64,000 bases of DNA from assembly GCA_021414245.1 (NCBI GenBank), contig JAIOOU010000015.1, forward strand, positions 62,001-126,000. The letters are read 5' to 3'. This DNA is from Chloroflexota bacterium (GTDB lineage: Bacteria > Chloroflexota > Anaerolineae > Anaerolineales > Villigracilaceae). The notes beneath the pieces are model-generated. The model did not search any database. It was not told the DNA's origin and saw only the letters and a list, made by a program, of their open reading frames with translations. This document shows, piece by piece, positions 1-64,000 of this stretch. The first letter of the stretch is position 1. The number at the start of each line of letters is the position of its first letter. Made by a program: the position numbers and the translations under genes.

Positions 1-221
1 TTGTATTCCTCATATTGCACGGGGCCGGAGCCTGCATCCAAGAGGAATTTGCCGGTGGGGATCAATCCATTCATCACCCGCAGGCGGGTTTTGTGGATGT
101 ATTCGCGGGAAACAGGACGCAGGTCTTCATAACGGGCGTTTTGATACAGCCCATCCTCCTCCTGCTGCCAGCCGATCTCGTCGTAGAACTCGCGTACTTT
201 TTGTTTGGTTTCGTTTGTCAT
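1..221 (-). CDS. SAM-dependent methyltransferase, C-terminus beyond window
   Basis: Translating the minus strand from the ATG at 221 gives an open frame of 73 codons running off the left edge, starting MTNETKQKVREFYDEIGWQQ. Near residue 62 is LLDAGSGP, which matches the glycine-rich SAM-binding motif I of class I methyltransferases. It starts 40 bases after the stop of the capsule-type glycosyltransferase and lies on the same strand, so it is probably the next gene of the polysaccharide operon and may methylate a sugar. The substrate cannot be told because most of the protein lies outside the window. Confidence 0.75.
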   Translation of the reverse strand, partial: MTNETKQKVREFYDEIGWQQEEDGLYQNARYEDLRPVSREYIHKTRLRVMNGLIPTGKFLLDAGSGPVQYEEY

Positions 222-261
222 TTGATTTCATTCCGCGGGAAGGGAAACCCGCCCCAAAAAA

Positions 262-1863
262 TTATTTCCACGTAAATGGTTCGTTCACCAAAAAGTCGAA
301 TGTGTCCTTGAATTGCGCGAGCCCCTCCGGGCCGAGCACTTTTTCCAAAGGCCAGACCGCCAGGTCATCCCAAAAATTCATCAGGCGCCAGGGGAAGGGA
401 CGCGGGTATTCAAAGAAAAATCGATAGGCATAATTCCAGGCAAACTCAACCTGTTTCTCATTCAATTGATGGCCGGGAATATCAGCCAGCACCTTTTCCA
501 GGGCGGCGTAATATTCATCCCAGGTATTCGGATCGAGCGTAAAGCCGCGTCCGCGGTAGTGGGTTTCGCCGCAGGAAATAACGGGACGCCCATTCATCGC
601 GGTTTCAAGTCCGACCGTGGTGGTGTAGGCCAGCCCGACATCGGCGATCTCGATCAAATCATACGTGTTGATCTTGTCCAACGCCCCGATGACATGGATA
701 TGGCCAGGCAGTTCCGGCAGGGCCTCACGCACCACCGTACCCATGGACTTGGCCTGCGGCACAAGTTTTTCACCCGGATGGACCCGGATCACCATCTGCA
801 CATCGGTCCGTTTTGCAAAATATTGAACGGTCTTCGTGATCCATTCGGTCATCGAAGCGGCGAAGATATCCCGTCCCAGGGTCAGGCTGTCGCCGAGCAC
901 ATTGGCAGCCAGCATCACCACAGGGCGTTCATCCAGGCCAAGCAGTTTGCGGGTCTCCTGCGCGCCTTGCGAAGAGACATATTGCCACAGCCGCTTGGAT
1001 TTGCCCCACACACGCGCACCGCGGCGGGCATTTTCCAGGTCGGCCACGCGCTCAAACATCTCCTCGGTCACAGGCAGATGACAGCGCGCATCCACGATGT
1101 AATCGGTATCCTGCTGCATGATGGATGAATTCTGGGCCAGCCAGATCTGTTCACGCTGGTCGTTGAATTCGTATGTGACCGCGTCCATGCCCAGATGGCG
1201 CGCCACGCGGAAGACAATTCCCATCTCCAGAATCAGACCGTTGGGGATCAAAACCACATCGGGTTTCCTGGTTTGCATCCACTCAAGCGCGGTTTTGGCA
1301 GCGAAGGTATTGCGTTGAATCCGCAGGTCATACAGTGCGCGGTCGCCGGCGTTGTTCATGTCCACTTCTTCGCGCATCAGGGTATATTGCACATCCCAAA
1401 GGGAGATCTCCTTCACGTCCGCCTGGAGACTCTCCGGAAGAACAGCAGCAGGCTTGAGGTCCAGCATGGAAGCGTGCTCTATTAAGGGGGACAATGCCGA
1501 AAGGGCGTCCTTTGTATGAAGCACACGCTGCCGCTGCGTGAAATTGTCCTTTTCCTTGTTCCATTCCGAATACGGCAGGGTTAACAAAGTGACTTTGTGC
1601 CCAAGGCCGGCCAGGACCAGTCCGAGATAGGCGGATTGCTCGATCCAGTAATGAAGCGTGGCAAAGAACAAAACATTTTTTCCGGGTTTCGCTTTCCCGG
1701 CAATCGGTTCAACGACCGCACGCGCCGCAGGCAGGGATTTCTGCAGGCGATCCAGGTTGAAATGATCCTTGCGGGGGCGATTCTTCTGCCGAAGCATCCA
1801 ATCGATCTCGGCCGTGAAAGGCAGGTCGCCCAAAATATTTTTGAGGGTGGGTTTGGCAGCCAC
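262..1863 (-). CDS. Capsule-polysaccharide-biosynthesis-type glycosyltransferase
   Basis: A 533-residue protein without obvious membrane segments. The C-terminal half has the look of CDP-glycerol/capsule synthesis (GT-B-like) transferases: VIRVHPGEK near residue 360, then IGALDKINTYDLIEIADVGLAYTTTVGLE, a loop that in these families contacts the nucleotide-sugar donor. The GTG at 1863 is chosen because it overlaps the ABC ATPase stop (TAGTG), giving translational coupling. The open frame continues upstream inside the ATPase gene but that part looks like shadow coding. Its place directly after a Wzm/Wzt exporter pair suggests it elongates or caps the exported glycan. The exact sugar and linkage are unknown. 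Confidence 0.7.
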   Translation of the reverse strand: MAAKPTLKNILGDLPFTAEIDWMLRQKNRPRKDHFNLDRLQKSLPAARAVVEPIAGKAKPGKNVLFFATLHYWIEQSAYLGLVLAGLGHKVTLLTLPYSEWNKEKDNFTQRQRVLHTKDALSALSPLIEHASMLDLKPAAVLPESLQADVKEISLWDVQYTLMREEVDMNNAGDRALYDLRIQRNTFAAKTALEWMQTRKPDVVLIPNGLILEMGIVFRVARHLGMDAVTYEFNDQREQIWLAQNSSIMQQDTDYIVDARCHLPVTEEMFERVADLENARRGARVWGKSKRLWQYVSSQGAQETRKLLGLDERPVVMLAANVLGDSLTLGRDIFAASMTEWITKTVQYFAKRTDVQMVIRVHPGEKLVPQAKSMGTVVREALPELPGHIHVIGALDKINTYDLIEIADVGLAYTTTVGLETAMNGRPVISCGETHYRGRGFTLDPNTWDEYYAALEKVLADIPGHQLNEKQVEFAWNYAYRFFFEYPRPFPWRLMNFWDDLAVWPLEKVLGPEGLAQFKDTFDFLVNEPFTWK

Positions 1864-3155
1864 TAATCCAACTTCTCGATCTTCCAGGCAAGGCGCGGAC
1901 GCACCGGTCCCACGCGCGGTTCGGCCCACTGCGTACCCGGCGCACCGGAAATGTCCACGTTGAAGGCAAGCGCGTTCTCGTCCATGAAATAACGGCGCAC
2001 GCCAAAGGAGCTTGCGTTCACCCCCAGGCTGTAGCGGCCTTCATTGAAAATGTCGGCGGGGATCACACAGCGGCTGACATAACGGCCCGACTTGCGCGAA
2101 TCGAATTGATCGAACAGACGCGGCTCGTCGGTATCGAAGGATGTGAGCACATATTCGCCGCGCATGGTGCTGAGATAGAACCCGATCCGCAGACCGGTGA
2201 TGGGTGCATCGAGTTGATATTCAAATTCAACATGGACCGGTTCGGTGGAGCGGACCGTGTCCACGACCTTCCCGCTTCCATTTCTGACCTTCAAGCTGAT
2301 CGGCCTGAAGGGGGCACTCGCAGCCGGGACCTCATCCGCATCCCACAGGCGTTCGCCCGCCTGGGCCTGACCGGATGAAAGATAAAAGTCAACGGCTTCC
2401 TGCGTGGGGGCACGCATCAGCAACTGACCCTTGTTCAAGACGATGGCTTCCTGCGTGAGCCGCAGGATCGCGGACATATTATGGCTGACGAATAAAACCG
2501 TGCGGCCCTGCTGGGCCACATCGCTCATTTTGCCCAGGCATTTGCGCTGAAATTCGGCATCGCCCACTGCGAGCACTTCATCCACCACGAGGATCTCGGG
2601 CTCAAGATGCGCCGCAACCGCAAACGCCAGGCGCAGGTACATACCCGAGGAATAGCGTTTGACGGGTGTATCGATGAACTGGCTGACCTCGGAAAATTCC
2701 ACGATCTCATCAAACTTGGATTCAATCTCGGCGTTCTTCATGCCAAGGATCGCGCCGTTCATAAAGATGTTTTCCCGGCCGGTCAACTCGGGGTGAAAGC
2801 CCGTGCCCACTTCGAGCAGCGAACCCACCCGCCCGCGGACGGAGACCGTGCCGGTGGTCGGCTCGGTCACACGGGACAGGATCTTGAGCAGGGTGCTCTT
2901 GCCGGCGCCGTTGCGTCCCACAATGCCGAGGACCTTGCCTTCCTCCACATCAAAGGAAATATCCTTCAAGGCCCAGAAGGAGGCTGAATTGGTGGTGCCG
3001 CGGGAACCCTTGCCGGTCAACGCCTTGTAGATGCGGACGGGGGTCATGGCGGCATCCACGAGCACTTCGCGCAGCATGCCGTACTTGAACTTGGTCTGCG
3101 CCGCGCCGATGCGGTATTGCTTGCCGAGATTTTTTACACTGATGGCGGTAGTCAT
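1863..3155 (-). CDS. Polysaccharide ABC transporter ATPase with C-terminal glycan-binding domain (Wzt type)
   Basis: The 430-residue protein has an ABC ATPase domain with Walker A GRNGAGKST (about 80-88), signature YSSGM (about 168-172) and Walker B ILVVDEVL (about 188-195). About 150 further residues form a beta-rich tail like Wzt C-terminal domains that recognise the end of the finished O-polysaccharide. The ATG at 3155 is two bases after the TGA of the permease gene (TGATATG), and the reading frame upstream of it is not protein-like. With the permease before it, this forms an ABC-dependent export system moving a lipid-linked glycan across the inner membrane. The tail implies a specific terminal group on the exported chain. 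Family assignment is firm; the glycan is not known. Confidence 0.9.
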   Translation of the reverse strand: MTTAISVKNLGKQYRIGAAQTKFKYGMLREVLVDAAMTPVRIYKALTGKGSRGTTNSASFWALKDISFDVEEGKVLGIVGRNGAGKSTLLKILSRVTEPTTGTVSVRGRVGSLLEVGTGFHPELTGRENIFMNGAILGMKNAEIESKFDEIVEFSEVSQFIDTPVKRYSSGMYLRLAFAVAAHLEPEILVVDEVLAVGDAEFQRKCLGKMSDVAQQGRTVLFVSHNMSAILRLTQEAIVLNKGQLLMRAPTQEAVDFYLSSGQAQAGERLWDADEVPAASAPFRPISLKVRNGSGKVVDTVRSTEPVHVEFEYQLDAPITGLRIGFYLSTMRGEYVLTSFDTDEPRLFDQFDSRKSGRYVSRCVIPADIFNEGRYSLGVNASSFGVRRYFMDENALAFNVDISGAPGTQWAEPRVGPVRPRLAWKIEKLD

Positions 3156-3156
3156 A

Positions 3157-4002
3157 TCAGATCGTATCCGCGAAGGTCTTTTCCATGTTTCGGAAATAGA
3201 ACAGACCGCTGAACAGCATGAGGAAGGAGATTGCCACGGAAACCCAAAGCGATGCGTCCGGTCCATTGCCCGAGCCGAGCAGGGCCCAACGGAAACCGTT
3301 GACCACGCCGGCCATGGGATTCATCGAATAGGCCAGCTGCCATTTTTCCGTAACGACAGAAGAGGAATATGCCACCGGGGTGATGAACAGCCAGAATTGC
3401 GTCAGGAATGGAAGCGCATAGTTCACATCACGATACTGGACGTTGATCGCCGAAAGCCAGAGGGAAACCCCCAGGGCCGTGATGATCGCCAACAGCAGAA
3501 AAAGCGGCAAAGTCCACAGACTGGCCCAGGAGGGAGTCACCTTGTAATAGACCATCAAGCCGATCAGTACAACGAAGGAGATCGCAAAATCCACCAGTCC
3601 GCCCAGCACGGAAGCCACCGGCAGGATCAATCTGGGAAAATAGATCTTCGTGATCATGTTATGGTTCGAGGTTAGTGAACGGCTGGCTTGATTAAGCGCA
3701 GCCACAAATAGACCCCAAGGTAAAAGCGCCGTATAAGAAAAGATCGGATAGGGAACGCCATCGCTGGACACCTTCGCAACCTTCCCAAAGATGAATGTGA
3801 AAACGATCATCGTCAATACAGGCTGGATGATCGCCCATAGTGCGCCGAGCAAAGTTTGTTTATAGCGGACCTTGATGTCGCGCCAGATCATGAAGAAGAC
3901 CAGCTCGCGATAGATCCACAGGTCGCGCAGATTCAATGCGGCAAGACCCTTGGAGGGCTTGATGTAAATGGTGGTGGGTTCGTGTTTTGTAATTTCAGTC
4001 AT
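3157..4002 (-). CDS. Polysaccharide ABC transporter permease (Wzm type, ABC-2)
   Basis: The 281-residue protein starts with a cytoplasmic stretch and then the typical ABC-2 exporter motif DIKVRYKQTLLGALWAIIQP (about 43-62). About six hydrophobic segments follow, including FTFIFGKVAKV, LPWGLFVAAL, FAISFVVLIGLMVYY and FLLLAIITALGVSLWLSA. Length and architecture match Wzm/TagG/RfbA permeases, which form the channel for lipid-linked O-antigen or teichoic-acid-like polymers. It is followed at two bases by the matching ATPase and preceded by GDP-L-fucose synthase, so the exported glycan probably contains a GDP-derived deoxysugar (inference). Confidence 0.92.
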   Translation of the reverse strand: MTEITKHEPTTIYIKPSKGLAALNLRDLWIYRELVFFMIWRDIKVRYKQTLLGALWAIIQPVLTMIVFTFIFGKVAKVSSDGVPYPIFSYTALLPWGLFVAALNQASRSLTSNHNMITKIYFPRLILPVASVLGGLVDFAISFVVLIGLMVYYKVTPSWASLWTLPLFLLLAIITALGVSLWLSAINVQYRDVNYALPFLTQFWLFITPVAYSSSVVTEKWQLAYSMNPMAGVVNGFRWALLGSGNGPDASLWVSVAISFLMLFSGLFYFRNMEKTFADTI

Positions 4003-4003
4003 T

Positions 4004-4975
4004 TTATTTGATCATATCCCGATTGGCCTTGAACCAGTCGATGGTCCTGCGCATGCCCTCTTCAAAGGAAACCTGCGCGCTCCAGCCAAACAATTCCTTT
4101 GCCCGCGAAACATCCAGTCCGCGGCGGGGCTGGCCGTTGGGCTTATCGGTTTGCCAGGCAAGTTTGCCGCTGAAACCGGTCATCTTCACGATCATTTCAG
4201 TCAAATTCCTGATTGAGATCTCATAACCGGACCCCAGATTCACGGGCAGGTCGCCGTTATATTTTTCCGCGGCGGTCACAATGCCGTCGGCGGCGTCTTC
4301 CACATACAGGAATTCACGCGTGGGAGAACCGTCACCCCAGACCTGCAATTCCCTGTCGCCCCGTTCGCCGGCTTCCACGGCTTTGCGAATGAGAGCGGGG
4401 ATCACATGCGAAGTCTGCAGGTTGAAATTGTCGCGCGGACCGTACAAATTGACAGGCAAAAGATAGATGGCGTTGAAACCATACTGCTGACGATAGGTCT
4501 GTGCCTGCACCAGCATCATCTTCTTGGCCAGACCGTAGGGCGCGTTGGTCTCTTCAGGGTATCCATTCCAGAGATCATCCTCCTTAAAGGGCACCGGGGT
4601 GAATTTGGGATAGGCACACACAGTCCCGGTGGCAACGAACTTCCCAACGCCATGCTTGTATGCATGATGCATCAGTTCGACCCCCATGATCATGTTGTCA
4701 TAGAAAAACTCGGCCGGATGCTCGCGATTCGCGCCAATGCCGCCCACATTGGCGGCAAGGTGAATCACAATTACATTTTTGACATCCACGCCTTTAAGCG
4801 CATCCGCGTATAAACGTTCGATCGCCTCGCGCTGTGTCAGGTCGTAATCCTTTTTGCGCGGAACGAAAATGTCGGTTGCGCCGCGTCTCTTCAAATTCTC
4901 AACGACGAACGAGCCGAGAAACCCGCCGCCGCCGGTGATCACCACACGTTTGTTCTTCCAAAAATCTTCCGCCAT
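4004..4975 (-). CDS. fcl: GDP-L-fucose synthase
   Basis: This 323-residue extended SDR should convert GDP-4-keto-6-deoxy-D-mannose to GDP-L-fucose by 3,5-epimerisation and NADPH-dependent reduction. Visible features are the nucleotide-binding GGGGFLG (15-21), the family segment [16 protein letters not shown] (72-87), and the catalytic pair Y147/K151 in YGLAKK. The site of the E. coli catalytic serine reads TGTVCAYP here, so that residue is threonine or shifted. The ATG at 4975 is preferred over the in-frame ATG at 4996 because AGGAG lies five bases before it. The partner enzyme, GDP-mannose 4,6-dehydratase, lies 23 kb away in this window. Confidence 0.9.
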
Positions 4976-4992
4976 ATATTCTCCTGTTCTGT

Positions 4993-6003
4993 TCATTGCA
5001 CAATGAACTGCGCATTTCGATATCGATCATCCGTGGGATTGCGGATCAGGCCGGATTTCAACGCGAACAAAACCTCGCGCACGCCGTCATCCACGGTCAG
5101 GGTGGTGCCAAACCCCAGCACGTGTTTGATCTTCTCAAATGAGACCGTGATATCGCGCATATCGCCGCCGAAGGTCAGGTCCTTGTATTCGACCACCGTC
5201 TCAGGCATGCGTTTCAACACCAGCTGGACAATGTCATTTTTCGAGTAATTCCCGTTTTCAGCACCGAGATTAAACACCTGTCCGCGCACGATTTCCCTGT
5301 CCGCTTCGATGCCCATGATCACCCCGCGCACCACGTCACGGATGTGCACAAAGGAGCGCGAATAGCCACGCTGGTAAATAATCAGCGAGCGTTTCGTAAA
5401 GGCTTCCAATACGAACTGGTTGACGATCAGGTCAAAACGCGTGCGCGGGGAAATTCCATACAGGGTGGCAAAGCGAAATAAAAGCGGCGCACAAGCGGAG
5501 TCCTTTTTGGAAAGCAGGAACTCCTCGCTTGCGATCTTTGTTTCCGCATAGATCGATTGCGGATTTAAAGGGGACTCTTCGGTCACCGGCCGGCCGTCCT
5601 CAGACAGACCGTAGTTGCTGTAGGTGGACGCAAACACGAATCTTTCCACGCCCAAATCTGCCGACTGGCCGTAGACACTTTTCGTGGCCTCGACATTGTA
5701 TTTCCAGGCCACCTGCCTCCCCACCGCCTGACAGGCCGGAAAACCGACGATGGCCGCAAGGTGGATCACGGTATCGGGCTTTTGCCAGCCCCGTTTGAAC
5801 GAATCCCGAACGGTGCGCGGCTCGGTCACATCCGCTTTGACAAAATGAAAGTTGGGGTGATTGAGAAACGGGACAATGCCCTCGCCGCCGAACAGCAGAC
5901 TGTCCAGGACGGTGACCCTGTAATTGGCACGCAGCAGTTCCGAAGTCAGAATGGAACCGATATAACCCGCGCCGCCTGTGATCAGCACATGACGATCCGT
6001 CAT
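4993..6003 (-). CDS. NAD-dependent epimerase/dehydratase (extended SDR)
   Basis: A 336-residue SDR with TGGAGYIGS (about 9-17) for dinucleotide binding and a YAETK active site (Y-x-x-x-K, about 153-157) preceded by the STYSNYG serine region. The C-terminal part includes [13 protein letters not shown], typical of nucleotide-sugar epimerases and dehydratases. Its stop region overlaps an alternative fcl start, and its own start overlaps the regulator stop (ATGA), so it is co-transcribed with them. The substrate cannot be fixed by sight; a GDP- or UDP-hexose 4-epimerase or 4-reductase is likely. Confidence 0.8.
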
Positions 6004-6470
6004 TCGATTCCGTCCAGCTTTATCTTGTACCCATCCAGGATCAAGGCGGGTGCGGACTTGTCGGTCACGACGGAAATTCCCTGTTCCATGCAGGTCAATT
6101 TACAGATATCCGCCACATCCCCTGAACCGACGATGCGCACCCGGTCATATCCGGCCTTGCGGATCTTTGCGACATGATCCTTCACCCGCTGACGGGTGCG
6201 CCGGTATACGGAAAAGGAGCGTTCCACATAATCCACGGCCAGACGGGCACGCAGGGCCAGCCCTTCGGGCGTGATGATGTAGCGGAGCTTTTTGCGCTCG
6301 GCACGGGACACTTTAACTGCGCCCTTTGCGATCAGCCGTTTTAAATGCCAGTTGACCGTGCCCACAGCCACACCCAATTGGGTGGCCAGCGCGGATTGAT
6401 TTACATCGGGATCGCTCTCGATCTGTTCGAGCAGGGATAGTTCGCGGAGTTCGTCGTTTGTTGATTCCAT
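6000..6470 (-). CDS. Winged-helix transcriptional regulator with extra C-terminal domain
   Basis: A 156-residue protein. Residues 8-75 form a winged helix: NQSALATQLGVAVGTVNWHL reads as a helix-turn-helix, followed by KRLIAKGAVKV and a wing. It resembles the MarR-like regulators found in exopolysaccharide loci. The C-terminal part (about 95-156) contains RVRIVGSGDVADICKLTC and may sense a ligand; I do not recognise it. The ATG at 6470 is preferred to the upstream GTG at 6497 because the promoter's TATAAT box lies only three bases before that GTG. It heads the operon running down to base 1, and its promoter carries an inverted repeat also present before gmd, so autoregulation is likely (inference). 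Confidence 0.8.
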   Translation of the reverse strand: MESTNDELRELSLLEQIESDPDVNQSALATQLGVAVGTVNWHLKRLIAKGAVKVSRAERKKLRYIITPEGLALRARLAVDYVERSFSVYRRTRQRVKDHVAKIRKAGYDRVRIVGSGDVADICKLTCMEQGISVVTDKSAPALILDGYKIKLDGIE

Positions 6471-6481
6471 GGATTTCACAT

Positions 6482-6506
6482 TCCAAAATTCAGTCACTGA
6501 ATTATA
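6482..6506 (-). promoter_or_regulatory. Operator palindrome overlapping the regulator promoter (copy 1)
   Basis: Inverted repeat with arms AATTCAG and CTGAATT separated by three bases, sitting directly downstream of and overlapping a TATAAT box on the minus strand. The whole 25-base element matches 29020-29044 at 23 positions. Only two bases inside the central spacer differ. A protein bound here would block the start of transcription of the winged-helix regulator operon. Confidence 0.75.
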
Positions 6507-6528
6507 ACTCCATTCAAGGCGTGGTCAA
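6501..6528 (-). promoter_or_regulatory. Sigma-70-like promoter of the regulator/epimerase/fcl/ABC operon
   Basis: On the minus strand TTGACC (6528-6523) and TATAAT (6506-6501) are separated by 16 bases, close to consensus. The transcript should begin about 6-8 bases downstream, inside the operator palindrome and before the ATG at 6470. Confidence 0.7.
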
Positions 6529-6596
6529 GGCGATAAACGGCGGGACCGGGCTCGATTCCCTGAATTGGGTTGAACATCAGGTAAAATCATGTCGCT

Positions 6597-8030
6597 ATGG
6601 ACATAAACACGCAATTCGATGAAGCAGGTAAAACATATCAAAAGACCCGCATGGCCCATTGGGATGCCATCGCCAAAAAACGCGACCACTGGCGCGGCAT
6701 GGGCACCTGGTATCACCGGCGGCTGATCGAGATCTATCAATACATGGTCAACCCCAACCAACGCATTCTTGAGATCGGCTGCGGCACGGGGGCCCTGCTT
6801 GCGCATTTGAATCCTTCTCATGGAGTGGGGATCGATTTTTCGCCCGAAATGCTTGCGCGGGCAAAACGACTTCATCCTGAATTTGAATATCACCTGGCTG
6901 ATGCGCACGATCTGTCGGCCATCGCCGGCACATTCGATGTGGTCATTTTTTCGGATACTGTCAACGATCTGTGGGATGTGCAGCGCGCCCTTGAACAGGC
7001 GAAAAAATTCTGCGCCCCACACACCCGTCTGATCATCAACTTCTACAGTCATCTCTGGCAATTGCCGCTGACCATTGCGCAAGGCATCAATCTGGCGGTG
7101 CCGATGCAAAGCCAGAATTGGCTGACCCCTGAAGACATCGACAACATGCTGCGCCTGGCGGGTTTTGAAAGCATCAGCACCTCACGGGAAATATTGTGGC
7201 CTCTTCCGCTCGGCGGGTTTGCAAACCGGTATCTCGTCAAACTTTGGCCGTTTCACAGCCTGGCACTCTCGAACTTTATGATTGCCCGCCCCGCCCCGCA
7301 ACCTGCACAAAATCCCAGTGTTTCCGTCGTGATTGCGGCCCGCAATGAGGCTGGCAATATCAAGTCCATTTTTGAACGTGTGCCGGTGATGGGCAGCAAA
7401 ACGGAGATCATCTTCGTCGAAGGACACTCGCACGATAACACCTTCGAGACGATCCAGAATGAAATTTCGCTTCATCCCGGGACCCCAAGCCTGCTCTTCC
7501 AGCAATCAGGCATCGGCAAGGCAGACGCGATCCGACTCGGCTTTGAGAAAGCCAGCGGAGACATCCTGATGATCCTCGACGCAGACCTGACTGTCCCACC
7601 CGAAGATCTGCCGCGTTTCTACGATGCGATTGCGTCTGGAAAAGGTGAATTTATCAATGGCGTTCGTCTGGTCTACCCCATGGAAAGGGAAGCCATGCAA
7701 ACCTTGAATTTCATCGGAAATAAATTGTTCAGCATGACTTTTTCCTGGCTGCTGGGACAACCCATCAAGGACACCCTATGCGGGACGAAGGTCATGTGGC
7801 GGGAGGATTATGAAAAGATCGCCGCAAACCGCTCCTATTTCGGGGATTTCGACCCGTTTGGCGATTTCGACCTGATCTTCGGCGCGGCGAAACTCAACCG
7901 CAAGATCGTGGACCTGCCCATTCGCTACCGTGACCGCACCTACGGAACGACGAATATTTCACGCTGGAAACACGGAGTACTGCTGCTTCGGATGGTCGCC
8001 TTCGCGGCACGCCGGATCAAGTTCATATAA
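6597..8030 (+). CDS. Fused SAM methyltransferase and GT2 glycosyltransferase
   Basis: The 477-residue protein has two catalytic modules. Residues about 1-235 are a class I methyltransferase with ILEIGCGTGALL (57-68) and VGIDFSPEM. From about residue 241, SVVIAARNEAGNI begins a GT2 domain with ILDADLTVPPED (DxD near 327-329) and LCGTKVMWRED, similar to dolichol-phosphate-mannose-synthase-like enzymes but without a C-terminal membrane anchor. It is transcribed away from the regulator, with the TAAAAT at 6582-6587 nine bases before the ATG. It probably transfers a sugar to a lipid phosphate or glycan and methylates the same or a nearby substrate (inference). Each domain call is firm; the joint reaction is unknown. 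Confidence 0.85.
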   Translation: MDINTQFDEAGKTYQKTRMAHWDAIAKKRDHWRGMGTWYHRRLIEIYQYMVNPNQRILEIGCGTGALLAHLNPSHGVGIDFSPEMLARAKRLHPEFEYHLADAHDLSAIAGTFDVVIFSDTVNDLWDVQRALEQAKKFCAPHTRLIINFYSHLWQLPLTIAQGINLAVPMQSQNWLTPEDIDNMLRLAGFESISTSREILWPLPLGGFANRYLVKLWPFHSLALSNFMIARPAPQPAQNPSVSVVIAARNEAGNIKSIFERVPVMGSKTEIIFVEGHSHDNTFETIQNEISLHPGTPSLLFQQSGIGKADAIRLGFEKASGDILMILDADLTVPPEDLPRFYDAIASGKGEFINGVRLVYPMEREAMQTLNFIGNKLFSMTFSWLLGQPIKDTLCGTKVMWREDYEKIAANRSYFGDFDPFGDFDLIFGAAKLNRKIVDLPIRYRDRTYGTTNISRWKHGVLLLRMVAFAARRIKFI

Positions 8031-8050
8031 ATTCCCCTCAGGATGGTCAC

Positions 8051-8692
8051 ATGCCCCCCAAATTAAAGTTATTACCCGCCAACCAGTACAAAGGTGTAAA
8101 CCAGTACGACCCGATCAAATATTATTATTGGCCCGTCCTTGGCCGGATGTACCGTCGACGGGTCGAACTGGCCCTGGGCGAATGCACGGGGGGTGAGCGT
8201 GTCCTTGAGGTCGGATTCGGCACCGGCCTGGCCTTCCCGAACCTGCATGATATCTACAAGGAAATCCACGGGATCGATCTGACCGCGGATATTCAAGCGA
8301 TCGAATCGGTTTTCAAACCGATGAACATTTCCCTTTCCTTAAAAAAAGGGGATGTGTCCAAAATGCCGTACGCGAACGACTACTTTGACACGGTTCTGCT
8401 TGTCAGCATCCTGGAGCATCTAAAACCGGATGAACTGGAGCAGGCACTCACCGAAGTACGCCGGGTGCTCAAACCCGGCGGGCAGATGGTGTACGGCACC
8501 CCGGTGGAAAAACCCTTCATGGTGTTCATGTTCCGTTTGCTGGGGCACAACATTCGCGACGAGCATTTTTCAACGGAAATGGAGATCGCCTCCGCAGCTC
8601 ACAAAACCTTCTCCAAAGGTGCGGTGATTCATATGAAAAGCACGCCACCGGTTGCAGGGGCAGTGTATACGGTTGGAAATTTCATTAAATAA
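8051..8692 (+). CDS. Class I SAM-dependent methyltransferase
   Basis: A 213-residue protein with motif I VLEVGFGTGLAFPNL (about 49-63), the acidic post-motif IHGIDLTADI and the motif VLLVSILEHLKPDEL, then a typical RRVLKPGGQMVYG loop. It starts 20 bases after the methyltransferase-GT2 fusion gene and is probably co-transcribed with it. It resembles phospholipid or quinone-type methyltransferases in size, but the locus argues for a glycan or glycolipid substrate (inference). Confidence 0.85.
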   Translation: MPPKLKLLPANQYKGVNQYDPIKYYYWPVLGRMYRRRVELALGECTGGERVLEVGFGTGLAFPNLHDIYKEIHGIDLTADIQAIESVFKPMNISLSLKKGDVSKMPYANDYFDTVLLVSILEHLKPDELEQALTEVRRVLKPGGQMVYGTPVEKPFMVFMFRLLGHNIRDEHFSTEMEIASAAHKTFSKGAVIHMKSTPPVAGAVYTVGNFIK

Positions 8693-8716
8693 TCAGATCT
8701 GCCATTCATGCGATTC

Positions 8717-10297
8717 TTACTTCCCAAGGGTTTTTAGGAGGTAAGTAAAGAACAGCCTCAGATGCGGCAACAATCCGGGATTATATGACCGGATTCGGGC
8801 AGGATCACTCGAAAAGGCAAACAGGATACTTATCACAATCGAAAGGATAATCAGAAAAACAGCCGTGATAGTATATAAGTATTTACTGATAGATCGCTTT
8901 CCAAATTTCTGATAAGCCCTCCAAAACCCTATTACGCTCAACAAAACAAGGGTTGGTATGACATCCATAAAATAACGCATAGTTGCATAAAACACCAACA
9001 ACACCGTAAGGAATTCCAAAACAAGAGCGCCGATCAGGCTGATCAGCAGAAAATCGAAAAGCCTTTGACGATCTTCATTTTCACCCAAACGTGTTTCTTT
9101 TCGTCGCCTCCCCATGTCACTTATAAAATCCGACCCCCAAGTAAAAAACCCAGAGATCAAAGCAAACAACAAAAAGGGCGCACTGTAAATTATGCCGGCG
9201 ATTCGTTCTGCATTGTAGATCGTATGATAATAATTGTTGAAATTCGATATGAATTCCTCATTCCAGATCTGTCTAAAAAAAGGAAAAACACCAGTAAAAC
9301 TAGGCGGGTTGAATAAATACACATATAGGTTTGGGAAAATATATGAGGTTGAAAAGAGAACGCTGTAGAACTTGCGCTGATTTAGCATTGTTATTGCATA
9401 ACGAAAGCCAAATTCAAAAACAGAGTCAAAACGCACAAAATTATACCAACCCAGACTAACTGCTACCACAAGCATTGGGATAATCAATCCTGCCAACGCC
9501 TTGAATTTCTGGGGGGCTGTCATTCCTGATCGTTTTTTACTCAGGACCCAGAGAATAACCATCACCGATAAAAACGATATAGGCAATGCCATGATAATCC
9601 GGGACCCAAAGGCAAATGCCCAAAATGTTCCAGCTAATGTCAAACGCCAAGCTGAAATTGCCGGTCTATCCAAGCCACTAAATACAAAATACAGACCGCC
9701 AATAAAAAAAAACTGGTCGCTAGCAATCGCAGCCTCATAAATTCGCGGGAGACTCAGCATCGACGGGATCGGATGAATAAACGCCACCAACAACAAGGTT
9801 GGCATAACAATCCATGGCGACAACTCATTAAAAAACCGGCGCCAAATTCTGAAAATGAAAAGCGATTGGAATACGACTAACCCCGAAATAAACAGGAAAG
9901 TCAAATACTGGTCGCCTATTTCCCCCGAATAAAAAAACTTTATTATCACAAGAAACACGGCTGGTACAGGACCCCAGTAGAGATAGACTTTTTCTTTATA
10001 CAAGCTCATATCCCAAATTTTATCAAGTTCCTGCAGATCCAATCCCTTTGCATTTTGGCGGGCATCTGGCTCATACGGATCAGGAAGGGCAAGTAGCACG
10101 GGACTGGCTTTAGTGTCCAAATATAAATGACCTTCTTGAAAAGCATTTGCAAGCTGATAGTAATAGTTTGTTGTAGGAGGCCAATCCTTCCAATTACCCA
10201 GACTGATAAACCATAAAAAACCAATAATAATCAGAATTCCACAAAGAACAAAAGCTAGATAAGCGAGGCTGGTTTGGAAAATTGCTGACCGAGTCAT
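8717..10297 (-). CDS. Polytopic membrane protein, GT-C glycosyltransferase-like
   Basis: About 526 residues with roughly ten hydrophobic segments. The first loop contains NYYYQLANAFQEGHLYL and a later YKEKVYLYWGPVPAVFLV, a pattern I associate with large bacterial GT-C-like integral membrane proteins. The ATG at 10297 is chosen because AAAGGA sits six bases upstream. The frame is open to an ATG at 10375, and beyond an in-frame TGA at 10381-10379 it continues for 38 more codons that also encode a membrane segment, so the gene may be a shortened form of a longer one. Base composition is AT-richer than most neighbours. Function is inferred only from fold and context. Confidence 0.7.
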   Translation of the reverse strand: MTRSAIFQTSLAYLAFVLCGILIIIGFLWFISLGNWKDWPPTTNYYYQLANAFQEGHLYLDTKASPVLLALPDPYEPDARQNAKGLDLQELDKIWDMSLYKEKVYLYWGPVPAVFLVIIKFFYSGEIGDQYLTFLFISGLVVFQSLFIFRIWRRFFNELSPWIVMPTLLLVAFIHPIPSMLSLPRIYEAAIASDQFFFIGGLYFVFSGLDRPAISAWRLTLAGTFWAFAFGSRIIMALPISFLSVMVILWVLSKKRSGMTAPQKFKALAGLIIPMLVVAVSLGWYNFVRFDSVFEFGFRYAITMLNQRKFYSVLFSTSYIFPNLYVYLFNPPSFTGVFPFFRQIWNEEFISNFNNYYHTIYNAERIAGIIYSAPFLLFALISGFFTWGSDFISDMGRRRKETRLGENEDRQRLFDFLLISLIGALVLEFLTVLLVFYATMRYFMDVIPTLVLLSVIGFWRAYQKFGKRSISKYLYTITAVFLIILSIVISILFAFSSDPARIRSYNPGLLPHLRLFFTYLLKTLGK

Positions 10298-10378
10298 AAT
10301 ATATCCTTTCAACCTCCAGACATTGGTTGTCAAAATAAAGGCAAACAGAATCAAGACACCAACCACAAGAACCATAAT

Positions 10379-10495
10379 TCAGTTCGCGCCCCAAGACGCA
10401 TTTTGATCGAGGCCGATTTGGCTGGCAAAGACTGCTGTGCCGATAATAAGTAGGCTTGTAATAATCCCGCAGGCTGAAATCCATTTGTTTTTCAT
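10379..10495 (-). pseudogene. Detached N-terminal membrane segment ending at in-frame TGA
   Basis: From the ATG at 10495 (GGAAGT seven bases upstream) 38 codons encode MKNKWISACGIITSLLIIGT followed by AVFASQIGLDQNASWGAN, then TGA at 10381-10379. The next codons, in the same frame, continue IMVLVVGVLILFAFIL into the downstream membrane protein. A CGA-to-TGA change would explain the break, since WG-x-x-R followed by a second membrane helix would be a natural continuation. It could also be a genuine separate small protein translated before the large one. Confidence 0.5.
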
Positions 10496-10566
10496 GTAAT
10501 TTACTTCCACTACAAAACATAATAGATTAAAGGTCCCCGCTATGCAGACGAAAATAATTTTCTGAC

Positions 10567-12210
10567 TTAATGAACCCGCTCATAGATACGAACTTCGGGG
10601 TTGACCGCATAGACTGAAAAATTGGGCAGATAAGGGGGTAATTTATAAACAAAGTCCTTCAATAATCGATACGATGTAATTTCGCCCGCCAACAATTTCC
10701 TGAAAAAATCACATTCCACCGGGTTGGACTGGCAGATGGAGTCGTTATACAGTCTTGAATACGTCAACGAATCGATGACCAGATAATCCACCTCGCGCTC
10801 GATCAACCCCTGTTCGCCCTGGTTATATTCAATCTTTCCGCCCGTGGGCACCACATCATCAGGGTATTTCAGGAAGAAGATCGGGTAATTATGCGCCTTG
10901 TAAAATTGCTGCCGGTTAATCAGCGGCGGATACAGGGTGTATTCAATAATCTTGTTTTCCCCCGGCAGTTTTGCAATAAACTCGCCGGCGGGCATGCGGG
11001 CATCGTTCATGAATAACAAGGCCGTGCTGACCAAACGCAATCCGGAATAAGCGAAACCCGCAACAAGCAGAAGGCCCACGGTCATAGGCACAAACTTTAA
11101 GCCCTTTTCCTGGGCGAGATCAAGGATCTCCCGAACGAACAAAGCGCCGAGAATTGAAAGGAAAGGCACAAAGGGGATGAAATAACGTTCAATGTAATTT
11201 ACCGAAATCAGGAAGGGAAGATCAAAAATCAAAACGGTTAGCACTAGGATCGTGATCGCCCCGGCCCGGTTTTCCTCCATCCGCACTTTTCCAGCCCGCC
11301 ACAAAATCAATTTGGATACGAACCAGATAAAACAAATGATAAAAAGAAGGTAGACGAAAACGCCGACGGCTCCTTCAAATACCGGCCATTGACCGACCAG
11401 CCCAATGGCATTCCCGGAATTAAACCCATATTGAGGATATCTTTGAAGCGCCGGGATGACGCGCTTGAAATAATACGCCATCCAAAGCAAGGCCTTGGGT
11501 GTGCCGAGCGCATATCCGCCAAAACACAGGCCGCCGCCAATCAGTAAAATCTCAATCGAACGAAACCAGTCCCTGCGAACTTCACTCCAATTCAGAATTA
11601 CAAACGTGGTCAGCGGCACAAGCAACAGGCTGCCGCCGGTAAATTTACTGGAAGCAGCCAGCCCGACCGAAAGGAACGAACTGTAAATCCATATTCTTGA
11701 CCGGGTAAATTGATATTTGATCGCAAAAAATATACATAAAATGGTAAAGAACTGGAGATATAGATCGTTATGGGCGAATCGTCCATTGGTGGCAGCCACT
11801 CCGCTGGCGACATAAATCAATCCCGCCAGGGCGGATGTGTATAGATCCGCGCCAATCATACGCGTCAGGTAATAGATCAAAACGCCGCCAACGGCTCCAA
11901 GCAGGGCGGAAAAAACACGGGCAGCTATGAAAAAATTAGATTTGGAATATCCCATCCCATAAACGATTTTTCCGATCGCATACATTACATATTTGGGAAG
12001 GGAGGGGTAATTAAAATCCGGTTCCGTTTGGTCAAATACCAGCTCACCGTTCAGCGCCTTTTCAACACGCCATACCAGTTCATCCGGATTCCACAGGGCG
12101 GGCACTCCCCAATTTACACCGGGAATTGAGGCGGCCAGGAAAAGAAAAAAAATAAGCACCGGAAAAATTATCCGGTTTCGGTTAACAAATCCTGCCAATC
12201 GCTGTTGCAT
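10567..12210 (-). CDS. GT39/PMT-like membrane glycosyltransferase
   Basis: The 547-residue protein has an N-terminal helix, then the acidic first-loop motif WNPDELVW (about 40-47), expected for GT-C enzymes that use polyprenyl-phosphate sugars. About ten more hydrophobic segments follow, then a soluble C-terminal region of about 170 residues with no recognised motif. NYPSLPKYVMYAIGK and the helix pattern resemble the ArnT/PMT superfamily. It sits between two other membrane or methyl transferase genes on the same strand. It probably transfers one sugar from a lipid carrier outside the membrane (inference). Confidence 0.8.
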   Translation of the reverse strand: MQQRLAGFVNRNRIIFPVLIFFLFLAASIPGVNWGVPALWNPDELVWRVEKALNGELVFDQTEPDFNYPSLPKYVMYAIGKIVYGMGYSKSNFFIAARVFSALLGAVGGVLIYYLTRMIGADLYTSALAGLIYVASGVAATNGRFAHNDLYLQFFTILCIFFAIKYQFTRSRIWIYSSFLSVGLAASSKFTGGSLLLVPLTTFVILNWSEVRRDWFRSIEILLIGGGLCFGGYALGTPKALLWMAYYFKRVIPALQRYPQYGFNSGNAIGLVGQWPVFEGAVGVFVYLLFIICFIWFVSKLILWRAGKVRMEENRAGAITILVLTVLIFDLPFLISVNYIERYFIPFVPFLSILGALFVREILDLAQEKGLKFVPMTVGLLLVAGFAYSGLRLVSTALLFMNDARMPAGEFIAKLPGENKIIEYTLYPPLINRQQFYKAHNYPIFFLKYPDDVVPTGGKIEYNQGEQGLIEREVDYLVIDSLTYSRLYNDSICQSNPVECDFFRKLLAGEITSYRLLKDFVYKLPPYLPNFSVYAVNPEVRIYERVH

Positions 12211-12240
12211 TTAATGGGCCTCCTGTCCAACCAAAGATCA

Positions 12241-13065
12241 TTAATTCTTTGGGGATCGCGCAAACACGTGGATCAAGGAAACCGAATCAACCGACTCGTT
12301 GCCTGTGATAAAGTCCGGCCGGATGCGCGAACGAGACGCTTTAAACTCCTCTTCCAGGCGCTCCAAAACCACCACGTCCACTTTTTGAAAGTATTTATTA
12401 AACACCGCCAGATAATCCTTTAACCGAAAACGATTGAGATTACTTGTCGGATTCAAAAAATTCCTCCACACATTCCCTGAAAAGGTCAGCATTTCAAAGG
12501 GATGCTTAAAATAATGATCCCGCAAATCAACAAAGTGCAATTGGCAGCCGGTTGAAGAGGTCAGCCTGGCAAGAGCCTGTGTAATGCCATCCACATCATC
12601 CAAATGTTCGTAAACCGATGTGCTCAGGACATAATCAATGCCGGAGACCTGTTTTTGGATGTCAGCATCGCGAATATCCCCGTGAAGCAAGGTGATAAAT
12701 TCGGGACGGGGCCTGACCTCCCCGCCATCCATCACCAGGTAGTCCCGGTAACCAGCAAGAAGCTCCAAATTACGTTCCGCATCCAGCAAAACAAAATGGT
12801 CGCATAGCACAACATGGGACGCGCCTTTGCCGAGCAACTCCACTCCAACGGCAAATCGTCCGCCATAGCCAAACACAAGCACCCGTTTGCCCTGAATGGA
12901 CTCTCCATTCGCTGAAAGTACCTTTACATACTGGTCCACGGCAGCCCGCGGGTCACTGGACTCCAAACCCGGGCGGATGATCCATCTTCGTTTTAAGAGA
13001 AAACGGGCCACATTTTCAGGCAGGAAGTGCCGGACAAGGCGAAGAAAAACATATTTAATATTCAC
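12241..13065 (-). CDS. Class I SAM-dependent methyltransferase
   Basis: The 274-residue protein has GKRVLVFGYGGRFAVGVELLG as a diverged motif I (about 57-77), LCDHFVLLDAERN as the acidic segment, and DYVLSTSVYEHLDDVDG as the motif before the catalytic region. The GTG at 13065 is selected because AAGGA lies seven bases upstream and just after the stop of the preceding gene. Translation from there gives a natural basic start VNIKYVFLRLVRHF. It probably modifies a sugar or glycolipid of this locus; the acceptor is unknown. Confidence 0.75.
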   Translation of the reverse strand: MNIKYVFLRLVRHFLPENVARFLLKRRWIIRPGLESSDPRAAVDQYVKVLSANGESIQGKRVLVFGYGGRFAVGVELLGKGASHVVLCDHFVLLDAERNLELLAGYRDYLVMDGGEVRPRPEFITLLHGDIRDADIQKQVSGIDYVLSTSVYEHLDDVDGITQALARLTSSTGCQLHFVDLRDHYFKHPFEMLTFSGNVWRNFLNPTSNLNRFRLKDYLAVFNKYFQKVDVVVLERLEEEFKASRSRIRPDFITGNESVDSVSLIHVFARSPKN

Positions 13066-13075
13066 AAGGGTTTCC

Positions 13076-15238
13076 TTATGGCATTTGGGCGGAACAATCC
13101 ACCGGCCCGTTTTTGGGCACCAGCAACTGCACACCAACTTCTTTTAAAGTGACTTTGGGTTCATAGTAGCACAGGAGCGGATTCGAAACCCATTTTACCC
13201 AGGCATTATTTTCTTCGCCAAACTGATACGTACTGTCCTTAACCGGAGTTCGCAGCAATTCTGAAACGATCAGGGAAAACCGCCGGGTGGAGATATCCGC
13301 ATAGAAATTATTGAAATAATTCGAGTCGGAACTAAGGGCCTGGTCCATCAGCAATTTTTTGTCATAATCAGCGATGAGGGGCACATCCTTTATATAGCCA
13401 AAGGTCAACAATTGACGCTGATCCATAAAAAGGACATCCCCGTTAGGTTTGGCGGCACGTACTTCCGCCTGGATGATCTGCAGGGCAAAATCGATCTTTT
13501 GAGGGGACGGCAGCAAATCCAAGGCTTTTTCACTGGGGGCATCCACAAGGGTCTTGATCGAAGCCGTATCCTCGGTAAAACCATAAGTGCGCATGCTCTG
13601 AAGCGGCACGACTGCCGAATTCACAAGCGCAAGGACAATCACCCCCTTGATCAGCCCGGGAACGGCTCCATTTAGGATCCAGTTACCTGCCTCATTATTC
13701 CATGCGACCACGCCCATAAAGAACAAACCGATCAGGAACATGTCCATGTTATGAAGATCGCCGCCGCCGCCGATTTTCGTACTGGCAACCAGGCCAACGA
13801 TCAGAAAAGCCAGCAGGGGGAGCAGTATTGAAATTTTTTGAAAAAGGTTGATCTGCCAGATATTTTTTGCCGACACATACAATAAAATAAAAACCAGCGG
13901 ACTGACTGCAAACAACAATGCGAGCACGATCCCGTTCCCATATGTGGCATTGGGCAGCAATCGATACCAAAGAAGAGGCTGAATATTTAATTTATCGATC
14001 ACAAATTGAATAAATGGTGGATATGTGACTTCCGCACCATCCTGCGCAGGCGTCACGGCTGGTACCGCTTCGGCGCCGGATGGTGTGGAAGAGAAACTAG
14101 GTATTGAAACAGCCGCCCGGCTTATAAAATCCCACGACTCCGGCAACATTCCCCCTAAATACAATCCGCCAAAGATACCCAGGACTCCCAACAGGATGGC
14201 ACGTTTAAAAATCGGAAGAGCAGTTTTTCGGTCCGGGAAGGAAGCGGAGACAACTTCAAGCATGAAGATCCACATTCCAGGCGCAAACATCCATGTATAT
14301 CTACTCGCCTGGGCAAAATATCCCGCTCCAATTACAAGGGGAATCGCAAACCATAATGGGGATCGCCATGCAAGAGCGACCATAATCGCGCAAACTACAA
14401 GTGGCGGGTGTATCGGTCCCTGCTTGAGAAAAAGATAAGCCCAAAGAGGGAGAAGCAACCAGGACAAATCCCCGCGGGTACGAGCGCGAAACAGGACAAA
14501 TCCAAGCAGGAGATAGGGAAGGACCTGGGTAAGCGCCACCCAAAGCCTGACCGGGCCGATCGTGATGCCGGGAATCAAAAATGGCAGTCCTCCGATCAAC
14601 TGGCGCCCAAAATCAAGAAAAACCGGGATACGGCTGTCCATCGGGAAAATATACCGGTCACGGGCAAACATAACAGAATAATCCCACAAGCGGTTTCCTT
14701 CCGACCATCCCAGGGAAAATGGATAATCATTCACCAGCTTAAAGGAGGAGAAAATGGAAAACAGGCTTGAGGTGAGAATCAGCATGGACAACAACTGTTT
14801 CCAGTCCGCAAGACGGTCATTTTTCGAGGCAAGGATCGCAAGCAGGCAGACCACAATGATCCACACCAGAATACGGATATAAAATTTTTGAAGGACCAGT
14901 CCCCACAGCGTAAATTGAAAAAACCAGACCGGGACACTGAAAATGGCAAGCCAGATCACCCAGCGAAACACTCCCAATTTCTCCCGCACGGAAAGAATGC
15001 GGTTGATATGTTTTGCGAGCAGATCCGGTCTCCAGATAATCACGGAGGAAAGCACAAGAATCCCGGCACAAATACATACGAACACACAGTAGAGCAGAAG
15101 CCAGGTACGCGAGAATTCCCCGATCCACACCCCGCTACCCCAGGCAATCTGATAGAACTCCCCGCATGCCCGCCACAGCACCCATGCAACGCCTCCGCTA
15201 AGGAGGATCTCTTTTGGATATTTCATGACAGTTTTCAT
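13076..15238 (-). CDS. Large polytopic membrane protein, GGGGDLHNMD family (paralogue 1)
   Basis: About 720 residues with some twelve or more hydrophobic segments and a soluble C-terminal domain of about 190 residues. I do not recognise a named family, but the protein at 22282-24246 is a clear paralogue. Shared landmarks are YPFSLGWSE in the first large loop, LLWYR mid-protein, STKIGGGGDLHNMD near the last helices, and LLTFG, LLC-YEP and VP-N-P in the tail. The topology and early acidic loop suggest a GT-C-type glycosyltransferase or polymerase (inference). The ATG at 15238 is chosen with GGAAA just upstream; the frame is open to 15268 and an ATG at 15226 is also possible. Confidence 0.7.
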   Translation of the reverse strand: MKTVMKYPKEILLSGGVAWVLWRACGEFYQIAWGSGVWIGEFSRTWLLLYCVFVCICAGILVLSSVIIWRPDLLAKHINRILSVREKLGVFRWVIWLAIFSVPVWFFQFTLWGLVLQKFYIRILVWIIVVCLLAILASKNDRLADWKQLLSMLILTSSLFSIFSSFKLVNDYPFSLGWSEGNRLWDYSVMFARDRYIFPMDSRIPVFLDFGRQLIGGLPFLIPGITIGPVRLWVALTQVLPYLLLGFVLFRARTRGDLSWLLLPLWAYLFLKQGPIHPPLVVCAIMVALAWRSPLWFAIPLVIGAGYFAQASRYTWMFAPGMWIFMLEVVSASFPDRKTALPIFKRAILLGVLGIFGGLYLGGMLPESWDFISRAAVSIPSFSSTPSGAEAVPAVTPAQDGAEVTYPPFIQFVIDKLNIQPLLWYRLLPNATYGNGIVLALLFAVSPLVFILLYVSAKNIWQINLFQKISILLPLLAFLIVGLVASTKIGGGGDLHNMDMFLIGLFFMGVVAWNNEAGNWILNGAVPGLIKGVIVLALVNSAVVPLQSMRTYGFTEDTASIKTLVDAPSEKALDLLPSPQKIDFALQIIQAEVRAAKPNGDVLFMDQRQLLTFGYIKDVPLIADYDKKLLMDQALSSDSNYFNNFYADISTRRFSLIVSELLRTPVKDSTYQFGEENNAWVKWVSNPLLCYYEPKVTLKEVGVQLLVPKNGPVDCSAQMP

Positions 15239-15469
15239 ATTTTCCAATTCAATTCCTTCACGAGGCACATTTAAGCCGTGTCGCTCTAATCACCAGGCAT
15301 GGATATACCCCTGCCAAAGGGCGGATATTCCTTATGGTTTTCTTCATACGACCCTGCCCCGACCGGGATAAAACAATTGTAATATAACTCACCCCCATCA
15401 AACCCTGAAACAACCGTTCTTCTTATCCGGGCAATTTCAATCAAAGGGATTCGGGCACCTTGTCCGGCT

Positions 15470-16507
15470 CTATCGGGTGGAAGAATTCTGTTCGGGCTGC
15501 TGTTTATCTGGTTTTTTCCAGGCGCCTGAAACAACCAGATAAACCAATATTATGGCATTCCACAGATAGAATAAAAGTCGCGTACCCAGCATAAGAGGGA
15601 TAAAGACGGCAGAACCGTAGCCAAAAAAGGAATATAGATATACAGCGCTTAGATCATTAACCCCCAACCCTCCCATGATTTGAATCGGCAGCAGGGAAAG
15701 TATTTGCTGCATCAGAATGACAAAAAGAACCGCGACGGCCCCGACCGGAAAATTCATGGCACGTGCCGTGGCCAGGCTCCAGGCGATTGTGGCCAACATA
15801 TAGACAAACGAGCCAATGATTGCGCGGCGGAGGGATCGATTCAAAAAGTGACTGTCCGATACGACCAGCGATTCTAGGGCATCCAGCAGCCGTGCGATCA
15901 GGGAAAAGCGGACAATATTGAGATTGACCAAAAGAGTGCGAAATGCGGAGAAGAAACGCTGGCGCAGGAAAACGATGACAAAAAAGCCGCCAACGCCCAA
16001 CATGATGCCGGCCAGCAAAACGATGAGCAAAAAATGCAAGGGCACGATCAAATCCCAGACGGCCCAGGATGCGATCAGGAGAAACAAAAAAATCTGGATC
16101 ATATCCCCCAATTTAACCAGCAGGAACATGGCCAGTGCGCGGCTGGCTTTGATCTCGTGCTCGGTGGTCAACAGTGTAAAAAAGGAGGCAATTCCCGCCC
16201 CCGCCGCCAGCAAATTGGTGACAACATTCTGGATCAGGATCACATTGAGCACGCTGCCATAGGGCAATTTGTCATCCACCAGCAAATGATATTGAAATGC
16301 CTTTGCCATACTGGTCAGGGCAAACAAAAACATCGCGAGCAATAACCAGCCGGGCGAGATGCCGCGAAATACCCGCACAAATTCATCCACCGATGTATTC
16401 AGCAGGAGGACGAAGATAAGAATTACCGCAAGGAAAAGCTTGAAAATATTAACCCAGCGCGTGCGGGCTACCCTGGGAGGTTTCGGAGAGTTTGAATTAT
16501 TCTTCAT
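15470..16507 (-). CDS. LPG-synthase-TM/UPF0104 family membrane protein
   Basis: The 345-residue protein has about eight hydrophobic segments. Conserved-looking parts include VTNLLAAGAGIASFFTLLTTEHEIK and, near the end, LLPIQIMGGLGVNDLSAVYLY, which match the pattern of the lysylphosphatidylglycerol-synthase transmembrane (UPF0104/AglD-like) family. Members without the catalytic domain often occur in glycan loci and may move lipid-linked intermediates or modify lipids. A second member lies at 24315-25220. The C-terminus is hydrophilic and glutamine-rich. Confidence 0.75.
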   Translation of the reverse strand: MKNNSNSPKPPRVARTRWVNIFKLFLAVILIFVLLLNTSVDEFVRVFRGISPGWLLLAMFLFALTSMAKAFQYHLLVDDKLPYGSVLNVILIQNVVTNLLAAGAGIASFFTLLTTEHEIKASRALAMFLLVKLGDMIQIFLFLLIASWAVWDLIVPLHFLLIVLLAGIMLGVGGFFVIVFLRQRFFSAFRTLLVNLNIVRFSLIARLLDALESLVVSDSHFLNRSLRRAIIGSFVYMLATIAWSLATARAMNFPVGAVAVLFVILMQQILSLLPIQIMGGLGVNDLSAVYLYSFFGYGSAVFIPLMLGTRLLFYLWNAIILVYLVVSGAWKKPDKQQPEQNSSTR

Positions 16508-16706
16508 GTTTAAGTGATCCGGGTAATCAAGAAACCTGTTTGATCATTCCCATAAGACAAAGTTGAACGGATTTTTTTCTGAGGCGATCATCCTTCATAA
16601 TAACGAAGCCGCCATCATTTACATGACTAATTTACACGACGGTTTTATTCAACAATAAATCTACTGGACGGCATAAGACATAATAACGTTCTGCCAGGTA
16701 CAATAT
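16508..16706. other. Intergenic stretch, no gene recognised
   Basis: About 200 bases of AT-rich sequence between a flippase-like gene and a methyltransferase remnant. I see no open frame that looks coding, no tRNA and no strong terminator. It probably contains residue of the decayed methyltransferase and the leader of the gene starting at 16507. Confidence 0.5.
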
Positions 16707-16893
16707 TTAAAAAAACAGGCCATACAGGACACCGGTTCCGCAACCTGCATCCAGCACACTTTCAAACGGCAATCCATCCAGTAACTTAAGAACAAGTCGG
16801 CGGGTGTGACGGGCAGTTGGGCCATAGACCTTCATGTCGTCCCATGTCCGCCAGCTCTGATCATAAAATTCAGGCGAAATTGTCGTCAGACAT
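16707..16893 (-). pseudogene. Remnant of a SAM-dependent methyltransferase
   Basis: An ATG at 16893 overlaps the end of the upstream methyltransferase and opens MSDDNFA, then stops at TGA 16872-16870. One base out of frame the sequence continues PEFYDQSWRTWDDMKVYGPT and reaches SVLDAGCGTGVLYG, an intact SAM motif I, before a TAA at 16709-16707 just after a run of seven T. Both a frameshift near 16873 and loss of everything after motif I are therefore visible. The overlapping start suggests it was once translationally coupled to the gene before it. Confidence 0.75.
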
Positions 16894-17659
16894 GGCTCTT
16901 GTGTTCACACAAGAATTCGTTGCAACCGATCGGTGTATTGGTGCCGCGTACCATCACAACTTCAAACCCGATCTCATTCAAAATCCGCGTCATTTCATCC
17001 ACACTGGCGTATTCATAGGGAAATCCGCCCACCCAATCCACGACATTATGCCAAAAATCCATTCCGCGCCGCATGATGAAAGGATTTTCAACCGTCGCAA
17101 TGAACTTGGCAATATAAATGACGGGAGCAAAGACCCATAACAGGACTTTTTGCCCAACGGTCCCCATGCGGCTGTATATCCATTTGACGACCCACCATGC
17201 TCCGGAGGACCAGTGACGATTGTAGATCGCGATCATGAATTGGCCGTCGGGTTTCACTAGCCTTGCAGCGTTTCGAATCGCGGCGCCCATCGAACCTGTA
17301 TGATGCAGAACCCCCCAGGAATAGACAATATCAAATTCCCCGAAGGAATTCATCTGTTCGACATTCAATACAGACGCTTGCTGAAATTCCAGATCCACAG
17401 GGTCATTCAACCAGATTCCGGCATTCTCACGCGACACCTGAATGGAAACAGGATCGATATCCATGCCCCGCACAGGCGCACTTCCGAGCCTGGCCGCCGC
17501 GATCGTGAACAGGCCACTGCCGCAGCCAATATCCAGAAACGATCTTCCTTTCAGCCCGCCCTGCCCAAACAGGGAAAGCAACGATCGTTCCGCATCCTCA
17601 ATGTGCGTCTCATTCATCTGACGCGAAAACGAGGCCCAATTTTCACCAAACTTAAACAT
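16886..17659 (-). CDS. Class I SAM-dependent methyltransferase
   Basis: The 257-residue protein carries SFLDIGCGSGLFTIAAARLG (about 40-59), RGMDIDPVSI and DIVYSWGVLHHTGSM, the classical motifs I to III. The later region is rich in aromatic residues and includes a hydrophobic stretch VGQKVLLWVFAPVIYIAKFI that may contact membrane. It lies between the GT-C-like gene at 17665 and the methyltransferase remnant, all on one strand. A glycan or glycolipid acceptor is the likely substrate (inference). Confidence 0.85.
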   Translation of the reverse strand: MFKFGENWASFSRQMNETHIEDAERSLLSLFGQGGLKGRSFLDIGCGSGLFTIAAARLGSAPVRGMDIDPVSIQVSRENAGIWLNDPVDLEFQQASVLNVEQMNSFGEFDIVYSWGVLHHTGSMGAAIRNAARLVKPDGQFMIAIYNRHWSSGAWWVVKWIYSRMGTVGQKVLLWVFAPVIYIAKFIATVENPFIMRRGMDFWHNVVDWVGGFPYEYASVDEMTRILNEIGFEVVMVRGTNTPIGCNEFLCEHKSHV

Positions 17660-17664
17660 GATAT

Positions 17665-19257
17665 CTATCTCGTAATCATATCAGAAGAAGAACTAAAAGA
17701 ATTTAGAGAGAACGAATTTAGTCGATAAACTTCCCTGCTTACACTTTGCAAATGAGCCTCCATATGATAATTCGCCTGGAAAAACTCAGAAAAATCTCCT
17801 TTCATCGGATATAAGTAGTCGCCATAAGTACTACTGATAACAGGCAAGAATGGAGAGGTTTGATCGTTCTCAAAAACAATAACCAATTCTGGAGGATCTT
17901 TCCTTAAATCACTCAAAAAACCTTCAACCATTTGCTGAGTGGTATATCCTGGGGTGAATAAAGCGGCAGTTTGATATAAGTATTTTGTGGGTGCGTCACG
18001 CTGCGACATAAAGTTGATACTGCCGCCATGTCCCCAAACCAAAACCTTATCTTCAATACGTGTATTCTCCCTTACATATCGATCCACTAAGGGAATTTTT
18101 TCGACACCGTTTGCGCGTCGAAAAATCAGCGTATTCGCAATATTAAGGTATTGGCTAATAAAATTGAAATTCAACACCAGAAAACACAATGCCAGCTCAA
18201 AAAAAAATACCAAGTCCAGCGTCTCATCTTTTCTCATCAAGGCCCTACTTATAAGAAGTCTTTGAATAAAACCTGTTAATAAAATTAAACAGGGTATCCA
18301 GTTTATAAAATAATGTTGAAATCCGCGTCCGGAAATACTAGTCAATGCAATTTCAATTGGAATCCAAACAATTAATAATGTGACGATTCGTTTTTCATTT
18401 TTATCCGGAAACCATTTAAATAAAGCAGCCAAAATAATAATCAAGTATCCACCGACCATCACCCATGAAAACAGAGGATTTTCCGGCCAAACCGCTATAC
18501 CAACCGAACGATGAAACCTGGAATATGCAAAATTGAAAACAAAAACCTGATCGATCAAATCAGGCAAGCCACTGTTAGCTCCCCAATAAATAATAACCAC
18601 CAGAGTTACAAAGGCAAAGCCCGCCAGGAACAAAAGGAAACGCCTTTTGATGAGGGCAACCTCAACTTCATGAATTTCAACAATCAGCATTGACAGCATG
18701 ATGGCCACTGGAACACCAATATTATTCGGTCGCAACAGGAAACCGCACGCTGACACGAAACCAATTACTACATACCAAATTTCCTTATCTTTAGCCTTGC
18801 ATATATAAATAAAAACAGCCAAACATGTGAAAATAAAATTATATTCTTCAGTTAAATTTCCCTGAACCAGCATATTTAGAAAATAATAACCAGCAACACA
18901 TCCTACAAAGGCAGCAAGCATCCCGCCAAAAGAATAAACCACTTCAAAAATCACAATAAAAGCAAACGTTAGTAACATAAATTCAAGCAACCACACCCCC
19001 CAGACTGAACCATGACCCATCCAAAGCCCCAACGCATCCAGATAATAAATTAAAGGGCCCTTATGGTCCCACACATCCCTATAAGGCAATTTTCCTTTCA
19101 ATATCTGGCTGCCAACATATAAAAAGACCCCGCTATCTGTATTAGGGGGAGCATAAAGTGGGTTGATATCCAGCATAATAATGGAGACCAAAAAAACAGA
19201 AAACACAACCACATATAAGCTCCTGACGAACCTTGCTACAACAGTTTTATCCTTCAA
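17665..19257 (-). CDS. GT-C-like membrane glycosyltransferase
   Basis: About 530 residues with around eleven hydrophobic segments. The first loop reads NTDSGVFLYVGSQILKGKLP and then YRDVWDHKGPLIYYL, a well-known pattern of GT39/DUF2029-like bacterial membrane glycosyltransferases, with acidic residues before helix 2. No ATG exists near the start. A TTG at 19257 overlaps the asnB stop as TTGA and is chosen; a TTG at 19272 is equally open. The gene is distinctly AT-rich compared with asnB upstream, suggesting separate acquisition. Sugar and acceptor are unknown. Confidence 0.75.
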   Translation of the reverse strand: MKDKTVVARFVRSLYVVVFSVFLVSIIMLDINPLYAPPNTDSGVFLYVGSQILKGKLPYRDVWDHKGPLIYYLDALGLWMGHGSVWGVWLLEFMLLTFAFIVIFEVVYSFGGMLAAFVGCVAGYYFLNMLVQGNLTEEYNFIFTCLAVFIYICKAKDKEIWYVVIGFVSACGFLLRPNNIGVPVAIMLSMLIVEIHEVEVALIKRRFLLFLAGFAFVTLVVIIYWGANSGLPDLIDQVFVFNFAYSRFHRSVGIAVWPENPLFSWVMVGGYLIIILAALFKWFPDKNEKRIVTLLIVWIPIEIALTSISGRGFQHYFINWIPCLILLTGFIQRLLISRALMRKDETLDLVFFFELALCFLVLNFNFISQYLNIANTLIFRRANGVEKIPLVDRYVRENTRIEDKVLVWGHGGSINFMSQRDAPTKYLYQTAALFTPGYTTQQMVEGFLSDLRKDPPELVIVFENDQTSPFLPVISSTYGDYLYPMKGDFSEFFQANYHMEAHLQSVSREVYRLNSFSLNSFSSSSDMITR

Positions 19258-21131
19258 TTTTGAAGACCCCAAACGCCCAGCATCGCCAGGGCATACAATC
19301 GTTTCCCATGATCAACACGGGCGGCGCGATGTTCCTCAAGGATGTTCGACAACGCCGCCGGCTCAAACCACTGTCGCAGCGGACTTCCCTGCGCCAGCAG
19401 CAATTCACGCGACCAATCATATAGCGGCCCGCGGAACCAGGCGGAGACCGGGATTCCAAAGCCCTGTTTGCCGCGGCCCTTAATGGAATCCGGCAGCTCT
19501 TTGGCAAAGGCCTTCTTTAACAGGTATTTCCCGCTTCCGCCTTTGACTTTGAGATGGTCCGGGACACGGGCGGCCCACTCCACGATCTCATGATCAAGGA
19601 AAGGCGAGCGGCCTTCGAGGGAAGCCGCCATCGTCATGCGGTCAGCCTTGACCAGCAGATCGCCGGGCAGATAGGTGTGCAGGTCGGTGTAAAGTGTCTT
19701 GTCGAGATAGGACCCCTCAATGGAGTCAAATTGTTTTGCCAGCAGGGACTGGGCGTTGTCAGATTGAAAATGGAATTCGCGCTTCCACAACCCAGCCCGT
19801 TGGACCGGCGAGAAATACGATCCCCAGCGCAAAATGCTGGCACGCCGGTCGATCTCGGGAATCTGTTCGAGGCGTTTGACTCCATTGATCAGGCTTTGCC
19901 CGATGGGACGGTCTGAATTGTCGGGAAAGAGGCCTGCAATGGACGGAACCAGGCCGCGGGTCAGAAAGCGAGGCGCGCGCGCATAGAGGTTGGCAAAACC
20001 GTCAAGCCAGTAGCGTTGATAGCCTGCAAAATCCTCATCGCCGCCATCCCCATTGAGCGCGACCGTCACATGTTCACGGGTTAGAACGGAAAGGTGATAA
20101 AGCGGAATCGCGGACGCATCCGCAAAAGGTTCGCCGAAGTGGGAGGCGATCTTCTGTAACGTGGACGGAATATCGCCGTAAGTGAGCGTGAATTCATGAT
20201 GATCGGTTCCGTAGCGTTCGGCGACCGCCCGGGCATGCGGCAGCTCGCTAAAATTCTGCTCGGCAAAACCCGCGGAAAAGGTCTTGACCGGTCCGCTGGC
20301 AAACTCGGACATGAGCGCCACGATGATGCTGGAATCAATGCCCCCGCTCAAATGCGCGCCCAACGGACGTTCGCTCAGCAAACGCATCCGCACAGCATCG
20401 CGCAGGCGGGTTCGCAACTCCTCGGCAAGTTCATCCTCCGTGGCGGTCCATTTGGGTTGATAGGTGTAATCCCAATACCGTTGAATGCGCTCCCGGCCGT
20501 GCTCCCACACCAAAGTGTGCGCGGGCGGAAGTTTATAAATGCCTTCATAGGCCGTCAACGGGTCGGGAACATATTGCAGGCTGAGATACAGGTCAATGGC
20601 TTCAAGGTTGACCCCGGGTTTGTTCGGCAGGGCGGTCAGCACCGCGCTTAATTCGGAACCAAAATAAAGCGTGCCGTTTTGAACCGAGTAATACATGGGC
20701 TTCTTGCCGAGACGGTCGCGCCCCAACAGCAGGCGCTTCCGTTTTTCATCCCACAATGCAAAGGCGAACATGCCGCGCAGGCGTTTGATACATTCGTCGC
20801 CTTCATCCTCGTAAAAATGAACAATGCATTCGGTATCTGTCTTTGTCGAAAGGCGGTGTCCGCGGCGTTCGAGCTCGGCGCGCATTTCGGGATAGTTGTA
20901 GCACTCGCCGTTGAAAATGATCCAGATGCTTTCGTCTTCATTCGCGATCGGCTGGTCGCCGCCGCTCACATCGATGATGGCCAGGCGGCGCATGGCCAGG
21001 CCCACTCCCGCATCCACGTGAAAGCCGTCGCTGTCCGGTCCGCGATGGGCAATGGCCGCGTTCATCCTTTCCAGGAGGGCGCGTTCCGGTTTTTGGCTGG
21101 TTGAATGGGAGAGTCCGCAAATACCACACAT
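19254..21131 (-). CDS. asnB: Asparagine synthase (glutamine-hydrolysing)-like amidotransferase
   Basis: A full-length 625-residue class II amidotransferase. Cys2 is the glutaminase nucleophile in MCGICGL. RRLAIIDVSGGDQPI and NGECYNYPEMR follow the glutaminase pattern, and LSGGIDSSIIVALM near residue 260 is the ATP-pyrophosphatase P-loop of the synthetase domain. It could make asparagine, but its place among glycosyltransferases suggests an O-antigen-type role in which a uronic-acid carboxylate is amidated, as for WbpS-like enzymes (inference). A uronate-forming dehydrogenase is present at 35489-36811, which fits. The downstream gene overlaps its stop by four bases. Confidence 0.9.
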   Translation of the reverse strand: MCGICGLSHSTSQKPERALLERMNAAIAHRGPDSDGFHVDAGVGLAMRRLAIIDVSGGDQPIANEDESIWIIFNGECYNYPEMRAELERRGHRLSTKTDTECIVHFYEDEGDECIKRLRGMFAFALWDEKRKRLLLGRDRLGKKPMYYSVQNGTLYFGSELSAVLTALPNKPGVNLEAIDLYLSLQYVPDPLTAYEGIYKLPPAHTLVWEHGRERIQRYWDYTYQPKWTATEDELAEELRTRLRDAVRMRLLSERPLGAHLSGGIDSSIIVALMSEFASGPVKTFSAGFAEQNFSELPHARAVAERYGTDHHEFTLTYGDIPSTLQKIASHFGEPFADASAIPLYHLSVLTREHVTVALNGDGGDEDFAGYQRYWLDGFANLYARAPRFLTRGLVPSIAGLFPDNSDRPIGQSLINGVKRLEQIPEIDRRASILRWGSYFSPVQRAGLWKREFHFQSDNAQSLLAKQFDSIEGSYLDKTLYTDLHTYLPGDLLVKADRMTMAASLEGRSPFLDHEIVEWAARVPDHLKVKGGSGKYLLKKAFAKELPDSIKGRGKQGFGIPVSAWFRGPLYDWSRELLLAQGSPLRQWFEPAALSNILEEHRAARVDHGKRLYALAMLGVWGLQN

Positions 21132-21149
21132 AAGTTTTTTATCCAGAAA

Positions 21150-22280
21150 TTATTTTTGAAGGGAAATTAATATTTGGGAATACTGACGGGCGGCATTTTC
21201 CCATGAATAGTCCTGTTCGACCCTGCGGCGGGATGCCTGCCCCATCTGCACGCGCATCTTTTCATCGACGATCAGCCTGCGCAGGCCGTCCCGAAGGGAA
21301 TCGACATCCTCGGCATTCGCCAGCAAACCTGTCACGCCGTCGAGGACCAGTTCCTCACTGCCTGCAATGCGGGTGGCTACCACCGGCAGTCCGCTCGACA
21401 TGGCCTCCAAAACGGCATTGGGCATGCCCTCATGCCGTGAAGGGAAGAGGAACAGGTTCGAACGATGATACCACCGAGTCAACTCCCCGCCAGACTGCCA
21501 GCCTAAAAAAATCACCCGCTCGCTGATGCCCAGCTCGTGAGCCAGTAACTTCAATGTTTCCATTTGCGGGCCGTCACCGGCGATGCGCCATTCCCATTCG
21601 AGGTCCTTAAGCTGGGCGAGCGCACGCAGGCCGAGATCCAGTCCCTTTTGATAGACAATGCGGCCCACGGAATAAAGCCGGGCCGGGGACCATTCCCTTG
21701 AATCGTTGGTATATTGCGCTCCATCCACTCCATTCGGAATGATGGGAATATCCTGATGCGGGTCAAAAGCAACAGCCAGATCGCGCAGGCCAATGCTGTT
21801 GGCAATGACCGCATCCGCATTGTGCCAGATGACGCGCAGAAAAGGGCCGATCAATTTATGAAAGGTCTTGAAGTCATAGGGACGAAACCCGGGCACATCC
21901 CCGCCACGCAGGGAGACAATATAGGGGATGCGATATCGTTTCTTCAAGAGCCAGGCGATTGCGCCCGAAGGCACTCCAAAAAATGCCAAAGTGGCGTCCG
22001 GTTTGAGTTGGGGCGCCAGGCGCAGGGTCCGCACGGAAGCGGACACAATGAAGGCCAGCTGCTCCAGCGCTGTGGAACGGTCCTGCCTGCGGCGCAAGGC
22101 GGGGATGCGGTGAATGGTCGCGCCATTTTGAACTTCCATCTTTGGCTGCCCGGCAAAATGAGCAGTCACCACCGTAACCTCGTGGCCGAGAGTCACAAGA
22201 CAGCGCGTAATATTTGCGCTGGCATTGCCTGCCCCGCCTCCGATCGGCGGATACTCACTGTTGATCAGTAATATTCTCAT
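21150..22280 (-). CDS. GT4 glycosyltransferase
   Basis: The 376-residue GT-B fold enzyme begins MRILLINSEYPPIGGGAGN, the glycine-rich acceptor-side loop of GT4. The donor side has YSVGRIVYQKGLDLGL and the E-x7-E motif in SRHEGMPNAVLEAMSSGLPV. It lacks membrane helices and should act at the cytoplasmic face using a nucleotide sugar. One base separates it from the upstream membrane protein gene, so the two are co-transcribed. Donor and acceptor are unknown. Confidence 0.9.
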   Translation of the reverse strand: MRILLINSEYPPIGGGAGNASANITRCLVTLGHEVTVVTAHFAGQPKMEVQNGATIHRIPALRRRQDRSTALEQLAFIVSASVRTLRLAPQLKPDATLAFFGVPSGAIAWLLKKRYRIPYIVSLRGGDVPGFRPYDFKTFHKLIGPFLRVIWHNADAVIANSIGLRDLAVAFDPHQDIPIIPNGVDGAQYTNDSREWSPARLYSVGRIVYQKGLDLGLRALAQLKDLEWEWRIAGDGPQMETLKLLAHELGISERVIFLGWQSGGELTRWYHRSNLFLFPSRHEGMPNAVLEAMSSGLPVVATRIAGSEELVLDGVTGLLANAEDVDSLRDGLRRLIVDEKMRVQMGQASRRRVEQDYSWENAARQYSQILISLQK

Positions 22281-22281
22281 A

Positions 22282-24246
22282 TTACTTGAAGGTTACCTGG
22301 GGACATTCAGGTGCATTCCGCGGGACAAAAACCTGAATATTTGAAGAATCCAAAGTAAGGACCGGTTCATACTCGCACAATAACTGGTATGCCACGGACT
22401 GATTCCAGACATTGCTTTCCTCTGCAAAATCGCCCGCATTGGCATCCAAATTCTGTTTTCTGGCAACGATCGCGGCAAAGCGATGATTCTCCAGGTCGCT
22501 GTAAAACCTTTCCAAATATGGAAGATTTCCGGAGATCGCCATTTCCGTCAGGGTGATGACTTCATAATCCTGAACGATCGGAACCTTCGGGATCATTCCA
22601 AAGGTCAACAGGTGTCTTTCATAGATGAACAGGACCGGTCCCTTTGCGCTGTAGGATTGGACCGTGTTCCGCAAAGTTGCCAGATCATGCGAGGCCTGTG
22701 CCTGGTCGTAGCGAACCGGCGGAACGACCCGCGACAGGGAAAATACGACCGGGATGATCAGGAGAAGATTCATATGGATCAACGAATGATGGACCGTACC
22801 GGAAGGCATGGGAGCGGATTCCGATCCAATGCGGTCGTTTATAAAATACGCAGTGATCAGTCCCAATAAAACGATGTAGGCGTCCATGTTGTGAAGGTCC
22901 CCGCCTCCGCCAATTTTTGTGCTGACCACCAATCCCCCGCCCAACAGGATCGCTGTCATGGCGGCAAGGCCCGCCCAGCGCAGGGGATGCAGGCTCGTCC
23001 ATTTCCCGCGCAAACTCCAGATCATCAGGGAAAGGGGCGGGAGGGAAACCAGGAAAATACCCGGGATGACCCCCAACGGATTGGTGTCGCTTGGCCACCA
23101 ACGATACCAAAGCAGGGCCGAGGTAAAGCTGGAACCAAAAGCGCTCAGGTCCTGATTGCCGGATATTGAAATATAAAAGAACTGACCGGCAAATGCGAAG
23201 AGCAGGCCGGCAATCCCCCACAAAACTGGCGTTTGGACATAGCTCCAGAATTTCCCGTTTTTATCGAACGGCTCCTCCAGCAAATAAATTGCGATGGCAA
23301 GCATGGCCGGAACGGGAAACCAGTTGACCCGACTCATGCCGGCCCAAAACGAAGCCAGGATGATCGCAAGGAGGGAACCAAATTTTTGGCGGGGAGATAT
23401 TCCTGCAAAAATAATAATGACACACACCAGCAGGTGATAATATACGGCCCCCTGAAAAAGGAACAGGGCAAACCAGCCGCCAATCAGAATTTTCATGACG
23501 AGGTCCTGCAGTTTCAAGCGGCGCACCAGGGCAAGCGAAGTCAATCCTCCCAGGCTGATCCACAGAAAGGCCTGCCAGAACCTGGCCATCCAGAGTGTGG
23601 TCCCGCCAAACAGAAAGGGGATCGATAAAAGAAAATAGCGGGTGCCATGCCAGACGGAAAGGGGCAGGCTGATCCCATAGATGGATTTGCTAAAGGGCAG
23701 GGAGCCGTAATAAAACCGGCTGGCTTCCGACCATCCCAAAGAAAACGGGTACCGGGTTACAGGTTGAAGAAAAAAATACGATTGAAAGAGCACGCCCCCA
23801 AATAATAAGGCCAGTCCAAAAGAAGCCATCCATGAAAGACGGGAAAGGATTTTTATTCCGGCAGCCTGAAGAAGGGCCAGCCAAAACCAAACCCACAACA
23901 AGGGAAAAAGGGAAGGGACCGCCTTGCCAAAAAAATCATATTTTGCATACCAGAGGGCAGGAATAGAAATGATCAGCAGAACCGTGCCCGCCAGCTTCCA
24001 TAACCATCCGGAGCTGGGGAGTTCAAGCCGGTTCCAAAAATCCTCGCTTTGTTCCTTGCGCAGGAGAAAATAAATCCCTGCACTCAGGTTGACCGCAAAG
24101 ACCGCCATGACCAAAACCCATTTGTAACGGGAACGGATCTTCAACAACGCCTGGGTTTGCTGCTCGGTTTGATAAATTGCGGCGGCACTTAGGGCCGCTG
24201 AAATCACAAGAAATGACTGCCAAAATTGTCTGGGGGATGATTTCAT
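22282..24246 (-). CDS. Large polytopic membrane protein, GGGGDLHNMD family (paralogue 2)
   Basis: The 654-residue protein has about twelve hydrophobic segments and is a paralogue of the protein at 13076-15238. Both share YPFSLGWSE, LLWYR, STKIGGGGDLHNMD near the end of the membrane part and a soluble tail containing LLTFG, VP-x-x-x-DY and LLC-YEP. AAAGG lies seven bases before the ATG. No named family is recognised. The first-loop acidic residues and topology suggest a GT-C-type transferase acting on lipid-linked sugars outside the membrane (inference). Confidence 0.7.
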   Translation of the reverse strand: MKSSPRQFWQSFLVISAALSAAAIYQTEQQTQALLKIRSRYKWVLVMAVFAVNLSAGIYFLLRKEQSEDFWNRLELPSSGWLWKLAGTVLLIISIPALWYAKYDFFGKAVPSLFPLLWVWFWLALLQAAGIKILSRLSWMASFGLALLFGGVLFQSYFFLQPVTRYPFSLGWSEASRFYYGSLPFSKSIYGISLPLSVWHGTRYFLLSIPFLFGGTTLWMARFWQAFLWISLGGLTSLALVRRLKLQDLVMKILIGGWFALFLFQGAVYYHLLVCVIIIFAGISPRQKFGSLLAIILASFWAGMSRVNWFPVPAMLAIAIYLLEEPFDKNGKFWSYVQTPVLWGIAGLLFAFAGQFFYISISGNQDLSAFGSSFTSALLWYRWWPSDTNPLGVIPGIFLVSLPPLSLMIWSLRGKWTSLHPLRWAGLAAMTAILLGGGLVVSTKIGGGGDLHNMDAYIVLLGLITAYFINDRIGSESAPMPSGTVHHSLIHMNLLLIIPVVFSLSRVVPPVRYDQAQASHDLATLRNTVQSYSAKGPVLFIYERHLLTFGMIPKVPIVQDYEVITLTEMAISGNLPYLERFYSDLENHRFAAIVARKQNLDANAGDFAEESNVWNQSVAYQLLCEYEPVLTLDSSNIQVFVPRNAPECPQVTFK

Positions 24247-24314
24247 GAATATACCTTTGAGGACAGGAAGGGACCCTGCCAGCCGGAGCCATTAAATTCC
24301 AAACAACCGGAAAA

Positions 24315-25220
24315 TCATTGGGAATCAATCTTTTTTTTGTTCATGGCCGCCAAAATGGACGGTAGAAAAAAAGCGCCCGGCAGGCTGGTCACAATAAAGA
24401 GGATGCGTATGAGCACGGCAACAGCAAGACTCTCGGACTGACTCAATCCTCCGAACTTGAACAACAGGAAGGTCAAGGATAACTCCTGTATGCCATATCC
24501 ATTCACCGAAATTGGAATGAGGGTCACAAAATAGGTAAAACTCCATAGACCTGCGATCAACCAATAGGAGACATGCCGCCCCATTCCGGATACAAGCAGA
24601 AAGACCGCCAGAAAAATGAAGAACATGTTACCAAAAGTGGACATCAACGACGCAAACAATGCCAGAGGTTTTTTAAACCAGATTCCGAAGGTGCCGAAGG
24701 TCCGTTTCGAAAAATCCAATCCTTTTTGGAACAAGGGGGCAAAGAAACCGCTCTGCAGGCCGGCCCCGCCTGCGGAAAGAACCGGGACCAGACCGAAGGG
24801 AAGTGTGACCAGCATCCCGGCCATGCCGATCAGCCGGTCGGCTACCATTGAGGCAAGGCAGATCGCGCGGTCATAGCCCAATTGCATCACACCTGCCAGG
24901 CGGACCACATCACCGCCGATCGTTGTCGGCAAAAAATTGGATGAAAAGAGCCCCGTGAACGTGATCATGGCCGTCTGCCAGAACGTAATATCGAGCCCCG
25001 CCGAACGCAGCAGAACATGCCAGCGCTCCACCACGAACAGCCTCGAAAGCAGCATGACCACCACCCCGGCCAGCAGATAGGACATAGATATGCTCTTAAT
25101 CGCCGAGGCAATATCCTGCCCGCTTTCCTCCTTCAACAGCACCACCAAAAGAACAAGAGCCAGCAGGCTGCCTGCAAAACGGGCGATCGACTGGCGGTTT
25201 TTCCTGATCCAGTCAATCAC
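24315..25220 (-). CDS. LPG-synthase-TM/UPF0104 family membrane protein
   Basis: The 301-residue protein has about seven hydrophobic segments. It shows family patterns such as FTGLFSSNFLPTTIGGDVVR (about 88-107) and, near the end, NGYGIQELSLTFLLF. The GTG start at 25220 immediately follows the stop codon of the GT2 gene (TAAGTG), implying coupling. Together with the GT2 it resembles glycolipid modules in which a sugar-phosphate-lipid made by the GT2 is moved across the membrane by the partner (inference). It is related in family to the protein at 15470-16507. Confidence 0.8.
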   Translation of the reverse strand: MIDWIRKNRQSIARFAGSLLALVLLVVLLKEESGQDIASAIKSISMSYLLAGVVVMLLSRLFVVERWHVLLRSAGLDITFWQTAMITFTGLFSSNFLPTTIGGDVVRLAGVMQLGYDRAICLASMVADRLIGMAGMLVTLPFGLVPVLSAGGAGLQSGFFAPLFQKGLDFSKRTFGTFGIWFKKPLALFASLMSTFGNMFFIFLAVFLLVSGMGRHVSYWLIAGLWSFTYFVTLIPISVNGYGIQELSLTFLLFKFGGLSQSESLAVAVLIRILFIVTSLPGAFFLPSILAAMNKKKIDSQ

Positions 25221-26180
25221 TTAATCACCAATCTTTTCAAGGTTGATCATCGTGCGGATCGTATACGTGGGTTTCCTTTGGGATTCATGATAGGTGCGGA
25301 CAAGCAACTCCGCGATCAATCCCATCAAAATGGACTGAAAACCCATGATGGAGAACATAATCGCAAGTTGAAAGAGCGGGGAACCAAGAACAGCCACCGA
25401 ATCGAAAATACGGCGAATAAAGAGATAAACCATCAGGGCGCCGCCGCCAAAGATAAAGGCCATGCCCGTTCCGCCAAACAGATAGATTGGCTTATTGGCA
25501 TAACTCAGTAAAAATTTGACAGTGAACAGATCGAGCAATACCTTCACGGTTCTCTCCAGACCATACTTGGCCTTGCCAAATTTCCGGGGGTGGTGATGGA
25601 CGGGCAGCTCGGCAATTTTTGCTCCGACAGAATGTGCAAACACCGGGATAAACCGGTGCATCTCGCCATACAACCGGAATCCGGCCAGCGCCTCGCGACG
25701 GTAGGCCTTCAGCGTACAACCGTAATCATGCAGATGGACTCCGGTCACCCAGGAGATCAATCCGTTTGCCAGAACGGAAGGCAGAGTGCGGGTGATGGCG
25801 TTGTCCTTGCGCTCCTTGCGCCAGCCGCTGACGAGATCATAGCCCTCGTCCAGTTTGGCGAGCAGCATGGGAATGTCAGCGGGATCGTTCTGCATGTCGG
25901 CGTCGAGCAAAACAATGGTCTCCCCGATCGCATGGTCAATGCCGGCTGCAATCGCGGCGGTTTGTCCAAAATTTCGCCGGAAGGAGATCACCCGGAGGTG
26001 CTTCCGGTCCCTTTCAGCATGCTCCCGAAGCACGGACAGGCTGTTGTCACGGCTGCCATCATCCACAAAGATCGCCTCCCATGACTGGTTGATGGTCTTC
26101 ATGATCGGTTTGATCGCATCCAGCAAAAGCGGGATGTTGTCCTGTTCGTTGTATACCGGAATTACAAGTGATAGTTTCAT
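25221..26180 (-). CDS. GT2 polyprenyl-phosphate glycosyltransferase (DPM1/ArnC-like)
   Basis: The 319-residue protein begins LVIPVYNEQDNIP, followed by AIFVDDGSRDNS and IVLLDADMQNDPADIP, which carries the metal-binding DxD motif (about 96-98). The QNDP form is characteristic of enzymes that make polyprenyl-phosphate sugars. Two C-terminal hydrophobic segments, PIYLFGGTGMAFIFGGGAL and LFQLAIMFSIMGFQSILMGL, anchor it in the membrane. It probably loads undecaprenyl phosphate with a hexose that the GT-C enzymes nearby use as donor (inference). Confidence 0.9.
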   Translation of the reverse strand: MKLSLVIPVYNEQDNIPLLLDAIKPIMKTINQSWEAIFVDDGSRDNSLSVLREHAERDRKHLRVISFRRNFGQTAAIAAGIDHAIGETIVLLDADMQNDPADIPMLLAKLDEGYDLVSGWRKERKDNAITRTLPSVLANGLISWVTGVHLHDYGCTLKAYRREALAGFRLYGEMHRFIPVFAHSVGAKIAELPVHHHPRKFGKAKYGLERTVKVLLDLFTVKFLLSYANKPIYLFGGTGMAFIFGGGALMVYLFIRRIFDSVAVLGSPLFQLAIMFSIMGFQSILMGLIAELLVRTYHESQRKPTYTIRTMINLEKIGD

Positions 26181-28019
26181 TTATTTCCTATGAAAAACGC
26201 GCAATTGGGATCCTTCCAGACAGGAAGTCCCCACTGGGGACCGTTTGAACTCGTCAAACATTTCTGGATTTAAGAACTCTTTCCATTCGGCAGTAAAGCG
26301 CCAGCTCTCGATAATGAAGTAGTCGGCAGACGCCTTCCATCCGGCATCCATTTCCTCATTCCAATAGCCAAACTTAATCAGTTCGGCTGTATTCCCCTGG
26401 CTTCTAAAAGCGTATCCGTCATTGATCTGCGCCGGAAAAATATCCGCTTCCGGAAGATAAAGGAGCGGCGCAGTGGAAAGTCCGCCATTCCAATAGACCA
26501 GGCTGCCTTGTGGAATGAATTCCTGCAGATAGGCACCGATCTGTTCATTTGCAAGGATAACATCAGAATCACAATCGTGTGCACCCGCACTTCCATGCAA
26601 AACAGGAGATAACACAAGGCCCAGGCCAAGAACCAGAACCACAACGAAGGAGCCAAACCCGGCCCTTTCCCGCCCCATCCAATTCCAGATCACATACCCG
26701 GCCAAAATGATCAACCCGCCCAGGCTGAATCCGAAAAAGGTTGAAACATACTTCATCGCCAGGTTATTACTGATGTGAAACCTGTTCGACAGGATATCCC
26801 ACCAGGTCACAAAACCGGGCAGAAAATGCAGGTCCCGCATCCTGGGGGCGGGCAATTGCAGAAGAGGGGAACCAATATCTTCAACAGCGGAATACCCGAT
26901 GCCGGTAAAGATCAGCATCAAGACAACGATCAATAAACCCTGATTCAACAGCGGCGGATCCCAATTCCATGATCCGGCCACGACCACCAGAAGCAGGATG
27001 CCGGCAACATTGAAAAAAGCAATGTAGGGGGTGAAACAAAAAACACAGTAATCCTGTCCAATAGCCGCCAGGGAATGCATGATCGCCAGCCCCCAAAACA
27101 ATGTCAGAAGAAACAATCCCATCCGAAAATCGACCCGGGACTTCCAACTGTTAAATTTTGGCCAGAGGAAAAGGACTGCGATGCTGCCTGCCAGGGCAAC
27201 AAAATGAAAACGCAACGCCTGGAAAATTGAAAGCAGCCGGGAAGCCAGGGACATATCCGGTGACCAGCTGGGCGTACCGCCTCCCTGAAAGGTTGCCTCT
27301 GCAGGCAATTGAAGTAGCGGCACCCAGCTCCACAACTGCAGGATCATCGGCCAGTAGATGACATGCGCCAAAACCACAACGGCCAGACCGCTGATCAGCA
27401 GGCCGGCTGCTTTCCGGCCGTGCTCCCAAAATGCATAGAGCGCCAGAAGCGGCAGAACAGGCACCATGTTCTGGCGGACCAGAATCATGAGACCGGCCAG
27501 AACGCCTGCCAGAGTCAATTGCCAAAAAGACCGGTTTTCTCCAAGGGAAAAGAAAAGCGCCCACGCCAGCAGGCAGGCAATGGTGCTTTGCGTTGCTCCC
27601 CCGCTGTAAATTTTGATGATCATGGGACTGAGCGCAAACACCCATACCGTGCCCGCCGCAAGCCATTTGCCGCCAATGCGACGGGAGGTCAACCAGGTTC
27701 CAATCACGGCCATCATGCCAAAAAAGACAGCCAGATAACGGCCGGTTCTCAGGCCCGCTCCAAAAAGAAGTTGAACGTATCCCGGAATTAAAAAGGCCAG
27801 AGGGGCCTTGTTCGTTACAATACCGGGGTCAAAGGGATGATATTTGCCGGTTGCGAATAGCATCCCCTTCAACAAATACGCACCTTCATCCAGATTGGAG
27901 ACTGTTGTGTGGGCGAACAACACCGCCTGAATTAAATACACCAGCAGGCCCAGCAGGGCCAGGACGTCTGCAGTCCAAACGGGCCAGTCAATTTTCTGAA
28001 AAAGCGCAGTTCTTTTCAT
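26181..28019 (-). CDS. GT39/ArnT-like membrane glycosyltransferase
   Basis: The 612-residue protein has about eleven hydrophobic segments. The first loop holds SNLDEGAYLLKGMLFATG, with the DE pair typical of GT-C donors, followed by the TNKAPLAFLIPGY segment common in this superfamily. A soluble tail of about 130 residues follows. It abuts the GT2 gene with no gap and lies downstream of gmd, so it is in the same transcript. A polyprenyl-phosphate sugar is the likely donor (family knowledge); the acceptor is unknown. Confidence 0.85.
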   Translation of the reverse strand: MKRTALFQKIDWPVWTADVLALLGLLVYLIQAVLFAHTTVSNLDEGAYLLKGMLFATGKYHPFDPGIVTNKAPLAFLIPGYVQLLFGAGLRTGRYLAVFFGMMAVIGTWLTSRRIGGKWLAAGTVWVFALSPMIIKIYSGGATQSTIACLLAWALFFSLGENRSFWQLTLAGVLAGLMILVRQNMVPVLPLLALYAFWEHGRKAAGLLISGLAVVVLAHVIYWPMILQLWSWVPLLQLPAEATFQGGGTPSWSPDMSLASRLLSIFQALRFHFVALAGSIAVLFLWPKFNSWKSRVDFRMGLFLLTLFWGLAIMHSLAAIGQDYCVFCFTPYIAFFNVAGILLLVVVAGSWNWDPPLLNQGLLIVVLMLIFTGIGYSAVEDIGSPLLQLPAPRMRDLHFLPGFVTWWDILSNRFHISNNLAMKYVSTFFGFSLGGLIILAGYVIWNWMGRERAGFGSFVVVLVLGLGLVLSPVLHGSAGAHDCDSDVILANEQIGAYLQEFIPQGSLVYWNGGLSTAPLLYLPEADIFPAQINDGYAFRSQGNTAELIKFGYWNEEMDAGWKASADYFIIESWRFTAEWKEFLNPEMFDEFKRSPVGTSCLEGSQLRVFHRK

Positions 28020-28044
28020 AAACCTTGGTCAAAGGGGAAATGGA

Positions 28045-29016
<972 letters not shown>

Positions 29017-29019
29017 TTA

Positions 29020-29044
29020 TCCAAAATTCAGTTGCTGAATTATA
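29020..29044 (-). promoter_or_regulatory. Operator palindrome overlapping the gmd promoter (copy 2)
   Basis: The inverted repeat AATTCAG / CTGAATT with a three-base spacer immediately follows TATAAT (29044-29039, minus strand). It matches the element at 6482-6506 in 23 of 25 positions, including the flanking TTTTGGA. The -35 region is weak by eye, so an activator or another sigma factor contact may matter. The predicted transcript start lies inside the palindrome, which suits repression. Confidence 0.7.
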
Positions 29045-29051
29045 CACTAAC

Positions 29052-30617
29052 TCACAAACGCGCCCTTCGATCACGCAGGACCCCCCAAGCGAAGATCAAA
29101 ACCCACAGGGAAAGAATGATCGCCATCATTTGAATGAACGGCACCTGGGGTCCAAGAGAAAGATAGCGGCTCGCATACCATTGACCGAAGACCATAAGGA
29201 AAGCAACTTCCATTGCCAGCACACGCACAACCCAGGCATTTTTCGATTCCCGCCACCAGACCCAAACGTTCCCGGCCAGGATCGCCTGCCATACGAACAG
29301 GATCGCCCGATAGCGTGGATTGTCCCACTGATCTCCCCCGCCGCGCAGGGCCGTGATCAGGATCCAGCCCCACATCCCCAGACTTAACCAGATGAACAGC
29401 CTGCGCTTCGATTCGGACCCCAGGCCTGCAGCCGCGACAAAGGCCAGGACCAGCGCCGGCAGCATGGCATACCAACCCAGGGCACGCAGGATCCCGATGA
29501 TCCGCCACACCGGCGTGGTCGGTTCAACAAAGGCCGCCGGAAGCACCGGCTGGAAGATCCCATACACCGTCACAAAAGGCAGCCGCAGGGACTCAGGCAT
29601 CTGCTCAAACAGCCTTTGGACCTTGCCCGAGCCGCGTTCCAATTTATACACATCCCATTTGACCGCCGAGCGAATGAAGTTATTAATGACCCGCAGCGGC
29701 GCCCCGCCCCCCAAATTGCCCGATCGATTCAAACCGGAGGAAAGCAGAAACAGCCCAAGAATAAATACAATCACAACACCTGCGATCATCCACCAGCGGA
29801 TGCGCCCGCGCTCACTGGTGAAATACGCCCACCCCGCCAGGATCACGAGCGTGACCAGGGCCACGCCGGGCGAAACCAGCAGCATGCCCGTAACTCCAAG
29901 TCCAAGCCAGATCCATGAATTTCGGGCGTGCGTATTCTGCCAGTCGATGAATCCCCACAGCACAAACGCACTGAAGGCCCATAAATACGGTTCGCGCATC
30001 GCGGACCCGCCCAGCAAAACACTCTCAGGATAAAACGCATAGATCCAGCCGGCAGCAACCACAACCTTCTGCCCCCACTGTTGAATGACCGCCTTCCATA
30101 AAAACGGCAATGCCAGCGCCGCCATGAAAGCGGACAGGAGCACCAGCATCAAGGGACGGTGCGCATCGGGAGAGACGTATCGATATACCAGCGCACTGAA
30201 CGCCAGCAGCCCGCCGTATTGATCGTAGGCATAGCTCTTACTGAACGCATCAAGAACAGGATCATTGGAACTGGCCAGGTCCCAGGCCTGCGCATCGCGC
30301 CGATGCGCGTCGGTGTAGACAAAGCCCGCGCTTTGGTCCTCATCGTCCACAAAACCGTAGACTGGCAGCGCCAGATACGTGGCCACACCGCCTGTAAACC
30401 GCAGGATGAACGCCAGCGCAACCAACCAAGCCAGGGTCTTTCCTCCGCCTGCCCACCTTGTGGACCAGACCAGCAGGGAAATGCACAGAAGAAAAAGAAA
30501 TGAAAATCCCAGCCAGCCGATCAGCCAATTGCCGGACTGCAGGGACGATAAAACCGCTCCCAACCCGAGGGAGAGAGGAAAAATCCAAATGAAATCTCGT
30601 GAGTTGAAGTTCTTCAT
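29052..30617 (-). CDS. Polytopic membrane protein, GT39-like
   Basis: The 521-residue protein has about eleven hydrophobic segments. The first extracytoplasmic loop is long and acidic (VDDEDQSAGF, then DAHRRDAQAWDLASSNDP), as in GT-C enzymes, and ESVLLGGSAMREPYLWAFSA is a pattern I have seen in this superfamily. The start has GGGGAT immediately upstream. It lies upstream of gmd on the same strand but is separated from it by a promoter. Glycosyl transfer is inferred from fold only. Confidence 0.7.
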   Translation of the reverse strand: MKNFNSRDFIWIFPLSLGLGAVLSSLQSGNWLIGWLGFSFLFLLCISLLVWSTRWAGGGKTLAWLVALAFILRFTGGVATYLALPVYGFVDDEDQSAGFVYTDAHRRDAQAWDLASSNDPVLDAFSKSYAYDQYGGLLAFSALVYRYVSPDAHRPLMLVLLSAFMAALALPFLWKAVIQQWGQKVVVAAGWIYAFYPESVLLGGSAMREPYLWAFSAFVLWGFIDWQNTHARNSWIWLGLGVTGMLLVSPGVALVTLVILAGWAYFTSERGRIRWWMIAGVVIVFILGLFLLSSGLNRSGNLGGGAPLRVINNFIRSAVKWDVYKLERGSGKVQRLFEQMPESLRLPFVTVYGIFQPVLPAAFVEPTTPVWRIIGILRALGWYAMLPALVLAFVAAAGLGSESKRRLFIWLSLGMWGWILITALRGGGDQWDNPRYRAILFVWQAILAGNVWVWWRESKNAWVVRVLAMEVAFLMVFGQWYASRYLSLGPQVPFIQMMAIILSLWVLIFAWGVLRDRRARL

Positions 30618-30743
30618 ATCCCCACTTTTACCACGAAGTGATAAAGAGCGCAGGGCAAATTACAAGGATACTTTGACAATTGCAGCATTAGTGATTGTGG
30701 ATATAATTCCATGCACAGCAGGCTATTTGATAATCAACCCCAT

Positions 30744-31889
30744 ATGAAAAACAAAACGTTCAACATAATCTTGCTAGCGGTAATCATTCTCAGTTCTTGT
30801 ACTTCAGCAATTACGTCAACACCTTCGATATTTACAACCACTCCAACAGCTACAGTCACAGTTCTACAATCTGAGATTGCAGAATCACAAGACAACCCAT
30901 TTATTGAACCATATCAAGATGTTCGGTCTAACGATCTAACAAAACTTAATGAAAATCTAGGTGAATCACTCATTGAAACTTTGTGGTTCAATGAATCAAC
31001 AAGATGGCGCGAACAAGACAAGAATACGGCACAGGTCATTTTGAAATTAGGAATGAATCCCGGGCTTGGCATTCGCGCCTTGCATTCTGAAGGCGTTACA
31101 GGTAAAGGCGTAACTGTCGCAATTATTGATCAAAATATCGTTTTGGATCACCCGGAATTTCTGGGCAAGATAGTCAAATATTATGATGCAGGAACGAATA
31201 CGTCTTCGCATGAGGGAAGCATGCATGGACCTGCTGTCACTAGTTTGTTAGTCGGTGAAAATATCGGTACTGCTCCGGACGCAAAGATCTACTATGCGGC
31301 AGTGCCCTCATGGTTGGATGATGCACAGTATTATGCAGACGCCCTCGATTGGATCGTTGAAGAAAATAAAAAGCTTCCAGAAGGTGACAAGATCCGTGTG
31401 GTTTCAGTTTCCACCATGCCATCCGGAGTATGGGCACTACTCCACAAGAATAATGATACATGGGATGCCGCATATAAACGGGCATCAGATGCCGGGATTC
31501 TTGTTCTCGACTGTACATATGAGCAAGGAATTACTGTACCATGTACATATGACCTGCACGATCCAGACAATGTTGCGAAATGCATCCCAAACTGGACTGG
31601 CCCCACCGACTCTCCACATAAACGTGTAAACATTCCCACATCCAGAACTACTGTAGAAGAATATATTGAAGGTAATTTCTCTTATCAGTTTACCGGAAAT
31701 GGTGGTCTCAGTTGGTCTGTTCCTTATCTAGCTGGAGTATTAGCTATGGGCTGGCAAATCAATCCGAAGTTAACAAACGATCAACTACTAGAAATGATTT
31801 TCGCTTCGGCGTACAAGACAGATGGCCCCGCAGACATTATTGATCCGAAGGCTTTCATTGACATGATTAAAGATACAATCAAGAAATAA
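30744..31889 (+). CDS. Subtilisin-like (S8) serine protease, predicted lipoprotein
   Basis: A 381-residue protein with a lipoprotein signal ending LSSC (C19), then a Thr/Ser-rich linker. The S8 triad appears as D129 in VAIIDQNIVLDHPEF, H161 in GSMHGPAVTSLL and S323 in GLSWSVPYLAG. The residues after the aspartate are unusual, since DTG or DSG is the common form. The ATG at 30744 is used because it directly precedes the signal sequence. The gene is AT-rich and lies alone on the plus strand inside a minus-strand polysaccharide locus, suggesting separate acquisition. It should act on the outer face of the membrane; the target is unknown. Confidence 0.85.
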   Translation: MKNKTFNIILLAVIILSSCTSAITSTPSIFTTTPTATVTVLQSEIAESQDNPFIEPYQDVRSNDLTKLNENLGESLIETLWFNESTRWREQDKNTAQVILKLGMNPGLGIRALHSEGVTGKGVTVAIIDQNIVLDHPEFLGKIVKYYDAGTNTSSHEGSMHGPAVTSLLVGENIGTAPDAKIYYAAVPSWLDDAQYYADALDWIVEENKKLPEGDKIRVVSVSTMPSGVWALLHKNNDTWDAAYKRASDAGILVLDCTYEQGITVPCTYDLHDPDNVAKCIPNWTGPTDSPHKRVNIPTSRTTVEEYIEGNFSYQFTGNGGLSWSVPYLAGVLAMGWQINPKLTNDQLLEMIFASAYKTDGPADIIDPKAFIDMIKDTIKK

Positions 31890-31963
31890 GGCTAACAAAG
31901 CAGAGGCTGGACAGGTGGGATTCTGCGGCATTTTCGAGAAATCTTTCTGACCTCAATTTTTTC

Positions 31964-33097
31964 CTATACGAGACCTGGACCTCGTATAATTATTTCCTCC
32001 CTCTTTACCCAAGTCAATTGCTCCACATCCCTGCGCGCCTGAGCACCCAGCTCACGCCTGCGCGATTCATCCGCAAGCAAAGACTCAATTACTGCCTTCC
32101 ACTTTCCAATATCATTAGGTTCACAAAACACCGCATTCTCATCATTCAACACTTCACGAATGGACGGCAGGTCTGCTGAGACAATGGCACGCCCCGAGGC
32201 CATGTATTCGAACATCTTCATCGGGTTGATCACCTCGGCGATGTCCTGTCCGCTGCTGGCGGAGATCGAACGGCCGTACGGCATGAGCAGCACATCCGCC
32301 GCAGCCTGATGGAGCGGGATGCTTTCATGCTTCACGAAACCCGTCATGGTCACGTTGATCATCCCTGCTTGAGTCAATTTGACGCGCCAAAAATCCACCA
32401 ATTCAGGTGTGCCGCCAACCCACAGAAAATTAACCTGCGGCATTTGCCCTGCCAGTTCAAACAACAAATCCGCGCCGCGGCCGGGGTAAATGTGACCGGT
32501 GAATCCAACCGTCAAACCAGCCGGCAGATTCAGTTGACGTCTTGCTTCGGGCGGATTCGGCAGCCCGTCATATTTCTCCAATTCGACACCGTTTGGCGCG
32601 ATCAACAGCGACTCATCCGTAAACCGAATCCGGGTCGAGCGTTCCAGGGCGATTCTCAACGCGGACGTGGTGACCGTCATCACCTTCCTTCCTTTGGCCT
32701 GCCAAAATCGACGCAGCCACCAGGCGCCCATCACTCCGGATACATCCGCGTGCATTTCGAGCACGACAGGATAACCCGCCCACAAACCGGTCACAGCGGA
32801 TTGCGGCAGCCAGGTATAAATCAACTCGGCGTTGAATTTTTTCGCGGCGCGCAGGGCATGGAAGATAAAGTCAAAGCGTTTGAGATGCCGTTCGGACGGA
32901 AGCAGTTCCAGGTCCGGGACGAGGCGCAGACCATAATGTGCGGCGAGTGATTCGCGGGAAACGGATTCTGTTTCGCGAGGCGCGAAGATGCGGATCTGAT
33001 GTCCCAATTGCATCAGTGCCTGAGCCACCTTCATGGCCTGGATGGAATTTGCCGTCAGGGACGGAATGCGCGAATTAGTGATGATTGCGATTTTCAT
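31964..33097 (-). CDS. GT4 glycosyltransferase
   Basis: The 377-residue soluble GT-B enzyme has SIQAMKVAQALMQLGHQIRI on the acceptor side and VGFTGHIYPGRGADLLFELA on the donor side. The E-x7-E region is replaced by SSGQDIAEVINPMKMFEYMASGR, as seen in some capsule GT4 proteins. Its start lies inside the flippase gene, with a 23-base overlap. The last codons are part of an inverted repeat around 31965-31988. A cytoplasmic nucleotide-sugar-dependent transfer is expected; the substrate is unknown. Confidence 0.85.
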   Translation of the reverse strand: MKIAIITNSRIPSLTANSIQAMKVAQALMQLGHQIRIFAPRETESVSRESLAAHYGLRLVPDLELLPSERHLKRFDFIFHALRAAKKFNAELIYTWLPQSAVTGLWAGYPVVLEMHADVSGVMGAWWLRRFWQAKGRKVMTVTTSALRIALERSTRIRFTDESLLIAPNGVELEKYDGLPNPPEARRQLNLPAGLTVGFTGHIYPGRGADLLFELAGQMPQVNFLWVGGTPELVDFWRVKLTQAGMINVTMTGFVKHESIPLHQAAADVLLMPYGRSISASSGQDIAEVINPMKMFEYMASGRAIVSADLPSIREVLNDENAVFCEPNDIGKWKAVIESLLADESRRRELGAQARRDVEQLTWVKREEIIIRGPGLV

Positions 33098-34406
33098 GTT
33101 GCCGGATCTCTCTCAGCCCGCGCAGGACCATGATGCCCACGGAGGCAAGGTAATAATAGGAAAGCAGGGCTCCCGCGGCCAGGATCCCGTATCCGGGAAT
33201 CAGCCAGAACGCCAGCGATAACTTGATGCAGCCCGCCGCCAGCGTGGTCCAGATCGGAAAATCGGGCAGGCCCAGCGAGAGCAGCAGCGGACGATTCCAA
33301 AAGAGGGTGTAGTTAAAGACGAGGCCAATGGTCAAGGCAACCAGCGCCGGGTAGGCTGCGATATATTTTTCGCCTGAATAGATCAGGATGATCCACCGTC
33401 CAAAAAGGGCCAGGCCCAGACCCAGGGCAAGGTTGATTGCAAAGGAAAGTGTCGTGACCCTGCGGAGAAAATCCCTGAGCTGGGGCCACGCCCTTTGTGT
33501 AATCAGACGATTGATCTCGGGGAACGTGGTTGAGATCAGCGGGTCCGCCGGAATGGCGAGAAAACCAGCGATGGTATACGCCACGCTGTACAGCGCGACC
33601 AGCTCCGTGGGAAGAAAGAGCGCCACCCAAAGAAGCTCGCTCTCGCGAAAGATCTTGATGATGGTCGCGCTAATGTTCGAACTGACCGCGAAACGAAGCA
33701 TCTCACGCGTGGACGCAAGAACCGAAAATGAAACCTTCGACCAGCCCGCGCCGAGGATCTTCCGCAGCTGAATCTGCGCAGCCATGAACAGGCCCAGCCC
33801 GAGGATGATCTTGCCAAGCAGATAGGCGGCCAGTACAACAGGCAATGTCCCGTTCCATAAAAACGCCGCACCAATGACGAGGGTCGCAATGACGTTTTGC
33901 ACCAGGTTAAACACGCCCTGCAGCTGGATCCTATGCGTCACCTGCAAAATTCCCGTCGAGGTTTCCACGTTGAAATTGGCAAGCAGCCCGACCGCATAAA
34001 CGATGAACATCCATGCGAAGCCCTGTGATTCTGTAAAGTATTTCTGGGCCCAGCCCGCCGAAGCCGCCACGATAAGAAATGCAAGCAGGGACACGAATGC
34101 CTCCGCCAACCCTGCGGCCTTCATGACCGCCGAGGCCTTCTCCTTTTCCCCGCGCCCGAGATATTCGCCGCCATATCGAACCACCAGCTCGCTCATCCGG
34201 AAGGAAAGCAGGCTGTTTACGGTGGACGCATACACCATTACCACGCGAAGCAGGCCATAAGCTTCCAACCCCAGCAGACGCGTCACCATGGCTCCCTGCA
34301 AAATGGTCAATCCCAGGCTGAGGGTGTTCGTGCTGAACAATGCTCCGCTGGAACGGAGCACTCTGGAAAGCATGGGATCGTTTTTTATTTTGGAAAGCAG
34401 GGACAT
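33075..34406 (-). CDS. Wzx-type polysaccharide flippase (MOP superfamily)
   Basis: The 443-residue protein has about 12-14 hydrophobic segments. The N-terminal part SSGALFSTNTLSLGLTILQG and VTRLLGLEAYGLLRVVMVYA match the start of polysaccharide-transport (PST/Wzx) flippases. It would turn lipid-linked oligosaccharide repeats across the membrane. TATAAT lies seven bases before the ATG, so the mRNA may have almost no leader. Its presence beside an ABC exporter implies that the locus makes more than one surface glycan (inference). Confidence 0.85.
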   Translation of the reverse strand: MSLLSKIKNDPMLSRVLRSSGALFSTNTLSLGLTILQGAMVTRLLGLEAYGLLRVVMVYASTVNSLLSFRMSELVVRYGGEYLGRGEKEKASAVMKAAGLAEAFVSLLAFLIVAASAGWAQKYFTESQGFAWMFIVYAVGLLANFNVETSTGILQVTHRIQLQGVFNLVQNVIATLVIGAAFLWNGTLPVVLAAYLLGKIILGLGLFMAAQIQLRKILGAGWSKVSFSVLASTREMLRFAVSSNISATIIKIFRESELLWVALFLPTELVALYSVAYTIAGFLAIPADPLISTTFPEINRLITQRAWPQLRDFLRRVTTLSFAINLALGLGLALFGRWIILIYSGEKYIAAYPALVALTIGLVFNYTLFWNRPLLLSLGLPDFPIWTTLAAGCIKLSLAFWLIPGYGILAAGALLSYYYLASVGIMVLRGLREIRQHENRNHH

Positions 34407-34413
34407 TCGTGGA

Positions 34414-34419
34414 ATTATA
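34414..34419 (-). promoter_or_regulatory. -10 box directly before the flippase start
   Basis: TATAAT on the minus strand with seven bases between it and the ATG at 34406, implying a leaderless or near-leaderless transcript. No convincing -35 box is visible. Confidence 0.45.
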
Positions 34420-34438
34420 AACGCTCAGGCGGTTATAA

Positions 34439-34473
34439 AAGACCCCGGAGTTCTCAGAGAACTCCGGGGTCTT
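34439..34473 (-). terminator. Rho-independent terminator
   Basis: Perfect 15-base-pair stem, arms AAGACCCCGGAGTTC and GAACTCCGGGGTCTT, with a five-base loop, just after the stop of the epimerase gene at 34480. On the minus strand it is followed by TTTTAT. The structure would also work for plus-strand transcription. Confidence 0.85.
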
Positions 34474-34479
34474 AATGTT

Positions 34480-35451
34480 CTACGGCATCAAAATCTCTTT
34501 GGCCCATTCGCGCTCGGCATAATACCAGTCGATCAGGGTCCTGATCCCGTCGCGCAGGTTCACCTGCGGATTCCAGCCCAGGAGTTCACGGGCCTTGGTG
34601 ACATTGGCCTGGTTCATGAACATATCCGCAAGATTGGGCGGCCCATACTGTACCTTGGCCTGTTTGCCGGTCAACTCTTCGACGATCTCCACCAGTTCAT
34701 TGATGGTCACCACTTCATGACCGCCCAGGTTGATGACCTCATATCCCAACGGTTTCAGCGCTGCGATCGTGCCGCGTGCAATGTCGTCCACATAGGTGAA
34801 GCCGCGCGATTGGCTTCCATCCCCGTTGATCCGGACCGGTTCGCCTTCGATGATCCATTTCACGAAGCGGAAAATGGCCAGATCGGGTCTCCCGGCGGGG
34901 CCATAGACTGTGAAGTAACGGACAACGGTCACATCGATGTCATAAAGATGATGGTAGGAGTGTGCCAGCGCTTCCGCGCCTTTTTTGCTGGCGGCATACG
35001 GCTGGAGCGGTTCACTGCTGGAGGCGGTCTCGGGTGTGGGATATTCCGGATTTTCGCCGTAAATACTGGAAGTCGAGGCCAGGATGAATTTTCTGCATCC
35101 GAACTGACGGCAGACCTCGAGCATGTTCAGGGTTCCGGTCACGTTGGATTCGAGAAAGGCCCAGGGGTTCTCCACGCTGTAGCGGACGCCTGCGCGGGCT
35201 GCGAGGTTGATCACACCGTCAATCTTTTCATTCCTGAACAGATCGATCGAGGATTTGTCTGAAATATCGGCCTTATGGAATTTAAATCCCTGCAGGGCCT
35301 GGAGATTCCTCAAACGATATTCCTTGATGCGCGGATCGTAGGCGTCGTTGATATTGTCGATCCCCACGACCGTATGTCCCTGCTCGAGCAGCATGGTGGA
35401 AGTCCGTGCACCAATGAAACCGGCCGCGCCGGTTACGAGATAATGTCCCAT
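34480..35451 (-). CDS. UDP-glucuronate 4-epimerase-like SDR
   Basis: The 323-residue extended SDR shows YLVTGAAGFIGARTS (Rossmann), then GIDNINDAYDPRIKEYRL, NLAARAGVRYSVENP and the YAASKKGAEALAHSYHHLY active site (Y-x-x-x-K). The RYFTVYGPAGRPDLA segment is typical of CapI/UDP-glucuronate 4-epimerases. It lies just downstream of the nucleotide-sugar dehydrogenase on the same strand, so oxidation and then epimerisation of a UDP-sugar acid is a coherent pathway (inference). A UDP-N-acetylglucosaminuronate 4-epimerase is an alternative. Confidence 0.85.
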   Translation of the reverse strand: MGHYLVTGAAGFIGARTSTMLLEQGHTVVGIDNINDAYDPRIKEYRLRNLQALQGFKFHKADISDKSSIDLFRNEKIDGVINLAARAGVRYSVENPWAFLESNVTGTLNMLEVCRQFGCRKFILASTSSIYGENPEYPTPETASSSEPLQPYAASKKGAEALAHSYHHLYDIDVTVVRYFTVYGPAGRPDLAIFRFVKWIIEGEPVRINGDGSQSRGFTYVDDIARGTIAALKPLGYEVINLGGHEVVTINELVEIVEELTGKQAKVQYGPPNLADMFMNQANVTKARELLGWNPQVNLRDGIRTLIDWYYAEREWAKEILMP

Positions 35452-35488
35452 GTCGTCACCTTATGCGTCATTGCAAGGGCAATGAGCT

Positions 35489-36811
35489 CTATAATCTCTC
35501 AACCTTTTCGCTGTTCTTGCCGAGTTTGCCGGTGGCATTGCGGGAGTCGAAAACGAATTTTGCAGAGTTGATGATGGCCTGATAATCGTAGACCTTGTGA
35601 TTGGTAACCACCACCACCGCATCCGCTTCCTTGACGGATTTCATCAGGTCCCTGACACTGTCCATTTTCCAGCCGTCGTATTCGTGATGAATGTGCGGGA
35701 TGTACGGATCATGATATTCCACAATCGCGCCTTTCTTTTGCATCAGGCCGATCACATCCATGGCCGGGGATTCGCGCACATCGTCGATATCCGGTTTGTA
35801 GGCCACGCCCAGCACAAGCACTTTCGAACCTTTCAGGATCTTGCCGCGGTCGTTCATGGCCTCCAAAATGCGCGAGACGACATAACGCGGCATGTTGGTG
35901 TTGATCTCGGAGGCCAGTTCAATGAATCGCGCATTGTAATTAAAGGACTTCATCTTCCAGGAAAGATACAGCGGGTCGATCGGGATGCAGTGACCGCCCA
36001 GGCCCGGTCCCGGCGTGAATTTCATAAAACCGAACGGTTTCGAGGCGGCAGCATCGATCACCTCCCAGACATCCACACCCAGGCGCTGGCACATGATGGC
36101 CAGTTCGTTGACCAGGCCGATGTTGATCATGCGGAAGGTATTCTCCAGCAGTTTGGACATTTCCGCGGCTTCGGCAGTGGAAACATGATGAACGGTCTTG
36201 ATCGCGCCTTCATACCAGGCCGAGGCCACTTCGCCGCAGGCTTCCGTGATCCCACCCACCACTTTGGGTGTATTGATGGTGGTGAAATCCTCGCGGCCCG
36301 GATCCACCCGTTCCGGGGAAAAGGCAAGAAACCAATCCTCGCCGACCTTCAGGTCATGTTCAATGCCCAATTTCGGCAGCAGGACTTCGCGGGTCGTTCC
36401 GGGATAGGTGGTGGATTCAAGCACGACCACCATGCCTTTGTGCATATATTTCGCCAGTTCTTCGGTGGCGGAAACAATGAAGGTCATGTCCGGGTCGCCG
36501 GTCTGGCGCAGCGGGGTTGGCACGCAAATGCTGACCGCATCCATATTTTTCAACACGGAAAAATCGGCGGTGGCCGAGAAATGCCCGCTCTTGACCAGCT
36601 TCGCAACCGCCTCGGATTTCACGTCCGGGATATAGGACTCGCCCTTTTTGAGCGCATCGACCTTGCGCTGGTCCGGGTCCACACCGGTGACATGAAAGCC
36701 CGCCTCGCCAAACACAACCGCCAGAGGCAGGCCGACATAGCCCAGGCCCAGGATGGCGATCGTGGCGGATTTATCTTTTAGTTTTTTTATCAGAATATCT
36801 TTTGTGGTCAT
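35489..36811 (-). CDS. Nucleotide-sugar 6-dehydrogenase (UDP-GlcNAc 6-dehydrogenase, WbpA/TviB-like)
   Basis: The 440-residue protein has ILGLGYVGLPLAVVFGEAGF for NAD binding, VPTPLRQTGDPDMTFI, FSPERVDPGRED and the active-site cysteine in PGLGGHCIPIDPLYL (about 270). This combination is characteristic of UDP-N-acetylhexosamine 6-dehydrogenases rather than UDP-glucose dehydrogenase. It makes a uronic-acid donor, which fits the epimerase beside it and the amidotransferase in the locus. The ATG at 36811 has AAGGA four bases upstream and is preferred over the one at 36823. Confidence 0.88.
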   Translation of the reverse strand: MTTKDILIKKLKDKSATIAILGLGYVGLPLAVVFGEAGFHVTGVDPDQRKVDALKKGESYIPDVKSEAVAKLVKSGHFSATADFSVLKNMDAVSICVPTPLRQTGDPDMTFIVSATEELAKYMHKGMVVVLESTTYPGTTREVLLPKLGIEHDLKVGEDWFLAFSPERVDPGREDFTTINTPKVVGGITEACGEVASAWYEGAIKTVHHVSTAEAAEMSKLLENTFRMINIGLVNELAIMCQRLGVDVWEVIDAAASKPFGFMKFTPGPGLGGHCIPIDPLYLSWKMKSFNYNARFIELASEINTNMPRYVVSRILEAMNDRGKILKGSKVLVLGVAYKPDIDDVRESPAMDVIGLMQKKGAIVEYHDPYIPHIHHEYDGWKMDSVRDLMKSVKEADAVVVVTNHKVYDYQAIINSAKFVFDSRNATGKLGKNSEKVERL

Positions 36812-36843
36812 TTTTTCCTTCATGAGGCAAACAAATTTATTAT

Positions 36844-37491
36844 TTAAAACAGGCTCAACTGTTTAGGCTTATTAACTGGGGCTTCCACAACCTTCTTCCT
36901 TTCCTTCACCACCGCGGGTCTGCCCAGGGCAGTCCGCGCTGCCTGAAGTAATTCAGGCAGCTTGGCGAAATCCGCCAGAATGGTCGGCTTGAGCGCCGAT
37001 TGATGCAGGGCAGCCGCAGGATGAAACATGGGAATGACAAACCGCTCACCCACTTTTTGCATCTGCCCGTGCACCGCACTGATCTTAACTCCGGAAAAGA
37101 ACTTTCCCATCGAGATGCGCCCGAGCGTGACAATGATACTCGGATTGATGGCTTCGATCTGTGCCTCGAGATACTGATCGCAAGCCTCCAGTTCATCCGG
37201 CTGTGGGTCGCGGTTGCCGGGCGGCCTGCATTTTACGACATTGGCGATGAACACGTCCGCGCGGGTGACCTCCGCCTGAGCCAGGAGCTGGTCCAAAAAT
37301 TTGCCGGATGCGCCCACAAAAGGATGTCCCTGTTCGTTTTCGTGAAAGCCCGGGCCTTCGCCGATGAACATGATCTCAGCATCTGCAGGCCCGTCTCCCG
37401 GCACGGATTTCTTGCGCGATTCATGCAGGGCGCACTTTGTACAAACGGATATTTCATCGGCAAGCCGGGACAGGGTCTCTTCGGCAGTCAT
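36844..37491 (-). CDS. udg: Type-4 uracil-DNA glycosylase (iron-sulfur)
   Basis: A 215-residue base-excision-repair enzyme that removes uracil from DNA. Four cysteines at 17, 20, 88 and 104 (C-x2-C and KCRPPGNRDP with a later C) form the 4Fe-4S site of family 4. GEGPG (44-48) is motif 1 and MFHPAAALHQ is the C-terminal active-site motif. The tail after about residue 190 is lysine-rich and not conserved. The ATG follows the rimI stop directly, with AGGAGG inside the end of rimI. Family 4 is common in thermophiles and Chloroflexota. Confidence 0.92.
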   Translation of the reverse strand: MTAEETLSRLADEISVCTKCALHESRKKSVPGDGPADAEIMFIGEGPGFHENEQGHPFVGASGKFLDQLLAQAEVTRADVFIANVVKCRPPGNRDPQPDELEACDQYLEAQIEAINPSIIVTLGRISMGKFFSGVKISAVHGQMQKVGERFVIPMFHPAAALHQSALKPTILADFAKLPELLQAARTALGRPAVVKERKKVVEAPVNKPKQLSLF

Positions 37492-37947
37492 TCAACCTCC
37501 TGGCAGTCGATCCAGGGTCATGAGGATCGCGTCTTCATTATTATCCTTGTAGTAGGCTGCGCGGCGTCCGCCTTCTTCGTAGCCAAAGTTGCGATACATT
37601 TCCAACGCGGCCAGGTTGCCTGCGCGAACTTCCAAAAAGGATGTGATCGCACCTTCCTCCCTTGCAGACAGCAGGGTATGCATTAGTAATTTCCTGCCGA
37701 GTCCACGCCGGCGGTATTCGGGATGCGTGGCAATCGTGGCGATGTGGATCTCATCCACGATCAACCAGGCCACCAGCATGGCCGCAATCTTTCCATCCAC
37801 ATCCATTACCCAACAGCGCGAGGCCGGATTGTCTGTCAACTCATATCGGAAGGAACGTGACGGCCAGGGCAGACTAAAGGAAGCCTGATCGATCTCGACA
37901 ACCTGCTCCAGGTCCTCCAGGATCATTTTGCGAATGACTTCGCTCAT
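37492..37947 (-). CDS. rimI: Ribosomal-protein-alanine N-acetyltransferase RimI
   Basis: The 151-residue GNAT protein contains ATIATHPEYRRRGLGRKLLM, the acetyl-CoA-binding motif with the R-R-x-G-x-G loop, and EVRAGNLAALEMYRNFGYEE, a segment typical of RimI. It acetylates N-terminal alanine of ribosomal protein S18 in model bacteria (family knowledge). It overlaps tsaB by four bases (ATGA) and is followed directly by udg, the common tsaE-tsaB-rimI arrangement. Confidence 0.92.
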   Translation of the reverse strand: MSEVIRKMILEDLEQVVEIDQASFSLPWPSRSFRYELTDNPASRCWVMDVDGKIAAMLVAWLIVDEIHIATIATHPEYRRRGLGRKLLMHTLLSAREEGAITSFLEVRAGNLAALEMYRNFGYEEGGRRAAYYKDNNEDAILMTLDRLPGG

Positions 37948-38612
37948 TCGATCGGCGTTCCGGCAACATGCAGATACACCGGAGCCAGGCTGGCCGCATC
38001 GTCGACATCATTGTTCTGCCAGCGCGCCCAGGCAAGTTCCGCCAGAATGGCCGGACGACGCACACAATTGACCGGCGAAGCCAGCAGCACGTTGACCCGT
38101 TTGCGTGCCAGACGAGTGCGATCCTCCGATGATAACTCACCCACCACATAAGTCGGACTCTCGATTGCGTCTGCGAGCTCCTCCACGGTCCCGCTTCTTA
38201 CAGGACCCTGAACCTGCCACCCATTCTTCACGTTTTTATACTCACTGAATGCGATCCGCTTGCGCCCGGCCTGAATGACCGTGATCAAGGGATTTCTGCC
38301 TGGGGGCTGCGCGGCTGCGATGATGTCCAGAGTGGGGATTCCCACCACCGGCAGGTGGCGCGCCAGCGCGATCCCTTTTACAAAAGACAACCCAACCCGC
38401 AGGCTGGTGAATGAACCCGGACCGACAGCCACTCCCAAAACGCTGACCATGTCCATCGAAATGCCGCAGCGACTCAAAAGTCCCGCAAGAGCCGGCGCCA
38501 GCTCGGTGGTGTGATGCTGACGGGTCGTCCAGGTCATTTCGCCCGGCACCTGTGACCCGTCATATAAAGCCAGCCCGACCTGCGCAGTGGAAGTATCAAC
38601 AGCAAGCAGCAT
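37944..38612 (-). CDS. tsaB: tRNA threonylcarbamoyladenosine biosynthesis protein TsaB
   Basis: The 222-residue protein starts MLLAVDTSTAQVGLALYDG, the ASKHA-fold opening of TsaB, and contains LGVAVGPGSFTSLRVGLSFV and KGIALARHLPVVGIPTLD. TsaB supports TsaD in forming t6A37 on ANN-decoding tRNAs. Its ATG overlaps the tsaE stop by one base (TAATG), so the two are coupled. Confidence 0.95.
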   Translation of the reverse strand: MLLAVDTSTAQVGLALYDGSQVPGEMTWTTRQHHTTELAPALAGLLSRCGISMDMVSVLGVAVGPGSFTSLRVGLSFVKGIALARHLPVVGIPTLDIIAAAQPPGRNPLITVIQAGRKRIAFSEYKNVKNGWQVQGPVRSGTVEELADAIESPTYVVGELSSEDRTRLARKRVNVLLASPVNCVRRPAILAELAWARWQNNDVDDAASLAPVYLHVAGTPIE

Positions 38613-39106
38613 TATCCGGCTCCAAAGGATTGGCGGATGCCGTCCAATAAAACATCATATCTTTTTCCGTTTGCATGAAAACGCATCTGGCGCTGCTCAT
38701 CCCCGATGTGATCGAGGTTGATCCACAAACGGTCCTTCGGGATGAGGTTTCCAAGCCGCTCGGGCCATTCAATGATCAAAGCGCCCTCCGTCAGCATGGT
38801 ATCCAGGTCCAACTCCTCGGCTTCCGGAATGGACTCAAGCCGATACGTATCGAGGTGAAAGAGCTGATCGCCGTTCGCGCGCCGATACATATTGACGAGG
38901 ATAAAAGTGGGGCTGGAAACAGAATCGAGGGAACCCCAACCCTGCGCAAGTCCCTGCACAAAGGTGGTTTTCCCGGCACCAAGATTTCCCTGCAGGCAGA
39001 CAACATCCCCTGCCTTGATCTCACTGCCAAGGCGCATGCCGATCCGGCGGGTTTGCCCGGGGCTGCGGCTGAAGAAGTCAACGGTATGTGCATCCAGAAT
39101 GGGCAT
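38612..39106 (-). CDS. tsaE: tRNA threonylcarbamoyladenosine biosynthesis ATPase TsaE
   Basis: The 164-residue P-loop protein has LQGNLGAGKTTFVQGLAQGW (about 35-54), the TsaE Walker A, followed by SSPTFILVNMY and LFHLDTYRLES. It is the ATPase of the bacterial t6A complex with TsaB and TsaD. It is the first gene of the tsaE-tsaB-rimI-udg operon, and a TATAAT lies nine bases before its ATG. Confidence 0.95.
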   Translation of the reverse strand: MPILDAHTVDFFSRSPGQTRRIGMRLGSEIKAGDVVCLQGNLGAGKTTFVQGLAQGWGSLDSVSSPTFILVNMYRRANGDQLFHLDTYRLESIPEAEELDLDTMLTEGALIIEWPERLGNLIPKDRLWINLDHIGDEQRQMRFHANGKRYDVLLDGIRQSFGAG

Positions 39107-39115
39107 TGCGGGAGA

Positions 39116-39121
39116 ATTATA
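39116..39121 (-). promoter_or_regulatory. -10 box directly before tsaE
   Basis: TATAAT on the minus strand with nine bases to the ATG at 39106. Transcription would start at or next to the first codon. A matching -35 box is not obvious. Confidence 0.4.
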
Positions 39122-39227
39122 CTCCCTGACAAATGGCGGGATAAACCACGCAAAAAATTCGCAGACCCCATCCTTCCATGAATTGGAACGGTGCGATCCG
39201 CGAATTTTGGAAAAGGAAACTTTTTCG

Positions 39228-40472
39228 CTATAACTTTAGCCTGGCGGAAATGCGCGAAGCCAGACTCCCGCGCCAGTTTTGCAGAATGGCTTCCATGTAC
39301 AGTGCCTCGAGAGCGCGCACCTGTCCTTCGATGGAGAATTTTTCGCTCAACTCCATGGATCGTTTTCCATAGCGGGCAAGTTTTTCAGGGTCAGACAGCA
39401 GGCGCACCAGCGTGTCGCTAAAGGCGTTCACATCCAATGGCGTCAAATGACCGTTCTCATTTTCCACGATCATGCCTTCGAAGGCTTCATCCTGCACCGC
39501 CACCAACGGCAAACCGGAGGCGATCGCTTCGATCACGGAGATGGGATGAACCTCGGTCGTGGAAGCGGAAAGGAACACGGTACCGTCATGCAGCAGGTCC
39601 GGCAGATCGGCGCGGCCAACCATGCCCAGGAAATGGATGCGATGTTTTACACTGGTCGCGGCGGCATGTTCCTCCAGCTTTTTGCGCGCACTTCCATCCC
39701 CGGCAAATACAAGATGGGCTTCCGGGATCCGGTCCGCAAGAAGCGCAAAGGCATCGATCAGAAAATCGAGACGCTTCTCCGGGTCAACCCGCCCAACGGT
39801 TAAAAGGACCGGCGTATCCGGCTTTAACCCGAGCCTGTTTCGAAAACTTCCGGGATTCTTGGCCGTTTTGAAATTGCTCAGGTCGATCCCATTCGGGATG
39901 GTATAGATCGGTTTGGTGACCTTCTGCTCGAGCAGCAGACGGTGGAATTTCGGAGAGGGCACCACGATCTGATCGCCGAGATTGGTGGAGGTGGTGCTGA
40001 ACCAGCGCGCGGCATGACGAATCAGGGCGGTGCCGCCGATGATCTTAAGATAATGGGTGTAATCGGTGATCGAGGTGTGATAGGTGTAGATCAAGGGCAG
40101 GTTCTTCGTGGAGGCTGTGAAATAAGCCAGCAGCCCCACGGTCAAGGGACTGTGTGCATGCAATACGTCAAAGTGTTTGCGGGTGAGAGACCAGGTGCTG
40201 CGTGGAGTCCCCAGCACGGCCACATAAATGGGAGGATCGTTCAAATACTTCAAGGACGGCAGGCGCACCACACCGGGTTTTTCATCGGTATAGCCCGGGA
40301 TTCGGGGAGCAAAAATGGTGACCTGATGTCCGCGCTTCTGCAACCCTTCTGAAACCAGCTGCAGGGAAATGGAAACACCATTCACCTGCGGGGCATACGT
40401 ATCGGTGAACAGGCCGATACGAAGGGAGGCGAGATTTTTTTTCAGATCAGATTCGGTAGGGGAATTGGCCAT
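39228..40472 (-). CDS. GT4 glycosyltransferase, diacylglycerol-glucosyltransferase-like
   Basis: The 414-residue GT-B enzyme opens LRIGLFTDTYAPQVNGVSIS, then VLHAHSPLTVGLLA and YTYHTSITDYTHYL, a pattern typical of alpha-monoglucosyl-diacylglycerol synthases and related mannosyltransferases. The donor side shows LTVGRVDPEKRLDFLIDAF and TEVHPISVIEAIASGLPL (E-x7-E). It stands alone outside the main polysaccharide locus, so it could make a membrane glycolipid. The acceptor is inferred from family resemblance only. Confidence 0.82.
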   Translation of the reverse strand: MANSPTESDLKKNLASLRIGLFTDTYAPQVNGVSISLQLVSEGLQKRGHQVTIFAPRIPGYTDEKPGVVRLPSLKYLNDPPIYVAVLGTPRSTWSLTRKHFDVLHAHSPLTVGLLAYFTASTKNLPLIYTYHTSITDYTHYLKIIGGTALIRHAARWFSTTSTNLGDQIVVPSPKFHRLLLEQKVTKPIYTIPNGIDLSNFKTAKNPGSFRNRLGLKPDTPVLLTVGRVDPEKRLDFLIDAFALLADRIPEAHLVFAGDGSARKKLEEHAAATSVKHRIHFLGMVGRADLPDLLHDGTVFLSASTTEVHPISVIEAIASGLPLVAVQDEAFEGMIVENENGHLTPLDVNAFSDTLVRLLSDPEKLARYGKRSMELSEKFSIEGQVRALEALYMEAILQNWRGSLASRISARLKL

Positions 40473-40536
40473 GCGGCATGTCTCCAGCGCTTTAAATTAT
40501 CCCCGAATGGCGGGGTAAAAATATTTTATCTCGATA

Positions 40537-40767
40537 TCAGTTTTCATCCGGATTTTTCTGCAGGGAAACAGACGGTTCTTCATGTTTCGTCAAATTGGCC
40601 TTTATGCGCTTTGCCAGTTCGCGACGGGTCAGCAGGACACGATGCTGGCAGCCTTTGCATTCGAGGCCGATGTCCGCACCCAGGCGCACCACTGTCCACT
40701 CATACGAGCCGCAGGGATGGGGTTTCCTCAAACGCAAATGGTCGTTCAATTGCAGGTCGGGAAGCAT
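40537..40767 (-). CDS. DUF951 family small protein
   Basis: A 76-residue protein with the DUF951 pattern: LRLRKPHPCGSYEWTVVRLG, then ADIGLECKGCQHRVLLTRRE. The three cysteines (CG and C-x2-C) could hold a metal. An ATG at 40767 is chosen because the family starts close to this point; an upstream ATG at 40800 adds eleven poorly conserved residues. DUF951 proteins are widespread in Gram-positives and Chloroflexota, often with no known role. Confidence 0.8.
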   Translation of the reverse strand: MLPDLQLNDHLRLRKPHPCGSYEWTVVRLGADIGLECKGCQHRVLLTRRELAKRIKANLTKHEEPSVSLQKNPDEN

Positions 40768-40901
40768 GCCCAGGATTATACCGCCATGGCAAAGGCGCAC
40801 GTCAGCGGCGGGTTAAGGGAATGTAAACAACAAACAAATTATTCGGTCCACTATCACCCCTGCCGGAACCCGTCCATGCCGCTTAAAATGAACAAAGATT
40901 G

Positions 40902-40907
40902 TATAAT
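40902..40907 (+). promoter_or_regulatory. -10 box directly before the thioesterase gene
   Basis: TATAAT with six bases (CCCAGC) before the ATG at 40914 and no ribosome-binding site between them, suggesting a leaderless transcript. Confidence 0.5.
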
Positions 40908-40913
40908 CCCAGC

Positions 40914-41336
40914 ATGAATAAATTCAAATTCTTTCACCCGGTGGAAGTCCGATATGGGGATTTGGATCCGCAGGGGCACGTCAACAACGCCAAGCATCTC
41001 ACTTTTTTCGAGCAAGCCCGCATTGCCTACATGATCGAATTGGGGCTGTTCACAAAAGACCAGTCTTTTATGGAGATCGGCGTGATCCTGGCGGATATTC
41101 ACATTGCCTACCTCGCGCCGGTTTACTTTGGTGAGCACATCAAGGTTGGGGTGCATGCCGCGAAACTGGGCAACAAGTCCATGACCTGGCTGCAGAATAT
41201 CGTGGACGCCAAAACCGGCAAGGAACTGGCCCGGGGCGAAGTGGTCATGGTCACCTACGACTACAGGGAAGCCAGGACGATCAATATTCCGCACGAGTGG
41301 CGCGAGAAGATCAAGGCCTTTGAAGATCAAACCTAA
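40914..41336 (+). CDS. Acyl-CoA thioesterase (YbgC/FadM, 4HBT hot-dog fold)
   Basis: A 140-residue protein with VRYGDLDPQGHVNNAKHLTF (about 11-30), where the aspartate in the GDLD/GHVNN motif is the catalytic residue of 4-hydroxybenzoyl-CoA-type thioesterases. YMIELGL and the later beta strands fit the hot-dog fold. It hydrolyses a fatty or aromatic acyl-CoA; the chain preference cannot be read. An in-frame TTG at 40899 lies upstream, but the ATG at 40914 fits the family start and the -10 box. Confidence 0.9.
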   Translation: MNKFKFFHPVEVRYGDLDPQGHVNNAKHLTFFEQARIAYMIELGLFTKDQSFMEIGVILADIHIAYLAPVYFGEHIKVGVHAAKLGNKSMTWLQNIVDAKTGKELARGEVVMVTYDYREARTINIPHEWREKIKAFEDQT

Positions 41337-41387
41337 ATATTGGAACGTACTGCCCTGCAGACTTTCCAACAAATTCCTGGAGCAGTC

Positions 41388-42437
41388 ATGTCCCTTCCTG
41401 CAATTAACGAAAAATATTTCACTTCCTTCCTGGTTGACCTGCTCAACATCCACTCGCCGACCGGTTTCGCAGACCCGGCCATTGAATTTGTGGAAAAGGA
41501 ATTATCCAAATACAAACAGCTCCAGCTTTCACGCACGCGTAAAGGCGCACTGGTTGCAAAATGGGAAGTCAAGAGTGACCTGCCCCCGGTTGCATTAACC
41601 GCCCATGCGGACACGCTTGGCGCGGTGGTCAAGGAGATCAAACCCAACGGACGTTTGAAGTTGAGCCGCATCGGCGGCATCCAATGGCCGAGCGTGGAGA
41701 CTGAAGGCGTGTGGATCATCACCTCCAAAGGCGATCGAATCCGCGGTTCGGTCCTGATCGATACGGCTTCGGGTCACATTTACAGCGCGGCCGGCAGCAA
41801 AACCCCGCGCAACGACGCGCACATGGAGGTGCGCCTGGATGCGCGCACAACCTCCGAAAAGGAAACCCGTGACCTGGGCATCAACATCGGCGACTGCGTG
41901 GCCTTCGATCCGCGCGTGGAAGTGACCAACGGATTCATCCGCTCGCGCTTTCTGGACGACAAGGCTTGCGTGGCAAATCTCGTGGCGGCGATCAAGTCAA
42001 TGGCAGAAGCAGGCCAAAGTCCGGCCCGAAGCGCGTACTTTCTCATTTCGAATTATGAAGAGGTCGGTCACGGCGCGGCAGCCGGCATCCCGGATGAGGT
42101 CGCGGAACTGGTGACCGTGGACATGGCCGTGGTCGGCAGCGGACAGGAGTCGGATGAATTTCATGCAACCCTGTGCATCAAGGACAGCAGCGGGCCCTAT
42201 CACGGGGGCTTGAACAAAAAGATGCGCACGATCGCGCAAAAACATAGCATCCCATATAAAACGGATGTGTATCCATTCTATGGTTCGGACGGTGAAGCCT
42301 TCTGGCGTGCAGGCGGAGACGTGGCGCTCTCGCTGATCGGTCCCGGCATCGACGCCTCGCACAATTACGAGCGCGCGCACATGGATGGGCTGAATGCCAC
42401 CACGAACTGGATCATGGCCTACCTGCTCGAACATTAA
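41388..42437 (+). CDS. M42 family metallopeptidase (aminopeptidase)
   Basis: The 349-residue protein has the di-metal ligands of M42: H in TAHADTLGAVV, D in SRFLDDKACVANL, and E residues in ISNYEEVGHGAA, followed by VTVDMAVVG and a late H in SHNYERAHMDG. It cleaves N-terminal residues from peptides in the cytoplasm as a large oligomer (family knowledge). The ATG at 41388 has GGAG five bases upstream. The frame is open upstream to 41340 without a good site. Confidence 0.92.
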   Translation: MSLPAINEKYFTSFLVDLLNIHSPTGFADPAIEFVEKELSKYKQLQLSRTRKGALVAKWEVKSDLPPVALTAHADTLGAVVKEIKPNGRLKLSRIGGIQWPSVETEGVWIITSKGDRIRGSVLIDTASGHIYSAAGSKTPRNDAHMEVRLDARTTSEKETRDLGINIGDCVAFDPRVEVTNGFIRSRFLDDKACVANLVAAIKSMAEAGQSPARSAYFLISNYEEVGHGAAAGIPDEVAELVTVDMAVVGSGQESDEFHATLCIKDSSGPYHGGLNKKMRTIAQKHSIPYKTDVYPFYGSDGEAFWRAGGDVALSLIGPGIDASHNYERAHMDGLNATTNWIMAYLLEH

Positions 42438-42506
42438 AAACCTGTAAGGTAATGATTCCGGCAGAGAGGCTATCTGCACAGAAACACTTTTAACAAGAGG
42501 ATAGCC

Positions 42507-42992
42507 ATGCCCATAGAATCAATTGACGCAAAGATCGGCTCGTTCGCCCCTGACTTCAAATTGCAGGCCACCAACGGGCAGGAAATCGCCCTTTCGGATT
42601 TTCGCGGAAAATCAAATGTGATCCTGTTTTTCATCCGCGAGACCACCTGTCCACAATGCCGCACCCACGTTGCCCAGCTGGGGCGCATGCAGGACCAATT
42701 CCGCGAAGCGGGCGCGGAGATCGTTGTCATCCTCGGGAACGATCTGGACACCGCAAAAATATATGCGGACGGGATCGACCTGCCTTTTCCCATTCTTTCA
42801 GACCCGGAACGCAAGGTCTATCACCTGTACGAACTGGAAAAATACTTCCTGCTCTTCCAGCGCACCGCCTCGCTGGTGGTGGACAAGCTCGGCATTGTTC
42901 GATATCTCAAACGCACGACCGTGCCGAACGTCTGGCTGCAGGAGACCCGCGAGCTATATGGCTTCGTGGACAGCCTGAACCTGGCGCAATAA
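42507..42992 (+). CDS. Peroxiredoxin/AhpC-TSA-like redox protein
   Basis: A 161-residue thioredoxin-fold protein. IGSFAPDFKLQATNGQEIAL (about 10-29) is the typical AhpC/TSA opening, and the active site is TTCPQCRTH, a CxxC form as in bacterioferritin-comigratory or thioredoxin-like members. It has no signal peptide and should act in the cytoplasm on peroxides or disulfides. AGAGGA precedes the ATG, and a strong terminator follows at 43010-43039. Confidence 0.85.
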   Translation: MPIESIDAKIGSFAPDFKLQATNGQEIALSDFRGKSNVILFFIRETTCPQCRTHVAQLGRMQDQFREAGAEIVVILGNDLDTAKIYADGIDLPFPILSDPERKVYHLYELEKYFLLFQRTASLVVDKLGIVRYLKRTTVPNVWLQETRELYGFVDSLNLAQ

Positions 42993-43009
42993 TTCAATCT
43001 GCAGATTTC

Positions 43010-43039
43010 AAAAAAGACTCACGAGTGTGAGTCTTTTTT
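43010..43039 (+). terminator. Rho-independent terminator
   Basis: Arms AAAAAAGACTCAC and GTGAGTCTTTTTT with a four-base loop, ending in six T. It closes the transcript of the peroxiredoxin-like gene. The A-rich left arm would allow some function for the opposite strand too. Confidence 0.9.
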
Positions 43040-43040
43040 G

Positions 43041-43069
43041 TTTACTTGTCCCCTTCTTGACTGTATACT
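43041..43069 (+). promoter_or_regulatory. Promoter of the F420-dependent oxidoreductase gene
   Basis: TTTACT (43041-43046) and TATACT (43064-43069) are spaced 17 bases apart, and the ATG follows six bases after the -10 box. The promoter begins immediately after the preceding terminator. Confidence 0.6.
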
Positions 43070-43075
43070 TGACTT

Positions 43076-44080
43076 ATGAAACTGGATGCCGCCCTGCCCC
43101 TTGTCGCCTTGAAAGAGGTCCCCGCCATTGCGAAAGCCGCGCAAGAGACCGGATTCGCCGCGTTGTGGACCCAGGAAACCCAGCACGATCCCTTCCTGCC
43201 CTGCACCTTGATCGCGGAGCACTCCGCGGACATGCAGTTTGGCACAGCCATCGCGGTCTCCTTTGCACGCTCGCCCGCGAACCTGGCCTATACCGCCTGG
43301 GACCTGTCGGCGCAATCGGGGGGAAGATTCATTTTGGGACTGGGCACCCAGGTCAAGGCACATATCGAACGCAGGTTCGGCATGACCTGGCCCGAGTCTG
43401 TGACCGGAAAACTGCGCGAACAGATCCAGGTCATCCGCGCCTTTTGGGACCACTGGCAAAACGGCACGAAATTGAATTTCCGCGGCGAATATTACAAGGC
43501 CACCTTGATGTCGCCCTTCTTTAATCCAGGCGCGATCGAACACCCGGAGATTCCGATTTACATTGCCGGAGTCAACACGGGACTGGCCCGGCTGGCGGGC
43601 GAAATGTGCCAGGGATTCCATGCACATCCATTCAACAGTTCAAGATATATGCAGGAAGTCATTCTCCCGGCCATTGACGAGGGACTGCAAAAGGAGAGCC
43701 GCAAGAGGGCGGACATCGCAGTCTCGATGACGGCCTTCGTGGCGACCTCGCCCGAGGAAGAGTCCTTTGCGCGCATGCAGATCGCCTTCTATGCCTCCAC
43801 CCCTTCCTATAAAGCCGTCATGGACCTGCACGGCTGGGGGCAGACCGCTGAAAAATTATCGGGCTTTGCCGCCAAAGGGGAATGGGCCGAGATGCCCATG
43901 CTCATCACCGATAAAATGCTGGATGAATTTTGTCTGATGACCAGTCAGGATAATCTGGCGGACGATCTGAAGAAACGTTTCGGCGGCATCGCCGATCGAC
44001 TGACTCTTTACACGCCGTTTGTCCCAAAGGAAAAGGATGAGTGGTGGAGAAGGCTGGCGAAGGCATTTCATTCGTTATAA
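43076..44080 (+). CDS. LLM-class F420-dependent oxidoreductase (TIGR03617-like)
   Basis: A 334-residue TIM-barrel protein of the luciferase-like family. Characteristic segments are FAALWTQETQHDPFLP, GTAIAVSFARSPANLAY, GGRFILGLGTQVKAHIERRF and IPIYIAGVNTGLARLAGE. It matches the coenzyme-F420-dependent subgroup I know as TIGR03617. The substrate is unknown. An F420/NADP-type reductase lies at 58002-58646, supporting F420 use by the organism. Confidence 0.87.
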   Translation: MKLDAALPLVALKEVPAIAKAAQETGFAALWTQETQHDPFLPCTLIAEHSADMQFGTAIAVSFARSPANLAYTAWDLSAQSGGRFILGLGTQVKAHIERRFGMTWPESVTGKLREQIQVIRAFWDHWQNGTKLNFRGEYYKATLMSPFFNPGAIEHPEIPIYIAGVNTGLARLAGEMCQGFHAHPFNSSRYMQEVILPAIDEGLQKESRKRADIAVSMTAFVATSPEEESFARMQIAFYASTPSYKAVMDLHGWGQTAEKLSGFAAKGEWAEMPMLITDKMLDEFCLMTSQDNLADDLKKRFGGIADRLTLYTPFVPKEKDEWWRRLAKAFHSL

Positions 44081-44082
44081 AA

Positions 44083-44976
44083 ATGAAATCCTCCCGTGCT
44101 TATTCCTCCCCGCAAGACCTGCAATCCATACTTGCGCTGTTGAATATAGCACGGCCCGTTGAGCAATTGACCGACTATCCAAACAATGTAGACTTGCACG
44201 AATTACTACAGTCCGCAGCAGCACAGGCGAATACACGTCTCTGGTTTGAAGACGAGCAGCCGTCCGGCTATGCACTGGTGGACGAATACAACAACCTGCT
44301 CTTTGACTGTCTGCCAGGTCAACTTGATGCACTTGGCGATGAAATCATTGAATGGGGATTAAGCTGCCTTAATAGCGGGGCAACATCACTTGATGCGACC
44401 GACCGCGAAGGCGATACAACCCGGATTGCATTTCTTGAAAAGCATGGTTTCGTGAGAACTCCCACGGAAACCATTTCCATGCGCCGCGATCTGGACAAAC
44501 CGATTCCAAACCCTGTTCTGCCCGCAGGCTTTACCATCCGCCCGGTAAAGGGCGAAGAGGAAGTTGAGGCATTGGCAGAACTTCACCGCCATGCATTTGG
44601 CACGGATCATGTCACCGCCGAAGTGCGGCGGACATGGATGCGGGTCCCAGAATATGATCCCGCCCTCGACCTGGTTGCCGTCGCACCGGATGGGACTTTT
44701 GCTGCATATTGCATGTGTTCCATCAGTCGCGAACAAAATCAAACCACCGGTGACCTGGCGGGCCGGACCGACCCAGTGGCAACTCACCCGCATTATCAAA
44801 AACTTGGCCTGGCACGGGCATTATTATGTACAGGTTTGCGCCTTCTCAAGGAACGGGACATGAAAGCAGCAGTTCTCGGCACTGGCGGTGACAATATTGC
44901 CATGCAAAATACCGCACGTTCTGCCGGATTTTATATCAGCCACAAAAAGATCTGGTTTGAGAAAACCGTCAAATAA
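44083..44976 (+). CDS. GNAT-family acetyltransferase
   Basis: The 297-residue protein is made of two related halves, each with a GNAT-like layout. The C-terminal half has the acetyl-CoA motif DPVATHPHYQKLGLARALLC (Q-x-x-G-x-A) and LGTGGDNIAMQNTARSAGFY. The first half is degenerate. The ATG at 44083 comes two bases after the stop of the F420-dependent gene, so they are co-transcribed. The acceptor is unknown. Confidence 0.82.
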   Translation: MKSSRAYSSPQDLQSILALLNIARPVEQLTDYPNNVDLHELLQSAAAQANTRLWFEDEQPSGYALVDEYNNLLFDCLPGQLDALGDEIIEWGLSCLNSGATSLDATDREGDTTRIAFLEKHGFVRTPTETISMRRDLDKPIPNPVLPAGFTIRPVKGEEEVEALAELHRHAFGTDHVTAEVRRTWMRVPEYDPALDLVAVAPDGTFAAYCMCSISREQNQTTGDLAGRTDPVATHPHYQKLGLARALLCTGLRLLKERDMKAAVLGTGGDNIAMQNTARSAGFYISHKKIWFEKTVK

Positions 44977-45043
44977 ATAAAGGATTTCGCCGGCTGTCAA
45001 ACCAGATCCTGCACATTGATCAAATCTCAGACAAGGAGAAGCC

Positions 45044-45667
45044 ATGAACATTTTCACCTGGATTGCCGCGGGTATTGTCATCGTCACATTGATCTATGTA
45101 AGCTTTGTCCTCACCGTGGCTGACTGGTTCGCCGATCTTCGCAAAGGACAAGCCGTCTCGTTATTACCCGAGCGCGCAGGGCGCACATGGCCGCTATGGA
45201 CGCAGGTTCTCATGATCGTCCTTGGCATGGCGCTTTGCGTCCCCCTTTTCTACTTTGGCTGGATCCCGCTGTTTCCTGTGCCACCCAGCCTGGCGCTCAC
45301 TTTCGGTGTGATCGGTTTGCTTTTGTATCTGGCCGGTTTTACCTTTGTCATTTGGGCGCGGCGAACCCTTGGAAAATACTGGGGACTAAGCACCAGTCTG
45401 CAGGTTAAATTACAGGATGACCATCAACTCATCCAGAACGGACCCTATGCCTTGGTGCGTCATCCGATGTATTCCGGCTGGTGGGCGGCCATGCTCGGAT
45501 TGACCTTGTTGTATCCGGTCTGGGCAGTCTTTCTGCTGTTCCTATCTACATTGATCTCCTTCCTCGGCCGGGCCCGCCGTGAGGAATCCGCGCTCGCAGA
45601 AAGATTTGGCAATAGTTGGGTAGAATACAGGCAGCGAACCAAATTCTTGATCCCATATATCTACTAG
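45044..45667 (+). CDS. Isoprenylcysteine-carboxylmethyltransferase-like membrane methyltransferase
   Basis: The 207-residue protein has about five hydrophobic segments and the C-terminal SAM-binding motif of ICMT/PEMT proteins: NGPYALVRHPMYSGWWAAML (about 130-149) and later EESALAERFG with YRQRTKFLIPYIY. AAGGAG stands five bases before the ATG. In bacteria such proteins may methylate lipids or small molecules; the substrate is unknown. Confidence 0.85.
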   Translation: MNIFTWIAAGIVIVTLIYVSFVLTVADWFADLRKGQAVSLLPERAGRTWPLWTQVLMIVLGMALCVPLFYFGWIPLFPVPPSLALTFGVIGLLLYLAGFTFVIWARRTLGKYWGLSTSLQVKLQDDHQLIQNGPYALVRHPMYSGWWAAMLGLTLLYPVWAVFLLFLSTLISFLGRARREESALAERFGNSWVEYRQRTKFLIPYIY

Positions 45668-45675
45668 GAACCTTT

Positions 45676-46005
45676 ATGAATTTTAACGACTACCAAACCA
45701 AATCCCGCGCCACCGCAAAATACCCGGCCATCGGGCATGCCGTCATCTACCCCACCCTGGGACTGGTCAACGAGGCCGGCGAAGTGGCTGGAAAGATCAA
45801 GAAAGTCTTCCGCGACAAAAGCGGCGAGATCAGTGCAGAAACGCGCGAGGCACTGAAAGCCGAACTGGGCGACGTGCTTTGGTATTTGGCGCAAACCTGC
45901 ACCGAACTGGACCTGTCCCTCGACGAGGTGGCTGAAGCCAACCTTGCAAAGCTGCTTGACCGGCAGGCCCGCGGTAAAATCCAGGGCGACGGGGACAATC
46001 GCTAG
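45676..46005 (+). CDS. MazG-like nucleotide pyrophosphohydrolase
   Basis: A 109-residue alpha-helical protein with the metal-binding pattern of the all-alpha NTP pyrophosphatases: LVNEAGEVAGKIKKVFRDK, then ELGDVLWYLAQTC (E-x-x-E and E-x-x-D). Enzymes of this type hydrolyse non-canonical dNTPs. The ATG at 45676 is eight bases after the preceding stop. Its end nearly touches the convergent lipoprotein gene. Confidence 0.88.
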   Translation: MNFNDYQTKSRATAKYPAIGHAVIYPTLGLVNEAGEVAGKIKKVFRDKSGEISAETREALKAELGDVLWYLAQTCTELDLSLDEVAEANLAKLLDRQARGKIQGDGDNR

Positions 46006-46007
46006 CT

Positions 46008-46679
46008 TTAAGGCACGCAATTTGGATTATTCGGCTCCACGCTGCATGAAGGCACGGAGGACCCGCTCTCCTTGGTGGGCTTGCCATAGGATGACGGGGG
46101 AATCACCGTGGCCTTGCCCAGTCCCGAAGGAAATTCCGGGGCAAGCGTGAAAACCGCAGCCGCCGGCAAGGTTGATGTCGCCTTGACCAAACCACACGGC
46201 AAAACCGGAATGCTTTTCGTGCTTGTAAAGAAATAAGTCTCTCCGGGGGCACCCGGAGCAGGCGAGAGAACTTTTGCATACACCGTTGCAGCAAAGTCCA
46301 CCCGTCCTTCGCCAAAATCAATAATCGGCGAATCTGGGGCCGGCGCCGAACCGCCGCCATCCGGCACTGAAATGATCCGGTCAGCATCGTAAGAAACCGG
46401 CAGGGCATCCGGAATGGGTTTCAGGCTGACGGTGGCTTCCGTTATTTTATTTCCACCATGGTCAAATAATTGATAGGCAGCAATGATGCTGTTCATCCTC
46501 AACCCCTCTCCAGGCCCGCTGACCCTCAAAGTCAACACAGGAGCGGGGCAGGAACCGCCGTAATATAACGGATTGGGGGAACCGTAAATATCAAAAACCG
46601 GCTTCTCACTTCCATAATCACAGGCTGAAAGCCCCAAGAAAACCATCAGGCACAAACCGATCATGGATCGTTTTTGCAT
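46008..46679 (-). CDS. Predicted lipoprotein of unknown function
   Basis: The 223-residue protein has a signal peptide ending LSAC (about residue 20), so it should be anchored by lipid on the outer face of the membrane. The remainder is proline- and serine-rich, with a C-terminal cluster of three cysteine-containing turns (LPCGLV, PSCSVEPNNPNCVP). AGGAG lies six bases before the ATG. I do not recognise a family. It is transcribed away from clpC. Confidence 0.75.
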   Translation of the reverse strand: MQKRSMIGLCLMVFLGLSACDYGSEKPVFDIYGSPNPLYYGGSCPAPVLTLRVSGPGEGLRMNSIIAAYQLFDHGGNKITEATVSLKPIPDALPVSYDADRIISVPDGGGSAPAPDSPIIDFGEGRVDFAATVYAKVLSPAPGAPGETYFFTSTKSIPVLPCGLVKATSTLPAAAVFTLAPEFPSGLGKATVIPPSSYGKPTKESGSSVPSCSVEPNNPNCVP

Positions 46680-46867
46680 GGGTCGCTCCTTTCACTTTGG
46701 CGATTGACTATATCTTCCGCTTTTTCGAGCCAAAATACAATTCCCCCAAACGGCCCTCCCCGTATTTGTGACACACTTCTCACAAGCGTTAAGAAACTCT
46801 AACCTTTTTCCTACACGGACTCACCCGCCTTTTTGGTACAATGCCTGAAGAGAAATAGGAGATTATT

Positions 46868-49351
46868 ATGGCTGGCATGGAAAGATTTACACAACGAGCA
46901 AGGCGTGTCCTTAGCCTCGCACATCAGGAGGCCGAACGCGCCCGCCAAAACAGCATTGGAACCGAGCATCTTCTTCTGGGATTAATGGATGAAGAAGGCG
47001 GCGTGGCAGGCCGTGTCCTGCGCGACCTCGGCATGACCCCGGACCGCGTCCGCGAGGTCGTTCAGCGCGTATCCGGCACCTCGACCAATTTTGACTCCAA
47101 CAAGATCGAGCTTTCGGCGGAAACCCAACAGGTCCTGGAATTTGCCGTGGATGAAGCCCGCCGGCTCAGTCATCACTATATCGGTACGGAACATATCTTG
47201 CTTGCCCTGGTTCGCATTGAGTCGACCGGCATGGAAGCGTTGCGCAGACTCGGCATCACCGCGGACCAGATCCGCAGGCAGACCCGCCGCGTGCTGAACG
47301 AGACCGCATCCTCCTCCCCGACACCTGCCGGCCCGCAACCCGGCAAGAGCAGCTCTTCGGCATCCAACCCCAAAACCCCGCTCATTGACCAGCTCGCCAC
47401 CGATCTGACTTCCAAGGCCGAGGAGAAAAAACTTGACCCTGTGATCGGGCGCCAAATGGAGATTGAACGCGTCATTCAGATCCTGGCGCGCCGCACCAAG
47501 AACAACCCCGCCCTGATCGGCGAACCCGGCGTCGGCAAGACCGCCATCGTTGAAGGCCTTGCCCAGCGCATCGTGGACGGCGACGTCCCCGCTCCATTGA
47601 TGAACAAACGCGTGCTGCAACTTGACGTGGCTTCGCTCGTCGCCGGCACCATGTATCGCGGTCAGTTCGAGGAAAGACTCAAGCGCATCATTGACGAATT
47701 AAAACAATCCGGGGCGATCCTCTTTATTGACGAGGTTCATATGCTGGTCGGGGCGGGTGCCGCCGGTTCCTCCGTCGACGCGGCCAACATCCTCAAGCCA
47801 GCCCTTTCGCGCGGAGAACTGCAGGTCATCGGCGCCACCACCCTGGATGAATATCGCAAACACATCGAATCAGACGCGGCCCTTGAACGCCGCTTCCAAT
47901 CCGTGCAGGTGGACGAACCCTCCGAGGAGGAGACCATTCAGATCCTCAAGGGCATCCGCGGTGCATACGAAGAACATCATCACCTGGTCATTTCTGACGA
48001 GGCGCTTGAAGCCGCCACGCATTTATCCTCGCGCTATGTCACCGAACGTTTCCTGCCGGACAAGGCCATTGACCTGATCGACGAATCCTCCTCCCGTGTG
48101 CGCATGTACAAGAGTCCCGCGGCGAAATACGCCAAGGACCTATTTAGTCAATTACGACAGGCCCGCCAGAACCGCTCGCTTGCCCAGGAAGAAGGCAATT
48201 CCGAGGACATCAAGGAATGGGAGGAACGCGAAACCGACCTGGGCCAGCAGATCGAACGCCTGCGCACCGGCTGGGACCGCGCCAACAGCCCTGTGGTTTC
48301 CGCTGAGGATATTGCCGAAGTGGTCTCCATGTGGACGGGTGTACCACTCATGCAGCTTGCCGAGGCGGAATCACAGCGCCTGCTCAAAATGGAAGATGAA
48401 TTACGCAAAGGAATTATCGGTCAGGAAGATGCGATCATCGCCATCTCCCGCGCGGTCCGCCGTGCGCGTGCCGGCCTGAAGGACCCCAAGCGCCCGATCG
48501 GTTCGTTCATGTTCCTCGGACCCACAGGTGTCGGCAAGACCCAATTGACCAAGTCCCTCGCCAAGTTCATGTTTGGCAGCGAAGAAGCCGCCATTCAACT
48601 GGACATGTCCGAGTTTATGGAACGCCATACCGCCGCCCGTCTGGTGGGTGCCCCTCCCGGATATGTCGGCTATGAAGATGCCGGTCAATTGACCGAAGCA
48701 CTGCGCCGCCGGCCGTATTCGATCGTTGTCTTTGATGAAATCGAAAAGGCACATCCCGAAGTGCATAACATGCTTCTGCAGATCATGGAGGAAGGCCATC
48801 TCAGTGACGCAAAGGGCCGCAAAGTGGACTTCCGCAACGCGATCATCGTCATGACCTCCAACATCGGCGCGGACATGATCAAGAATCAGACTTCACTCGG
48901 TTTCGCACTCAAACGCGATGAAGCCACCGAGGAAAAACTTTCCTACGATGACATGCGCAAGAAACTGAACGAATCGCTCAAGCGGGCCTTCCGCCCCGAG
49001 TTCATCAACCGCATGGATTCGGTTGTGATCTTCCGCGCACTCAACAAGGAAGACATCCAGAAGATCGTTACCCTTGAACTAGCCAAGGTCTCGGAACGCA
49101 TCAACGAACAGAATCTGGTCATCACCGCCTCCGAAGAGGCTCTGGCCTCCCTCGCCACCCAGGGTTATGACTCCGAATTCGGAGCCCGTCCGCTGCGCCG
49201 CATCATCCAGCAAAAGGTCGAAGACCCATTATCAGACCGCCTGCTATCGGGCGAATTCGTGAACGGCGATTCGATTGACGTGGAAGTCAACGAGGACGGC
49301 GAGATCGTCCTTACCAAATCGGAAGAAAAGCTTCCGGAACCCAGCGTATAA
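46868..49351 (+). CDS. clpC: ATP-dependent Clp protease ATPase subunit ClpC
   Basis: A full-length 827-residue Hsp100 unfoldase. Residues 1-145 hold two Clp-N repeats ([20 protein letters not shown] and [20 protein letters not shown]). AAA-1 has Walker A GEPGVGKT (218-225) and [11 protein letters not shown] short UVR-like coiled coil follows ([20 protein letters not shown]), then AAA-2 with GPTGVGKT (551-558). The middle coil and N-domain mark it as ClpC rather than ClpB or ClpA. AGGAG lies six bases before the ATG. It partners with ClpP, which is not in this window. Confidence 0.95.
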
Positions 49352-49365
49352 AAAAGAAATATAAA

Positions 49366-49392
49366 CAGGGACACAGCTTGGCTGTGTCCCTG
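49366..49392 (+). repeat. Hairpin with AGGGACACAGC arms
   Basis: Arms CAGGGACACAGC and GCTGTGTCCCTG with a TTG loop, between clpC and the next gene. There is no T-tract, so termination is uncertain. The core is shared with the element at 52699-52727. Confidence 0.75.
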
Positions 49393-49402
49393 TGGGATTT
49401 AA

Positions 49403-50452
49403 ATGAACAAACAGGAACTCCTCAAACAAGCCGACTACAATTTCCAACGCGGCAACCGGGAACTGGCCAAAAAGTATCTGGCGGACCTGCTTGCCAGGCA
49501 TCCTCAGGAAGAGGCCGCCTGGGTGCTGCTCGCACGTGTTGTCGAAGAAAAGGAACGCAAGATCGAGTGTCTCGAGCGTGTGCTGCGGATCAACCCCAAC
49601 AACACCGAGGCGAAGATCAACCTGACCCGCCTGAAAACTTCGGACAAGACTCTGCCCCTGCATGTAGCTGCGAGTCCATCCGCATTTGTTATTGCTGACC
49701 CGATTCGAAATATTCTGCGCAGTGCGGCCGTCATCCTGGTCCTGTTTCTGGTTTTTGGCACAACCACCTATGTATTCGCCCGAAACAACCCCGAATCCAG
49801 GGTGGCAAAATTGATCCTGCCTGCAACTCCTACCCCATTGGCCCAGCCTCTGGCCGATGACATCGCCCCGCAGACCCGCGCGGAAGTTGGCGCCCAATAT
49901 CCTGAGTATGTTTCGCTTGTCGACACGTTGATCAGTTTTGCGGTCAACAACGCCGAAGGCGGCATGGAGGGCGCGCCGGAACGTCCGGGCGCTCCCATCA
50001 TGACCTCGGAACTGGCGGCGGCTCAAGCCAAATCCGCCATTGAAAGCGCCCTGCCCCCACCCGGCTCACTAAACACAGCCACCCTGACCGAACAACAAGT
50101 GACCTCCTGGCTGGCTCTGGAAATGCAAAATAGTCCGGACCTGCCGCTGCACGACATCCAGGTCTATTTGCGGGATGGGGAGGTGCAGGTTTGGGGAGTT
50201 GTGGAAGGCAGCAATAATTCCACCTCCGCGCTGGTGACTGGGAAGATCAACCTGGATACGGACGGCATCCCGGTCATAGAGGTCGACTCGCTTCAGATCG
50301 GCCAGCAGGTCATCCCCGACATCCTGCTTCCGCAGGTCGAGACCTGGTTGAATCAAATGCTCCTTGAAAGCATCAACCGGCAGGTCCCCGGCCTTAAGAT
50401 TATGAACATCAACATCAGCAGCGGGCTGATCACCGTATCAGGAATGCGCTAG
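49403..50452 (+). CDS. TPR-containing single-pass membrane protein of unknown function
   Basis: The 349-residue protein begins with tetratricopeptide-like helices (LLKQADYNFQRGNRELAKKY and RKIECLERVLRINPNNTEAK). A single hydrophobic segment AAVILVLFLVFGTTTYVFAR lies near residue 115-134, and a mostly extracytoplasmic domain follows. The last 130 residues alternate beta-like stretches (VQVWGVVEGSNNSTSALVTG, MNINISSGLITVSGMR) and may resemble lipid-binding LmeA-like domains, but I cannot assign a family. The gene follows clpC after a hairpin and ends before a strong terminator. Confidence 0.7.
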   Translation: MNKQELLKQADYNFQRGNRELAKKYLADLLARHPQEEAAWVLLARVVEEKERKIECLERVLRINPNNTEAKINLTRLKTSDKTLPLHVAASPSAFVIADPIRNILRSAAVILVLFLVFGTTTYVFARNNPESRVAKLILPATPTPLAQPLADDIAPQTRAEVGAQYPEYVSLVDTLISFAVNNAEGGMEGAPERPGAPIMTSELAAAQAKSAIESALPPPGSLNTATLTEQQVTSWLALEMQNSPDLPLHDIQVYLRDGEVQVWGVVEGSNNSTSALVTGKINLDTDGIPVIEVDSLQIGQQVIPDILLPQVETWLNQMLLESINRQVPGLKIMNINISSGLITVSGMR

Positions 50453-50459
50453 AGAATTC

Positions 50460-50487
50460 AAAAGACCGCCCGCGGGCGGTCTTTTTT
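50460..50487 (+). terminator. Rho-independent terminator
   Basis: Perfect 26-base inverted repeat with arms AAAAGACCGCCCG and CGGGCGGTCTTTT, followed by further T. It lies just after the TPR-membrane protein gene. Confidence 0.9.
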
Positions 50488-50593
50488 GTTAAACTGTAAT
50501 ATTCTCTTAATAATATTTGGCCTGCCAGCCGCGTCTTAGCCTGCAGACAGGCCCGTCAATTTTATTCACTGAACCGTAAAAGGAGGCTTTATT

Positions 50594-51145
50594 ATGAACT
50601 CAAACCACGAAACCATCACACTGGCCGGGGGATGCTTCTGGTGTCTGGAGGCTGTTTTCGATGAAATGAAAGGTGTGCTCTCGGTGGACTCAGGCTATGC
50701 CAACGGGCATGTCCCCAACCCCACTTATCGTGCCGTATGCAATGGGGATACCGGTCATGCGGAAGTGGTACAGGTCAAGTTTGACCCGTCTGTCATTTCC
50801 TTCCGCGATGTATTGAATGTATTCTTCGCCATTCATGATCCCACCACCTTAAATCGCCAGGGTGCCGACACCGGTCCGCAATACCGCTCCGGGATCTACT
50901 ATCACACACCCGAACAAAAAGAGACTGCAGAGGCGCTGATCAAGGAACTCGATGCACAGAAGATCTGGAACGGACCGATCATCACCGAAGTGCAGGCGCT
51001 CAAAAATTTCTACATCGCCGAGGATTATCACCAGGAATACTTCGTCCGTAACCAGAACCAGCCGTATTGTCAGGCTGTGGTGGCGCCAAAGGTGTCCAAA
51101 TTCAGAAAACATTACCTGGAGTTGTTGAAGAAGCAGCCCGCCTAG
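50594..51145 (+). CDS. msrA: Peptide-methionine (S)-S-oxide reductase MsrA
   Basis: The 183-residue protein has the active site GGCFWCLEAVFDEMKGV, with C14 as nucleophile, and the MsrA segments GYANGHVPNPTY, GHAEVVQVKFDPSVIS and DTGPQYRSGIYYH. It repairs oxidised methionine in proteins. AAGGAGG is about nine bases upstream. No MsrB domain is fused. Confidence 0.96.
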   Translation: MNSNHETITLAGGCFWCLEAVFDEMKGVLSVDSGYANGHVPNPTYRAVCNGDTGHAEVVQVKFDPSVISFRDVLNVFFAIHDPTTLNRQGADTGPQYRSGIYYHTPEQKETAEALIKELDAQKIWNGPIITEVQALKNFYIAEDYHQEYFVRNQNQPYCQAVVAPKVSKFRKHYLELLKKQPA

Positions 51146-51153
51146 ATTGAATT

Positions 51154-51192
51154 GGAGGAACACGGATATCTCCGCTTTATCCGTGTTCCTCC
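51154..51192 (+). terminator. Long hairpin after msrA, possible terminator
   Basis: Arms GGAGGAACACGGATA and TATCCGTGTTCCTCC form a perfect 15-base-pair stem with a nine-base loop. No T-tract follows, so it could be a terminator of another kind or a dispersed repeat. Confidence 0.6.
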
Positions 51193-51220
51193 GTGACCAG
51201 GAACGGGGGAAAATCTTTGT

Positions 51221-51226
51221 TATACT
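51221..51226 (+). promoter_or_regulatory. -10 box directly before dus
   Basis: TATACT with ten bases before the ATG at 51237 (four before an in-frame ATG at 51231). No Shine-Dalgarno sequence lies between. Confidence 0.4.
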
Positions 51227-51236
51227 AATAATGCAT

Positions 51237-52199
51237 ATGAACGACTCTACTCATCCCACTTTTCACGTCCGCGATGTACCGGTATACGGCGACGCCATCC
51301 TGGCGCCCATGGACGGCTATTCCGACTGGCCGTTCCGTTCGCTTTGCCGCGAGCTGGGCTCGGCCATGAGCTACACCGAATTCGTCAAAGTGGAAAAGAT
51401 CCTCAGCCGTTCCAAGGAACCCGCCAAACGACTGTACTTCACCGAAATCGAACGTCCCATCACCTTTCAAATCTACGGCGACGATCCCGATCTCATTTTA
51501 AAGGCTGCGCTCAAGGTGCAGGAACTCAACCCCGATATCATTGACATCAACATGGGCTGCCCGGCCAAGAGCATCGCGGACCGCGGAGCGGGCGTGGGCA
51601 TGATGCCCTCGCCGCTGCGGATCGCACGCACCTTCCGAAAACTAACCAGGGCCTTGCGCGTTCCGGTCACCGGAAAGATCCGTCTCGGCTGGGATAAAAA
51701 CAAAAACTACAAACTCATCGCGCGCATCGTGGAAGAGGAAGGCGGCTCATTGATCGCCGTTCACGGTCGGACAAGGGAACAGCGTTATACCGGCAACGCC
51801 GATTGGGATGCCATTGCGGAAGTCAAATCACGGATCGGGATTCCCGTTATCGGCAGCGGCGACGTAAAAACCGTCGCTGATATTGAGCGCATGAAAAAGC
51901 ATACCGGCTGTGACGCGGTCATGATCGGGCGCGGCGCACTCGCCAATCCGTGGATCTTCTCGAGACTCGACCGTGAACAGGTCTCCCCCGCGCAGGTTCA
52001 GGACACGGTCCGCAAACATCTTGCCAGAAGCGTTGAATTTTACGGCGACGAGGACGGCTCGCGCCTGTTCCGCAAATACGCCGTGCAATACCTGCTCATG
52101 CAAACCCTCACGCGCGAAACCCGCAAGCAGATCCTCAAGCCCATGCCGTCGGGCGAATTTCTTGAAATGCTCAACCAGGTCTACACGGTCACGGCATAA
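51237..52199 (+). CDS. dus: tRNA-dihydrouridine synthase
   Basis: The 320-residue FMN-dependent TIM-barrel enzyme has ILAPMDGYSDWPFRSLCREL, INMGCPAKSIADRGAGVGMM with the catalytic cysteine, LIAVHGRTREQRYTGNADWD and VIGSGDVKTVADIE, the standard Dus motifs. It reduces uridine in the D-loop of tRNA. The ATG at 51237 is chosen because the -10 box predicts transcription starting near 51233. The subtype (DusB-like) is not certain. Confidence 0.93.
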   Translation: MNDSTHPTFHVRDVPVYGDAILAPMDGYSDWPFRSLCRELGSAMSYTEFVKVEKILSRSKEPAKRLYFTEIERPITFQIYGDDPDLILKAALKVQELNPDIIDINMGCPAKSIADRGAGVGMMPSPLRIARTFRKLTRALRVPVTGKIRLGWDKNKNYKLIARIVEEEGGSLIAVHGRTREQRYTGNADWDAIAEVKSRIGIPVIGSGDVKTVADIERMKKHTGCDAVMIGRGALANPWIFSRLDREQVSPAQVQDTVRKHLARSVEFYGDEDGSRLFRKYAVQYLLMQTLTRETRKQILKPMPSGEFLEMLNQVYTVTA

Positions 52200-52201
52200 C
52201 G

Positions 52202-52207
52202 TATAAT
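52202..52207 (+). promoter_or_regulatory. -10 box directly before the DUF6391 gene
   Basis: TATAAT with six bases (CACATT) before the ATG at 52214, immediately after the dus stop. This is the same -10 to ATG spacing as at 40902 and 43064. Confidence 0.5.
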
Positions 52208-52213
52208 CACATT

Positions 52214-52702
52214 ATGATTCTCGATCTTCCCTTAATTCTCGAAACCCGCAGGAACCATGCGCTTGAACACGCCACGCTGCACATGCTCTCCCATGGCGGA
52301 CATAAAGGCAATATGGCCGGACATTCCAACCCGACCGGCTTTTATTTGCTGGGGAATTTTTCAACCGCGGAAGTGTGGTCCGCAGCAACCGAAGCGCTGA
52401 CCCGCCTGCGCGGCGGCGAGAGCGGATTGGCTGTCCACGCGGGCTGCGGCACCAACCTGGCCACCAGCGCGCTTCTGGCCGGGACCTTTGCCTGGCTGCC
52501 GCTGCGAAGTACAAAATCCACCTTTTGGCGACTCCTGCTCCTGCCCCTTGCATTGACCTTTGCCGCCATTGGTTACAGCCTGAGCCGCCCGCTCGGTCCC
52601 TGGCTGCAAAAATACATCACCACCGAAGCGGACCTGGGCGACATGCAGATCATCGACATCATCCCCGTCCGCAAGGGCGTGCATAGAATTATCACGAAGT
52701 AG
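52214..52702 (+). CDS. DUF6391-like small membrane protein
   Basis: The 162-residue protein contains ETRRNHALEHATLHMLSHGG near the start, a conserved histidine-rich segment I associate with DUF6391 proteins of cyanobacteria and Chloroflexota. Two hydrophobic segments follow (TSALLAGTFAWLPL and LLLLPLALTFAAIGYSLSR). The histidines could bind a metal. No function is known. The stop codon lies within the palindrome at 52699-52727. Confidence 0.75.
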   Translation: MILDLPLILETRRNHALEHATLHMLSHGGHKGNMAGHSNPTGFYLLGNFSTAEVWSAATEALTRLRGGESGLAVHAGCGTNLATSALLAGTFAWLPLRSTKSTFWRLLLLPLALTFAAIGYSLSRPLGPWLQKYITTEADLGDMQIIDIIPVRKGVHRIITK

Positions 52703-52727
52703 GGACACAGCGCCGCTGTGTCCCTAC
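52699..52727 (+). repeat. Near-perfect palindrome with AGGGACACAGC core
   Basis: Arms GTAGGGACACAGCG and CGCTGTGTCCCTAC separated by a single base. It shares the 11-base arm AGGGACACAGC with 49366-49392. It covers the stop codon of the DUF6391 gene and ends nine bases before holA. Confidence 0.8.
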
Positions 52728-52735
52728 AATCACCC

Positions 52736-53707
52736 ATGCCAAACATCTTCTTCCTGCACGGCAACGACGAATTCGCCATCCAGCGCAAGATCAAGGATTT
52801 CGAAGCCGATTTCGGCGATTCCACCACAGCCGGTATGAACACCGCGCGTCTTGAAGCGCGCACGATGACCGAGAACGACCTGAACAATGCGGTCAACGCC
52901 ATGCCCTTCCTGGCGTCGAAGAGACTCGTCATTCTTTCCAACCCGTCCGCAAAATTCAATAATCCCGCCGCGCGTAAAAAATTCGAGGAGTTCATCAGTA
53001 ACGCGCCGGACACCGCCAAACTGGTCATCCATGAACTGATCGAGCCGAAGGAAGTTGAAAAGCACTGGCTGATCAAATGGGCGGCGAAAAATTCCCCGCT
53101 TGTAAAACTGCAGGCCTTCATGCTTCCCAAGCTCAGGGATATGGCAGGCTGGATCGTGAACGAAGCCAAAAACCAAAACGGCCAGATCGAACCGGCTGCG
53201 GCCGCCCATCTGGCCGAAATGGTGGGCGTGGACACCCGCCAGGCGGGTATGGAAATTGCCAAACTGCTGGCGTATGTCAATTGGGCCAGACCCGTGCGCG
53301 GGTCCGATGTGGATGCGGTTTGCATCGTCACCTCCCAGCAAAGCGTGTTCGATTTTGTCGACGCATTATCGCAGGGCAACGGCCGGGTCGCGCAAAAATT
53401 ACTGCACCGGTTGCTCGAAAATGAAGATCCGTTTTCGTTGTGGGGCATGGTCGTGCGCCAGTTTCGCCTGTTGATCCAGGCGCGTGAAATTCTGGACGGA
53501 CGCGGAAACAAGAACGATGTGGCGCGGGCCCTGGGTGTGCATCCCTTCGTTGCCGAAAAAACAACGGGCCAGGCCGCACGCTTCTCGATCGAATCACTTG
53601 AAAGTATTTATCACCGCCTGCTTGTGATCGATGAACAGGTAAAAACAAGCCAGGTCACACTGGACCTGGCTCTGGACACGTTGATCGTTGAACTGGCGGG
53701 AAAATAG
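52736..53707 (+). CDS. holA: DNA polymerase III subunit delta
   Basis: The 323-residue protein begins PNIFFLHGNDEFAIQRKIKD, the opening of HolA, with an internal lid-like helical region and the collar segment VFDFVDALSQGNGRVAQKLL. The C-terminus FSIESLESIYHRLLVIDEQV and TSQVTLDLALDTLIVEL is typical. It is part of the clamp loader that opens the beta ring. The ATG at 52736 is preferred to a more upstream start inside the palindrome. Confidence 0.92.
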   Translation: MPNIFFLHGNDEFAIQRKIKDFEADFGDSTTAGMNTARLEARTMTENDLNNAVNAMPFLASKRLVILSNPSAKFNNPAARKKFEEFISNAPDTAKLVIHELIEPKEVEKHWLIKWAAKNSPLVKLQAFMLPKLRDMAGWIVNEAKNQNGQIEPAAAAHLAEMVGVDTRQAGMEIAKLLAYVNWARPVRGSDVDAVCIVTSQQSVFDFVDALSQGNGRVAQKLLHRLLENEDPFSLWGMVVRQFRLLIQAREILDGRGNKNDVARALGVHPFVAEKTTGQAARFSIESLESIYHRLLVIDEQVKTSQVTLDLALDTLIVELAGK

Positions 53708-53710
53708 TTT

Positions 53711-54100
53711 TCAGAAAAGCGTCTCCTGGATCGCGCCGCCTTCCAATCCCTTCCATCCGAATTCCTTTAAATAAATACGGCCCCGGTCATTAAAAAAGAC
53801 CTTCTCCTCTTCGAGCAAAAGACGCTGCCTGCGCGCGCCTGCACCGTCCCGCTCGCTGATCTCACCCTTCGAGTTGATGACACGATGCCATGGCACATCG
53901 TCCGGGCAATGCGCCATGGCGCCGCCCACCCACAGTGGGCCGAAAGCCGTGTAGGTTTCAATTTCCACACCGGGCGGAGGTGGAAGCATTTTTGCGATCT
54001 GGCCATAGGTGGCGACCCGTCCGCGCGGGATTTGACGGACCAGGTCCCAGACTTGCTGGTAAAAGGCCTGGGCATTGGGAGGGGAGGTAAATTGGGGCAT
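53711..54100 (-). CDS. Alkyltransferase-like protein (MGMT fold without catalytic Cys)
   Basis: The 129-residue protein has the MGMT core FYQQVWDLVRQIPRGRVATY (about 13-32) and GQIAKML, but the active-site motif reads VPWHRVINSKGEIS. Tryptophan (W71) replaces the methyl-accepting cysteine of PCHRV. This is the hallmark of alkyltransferase-like (ATL) proteins, which bind O6-alkylguanine and hand it to nucleotide-excision repair rather than repairing it themselves (family knowledge). A second cysteine (AHCPDD) is not in the active-site position. It is convergent with holA. Confidence 0.88.
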   Translation of the reverse strand: MPQFTSPPNAQAFYQQVWDLVRQIPRGRVATYGQIAKMLPPPPGVEIETYTAFGPLWVGGAMAHCPDDVPWHRVINSKGEISERDGAGARRQRLLLEEEKVFFNDRGRIYLKEFGWKGLEGGAIQETLF

Positions 54101-54125
54101 TAGACCATCCTTTCAATAAACTCGA

Positions 54126-54410
54126 TCAGGAGACGAATTCTCCGCCGCTGACCTGCTGTTCGATCAGGGTCCGCGCGGGAGTGAATTTGAATTTGACTTC
54201 CATGCGCTGGAAACATCTGCCGCCGCCCATCAACACCTTGCGGGCGTGGAAGACTTCGCCGCCATCTTCATATTCCACGCTGGGGTCGTTATCCAGATCC
54301 ACACGGCCTTCGACAAGTTCCCCGCAACGCAGGCATTTGACCGTGAAAAGGTAATAACGTTTTTCGGGTCTGACGGGCTGGCTGTTGAAAAGTTTTTTGA
54401 GGAAGCTCAT
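54126..54410 (-). CDS. Small conserved protein with CxxC motif
   Basis: A 94-residue protein with a basic N-terminus and KCLRCGELVEGRVDLDNDPS, a C-x2-C pair. A later GRCFQRMEVKF holds a single cysteine, so a zinc site with only three ligands or a partner protein would be needed. It overlaps the upstream DUF2721 gene by four bases. No function is recognised. Confidence 0.7.
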   Translation of the reverse strand: MSFLKKLFNSQPVRPEKRYYLFTVKCLRCGELVEGRVDLDNDPSVEYEDGGEVFHARKVLMGGGRCFQRMEVKFKFTPARTLIEQQVSGGEFVS

Positions 54411-54883
54411 TTTTTATTCATTCTGATGTCAGGCTCCGCGTGGTCGCCATATCCATACAACTCGACCTTGAATGCGGAAAGCGAAAGGTTGATATCCCTG
54501 ATAAAGACAAGCAGGGAGGCGATCAGGGAGGCCATGCAGCACATAAAGATCACGCTGATCAACCAGGCGTCCTCCAGCCCGAGCAGAGCGGTGATGAACA
54601 AGGCAATGATCAACAAGGCCGCACACAATACACTGACTGCAGCATAAAGAATGGACATGCGGATCAAACGCGCCTGACTCCACAGAATGTCGATCTGCGC
54701 CAGGGTCTTTTCCCTCACCGGGCCGTGAATGGTCTCGGAAAAGGCCAGCAGGTTTCGGGCCCGGTCAATGACCCGCGAGAGACGGTTGGTCATGCTCAAC
54801 AAAAGCAGGCCGACTCCCGAGATCAGGATGACAGGTCCTATGGCGGTTTGAAGAACGGGAATTAATTTGGCAATGGATATCAT
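54407..54883 (-). CDS. DUF2721 family membrane protein
   Basis: The 158-residue protein has three hydrophobic segments: IGPVILISGVGLLLLSM, LYAAVSVLCAALLIIALFIT and VIFMCCMASLIASLLVFI. TNRLSRVIDRARNL and the loop ILWSQARLIRMSILYAA are the DUF2721 signature. It starts one base after the surE stop. The function of the family is unknown. Confidence 0.85.
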   Translation of the reverse strand: MISIAKLIPVLQTAIGPVILISGVGLLLLSMTNRLSRVIDRARNLLAFSETIHGPVREKTLAQIDILWSQARLIRMSILYAAVSVLCAALLIIALFITALLGLEDAWLISVIFMCCMASLIASLLVFIRDINLSLSAFKVELYGYGDHAEPDIRMNKK

Positions 54884-54884
54884 T

Positions 54885-55649
54885 TCAAAAGCTCCATTTC
54901 TTCAAGACATCCATCGCCTTGTAATGGGTCAGATCCAGTTGTAAAGGGGTGATCGAGACATATCCAGCGCGCAGCGCGCCAAAGTCCGTGCCGGGTTCGT
55001 CCACACCGGTGGGCGCTTCGCCGCCGATCCAGTAATAAGGCTTGCCGCGCGGATCGATGCGCTTATCCAGGGCATCGCGATAGACGCGCAATCCCTGGCG
55101 GGTGATCATGAATCCCTTCAGTTCGTTCTCCTTCAGGTATGGGACATTGACGTTCATCACCACACCCTCCGGCAGCCCGTCGGCAATGACTTTCTCGGCC
55201 ACGCGCCGTGCCACGGAGGCGGAGCAGGCATAATCCAATATATCTTTAAAGCCTTCGGGGGAATCCAGCGAAACTGCGATGCCCTGAATGCCGGCAATGA
55301 CCGCTTCCATCGCGGCGGTCACGGTTCCTGAATACGTCACATCGTGACCAAGATTGGCATTCGGATTGATCCCGGATACGACCAGATCGATCTTTTCTTC
55401 GATCAGCCCCAGGATGGGCAGGGCCACGCAGTCCGAAGGGGCGCCATCAGACATAAAGGCGGATGTTCCGTCCGCAAGCACGGTTTCCCGTACGCGCAGC
55501 GGCCTCTCCATCGTCTTCACGTGCCCCGATGCGGACCAGTTCTTGTCCGGGGCAAAGACGGTCACTTTGCCAAGCTTGCGCATTTCCTGCGCAAGGGCCA
55601 GGAGACCAGGCGCCTGCACGCCGTCGTCATTGGTTACAAGGATATGCAT
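54885..55649 (-). CDS. surE: 5'/3'-nucleotidase SurE
   Basis: The 254-residue protein starts MHILVTNDDGVQAPGLLALA, whose DD pair binds the metal, followed by APDKNWSASGHVKTM, GAPSDCVALPI and VSGINPNANLGHDVTYSGTV. These are the SurE motifs. It removes phosphate from nucleoside monophosphates. A strong bidirectional terminator at 55732-55773 separates it from upstream genes. Confidence 0.95.
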   Translation of the reverse strand: MHILVTNDDGVQAPGLLALAQEMRKLGKVTVFAPDKNWSASGHVKTMERPLRVRETVLADGTSAFMSDGAPSDCVALPILGLIEEKIDLVVSGINPNANLGHDVTYSGTVTAAMEAVIAGIQGIAVSLDSPEGFKDILDYACSASVARRVAEKVIADGLPEGVVMNVNVPYLKENELKGFMITRQGLRVYRDALDKRIDPRGKPYYWIGGEAPTGVDEPGTDFGALRAGYVSITPLQLDLTHYKAMDVLKKWSF

Positions 55650-55731
55650 GAGTTGATTTCCGACTTCCAGTTTTGAATTGATAGCGCGATTATAACCCCA
55701 TCATATTAGACAGAAGATCACTTTGGATGAT

Positions 55732-55773
55732 CATAAAAACACCCCCCATTCAAGAATGGGGGGTGTTTTTATG
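55732..55773 (-). terminator. Strong bidirectional terminator
   Basis: A 20-base-pair stem with a two-base loop. The arms begin CATAAAAACACCCCCC and are complementary to GGGGGGTGTTTTTATG. A-rich and T-rich ends make it work on both strands. It lies after the small membrane-protein frames at 55780-56220. Confidence 0.9.
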
Positions 55774-55779
55774 ATGTAC

Positions 55780-55941
55780 TTATGGCAAAGCCAACGCGAT
55801 CAGTGTAAAAACCAGGGAAACCAGGAAGGACTTGCCGAGCACCTTCAGAGCCTGCAGCCTGACCTGTTTCAATTCATTTGGGTTTTCGATCTCTTCCACT
55901 TTATCTGTTAGTTGACGTGAACCACGTCCTGCGAGGGCCAC
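55780..55941 (-). CDS. 53-codon frame continuing the 92-residue protein after an in-frame TGA
   Basis: Starting with the GTG that directly follows the TGA at 55944-55942, the frame reads VALAGRGSRQLTDKVEEIEN, then NELKQVRLQALKVLGKSFLV and a hydrophobic end SLVFTLIALALP. It is in the same frame as the preceding gene, so TGA readthrough would give one 146-residue membrane protein ending in a third helix. Alternatively the GTG (TGAGTG) allows coupled reinitiation of a separate small protein, or the gene is damaged. No separate ribosome-binding site is seen. Confidence 0.55.
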   Translation of the reverse strand: MALAGRGSRQLTDKVEEIENPNELKQVRLQALKVLGKSFLVSLVFTLIALALP

Positions 55942-56220
55942 TCAGGTCTTGTCCCGCCACTGGAAGAAACCGGCAGCAGCGGAGCCGAAGGGTAGAATCA
56001 AGCCCAGGCGCCAGACCTTGTCCGCGCCGGTGATAAGAAGGATCGCGAGCAGGACCAGGCCGAGAACGAACTGGAGGATTCCGAATCTTAGTCGTTTGCG
56101 TCTTTCAGCCGGGCTGATATTGGCAATACAGACCTCATAAGCACCATCATCATCTTCCGGGGAGGAAGATGATGGGTTAATATCAAAATTTAAAAATGGA
56201 TGTATTGATCCTGCCTGCAT
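55942..56220 (-). CDS. Small membrane protein, ends at TGA in RDKT-x-VALAG
   Basis: The 92-residue product has an acidic N-terminus and NISPAERRKRLRFGILQFVL, followed by two hydrophobic segments (FVLGLVLLAILLITGAD and LGLILPFGSAAAGFFQW). It stops at a TGA right after RDKT. From memory, related small proteins carry a cysteine at that point and continue for about 50 residues, as the frame does here. This makes the TGA either a nonsense change, a selenocysteine codon or a real stop. Confidence 0.65.
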   Translation of the reverse strand: MQAGSIHPFLNFDINPSSSSPEDDDGAYEVCIANISPAERRKRLRFGILQFVLGLVLLAILLITGADKVWRLGLILPFGSAAAGFFQWRDKT

Positions 56221-56297
56221 AAATGAGACTCCTCTTGATGAATACAGCCATGACGCTGCATGACGGGTTTTTCATACAAACCGGTTTTCACAAAAAA

Positions 56298-56330
56298 GAC
56301 GCCGGAAGAATATCAACATCTTCCGGCGTC
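56298..56330 (-). terminator. Rho-independent terminator
   Basis: Arms GACGCCGGAAGA and TCTTCCGGCGTC with a nine-base loop. On the minus strand it is followed by six T (the A-run 56292-56297 on the plus strand). It ends the VOC-protein transcript. Confidence 0.9.
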
Positions 56331-56355
56331 CTGATCGTTCAAATGTTTTTACTTT

Positions 56356-57273
56356 TTATGACGCAAGCCGCAGCACGACCCCGTTTTGCGAAGGATCAAC
56401 CAGGAGCAGGCCTTCCTCTATCTTATTGGACGGAATGCCGGCCTTGTCCACCCGCGCGATGACATCATCCAGGGCCTTTTGATTCGGCAGGTTCACAGTG
56501 AAATGGCGCAAACCGACCGCATCGGCAGGCGGAGGCGGGGCGTCTTCCCCCTGCCAGGTATTCAAACCAAGGTGATGATGATAGCCGCCTGCGGACAAGA
56601 AACCCATCTGGAACTGTTTCGCAACGCCCATCACATCGAAGCCGATCACGCCGTGGTAGAAGTCCACGGCCTCCTGAATGTTGCGCACATGCAAATGCAC
56701 ATGCCCCACCCGGGTTTCAGGCGGCACAGGGACATCCAGGCGGTCATCCTCCTTCAAATTTTTGAACAATGCCTCCACATCCAGTGGCTCGCGTCCGTCG
56801 CTCCAGGAGCCGTCGGCACGGCGGGTTTCATACTTGCCGTCCTTCATGGTCCATGAACCGTCCTCCGGGGACTCGGCATACAACTCAATGCCGTTCCCTT
56901 CGGGGTCATCCAGATAGGTGGTCTTGGTCATGATGTGGTCGGTGGGGTAATTGCGGTATTTATACACGGACAACCGCGCCACGGCCCGTGCCAGTTCGCG
57001 GCGATTTGGAAACAGCACGGCCATATGATACAGGCCGGTCACGCCGCGGTATTTTTTCAGATTGGGTTCCTCGGTCAGGCGCAGCAGGTCCGCACCGCCG
57101 GCGCCCAGCCCGGCCTTGTTGCCTTCGCGCCAGTGCAGCTGAAAACCAAGTACCTGTTGGTAGAACAGAAGCTGATTCTCCAAATTGGCAACTGTCAACG
57201 AGACATGGCCCAGCAAGGTGGCGGGATGAATCGAGAATTCAGTTTGAGCGGATGTGGTTGTCTGTGTATTCAT
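56356..57273 (-). CDS. VOC-family dioxygenase-like protein (CatE type, two domains)
   Basis: A 305-residue protein with two vicinal-oxygen-chelate modules. Metal ligands are suggested by LLGHVSLTVANLENQLLFYQ, YHMAVLFP and NGIELYAESP in the first half, and by VGHVHLHVRNIQEAVDFYHG, HHHLGLNTW and NGVVLRL in the second. The layout resembles B. subtilis CatE catechol-2,3-dioxygenase; a glyoxalase-like or other ring-cleaving role is also possible. A terminator follows. Confidence 0.85.
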   Translation of the reverse strand: MNTQTTTSAQTEFSIHPATLLGHVSLTVANLENQLLFYQQVLGFQLHWREGNKAGLGAGGADLLRLTEEPNLKKYRGVTGLYHMAVLFPNRRELARAVARLSVYKYRNYPTDHIMTKTTYLDDPEGNGIELYAESPEDGSWTMKDGKYETRRADGSWSDGREPLDVEALFKNLKEDDRLDVPVPPETRVGHVHLHVRNIQEAVDFYHGVIGFDVMGVAKQFQMGFLSAGGYHHHLGLNTWQGEDAPPPPADAVGLRHFTVNLPNQKALDDVIARVDKAGIPSNKIEEGLLLVDPSQNGVVLRLAS

Positions 57274-57348
57274 TTTCTTCCTCTAAAGGTCCATCGGTCA
57301 ATATTTTTGGGGTCAAACCGGATGGCCTATTTTACTATTCAAATCGGA

Positions 57349-57996
57349 TTAATAACCGACTTCTTCCTTGACGATGATCATCGTAATACGATTGGGGCGG
57401 ATCTCTCGGTTGACGATCAACACTTTGCTGATCGCAGTGCTGACTTTATAAAGATCCTGCATGTGCTGTTCTTCGAGGGGAAGGACATGTTCTTCCAGGC
57501 GGCGAAAGCCTTCGCTCAAATCTTTTACGATTTTTTGGGAACCAGCCACCCAGATGACATTGCCCGCGCCGGAGGCATACGGACCCAGCTGGCTGCCGGT
57601 GTTGGAGGCGATCAATACATGGCCGTCCTCGGTCACCGCATGGACGCTGCCCGCGGCATAATCCGGGCCACTGATCATCTTGCGGATCTCACGACCCTGG
57701 GTCTCGCGGTTCATCGCGAACATCTTCGGGCGCAGCGCGTTAAATCGTCCGGATTGATCGACCTCATCCTTGATGCCGGTTTGTTCAAGGGTTACCGAGG
57801 CGCCAAGAAAGACCTCTGATTCTTCAGGAACCAAACCAAGGAACAGCCGCTTTGCGTCAGCGGCATTCTCGGCAACCAAAACATGAATACCGTTGGCCTC
57901 GAGGGCCTTTGCAGTCCGCTCAATCTTCTCATTGGTTGCCTGTTTGGCAAATTCTTCGATTGGAGTGGATATGATTTTTTTATTTAAAGTTTCCAT
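57349..57996 (-). CDS. LUD-domain (LutC/DUF162-like) protein
   Basis: A 215-residue protein in which ALEANGIHVLVAENAADAKR, SEVFLGASVTLEQTGI, VHAVTEDGHVLIASNTGSQL and VIWVAGSQKIVKDLSEGF are the typical LUD-domain segments. In lactate-utilisation operons such proteins work with iron-sulfur partners LutA and LutB, which are absent nearby. It starts six bases after the F420-reductase-like gene and is probably in the same TetR-controlled unit. The ATG at 57996 is chosen. Confidence 0.82.
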   Translation of the reverse strand: METLNKKIISTPIEEFAKQATNEKIERTAKALEANGIHVLVAENAADAKRLFLGLVPEESEVFLGASVTLEQTGIKDEVDQSGRFNALRPKMFAMNRETQGREIRKMISGPDYAAGSVHAVTEDGHVLIASNTGSQLGPYASGAGNVIWVAGSQKIVKDLSEGFRRLEEHVLPLEEQHMQDLYKVSTAISKVLIVNREIRPNRITMIIVKEEVGY

Positions 57997-58001
57997 ATTA
58001 T

Positions 58002-58646
58002 TTATCCTAATATCTTTACCGTACTGCCCCAATTCGTACCCAGCGCACCCTGCAAAACGATATGCAGCAATTGCATCCCTTCGATCTGACGCGCGCGATG
58101 TAATGGACCGGTGTCAACAGTGCGCATGCCGCCATCGGTAATCAGCTGGGAGACCTTGCTCTTTGCATCGGCGTCATCCCCGGCAATAAAGACATCCAGT
58201 TTCTGACCGGCGGCTTCCCCTGCAATCAATGTGCCTGCAAAGGTGGTATTGAAGGCTTTCACGACCTTCGCGCCGGACGCCACGACTTTGGCAAGATCCT
58301 CCGCTGAGGAGGAATCAGCAGCAGTGGCGAGACCATCATAGGTGGAGTTCAACGGGTTGGCAATATCCACCACGACCTTGCCGGCGAGTTTTGCACCCAA
58401 TTGTTTTGCGATCTCCATGTTGGTACCATACCAGACGGCCAGCACAACAATATCCCCCAGCACGGCATCTCCCAGGCTGGCCGTGGAAACGGTCGCGCCT
58501 TTCTTTGCGGAGGCTTTCACTTCCGCCGCGGTCTTCTCCGCCACTTCAGGATTCGCATCCACAAAAGTGACCGAGTGTCCGCCCGCTGCTGCGCGGGTAC
58601 CGATCCCGCGTCCCATGTTTCCAGATCCAATAATTGTTACGTTCAT
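58002..58646 (-). CDS. NADPH-F420 reductase-like NAD(P)-binding protein
   Basis: The 214-residue Rossmann protein starts MNVTIIGSGNMGRGIGTRAA, then VTFVDANPEVAEK, DIVVLAVWYGTNMEIAKQL, VVDIANPLNSTYD and KAFNTTFAGTL, the pattern of F420-dependent NADP oxidoreductases. AAGGAG lies about seven bases before the ATG at 58646. It is divergent from the TetR gene, with operators between, so it is probably the controlled gene. An F420-dependent oxidoreductase occurs at 43 kb. Confidence 0.85.
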   Translation of the reverse strand: MNVTIIGSGNMGRGIGTRAAAGGHSVTFVDANPEVAEKTAAEVKASAKKGATVSTASLGDAVLGDIVVLAVWYGTNMEIAKQLGAKLAGKVVVDIANPLNSTYDGLATAADSSSAEDLAKVVASGAKVVKAFNTTFAGTLIAGEAAGQKLDVFIAGDDADAKSKVSQLITDGGMRTVDTGPLHRARQIEGMQLLHIVLQGALGTNWGSTVKILG

Positions 58647-58681
58647 CTTGACTCTCCTTGAAATGTTTGATAACATACATT

Positions 58682-58697
58682 TGTTGCCTAAACAACA
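58682..58697. promoter_or_regulatory. TetR operator, site 1
   Basis: TGTTGCCTAAACAACA has inverted TGTTG/CAACA arms and lies 36 bases upstream of the F420-reductase-like gene. It matches site 2 at 13 of 16 positions. Confidence 0.7.
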
Positions 58698-58753
58698 GAT
58701 GTTGCTAATTTACCTTTTCGTACCCCTTCCGTCAACCAACAAAGAATTGGAAG

Positions 58754-58769
58754 TGTTGACTAAGCAACA
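58754..58769. promoter_or_regulatory. TetR operator, site 2
   Basis: TGTTGACTAAGCAACA is twelve bases before the TetR start codon, overlapping the leader. Two such sites in one 134-base divergent region suggest that the TetR protein represses both itself and the reductase. Confidence 0.7.
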
Positions 58770-58780
58770 AAGGAGACCAT

Positions 58781-59353
58781 ATGTTGCCAAACTCTGATGA
58801 AAAACTGGACCCGCGCGTCATTCGGACCCGCGGCCTGATCCTGCGGTCCTTTGAGGATCTGTTGGGCGAAAAAAATTTCGAGAGCATCTCCGTGCAGGAT
58901 GTGACCGACAAGGCCCAAGTCAACCGCGCCACCTTTTACGCCCACTTTCAGGATAAATACGCCCTGCTCGATTATTCGATCACCCAGATGTTCCGGCAGG
59001 AGATCAAGAAACGCACCCTGGACGCCTGTCACTACACACACGACAATTTAAGAAACCTAATCCTGGCGGTATGTGAATTTCTGGGCCGCATTCACACCAG
59101 CTGCGCCCAGCCTCACCAGCAATTTGAATCGCTGGTGGAGACCCAGATCAAGCAGCAGATATTTGAGCTGTTATCGCACTGGCTGAAACAATCCAATTCG
59201 AAAGTGTCTGCGGAGATTCCCGCCACCGTGGCCACCTGGGCCATCTACGGGCTGGCTTCGCATTACAGCCATACGAAAAAGCGCCCCGTCCTCGAAAAAT
59301 TCGTGGACGAAGCGCTTCCGCTCGTGGCGGTAAATCTGGAACAGTTTGCATGA
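58781..59353 (+). CDS. TetR-family transcriptional repressor
   Basis: The 190-residue protein has the TetR helix-turn-helix FESISVQDVTDKAQVNRATF followed by YAHFQDKYALLDY (about 33-65). The C-terminal ligand domain is helical with several cysteines. It is divergent from the F420-reductase-like/LUD pair, and the region between holds two matching inverted repeats. The inducer is unknown; redox or electrophile sensing is a guess. Confidence 0.88.
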   Translation: MLPNSDEKLDPRVIRTRGLILRSFEDLLGEKNFESISVQDVTDKAQVNRATFYAHFQDKYALLDYSITQMFRQEIKKRTLDACHYTHDNLRNLILAVCEFLGRIHTSCAQPHQQFESLVETQIKQQIFELLSHWLKQSNSKVSAEIPATVATWAIYGLASHYSHTKKRPVLEKFVDEALPLVAVNLEQFA

Positions 59354-59390
59354 TCAAACCGGGACATGGCGCTGCCGTGTCCCGGTTTGA
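59354..59390. terminator. Bidirectional hairpin between convergent genes
   Basis: Arms TCAAACCGGGACATGGC and GCCGTGTCCCGGTTTGA pair along 17 positions with one G-U. It fills the 38-base gap between the TetR gene and the isomerase gene. The core resembles the GGGACACAGC palindromes at 49366 and 52699. Confidence 0.8.
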
Positions 59391-59391
59391 T

Positions 59392-60447
59392 TTAAGCCAA
59401 TGATCGTTTGAAATTCAGGAAGGCATCCTCCTCGGCGGGGTCGGTGCCGTAAGCCATGGCGAGATAATAGGCCATGTAGTCCCCGAAAATGATCAGGGTC
59501 CATAAATGGGCAATGACCGAGTTGCCGCGCGCATCGATCACATCCGTGTTTAATGCCTCAAGCATGAAGGCCTGGCGCATCAAGTCCGAACGCAGGCGGT
59601 TGCGCGGATGGTCACCGGGTGCGCGCATGAAGAGGGTCATGGTGTGGGCGTTCAAGGTCGGGTTCGGATTGAGCGTGGCGCCCAGGGTGTTATGGGTGGC
59701 TTCCGGAATGATCTCAAAATTCGCCCCAGCCTTGGCGAGCTGATTGATCTGGGTTTTCCACCTTCTGGCAACAGGTGCAAGGGTCTCCGTGCCCACAAAG
59801 GTGACCCAGCGCCCCACCAATTGACCCGCATAGCGTTTGGCGGGATTCCTGGCGGCGATCACCTCCGCGACAATGTGCTGCTGGGATCTCTTCATCATCG
59901 CAATGGCCTCTGCAACATCAGCGGCAGGATCGGGAATCAAACCAAGGCGGGAGAACAACGCCAGCAGCAATCCGAATGGAAAAGCAATCCCCATGGTGTC
60001 CATGCCGGCGTATTCGTACTTCCAGACCGGAAGTTTCTTTTCCAGCGCACGTTCGCTCAACCTGCCGCCAGTGGAGAGCACAAGCAAGCTGCAATCATTT
60101 TTTACAGCCGCGTCAAAAGACTCCAGCACTTCCTCTGTATTCCCCGAATGAGAACAGCAGATGACCAGGGTCTGTTTATCCTTTGCGAACGCAGGCAGGC
60201 CATAGCCGCGGTGAACAACCAGGGGCAGTCGAATGCCTGACGAAACAGCAGCAGACACCAGTTCGGCAGCGATCGCCGAGTCACCCATTCCACAAATCAA
60301 AATGTTTTGGATGGTCTTGAAATCGGGAAGAGGCTGTGCCATCCCCAAGTCCCAGGCGCTTTGCAACTGGTTAGGCAGACCGTCAATTTGAGCCAGCATG
60401 TTGTGTGTGTCGATTTTTTTGAAAAGCTCGAGGTCGTCCAGGTTCAT
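59392..60447 (-). CDS. Bifunctional phosphoglucose/phosphomannose isomerase
   Basis: The 351-residue SIS-domain protein has ILICGMGDSAIAAEL and ICCSHSGNTEEVLESF, the two sugar-phosphate-binding stretches, and late PEATHNTLGATL with H near the catalytic position. The layout matches the archaeal/Chloroflexota bifunctional PGI/PMI family, which interconverts glucose-6-phosphate, fructose-6-phosphate and mannose-6-phosphate. It can supply mannose-6-phosphate toward GDP-mannose, the substrate of gmd in this window (inference). It overlaps the S10 peptidase stop (TAATG). Confidence 0.9.
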   Translation of the reverse strand: MNLDDLELFKKIDTHNMLAQIDGLPNQLQSAWDLGMAQPLPDFKTIQNILICGMGDSAIAAELVSAAVSSGIRLPLVVHRGYGLPAFAKDKQTLVICCSHSGNTEEVLESFDAAVKNDCSLLVLSTGGRLSERALEKKLPVWKYEYAGMDTMGIAFPFGLLLALFSRLGLIPDPAADVAEAIAMMKRSQQHIVAEVIAARNPAKRYAGQLVGRWVTFVGTETLAPVARRWKTQINQLAKAGANFEIIPEATHNTLGATLNPNPTLNAHTMTLFMRAPGDHPRNRLRSDLMRQAFMLEALNTDVIDARGNSVIAHLWTLIIFGDYMAYYLAMAYGTDPAEEDAFLNFKRSLA

Positions 60448-61928
60448 TAACTTGCATCCTTGATGAATTTGGTCAGGTCCTTCTTGAGGGTCTTGAGTGA
60501 CGGCATATGGACATACATCATATGGCCCGCTTCGTAATATCCCATGCTGATGTTTTTTCTCAAAGACTCATCCAGCCCGAGATGGTCAAAGGTGTATTCG
60601 GTCGCGGAATAAGGCGTGCCGAGGTCGTAATATCCGTTGGCCACAAAGACTTTCAGATATTTATTGAAGGTCATCGCGCCGCGCAGGGTCTCGGCCACAT
60701 TGACATATTGATTTTGAAAATAACTGTACGACCATTGCATCCAAACCTTGTCGCTTAGAATTTCATAAGGTGTATCGGTCTCGAATTTCAATTCGGTGCG
60801 GACATAATCATTGAAGGCGGCCGTATAGGGTCCGTTGACCTGCGCGAAGAGCGGGTCATATTCCGGTGTGGCGGTGACTCCGATGCGGTCCATGCCGGTG
60901 TAGCGGCTGTCCAAACGGCCGACGGTCTTTCCGCGCTCGCGCAGGAGCTCCTTGAAATAATGCTGGTCGAGGATGCGCAGGTTGCTGCGCTCGATGAATT
61001 CCTGCGAGATGCCGGTGTAGCGAGAAAGTTTCTCGACAATGCTGGCGCGTTCCTCGGGCATGAGAGCGGCACCCTTGAGCAGGGCGCTGGCATATTCGCC
61101 CCATGCAAATTCCCTGGCTTCCTTGAGCACATTTTGCAAAGAGGCTTTGAACTTTAATTTTCCGTGATACCAGGCCGTGGCCGCATAAGCCGGGACAAAG
61201 AGAATATAAGGGAGATCATTGTTCAGGTTGAAATCAATGGTGGTGAAATCCAGCACGGCCGAGATGAGCATCAGCCCGTTCAAGAGCAGGCCGTGACGGT
61301 CCTGCAAATATCCGGAGAGACCCGCCGCGCGGGTGGTCCCGTAGGATTCACCGGCCAGGAATTTCGGGGAAAGCCAGCGATGATAGCGCGTGGTGTACAG
61401 GCGGATGAAATCACCGACCGAGGCGATGTCCTTGGTGAAGGTGTGCCATTCCCTCGACTTCTCCCCTTCCACAGGGCGGCTGTAGCCGGTGCTCATGGGA
61501 TCGATAAAGACCAGGTCGGTCTCATCCAGGACCGAGAATTGATTGTCGGTTATTTTGAAGGGAGGCTTCGGCATCTCGCCTTCGTCGGTGAGGACCACGC
61601 GGCGCGGTCCCAACAGACCGAGGTGCAGCCACACGGACGAGGAGCCGGGTCCGCCGTTGAAGGAGAAGGTGACCGGACGTTTGGATTTATCCCTGACGCC
61701 ATCCATGGTGTAGGCCACGAAGAAGATCTGCGCGCGGGCTTTCTCGATCTCCGTGTCCTTCTCCTTGTCATTGACCTCCTCCTTGAGCACCATCGTACCG
61801 GTGGTGACGGTATATTTGATGACCTTGCCGCCGATCTTTACGGTGTGTTTGGTTTCGACAAGATTGTCCTTGGGGACAGGCTTGTCTTCCTTCTTTTCTT
61901 CGGGTTTGGTTTCGGTTTTATCAGCCAC
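60447..61928 (-). CDS. S10-family serine carboxypeptidase-like protein
   Basis: The 493-residue protein has FSFNGGPGSSSVWLHLGLLG (about 88-107), the oxyanion region of S10, and LAGESYGTTRAAG with S195 as nucleophile. D435 in NGYYDLGTPY and H469 in EAGHMMYVHMPS complete the triad. The N-terminus is lysine- and glutamate-rich (KTETKPEEKKEDKPVPKDN) with no signal peptide, unusual for a family that is normally secreted. The start ATG is clear of the rsmI gene. It cleaves C-terminal residues from peptides (family knowledge). Confidence 0.88.
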   Translation of the reverse strand: MADKTETKPEEKKEDKPVPKDNLVETKHTVKIGGKVIKYTVTTGTMVLKEEVNDKEKDTEIEKARAQIFFVAYTMDGVRDKSKRPVTFSFNGGPGSSSVWLHLGLLGPRRVVLTDEGEMPKPPFKITDNQFSVLDETDLVFIDPMSTGYSRPVEGEKSREWHTFTKDIASVGDFIRLYTTRYHRWLSPKFLAGESYGTTRAAGLSGYLQDRHGLLLNGLMLISAVLDFTTIDFNLNNDLPYILFVPAYAATAWYHGKLKFKASLQNVLKEAREFAWGEYASALLKGAALMPEERASIVEKLSRYTGISQEFIERSNLRILDQHYFKELLRERGKTVGRLDSRYTGMDRIGVTATPEYDPLFAQVNGPYTAAFNDYVRTELKFETDTPYEILSDKVWMQWSYSYFQNQYVNVAETLRGAMTFNKYLKVFVANGYYDLGTPYSATEYTFDHLGLDESLRKNISMGYYEAGHMMYVHMPSLKTLKKDLTKFIKDAS

Positions 61929-61959
61929 GCGGGTCTCCTTGGAAAAATATCCGGAAATT

Positions 61960-62784
61960 TTATTTGATTTGATTGATCAGCGCGTACACATCTTTTTTAT
62001 TCCATCCGCTGGTCTCTGCCAGTTGCGCGGAAATTTCCTTTGCAGGCCTGCCTGCCTTCAATTCCTTCTTAATGGCTTTCAGCAATTCCGCCTCGGTCCA
62101 TTGCTGTTTCTCCCCCGCTGCGCGTCCCTCAATGACCAGGGTGAATTCCCCGCGCGGCTCTTTGGATCTAAAGTATACAAGCGCCCCGCTGACGGGTCCG
62201 CGCCAGAATTCCTCGTAGAGTTTGGTCATCTCGCGCGCCACGCAGATGCGCCGGTCACCCAGAACGGCGAGAATATCCTCCAGCGAGTCGAGGATGCGGT
62301 GAGGGGATTCCAAAAAGATCAGGGTGTAGGCCAGATTTGAAACCTGATCCATCGTCTTGCGGCGGTCAGTGGCTTTATGCGGAAGATATCCGAGATAGAG
62401 AAAGGAGTCCGTGGGCAGGCCGGAGACAGTCAACGCGGCGATGGGAGCCGAGGGACCGGGAACAGGCCGGACGTCGAAGCCTGAAGCGAGCGCCGCCTTG
62501 ACCAGTTCATAGCCCGGGTCATTGATCGCCGGAGTCCCGGCATCCGAGACCAGAGCCACATCCCCGCCGGCCAATGCCTCCAGAATGCGGTCCAGTTTGT
62601 GAATCTTGTTGTGTTCAAAATAACTGGTGAGTGGGGCGTTGATCTCAAAATGTTTCAGCAAAGTGCCGGTGTGACGGGTATCCTCGGCGGCGATCAGCAC
62701 CGATTCACGCAGGATGCGCACCGCACGCGGGGAGAGGTCTTCCAGATTTCCGATCGGTGTGGCGACGAGATAGAGGATTCCCAT
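61960..62784 (-). CDS. rsmI: 16S rRNA 2'-O-ribose C1402 methyltransferase RsmI
   Basis: The 274-residue tetrapyrrole-methylase-fold protein starts GILYLVATPIGNLEDLSPRA and has IAAEDTRHTGTLLKHF, ALVSDAGTPAINDPGY and VRPVPGPSAPIAALTVSGLP. These are the defining RsmI motifs. It 2'-O-methylates cytidine 1402 in the ribosomal P site. It is followed by the S10 peptidase on the same strand. Confidence 0.96.
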   Translation of the reverse strand: MGILYLVATPIGNLEDLSPRAVRILRESVLIAAEDTRHTGTLLKHFEINAPLTSYFEHNKIHKLDRILEALAGGDVALVSDAGTPAINDPGYELVKAALASGFDVRPVPGPSAPIAALTVSGLPTDSFLYLGYLPHKATDRRKTMDQVSNLAYTLIFLESPHRILDSLEDILAVLGDRRICVAREMTKLYEEFWRGPVSGALVYFRSKEPRGEFTLVIEGRAAGEKQQWTEAELLKAIKKELKAGRPAKEISAQLAETSGWNKKDVYALINQIK

Positions 62785-62818
62785 GCAGATATTTTATCAC
62801 CCGCCTTCTTGAAAAGAA

Positions 62819-62842
62819 AACCGGGCGCTTACGCGCCCGGTT
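62819..62842 (-). terminator. Rho-independent terminator after the kinase gene
   Basis: Arms AACCGGGCGC and GCGCCCGGTT with a TTAC loop. On the minus strand it is followed by TTCTTTTC. It lies six bases after the kinase stop codon. Confidence 0.85.
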
Positions 62843-62845
62843 CGA

Positions 62846-64000
62846 TTATCCACACCCTTTTAATTTTATCTTGTAGATCGCACAGCCTGCGCCTCCAGGG
62901 GGAGGGGGCACACAACATTGATTGGCTGCGTCAAAGTTGGAGCCCTGGGAACATTTGCCCAGGTCACTCTCCGCCACCGGCGGCGGAGGAACACAAACCT
63001 TTAAATCATATTCCAGGAACCCAGGGCCTGTGCATAACAGAATATGTTTTCCGTCACTGGCCTTTTGAGAGACACAGGAGCCAGCCGGATCAAGCGGCTC
63101 GAATGTGGCCCCATCCGGGACAACGATCGTCACATAGGGATTCTTCTTGGCGCAAGTGCTATTCGTCTCCTTGATCTCGGGAGGAGGGGGAAGAGGCACA
63201 TTGGGTCCGCAGGCGGGTGCAAAGGAGGAATTAACGGTTTCCAAAGTGGGAGCTTCCGTTGATGCAGGGGCCTCGGTGGAGGAACCTTTTCCCGGTGCGA
63301 ATAATTGATTACGCAGCAGGAAGCCGCCCACCACCAAAACCAGAAGGACAATGCCAGCCACGACCAGGCCCATTTTTCCACGGGCGGGGGCGCTTTCAGC
63401 GGTTTGTTTGTAGATGCCGGAACGCAGCCCGGCGTTCGTGCCAAATGAAATGTTCCCTTCGTTCCCGAATGCGACCAGGTTCAATGCCTTGGCCAATTCA
63501 ATGGTATTTGCATACCGCAGGTTTTTATCCTTTGCCAGGGCCATCTTGATGATCTCATCCACTTCGGGAGGCAGGGTGGGAAGCACCTTCAAAATTTCAG
63601 GGACTGGTTCGGTGATGTGTTTGACGACCACGCCCATGGGTGTATCCGCACTATAGGGCTGCTGGCCGCTCAACATTTGATAGACGATCACGCCCAGTCC
63701 GTAGACATCACTGCGTTCGTCGATCTCGTTGCCTTGGGCCTGTTCGGGACTCATATAGGCGGGCGTGCCGATCACACCGCTGCCCGTCAAGCCCCCGCCG
63801 GCTTCCGTCAATTTGGCCACGCCAAAATCGGAAATAAAGGGATCCTCGTTATTATCAAAGAGGATGTTATCGGGTTTGAGGTCGCGGTGCACAATGCCTT
63901 TTTTATGGGCATAGGCCAGACCCTTGGCGATCTTTTCAATGACACGGGCCGTATCCTGAACGGAAAAATTTCCCTTGGCGATCTGGTCCGAAAGGGAGCC
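62846..64000 (-). CDS. Ser/Thr protein kinase with Cys/Pro-rich extracytoplasmic domain, N-terminus beyond window
   Basis: The open frame runs off the right edge; 384 residues remain. It starts within the kinase C-lobe: VHRDLKPDNILF (catalytic loop), ISDFGVAKLTE (DFG) and TPAYMSPEQAQG. The kinase domain ends about residue 185 of the fragment. A single membrane helix MGLVVAGIVLLVLVVGGFLL follows. The extracytoplasmic part is rich in proline and cysteine, with repeated PPPP turns (LPPPPEI, CVPPPPVAE, CCVPPPPGG). It is a one-pass bacterial Hanks-type kinase, probably sensing an outside signal (inference). The ATP-binding N-lobe is outside the window. Confidence 0.9.
   Translation of the reverse strand, partial: GSLSDQIAKGNFSVQDTARVIEKIAKGLAYAHKKGIVHRDLKPDNILFDNNEDPFISDFGVAKLTEAGGGLTGSGVIGTPAYMSPEQAQGNEIDERSDVYGLGVIVYQMLSGQQPYSADTPMGVVVKHITEPVPEILKVLPTLPPEVDEIIKMALAKDKNLRYANTIELAKALNLVAFGNEGNISFGTNAGLRSGIYKQTAESAPARGKMGLVVAGIVLLVLVVGGFLLRNQLFAPGKGSSTEAPASTEAPTLETVNSSFAPACGPNVPLPPPPEIKETNSTCAKKNPYVTIVVPDGATFEPLDPAGSCVSQKASDGKHILLCTGPGFLEYDLKVCVPPPPVAESDLGKCSQGSNFDAANQCCVPPPPGGAGCAIYKIKLKGCG

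Follow-up and report, generated by a model that had tools for sequence, protein, structure and literature searches.

Two nearly identical promoter elements within one 64,000-nucleotide stretch of an Anaerolineales (Chloroflexota) genome raise the question of which protein reads them and which genes are connected in this way. This stretch, called the window below, covers C14:62001-126000 of a 3.87 Mb genome that is 98% complete. A direct comparison of the 25-mers at 6482-6506 and 29020-29044 reveals identity at 23 of 25 positions, both differences falling in the N3 centre of AATTCAG-N3-CTGAATT, which agrees with the 23 matches given in a preliminary description; the TATAAT box that it described as fused to this palindrome on the same strand is likewise present at 6482-6506 and 29020-29044. 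In the aligned sites the invariant part of the operator is AATTCA-N5-TGAATT, while the flanking G..C is only preferred. This core occurs exactly twice in the window, at 6487-6503 and 29025-29041, and is found 0 times in 100 dinucleotide shuffles of the 64 kb. On the minus strand, TATAAT overlaps each palindrome with three bases in common (6506-6501; 29044-29039), and the genes downstream of both operators lie on the same strand as their TATAAT boxes. The promoter elements are as follows.

6487..6503, unstranded: operator 1, AATTCA-N5-TGAATT, perfect in 66 of 70 regulator loci and 80 of 80 named MAG loci
6501..6506, minus strand: -10 box TATAAT overlapping operator 1, with the identical fusion in 66 of 66 perfect sites (70 loci) and 80 of 80 named loci
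6523..6528, minus strand: probable -35 box TTGACC, 16-bp spacer, located by eye in the sequence
29025..29041, unstranded: operator 2, AATTCA-N5-TGAATT, perfect in 29 of 30 genus gmd loci and 11/12 in the other one
29039..29044, minus strand: -10 box TATAAT overlapping operator 2, with a -10-like box at equal offset in 30 of 30 gmd loci

The genes behind the two promoters are listed below, first those behind operator 1 and then those behind operator 2.

6000..6470, minus strand: 156-aa winged-helix regulator, MarR_EPS-like, extended at the C-terminus by an alpha/beta part (HTH_24 and MarR above the Pfam gathering scores; TIGR04176 64.6 bits; structure model)
4993..6003, minus strand: NAD-dependent sugar-nucleotide epimerase/dehydratase (profile/domain matches)
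4004..4996, minus strand: GDP-L-fucose synthase-like (Fcl-like) protein (NF047922 297.5 bits, under the cutoff of 500; best solved relatives GDP-fucose synthases)
3157..4002, minus strand: ABC-2 polysaccharide exporter permease, Wzm-like (profile/domain matches)
1863..3266, minus strand: exporter ATPase, Wzt-like, with Wzt_C domain (profile/domain matches)
262..1929, minus strand: capsule-synthesis-like protein in conserved gene order (PF05159; present in 59 of 80 named loci)
28045..29007, minus strand: GDP-mannose 4,6-dehydratase, gmd (TIGR01472 442.7 bits, above the cutoff of 415; PF16363)
26181..28019, minus strand: PMT-type membrane glycosyltransferase, next after gmd (PF13231; probable operon member by spacing)
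25221..26180, minus strand: family 2 glycosyltransferase, probable gmd operon by spacing (PF00535)
24315..25220, minus strand: LPG_synthase_TM membrane protein, probable gmd operon by spacing (PF03706)

The regulator gene thus sits in a polysaccharide cluster, on the same strand as and adjoining the epimerase, fcl-like, Wzm- and Wzt-like genes. This gene order is widely kept: among 80 named loci, many of which end at contig ends, we counted the regulator in 80, the epimerase in 76, the fcl-like gene in 72, Wzm in 61, Wzt in 48 and the capsule gene in 59. The products of gmd and fcl together make GDP-fucose, and by sequence the best matches of the Fcl-like protein among solved structures are GDP-fucose synthases (E 8.7e-66).

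The regulator passes the Pfam gathering scores for HTH_24 (43.0 bits against 21.9) and PF01047 MarR (27.3 against 24.6). Its best curated family is TIGR04176 (MarR_EPS), nonetheless at 64.6 bits and under the curated cutoff of 88, so that we name it MarR_EPS-like and do not file it as a family member; three scanned plasmid relatives score 143-153 bits to the same model. The likeness lies in the HTH part, which was matched by 24 of 24 diverse aligned members of the regulator family (best E 2.4e-21), in the polysaccharide-cluster setting and in the related palindromes upstream of the plasmid relatives; the model has 105 positions, and the regulator is longer at its C-terminus. FabT (NF050133), a MarR-type repressor of fatty acid synthesis, was the second most often matched curated family among the 24 members, and 6jbx, a FabT, is the best-scoring solved chain by sequence (E 1.5e-5), but the regulator scores only 25.2 bits against a cutoff of 200 and the gene context differs. 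The AlphaFold model of the whole regulator is of moderate confidence (pLDDT 77.2, pTM 0.46) and folds the C-terminal part into a small alpha/beta unit. Foldseek with this model gave no match at E 0.001; VIA-align of residues 86-156 placed PH1313 best, at Z 7.8 with an rmsd of 2.9 over 70, and also returned a ThiI structure with Z 6.0, both below the trust level of the tool. The C-terminal part may be a sugar-nucleotide binder. A NeuD/PglD-type domain gave no Pfam match in the 156-aa regulator; the longer C-terminal part of a Chelatococcus relative has a weak, sub-cutoff match of this type (E 3.5e-4), and Pfam on that protein returned the HTH only.

A genome-wide search for AATTCAG-N3-CTGAATT with its downstream genes, as the preliminary description had proposed, found 3 exact copies, and the wider consensus AAAATTCA-N5-TGAATTTT added two sites with a perfect core. 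The five perfect cores found in the genome are those at 6487 and 29025 of the window, C14:34594, C16:151002 and C5:60257. With at most 2 mismatches to AATTCAG-N3-CTGAATT there are 19 places vs 1 for the reversed control, and with at most 3 mismatches to the wider consensus 47 vs 17; of the weaker look-alikes, L004 and L007-L015 are by eye without the fused promoter layout and were treated as background. The idea of many unrelated genome copies was rejected: the 3.87 Mb yielded five perfect cores, although looser matches also occur. Downstream of C14:34594 lies a bifunctional sulfate adenylyltransferase/APS kinase gene (Sat-CysC, PAPS synthase), with a divergent membrane-protein gene opposite; this synthase, outside the window, scores 827.3 bits to PRK05537 (NF004040), above the cutoff of 669. 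C16:151002 precedes a SAM methyltransferase gene, and C5:60257 precedes an Rrf2 regulator with PstS-, PstA- and PstB-like ABC genes. The target set is therefore wider than the GDP-fucose synthesis claimed at first, since this core also precedes the PAPS synthase, the methyltransferase and the Rrf2/phosphate-type ABC operon.

Two sulfotransferase-family genes (L132 7249-8103; L133 900-1925) lie within about 7 kb of the PAPS synthase, and NeuB-type and cytidylyltransferase genes are in its neighbourhood, which together suggests a sulfated acidic glycan. Because of the sulfotransferase-family genes and the NeuB-type genes nearby, the PAPS plausibly serves glycan sulfation and not assimilation alone. 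A sulfatase-family gene (L132 17372-18895) is also close to the synthase. For the fifth site, with its Rrf2 and Pst-like genes (L131 8000-12285), the core fills the spacer between TTGACA and TATGAT and may belong to Rrf2 itself, whose protein gives a sub-cutoff CymR match. Since one half of this site drifts in several genomes and the site could serve Rrf2, we count the Rrf2/Pst-like operon only as possibly in the regulon.

The site before the regulator is highly conserved. Among 70 regulator loci (the window's own genome and 69 others, regulator identity down to 49%), the best 17-mer from -110 to +30 is perfect in 66 and 11/12 in 3; in L088 no site lies within 110 nt, though its contig carries a perfect one 1.3 kb upstream. 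TATAAT is joined to each of the 66 perfect sites in identical register. The 80 named loci, which are Chloroflexota MAGs (identity at least 67%), many labelled Anaerolineales, all carry a perfect TATAAT-fused core 4-23 nt before the aligned regulator start, although the sets L031-L060, L061-L100 and the named L181-L260 have genomes in common and these counts are not independent. In total the named loci hold 83 perfect cores, 80 of them at the regulator, and 10 cores at 11/12, against 0 perfect and 2 at 11/12 for the reversed pattern. Extra perfect cores less than 10 kb from the regulator were seen in two MAGs (L181 4961; L216 6631).

Presence of the site also follows presence of the regulator. 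We found the regulator in 156 of 201 relatives and TATAATTCA-N5-TGAATTWT in 148 (reversed control 0/201); the site is in 144 of the 156 genomes with the regulator vs 4 of the 45 without it (Fisher p 2.9e-27, a value that ignores shared ancestry). The four regulator-less genomes with a site (G003, G041, G086, G094) are 60-82% complete, and three examined among the 12 regulator-bearing genomes without the strict pattern (L093, L095, L098) carry an 11/12 variant. A second pattern, applied to 52 chosen genomes, was present in 20/26 with and 1/26 without the regulator (control 0/52). Across the phylum, 21 of 301 sampled genomes have the regulator at E 1e-10, all in the order of the window; inside the genus, all 57 genomes have sites with at most one mismatch, and 3 have matches to the reversed control. 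One genome, G061 (97% complete, 440 contigs; L423, L424), has no match to the regulator or gmd and has perfect sites before Sat and the methyltransferase, a pattern that may reflect an assembly gap, a recent loss or another reader. The co-occurrence is also compatible with a linked second factor.

Conservation at the target genes was determined on the 30 best loci each, from searches over 57 genus genomes with matches in 53, 50, 55 and 32 for gmd, PAPS synthase, methyltransferase and Rrf2 (the own genome being L031, L261, L291, L321 and L351 in the locus sets). The site is perfect before gmd in 29/30 (the other 11/12), before the PAPS synthase in 30/30, before the methyltransferase in 26/30 (4 without a site), and before Rrf2 in 22/30, with 5 at 11/12, 3 at 10/12 or less and the drift confined to one half; the in-gene control gave 0 for all four. 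Thus the pair for which a comparison of related genomes had been suggested recurs at the regulator (66/70) and at gmd (30/30 genus loci). Second sites in other genera and families, 18 regions (L425-L442) hand-picked from the list of site-bearing relatives, lie before gmd in 14; the other four precede a PAPS synthase, a family 2 glycosyltransferase, Rrf2 and, in one case, no recognised target. For gmd loci of regulator-less genomes, 0/30 reach 10/12 and the maximum is 9/12 (30 of 34 hits, 41 genomes), a test that is partly pre-selected, the 41 of 45 genomes being those without a pattern match and G003, G041, G086 and G094 being left out; the gmd loci of regulator-less G003 and G041 (L266, L286) have the site. 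Through footprinting and co-occurrence, it is strongly supported that one operator links the regulator/fcl-like operon to gmd and is read by the regulator.

The promoter geometry falls into different classes. At the regulator and gmd, the -10 box starts 3 nt before the palindrome, which spans about -9 to +8 and so lies over the expected transcription start as originally claimed. At Rrf2 the palindrome stands between TTGACA and TATGAT, in the spacer position (27/27 scored), and these three placements are classic repressor positions. At the PAPS synthase, the distance from the palindrome start to the beginning of -10 is 23 nt (30/30), which puts the palindrome at about -35 to -19; at the methyltransferase this distance is 32 nt (19/25), and the palindrome falls at about -44 to -28. 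Because these two sites are upstream of -10, either sign is conceivable there and activation is possible.

With a probability of about 0.82, we read the palindrome as the operator of the MarR_EPS-like regulator, the dimer of which would repress by covering the promoter, in a regulon of about five promoters; the sites, their conservation and their link to the regulator gene are observed, whereas binding by this protein, repression and the ligand are inferred. The conserved palindrome before the regulator gene measures 17-21 bp, and those of MarR dimers 16-20 bp. The dimer would bind AATTCA-N5-TGAATT, with half-sites one helical turn apart, and at its own operon and gmd would cover roughly -9 to +8, blocking RNA polymerase. 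The dimer would then be released by an inducer, probably some signal inside the cell of the glycan-precursor state that the C-terminal part senses. The regulon would comprise the regulator's operon, including the fcl-like gene and exporter, gmd with the glycosyltransferases, the PAPS synthase near the sulfotransferase genes, the methyltransferase, and possibly the Rrf2/Pst-like operon, so that the regulator could coordinate the supply of GDP-fucose and sulfate donor for a surface glycan. Of the earlier proposal that the regulator represses itself and both halves of GDP-fucose synthesis, the shared operator at the regulator/fcl-like operon and gmd stands by footprinting and co-occurrence; repression fits the site over -10 and the expected start, and is suggested by that position.

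The regulator might bind these sites and yet act mainly as an activator, or with a sign that depends on position, as WggR does. The palindromes around -35 to -19 at Sat and -44 to -28 at the methyltransferase would suit this, and passages of PMC3233446 and PMC10458429 describe WggR (ExpG) of Sinorhizobium meliloti, a MarR-type galactoglucan regulator linked to phosphate, as a protein that binds conserved palindromes in its own promoter and in those of further EPS genes, and that activates or represses according to phosphate and its partners. By that description, WggR resembles the regulator here as a MarR-type protein in an EPS cluster that has such palindromes both at its own promoter and elsewhere among the EPS genes, but it is mainly an activator, together with PhoB. 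Since the regulator and gmd sites overlap -10 and the expected start and the Rrf2 site is in the -35/-10 spacer, where activation would be unusual, we regard a mainly activating or dual role as unlikely, though it deserves some weight.

Distinctly less probable is that the palindrome is recognised by another factor, for example the Rrf2 of the fifth site, with the MarR-like gene as no more than one of its targets. The Rrf2 gene has the same core in its own promoter, G015 and G031 have a symmetric site before a different Rrf2-like gene (L137, L141), and G061 retains two sites without a detectable MarR-like gene. Against this, the site tracks the MarR-like gene through the order and by genome presence, Rrf2 orthologues (E 1e-30) occur in 32/57 genus genomes vs sites with at most one mismatch in 57/57, and MarR-like paralogues and Alphaproteobacteria relatives also have related palindromes. 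A hairpin in the leader RNA, which a perfect inverted repeat so close to the start codon could suggest, is very improbable and was rejected from promoter geometry, because the expected transcripts begin inside the palindrome (regulator, gmd) or downstream of it (Sat, methyltransferase, Rrf2), so none holds both arms. Chance, or the recent duplication of one promoter, could be imagined from the two copies in the window, but it carries a practically negligible probability; both origins were rejected, chance with 0 matches in 100 shuffles, and both because the pair is met again in further genera and families, where its centres vary.

Beyond the genus, the plasmid protein search gave 14 relatives, all assigned to Alphaproteobacteria in their records. 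TTCA-N4/5-TGAA stands within 150 nt upstream in 13/14 (in-gene 0/14), Aestuarium (L394) being the sole one without it. In Chelatococcus (2 records) there are two copies, with N5; the other 11 positive records have N4, of which 7 show the full GCGTTCA-N4-TGAACGC with variable centres. The operator arms differ, with AATTCA in the window and CGTTCA in the MarR_EPS plasmid relatives. The Chelatococcus winged-helix protein (L381, L388) is 37% identical over residues 10-135, including the start of the C-terminal part, has TTCA-N5-TGAA upstream, and is followed by gmd and GDP-L-fucose synthase; L381 scores 51.5 bits to TIGR04176, likewise under the cutoff. It differs in its length of 235 aa, its longer C-terminal part, the other phylum and the two palindromes. 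Chloroflexota paralogues, about 40% identical, match this core at 10-12 of its 12 positions in 7/7 loci. In these loci (L416-L422) a -10-like GAGAAT is fused to the same palindrome, and in 4/7 the contig also carries gmd at a distance of no more than 10 kb; no such paralogue was found in the genome of the window.

The literature searched (titles and abstracts), including Anaerolineae regulons and GDP-fucose with MarR autoregulation, yielded no MarR_EPS operator or regulon, and among the matches listed for MarR with exopolysaccharide, palindrome and repression no title or abstract dealt with this operator. No mention of the accession TIGR04176 was found, and the name MarR_EPS appeared in a single passing mention of a transcriptome result, in PMC10599003. 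A conserved and easily searched operator makes the MarR_EPS-type regulator testable, and its targets can be listed from MAGs alone. A passage of PMC9942424 discusses Chloroflexi as builders of flocs and granules in wastewater reactors, and the operator suggests how these bacteria might coordinate surface-polymer precursors. A broader reading, tentative and possible rather than probable, is that TTCA-N4/5-TGAA is a family-wide operator code for MarR_EPS-type regulators in Chloroflexota and Pseudomonadota, and that the Anaerolineales regulator couples GDP-fucose, PAPS, methylation and the uptake of phosphate for a surface glycan that is sulfated and contains fucose, with feedback by nucleotide sugars via its C-terminal domain.

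Two further observations concern the surroundings of the regulators. The leaders of the MarR_EPS genes L382-L387 and L389-L394 contain TGCGGTAGC in 11/12 and TGCGGCAGC in L392; this element, which resembles the ops/JUMPstart element and was seen in Roseobacter leaders, follows the palindrome and precedes the start codon in leaders that have both, and a NusG-family gene is adjacent in L386. No ops/JUMPstart-like GCGGTAGC occurs in the 64 kb window. Within the window, a methyltransferase-glycosyltransferase fusion gene (6597-8030), divergent from the regulator, begins 94 nt from the operator and might be co-controlled.
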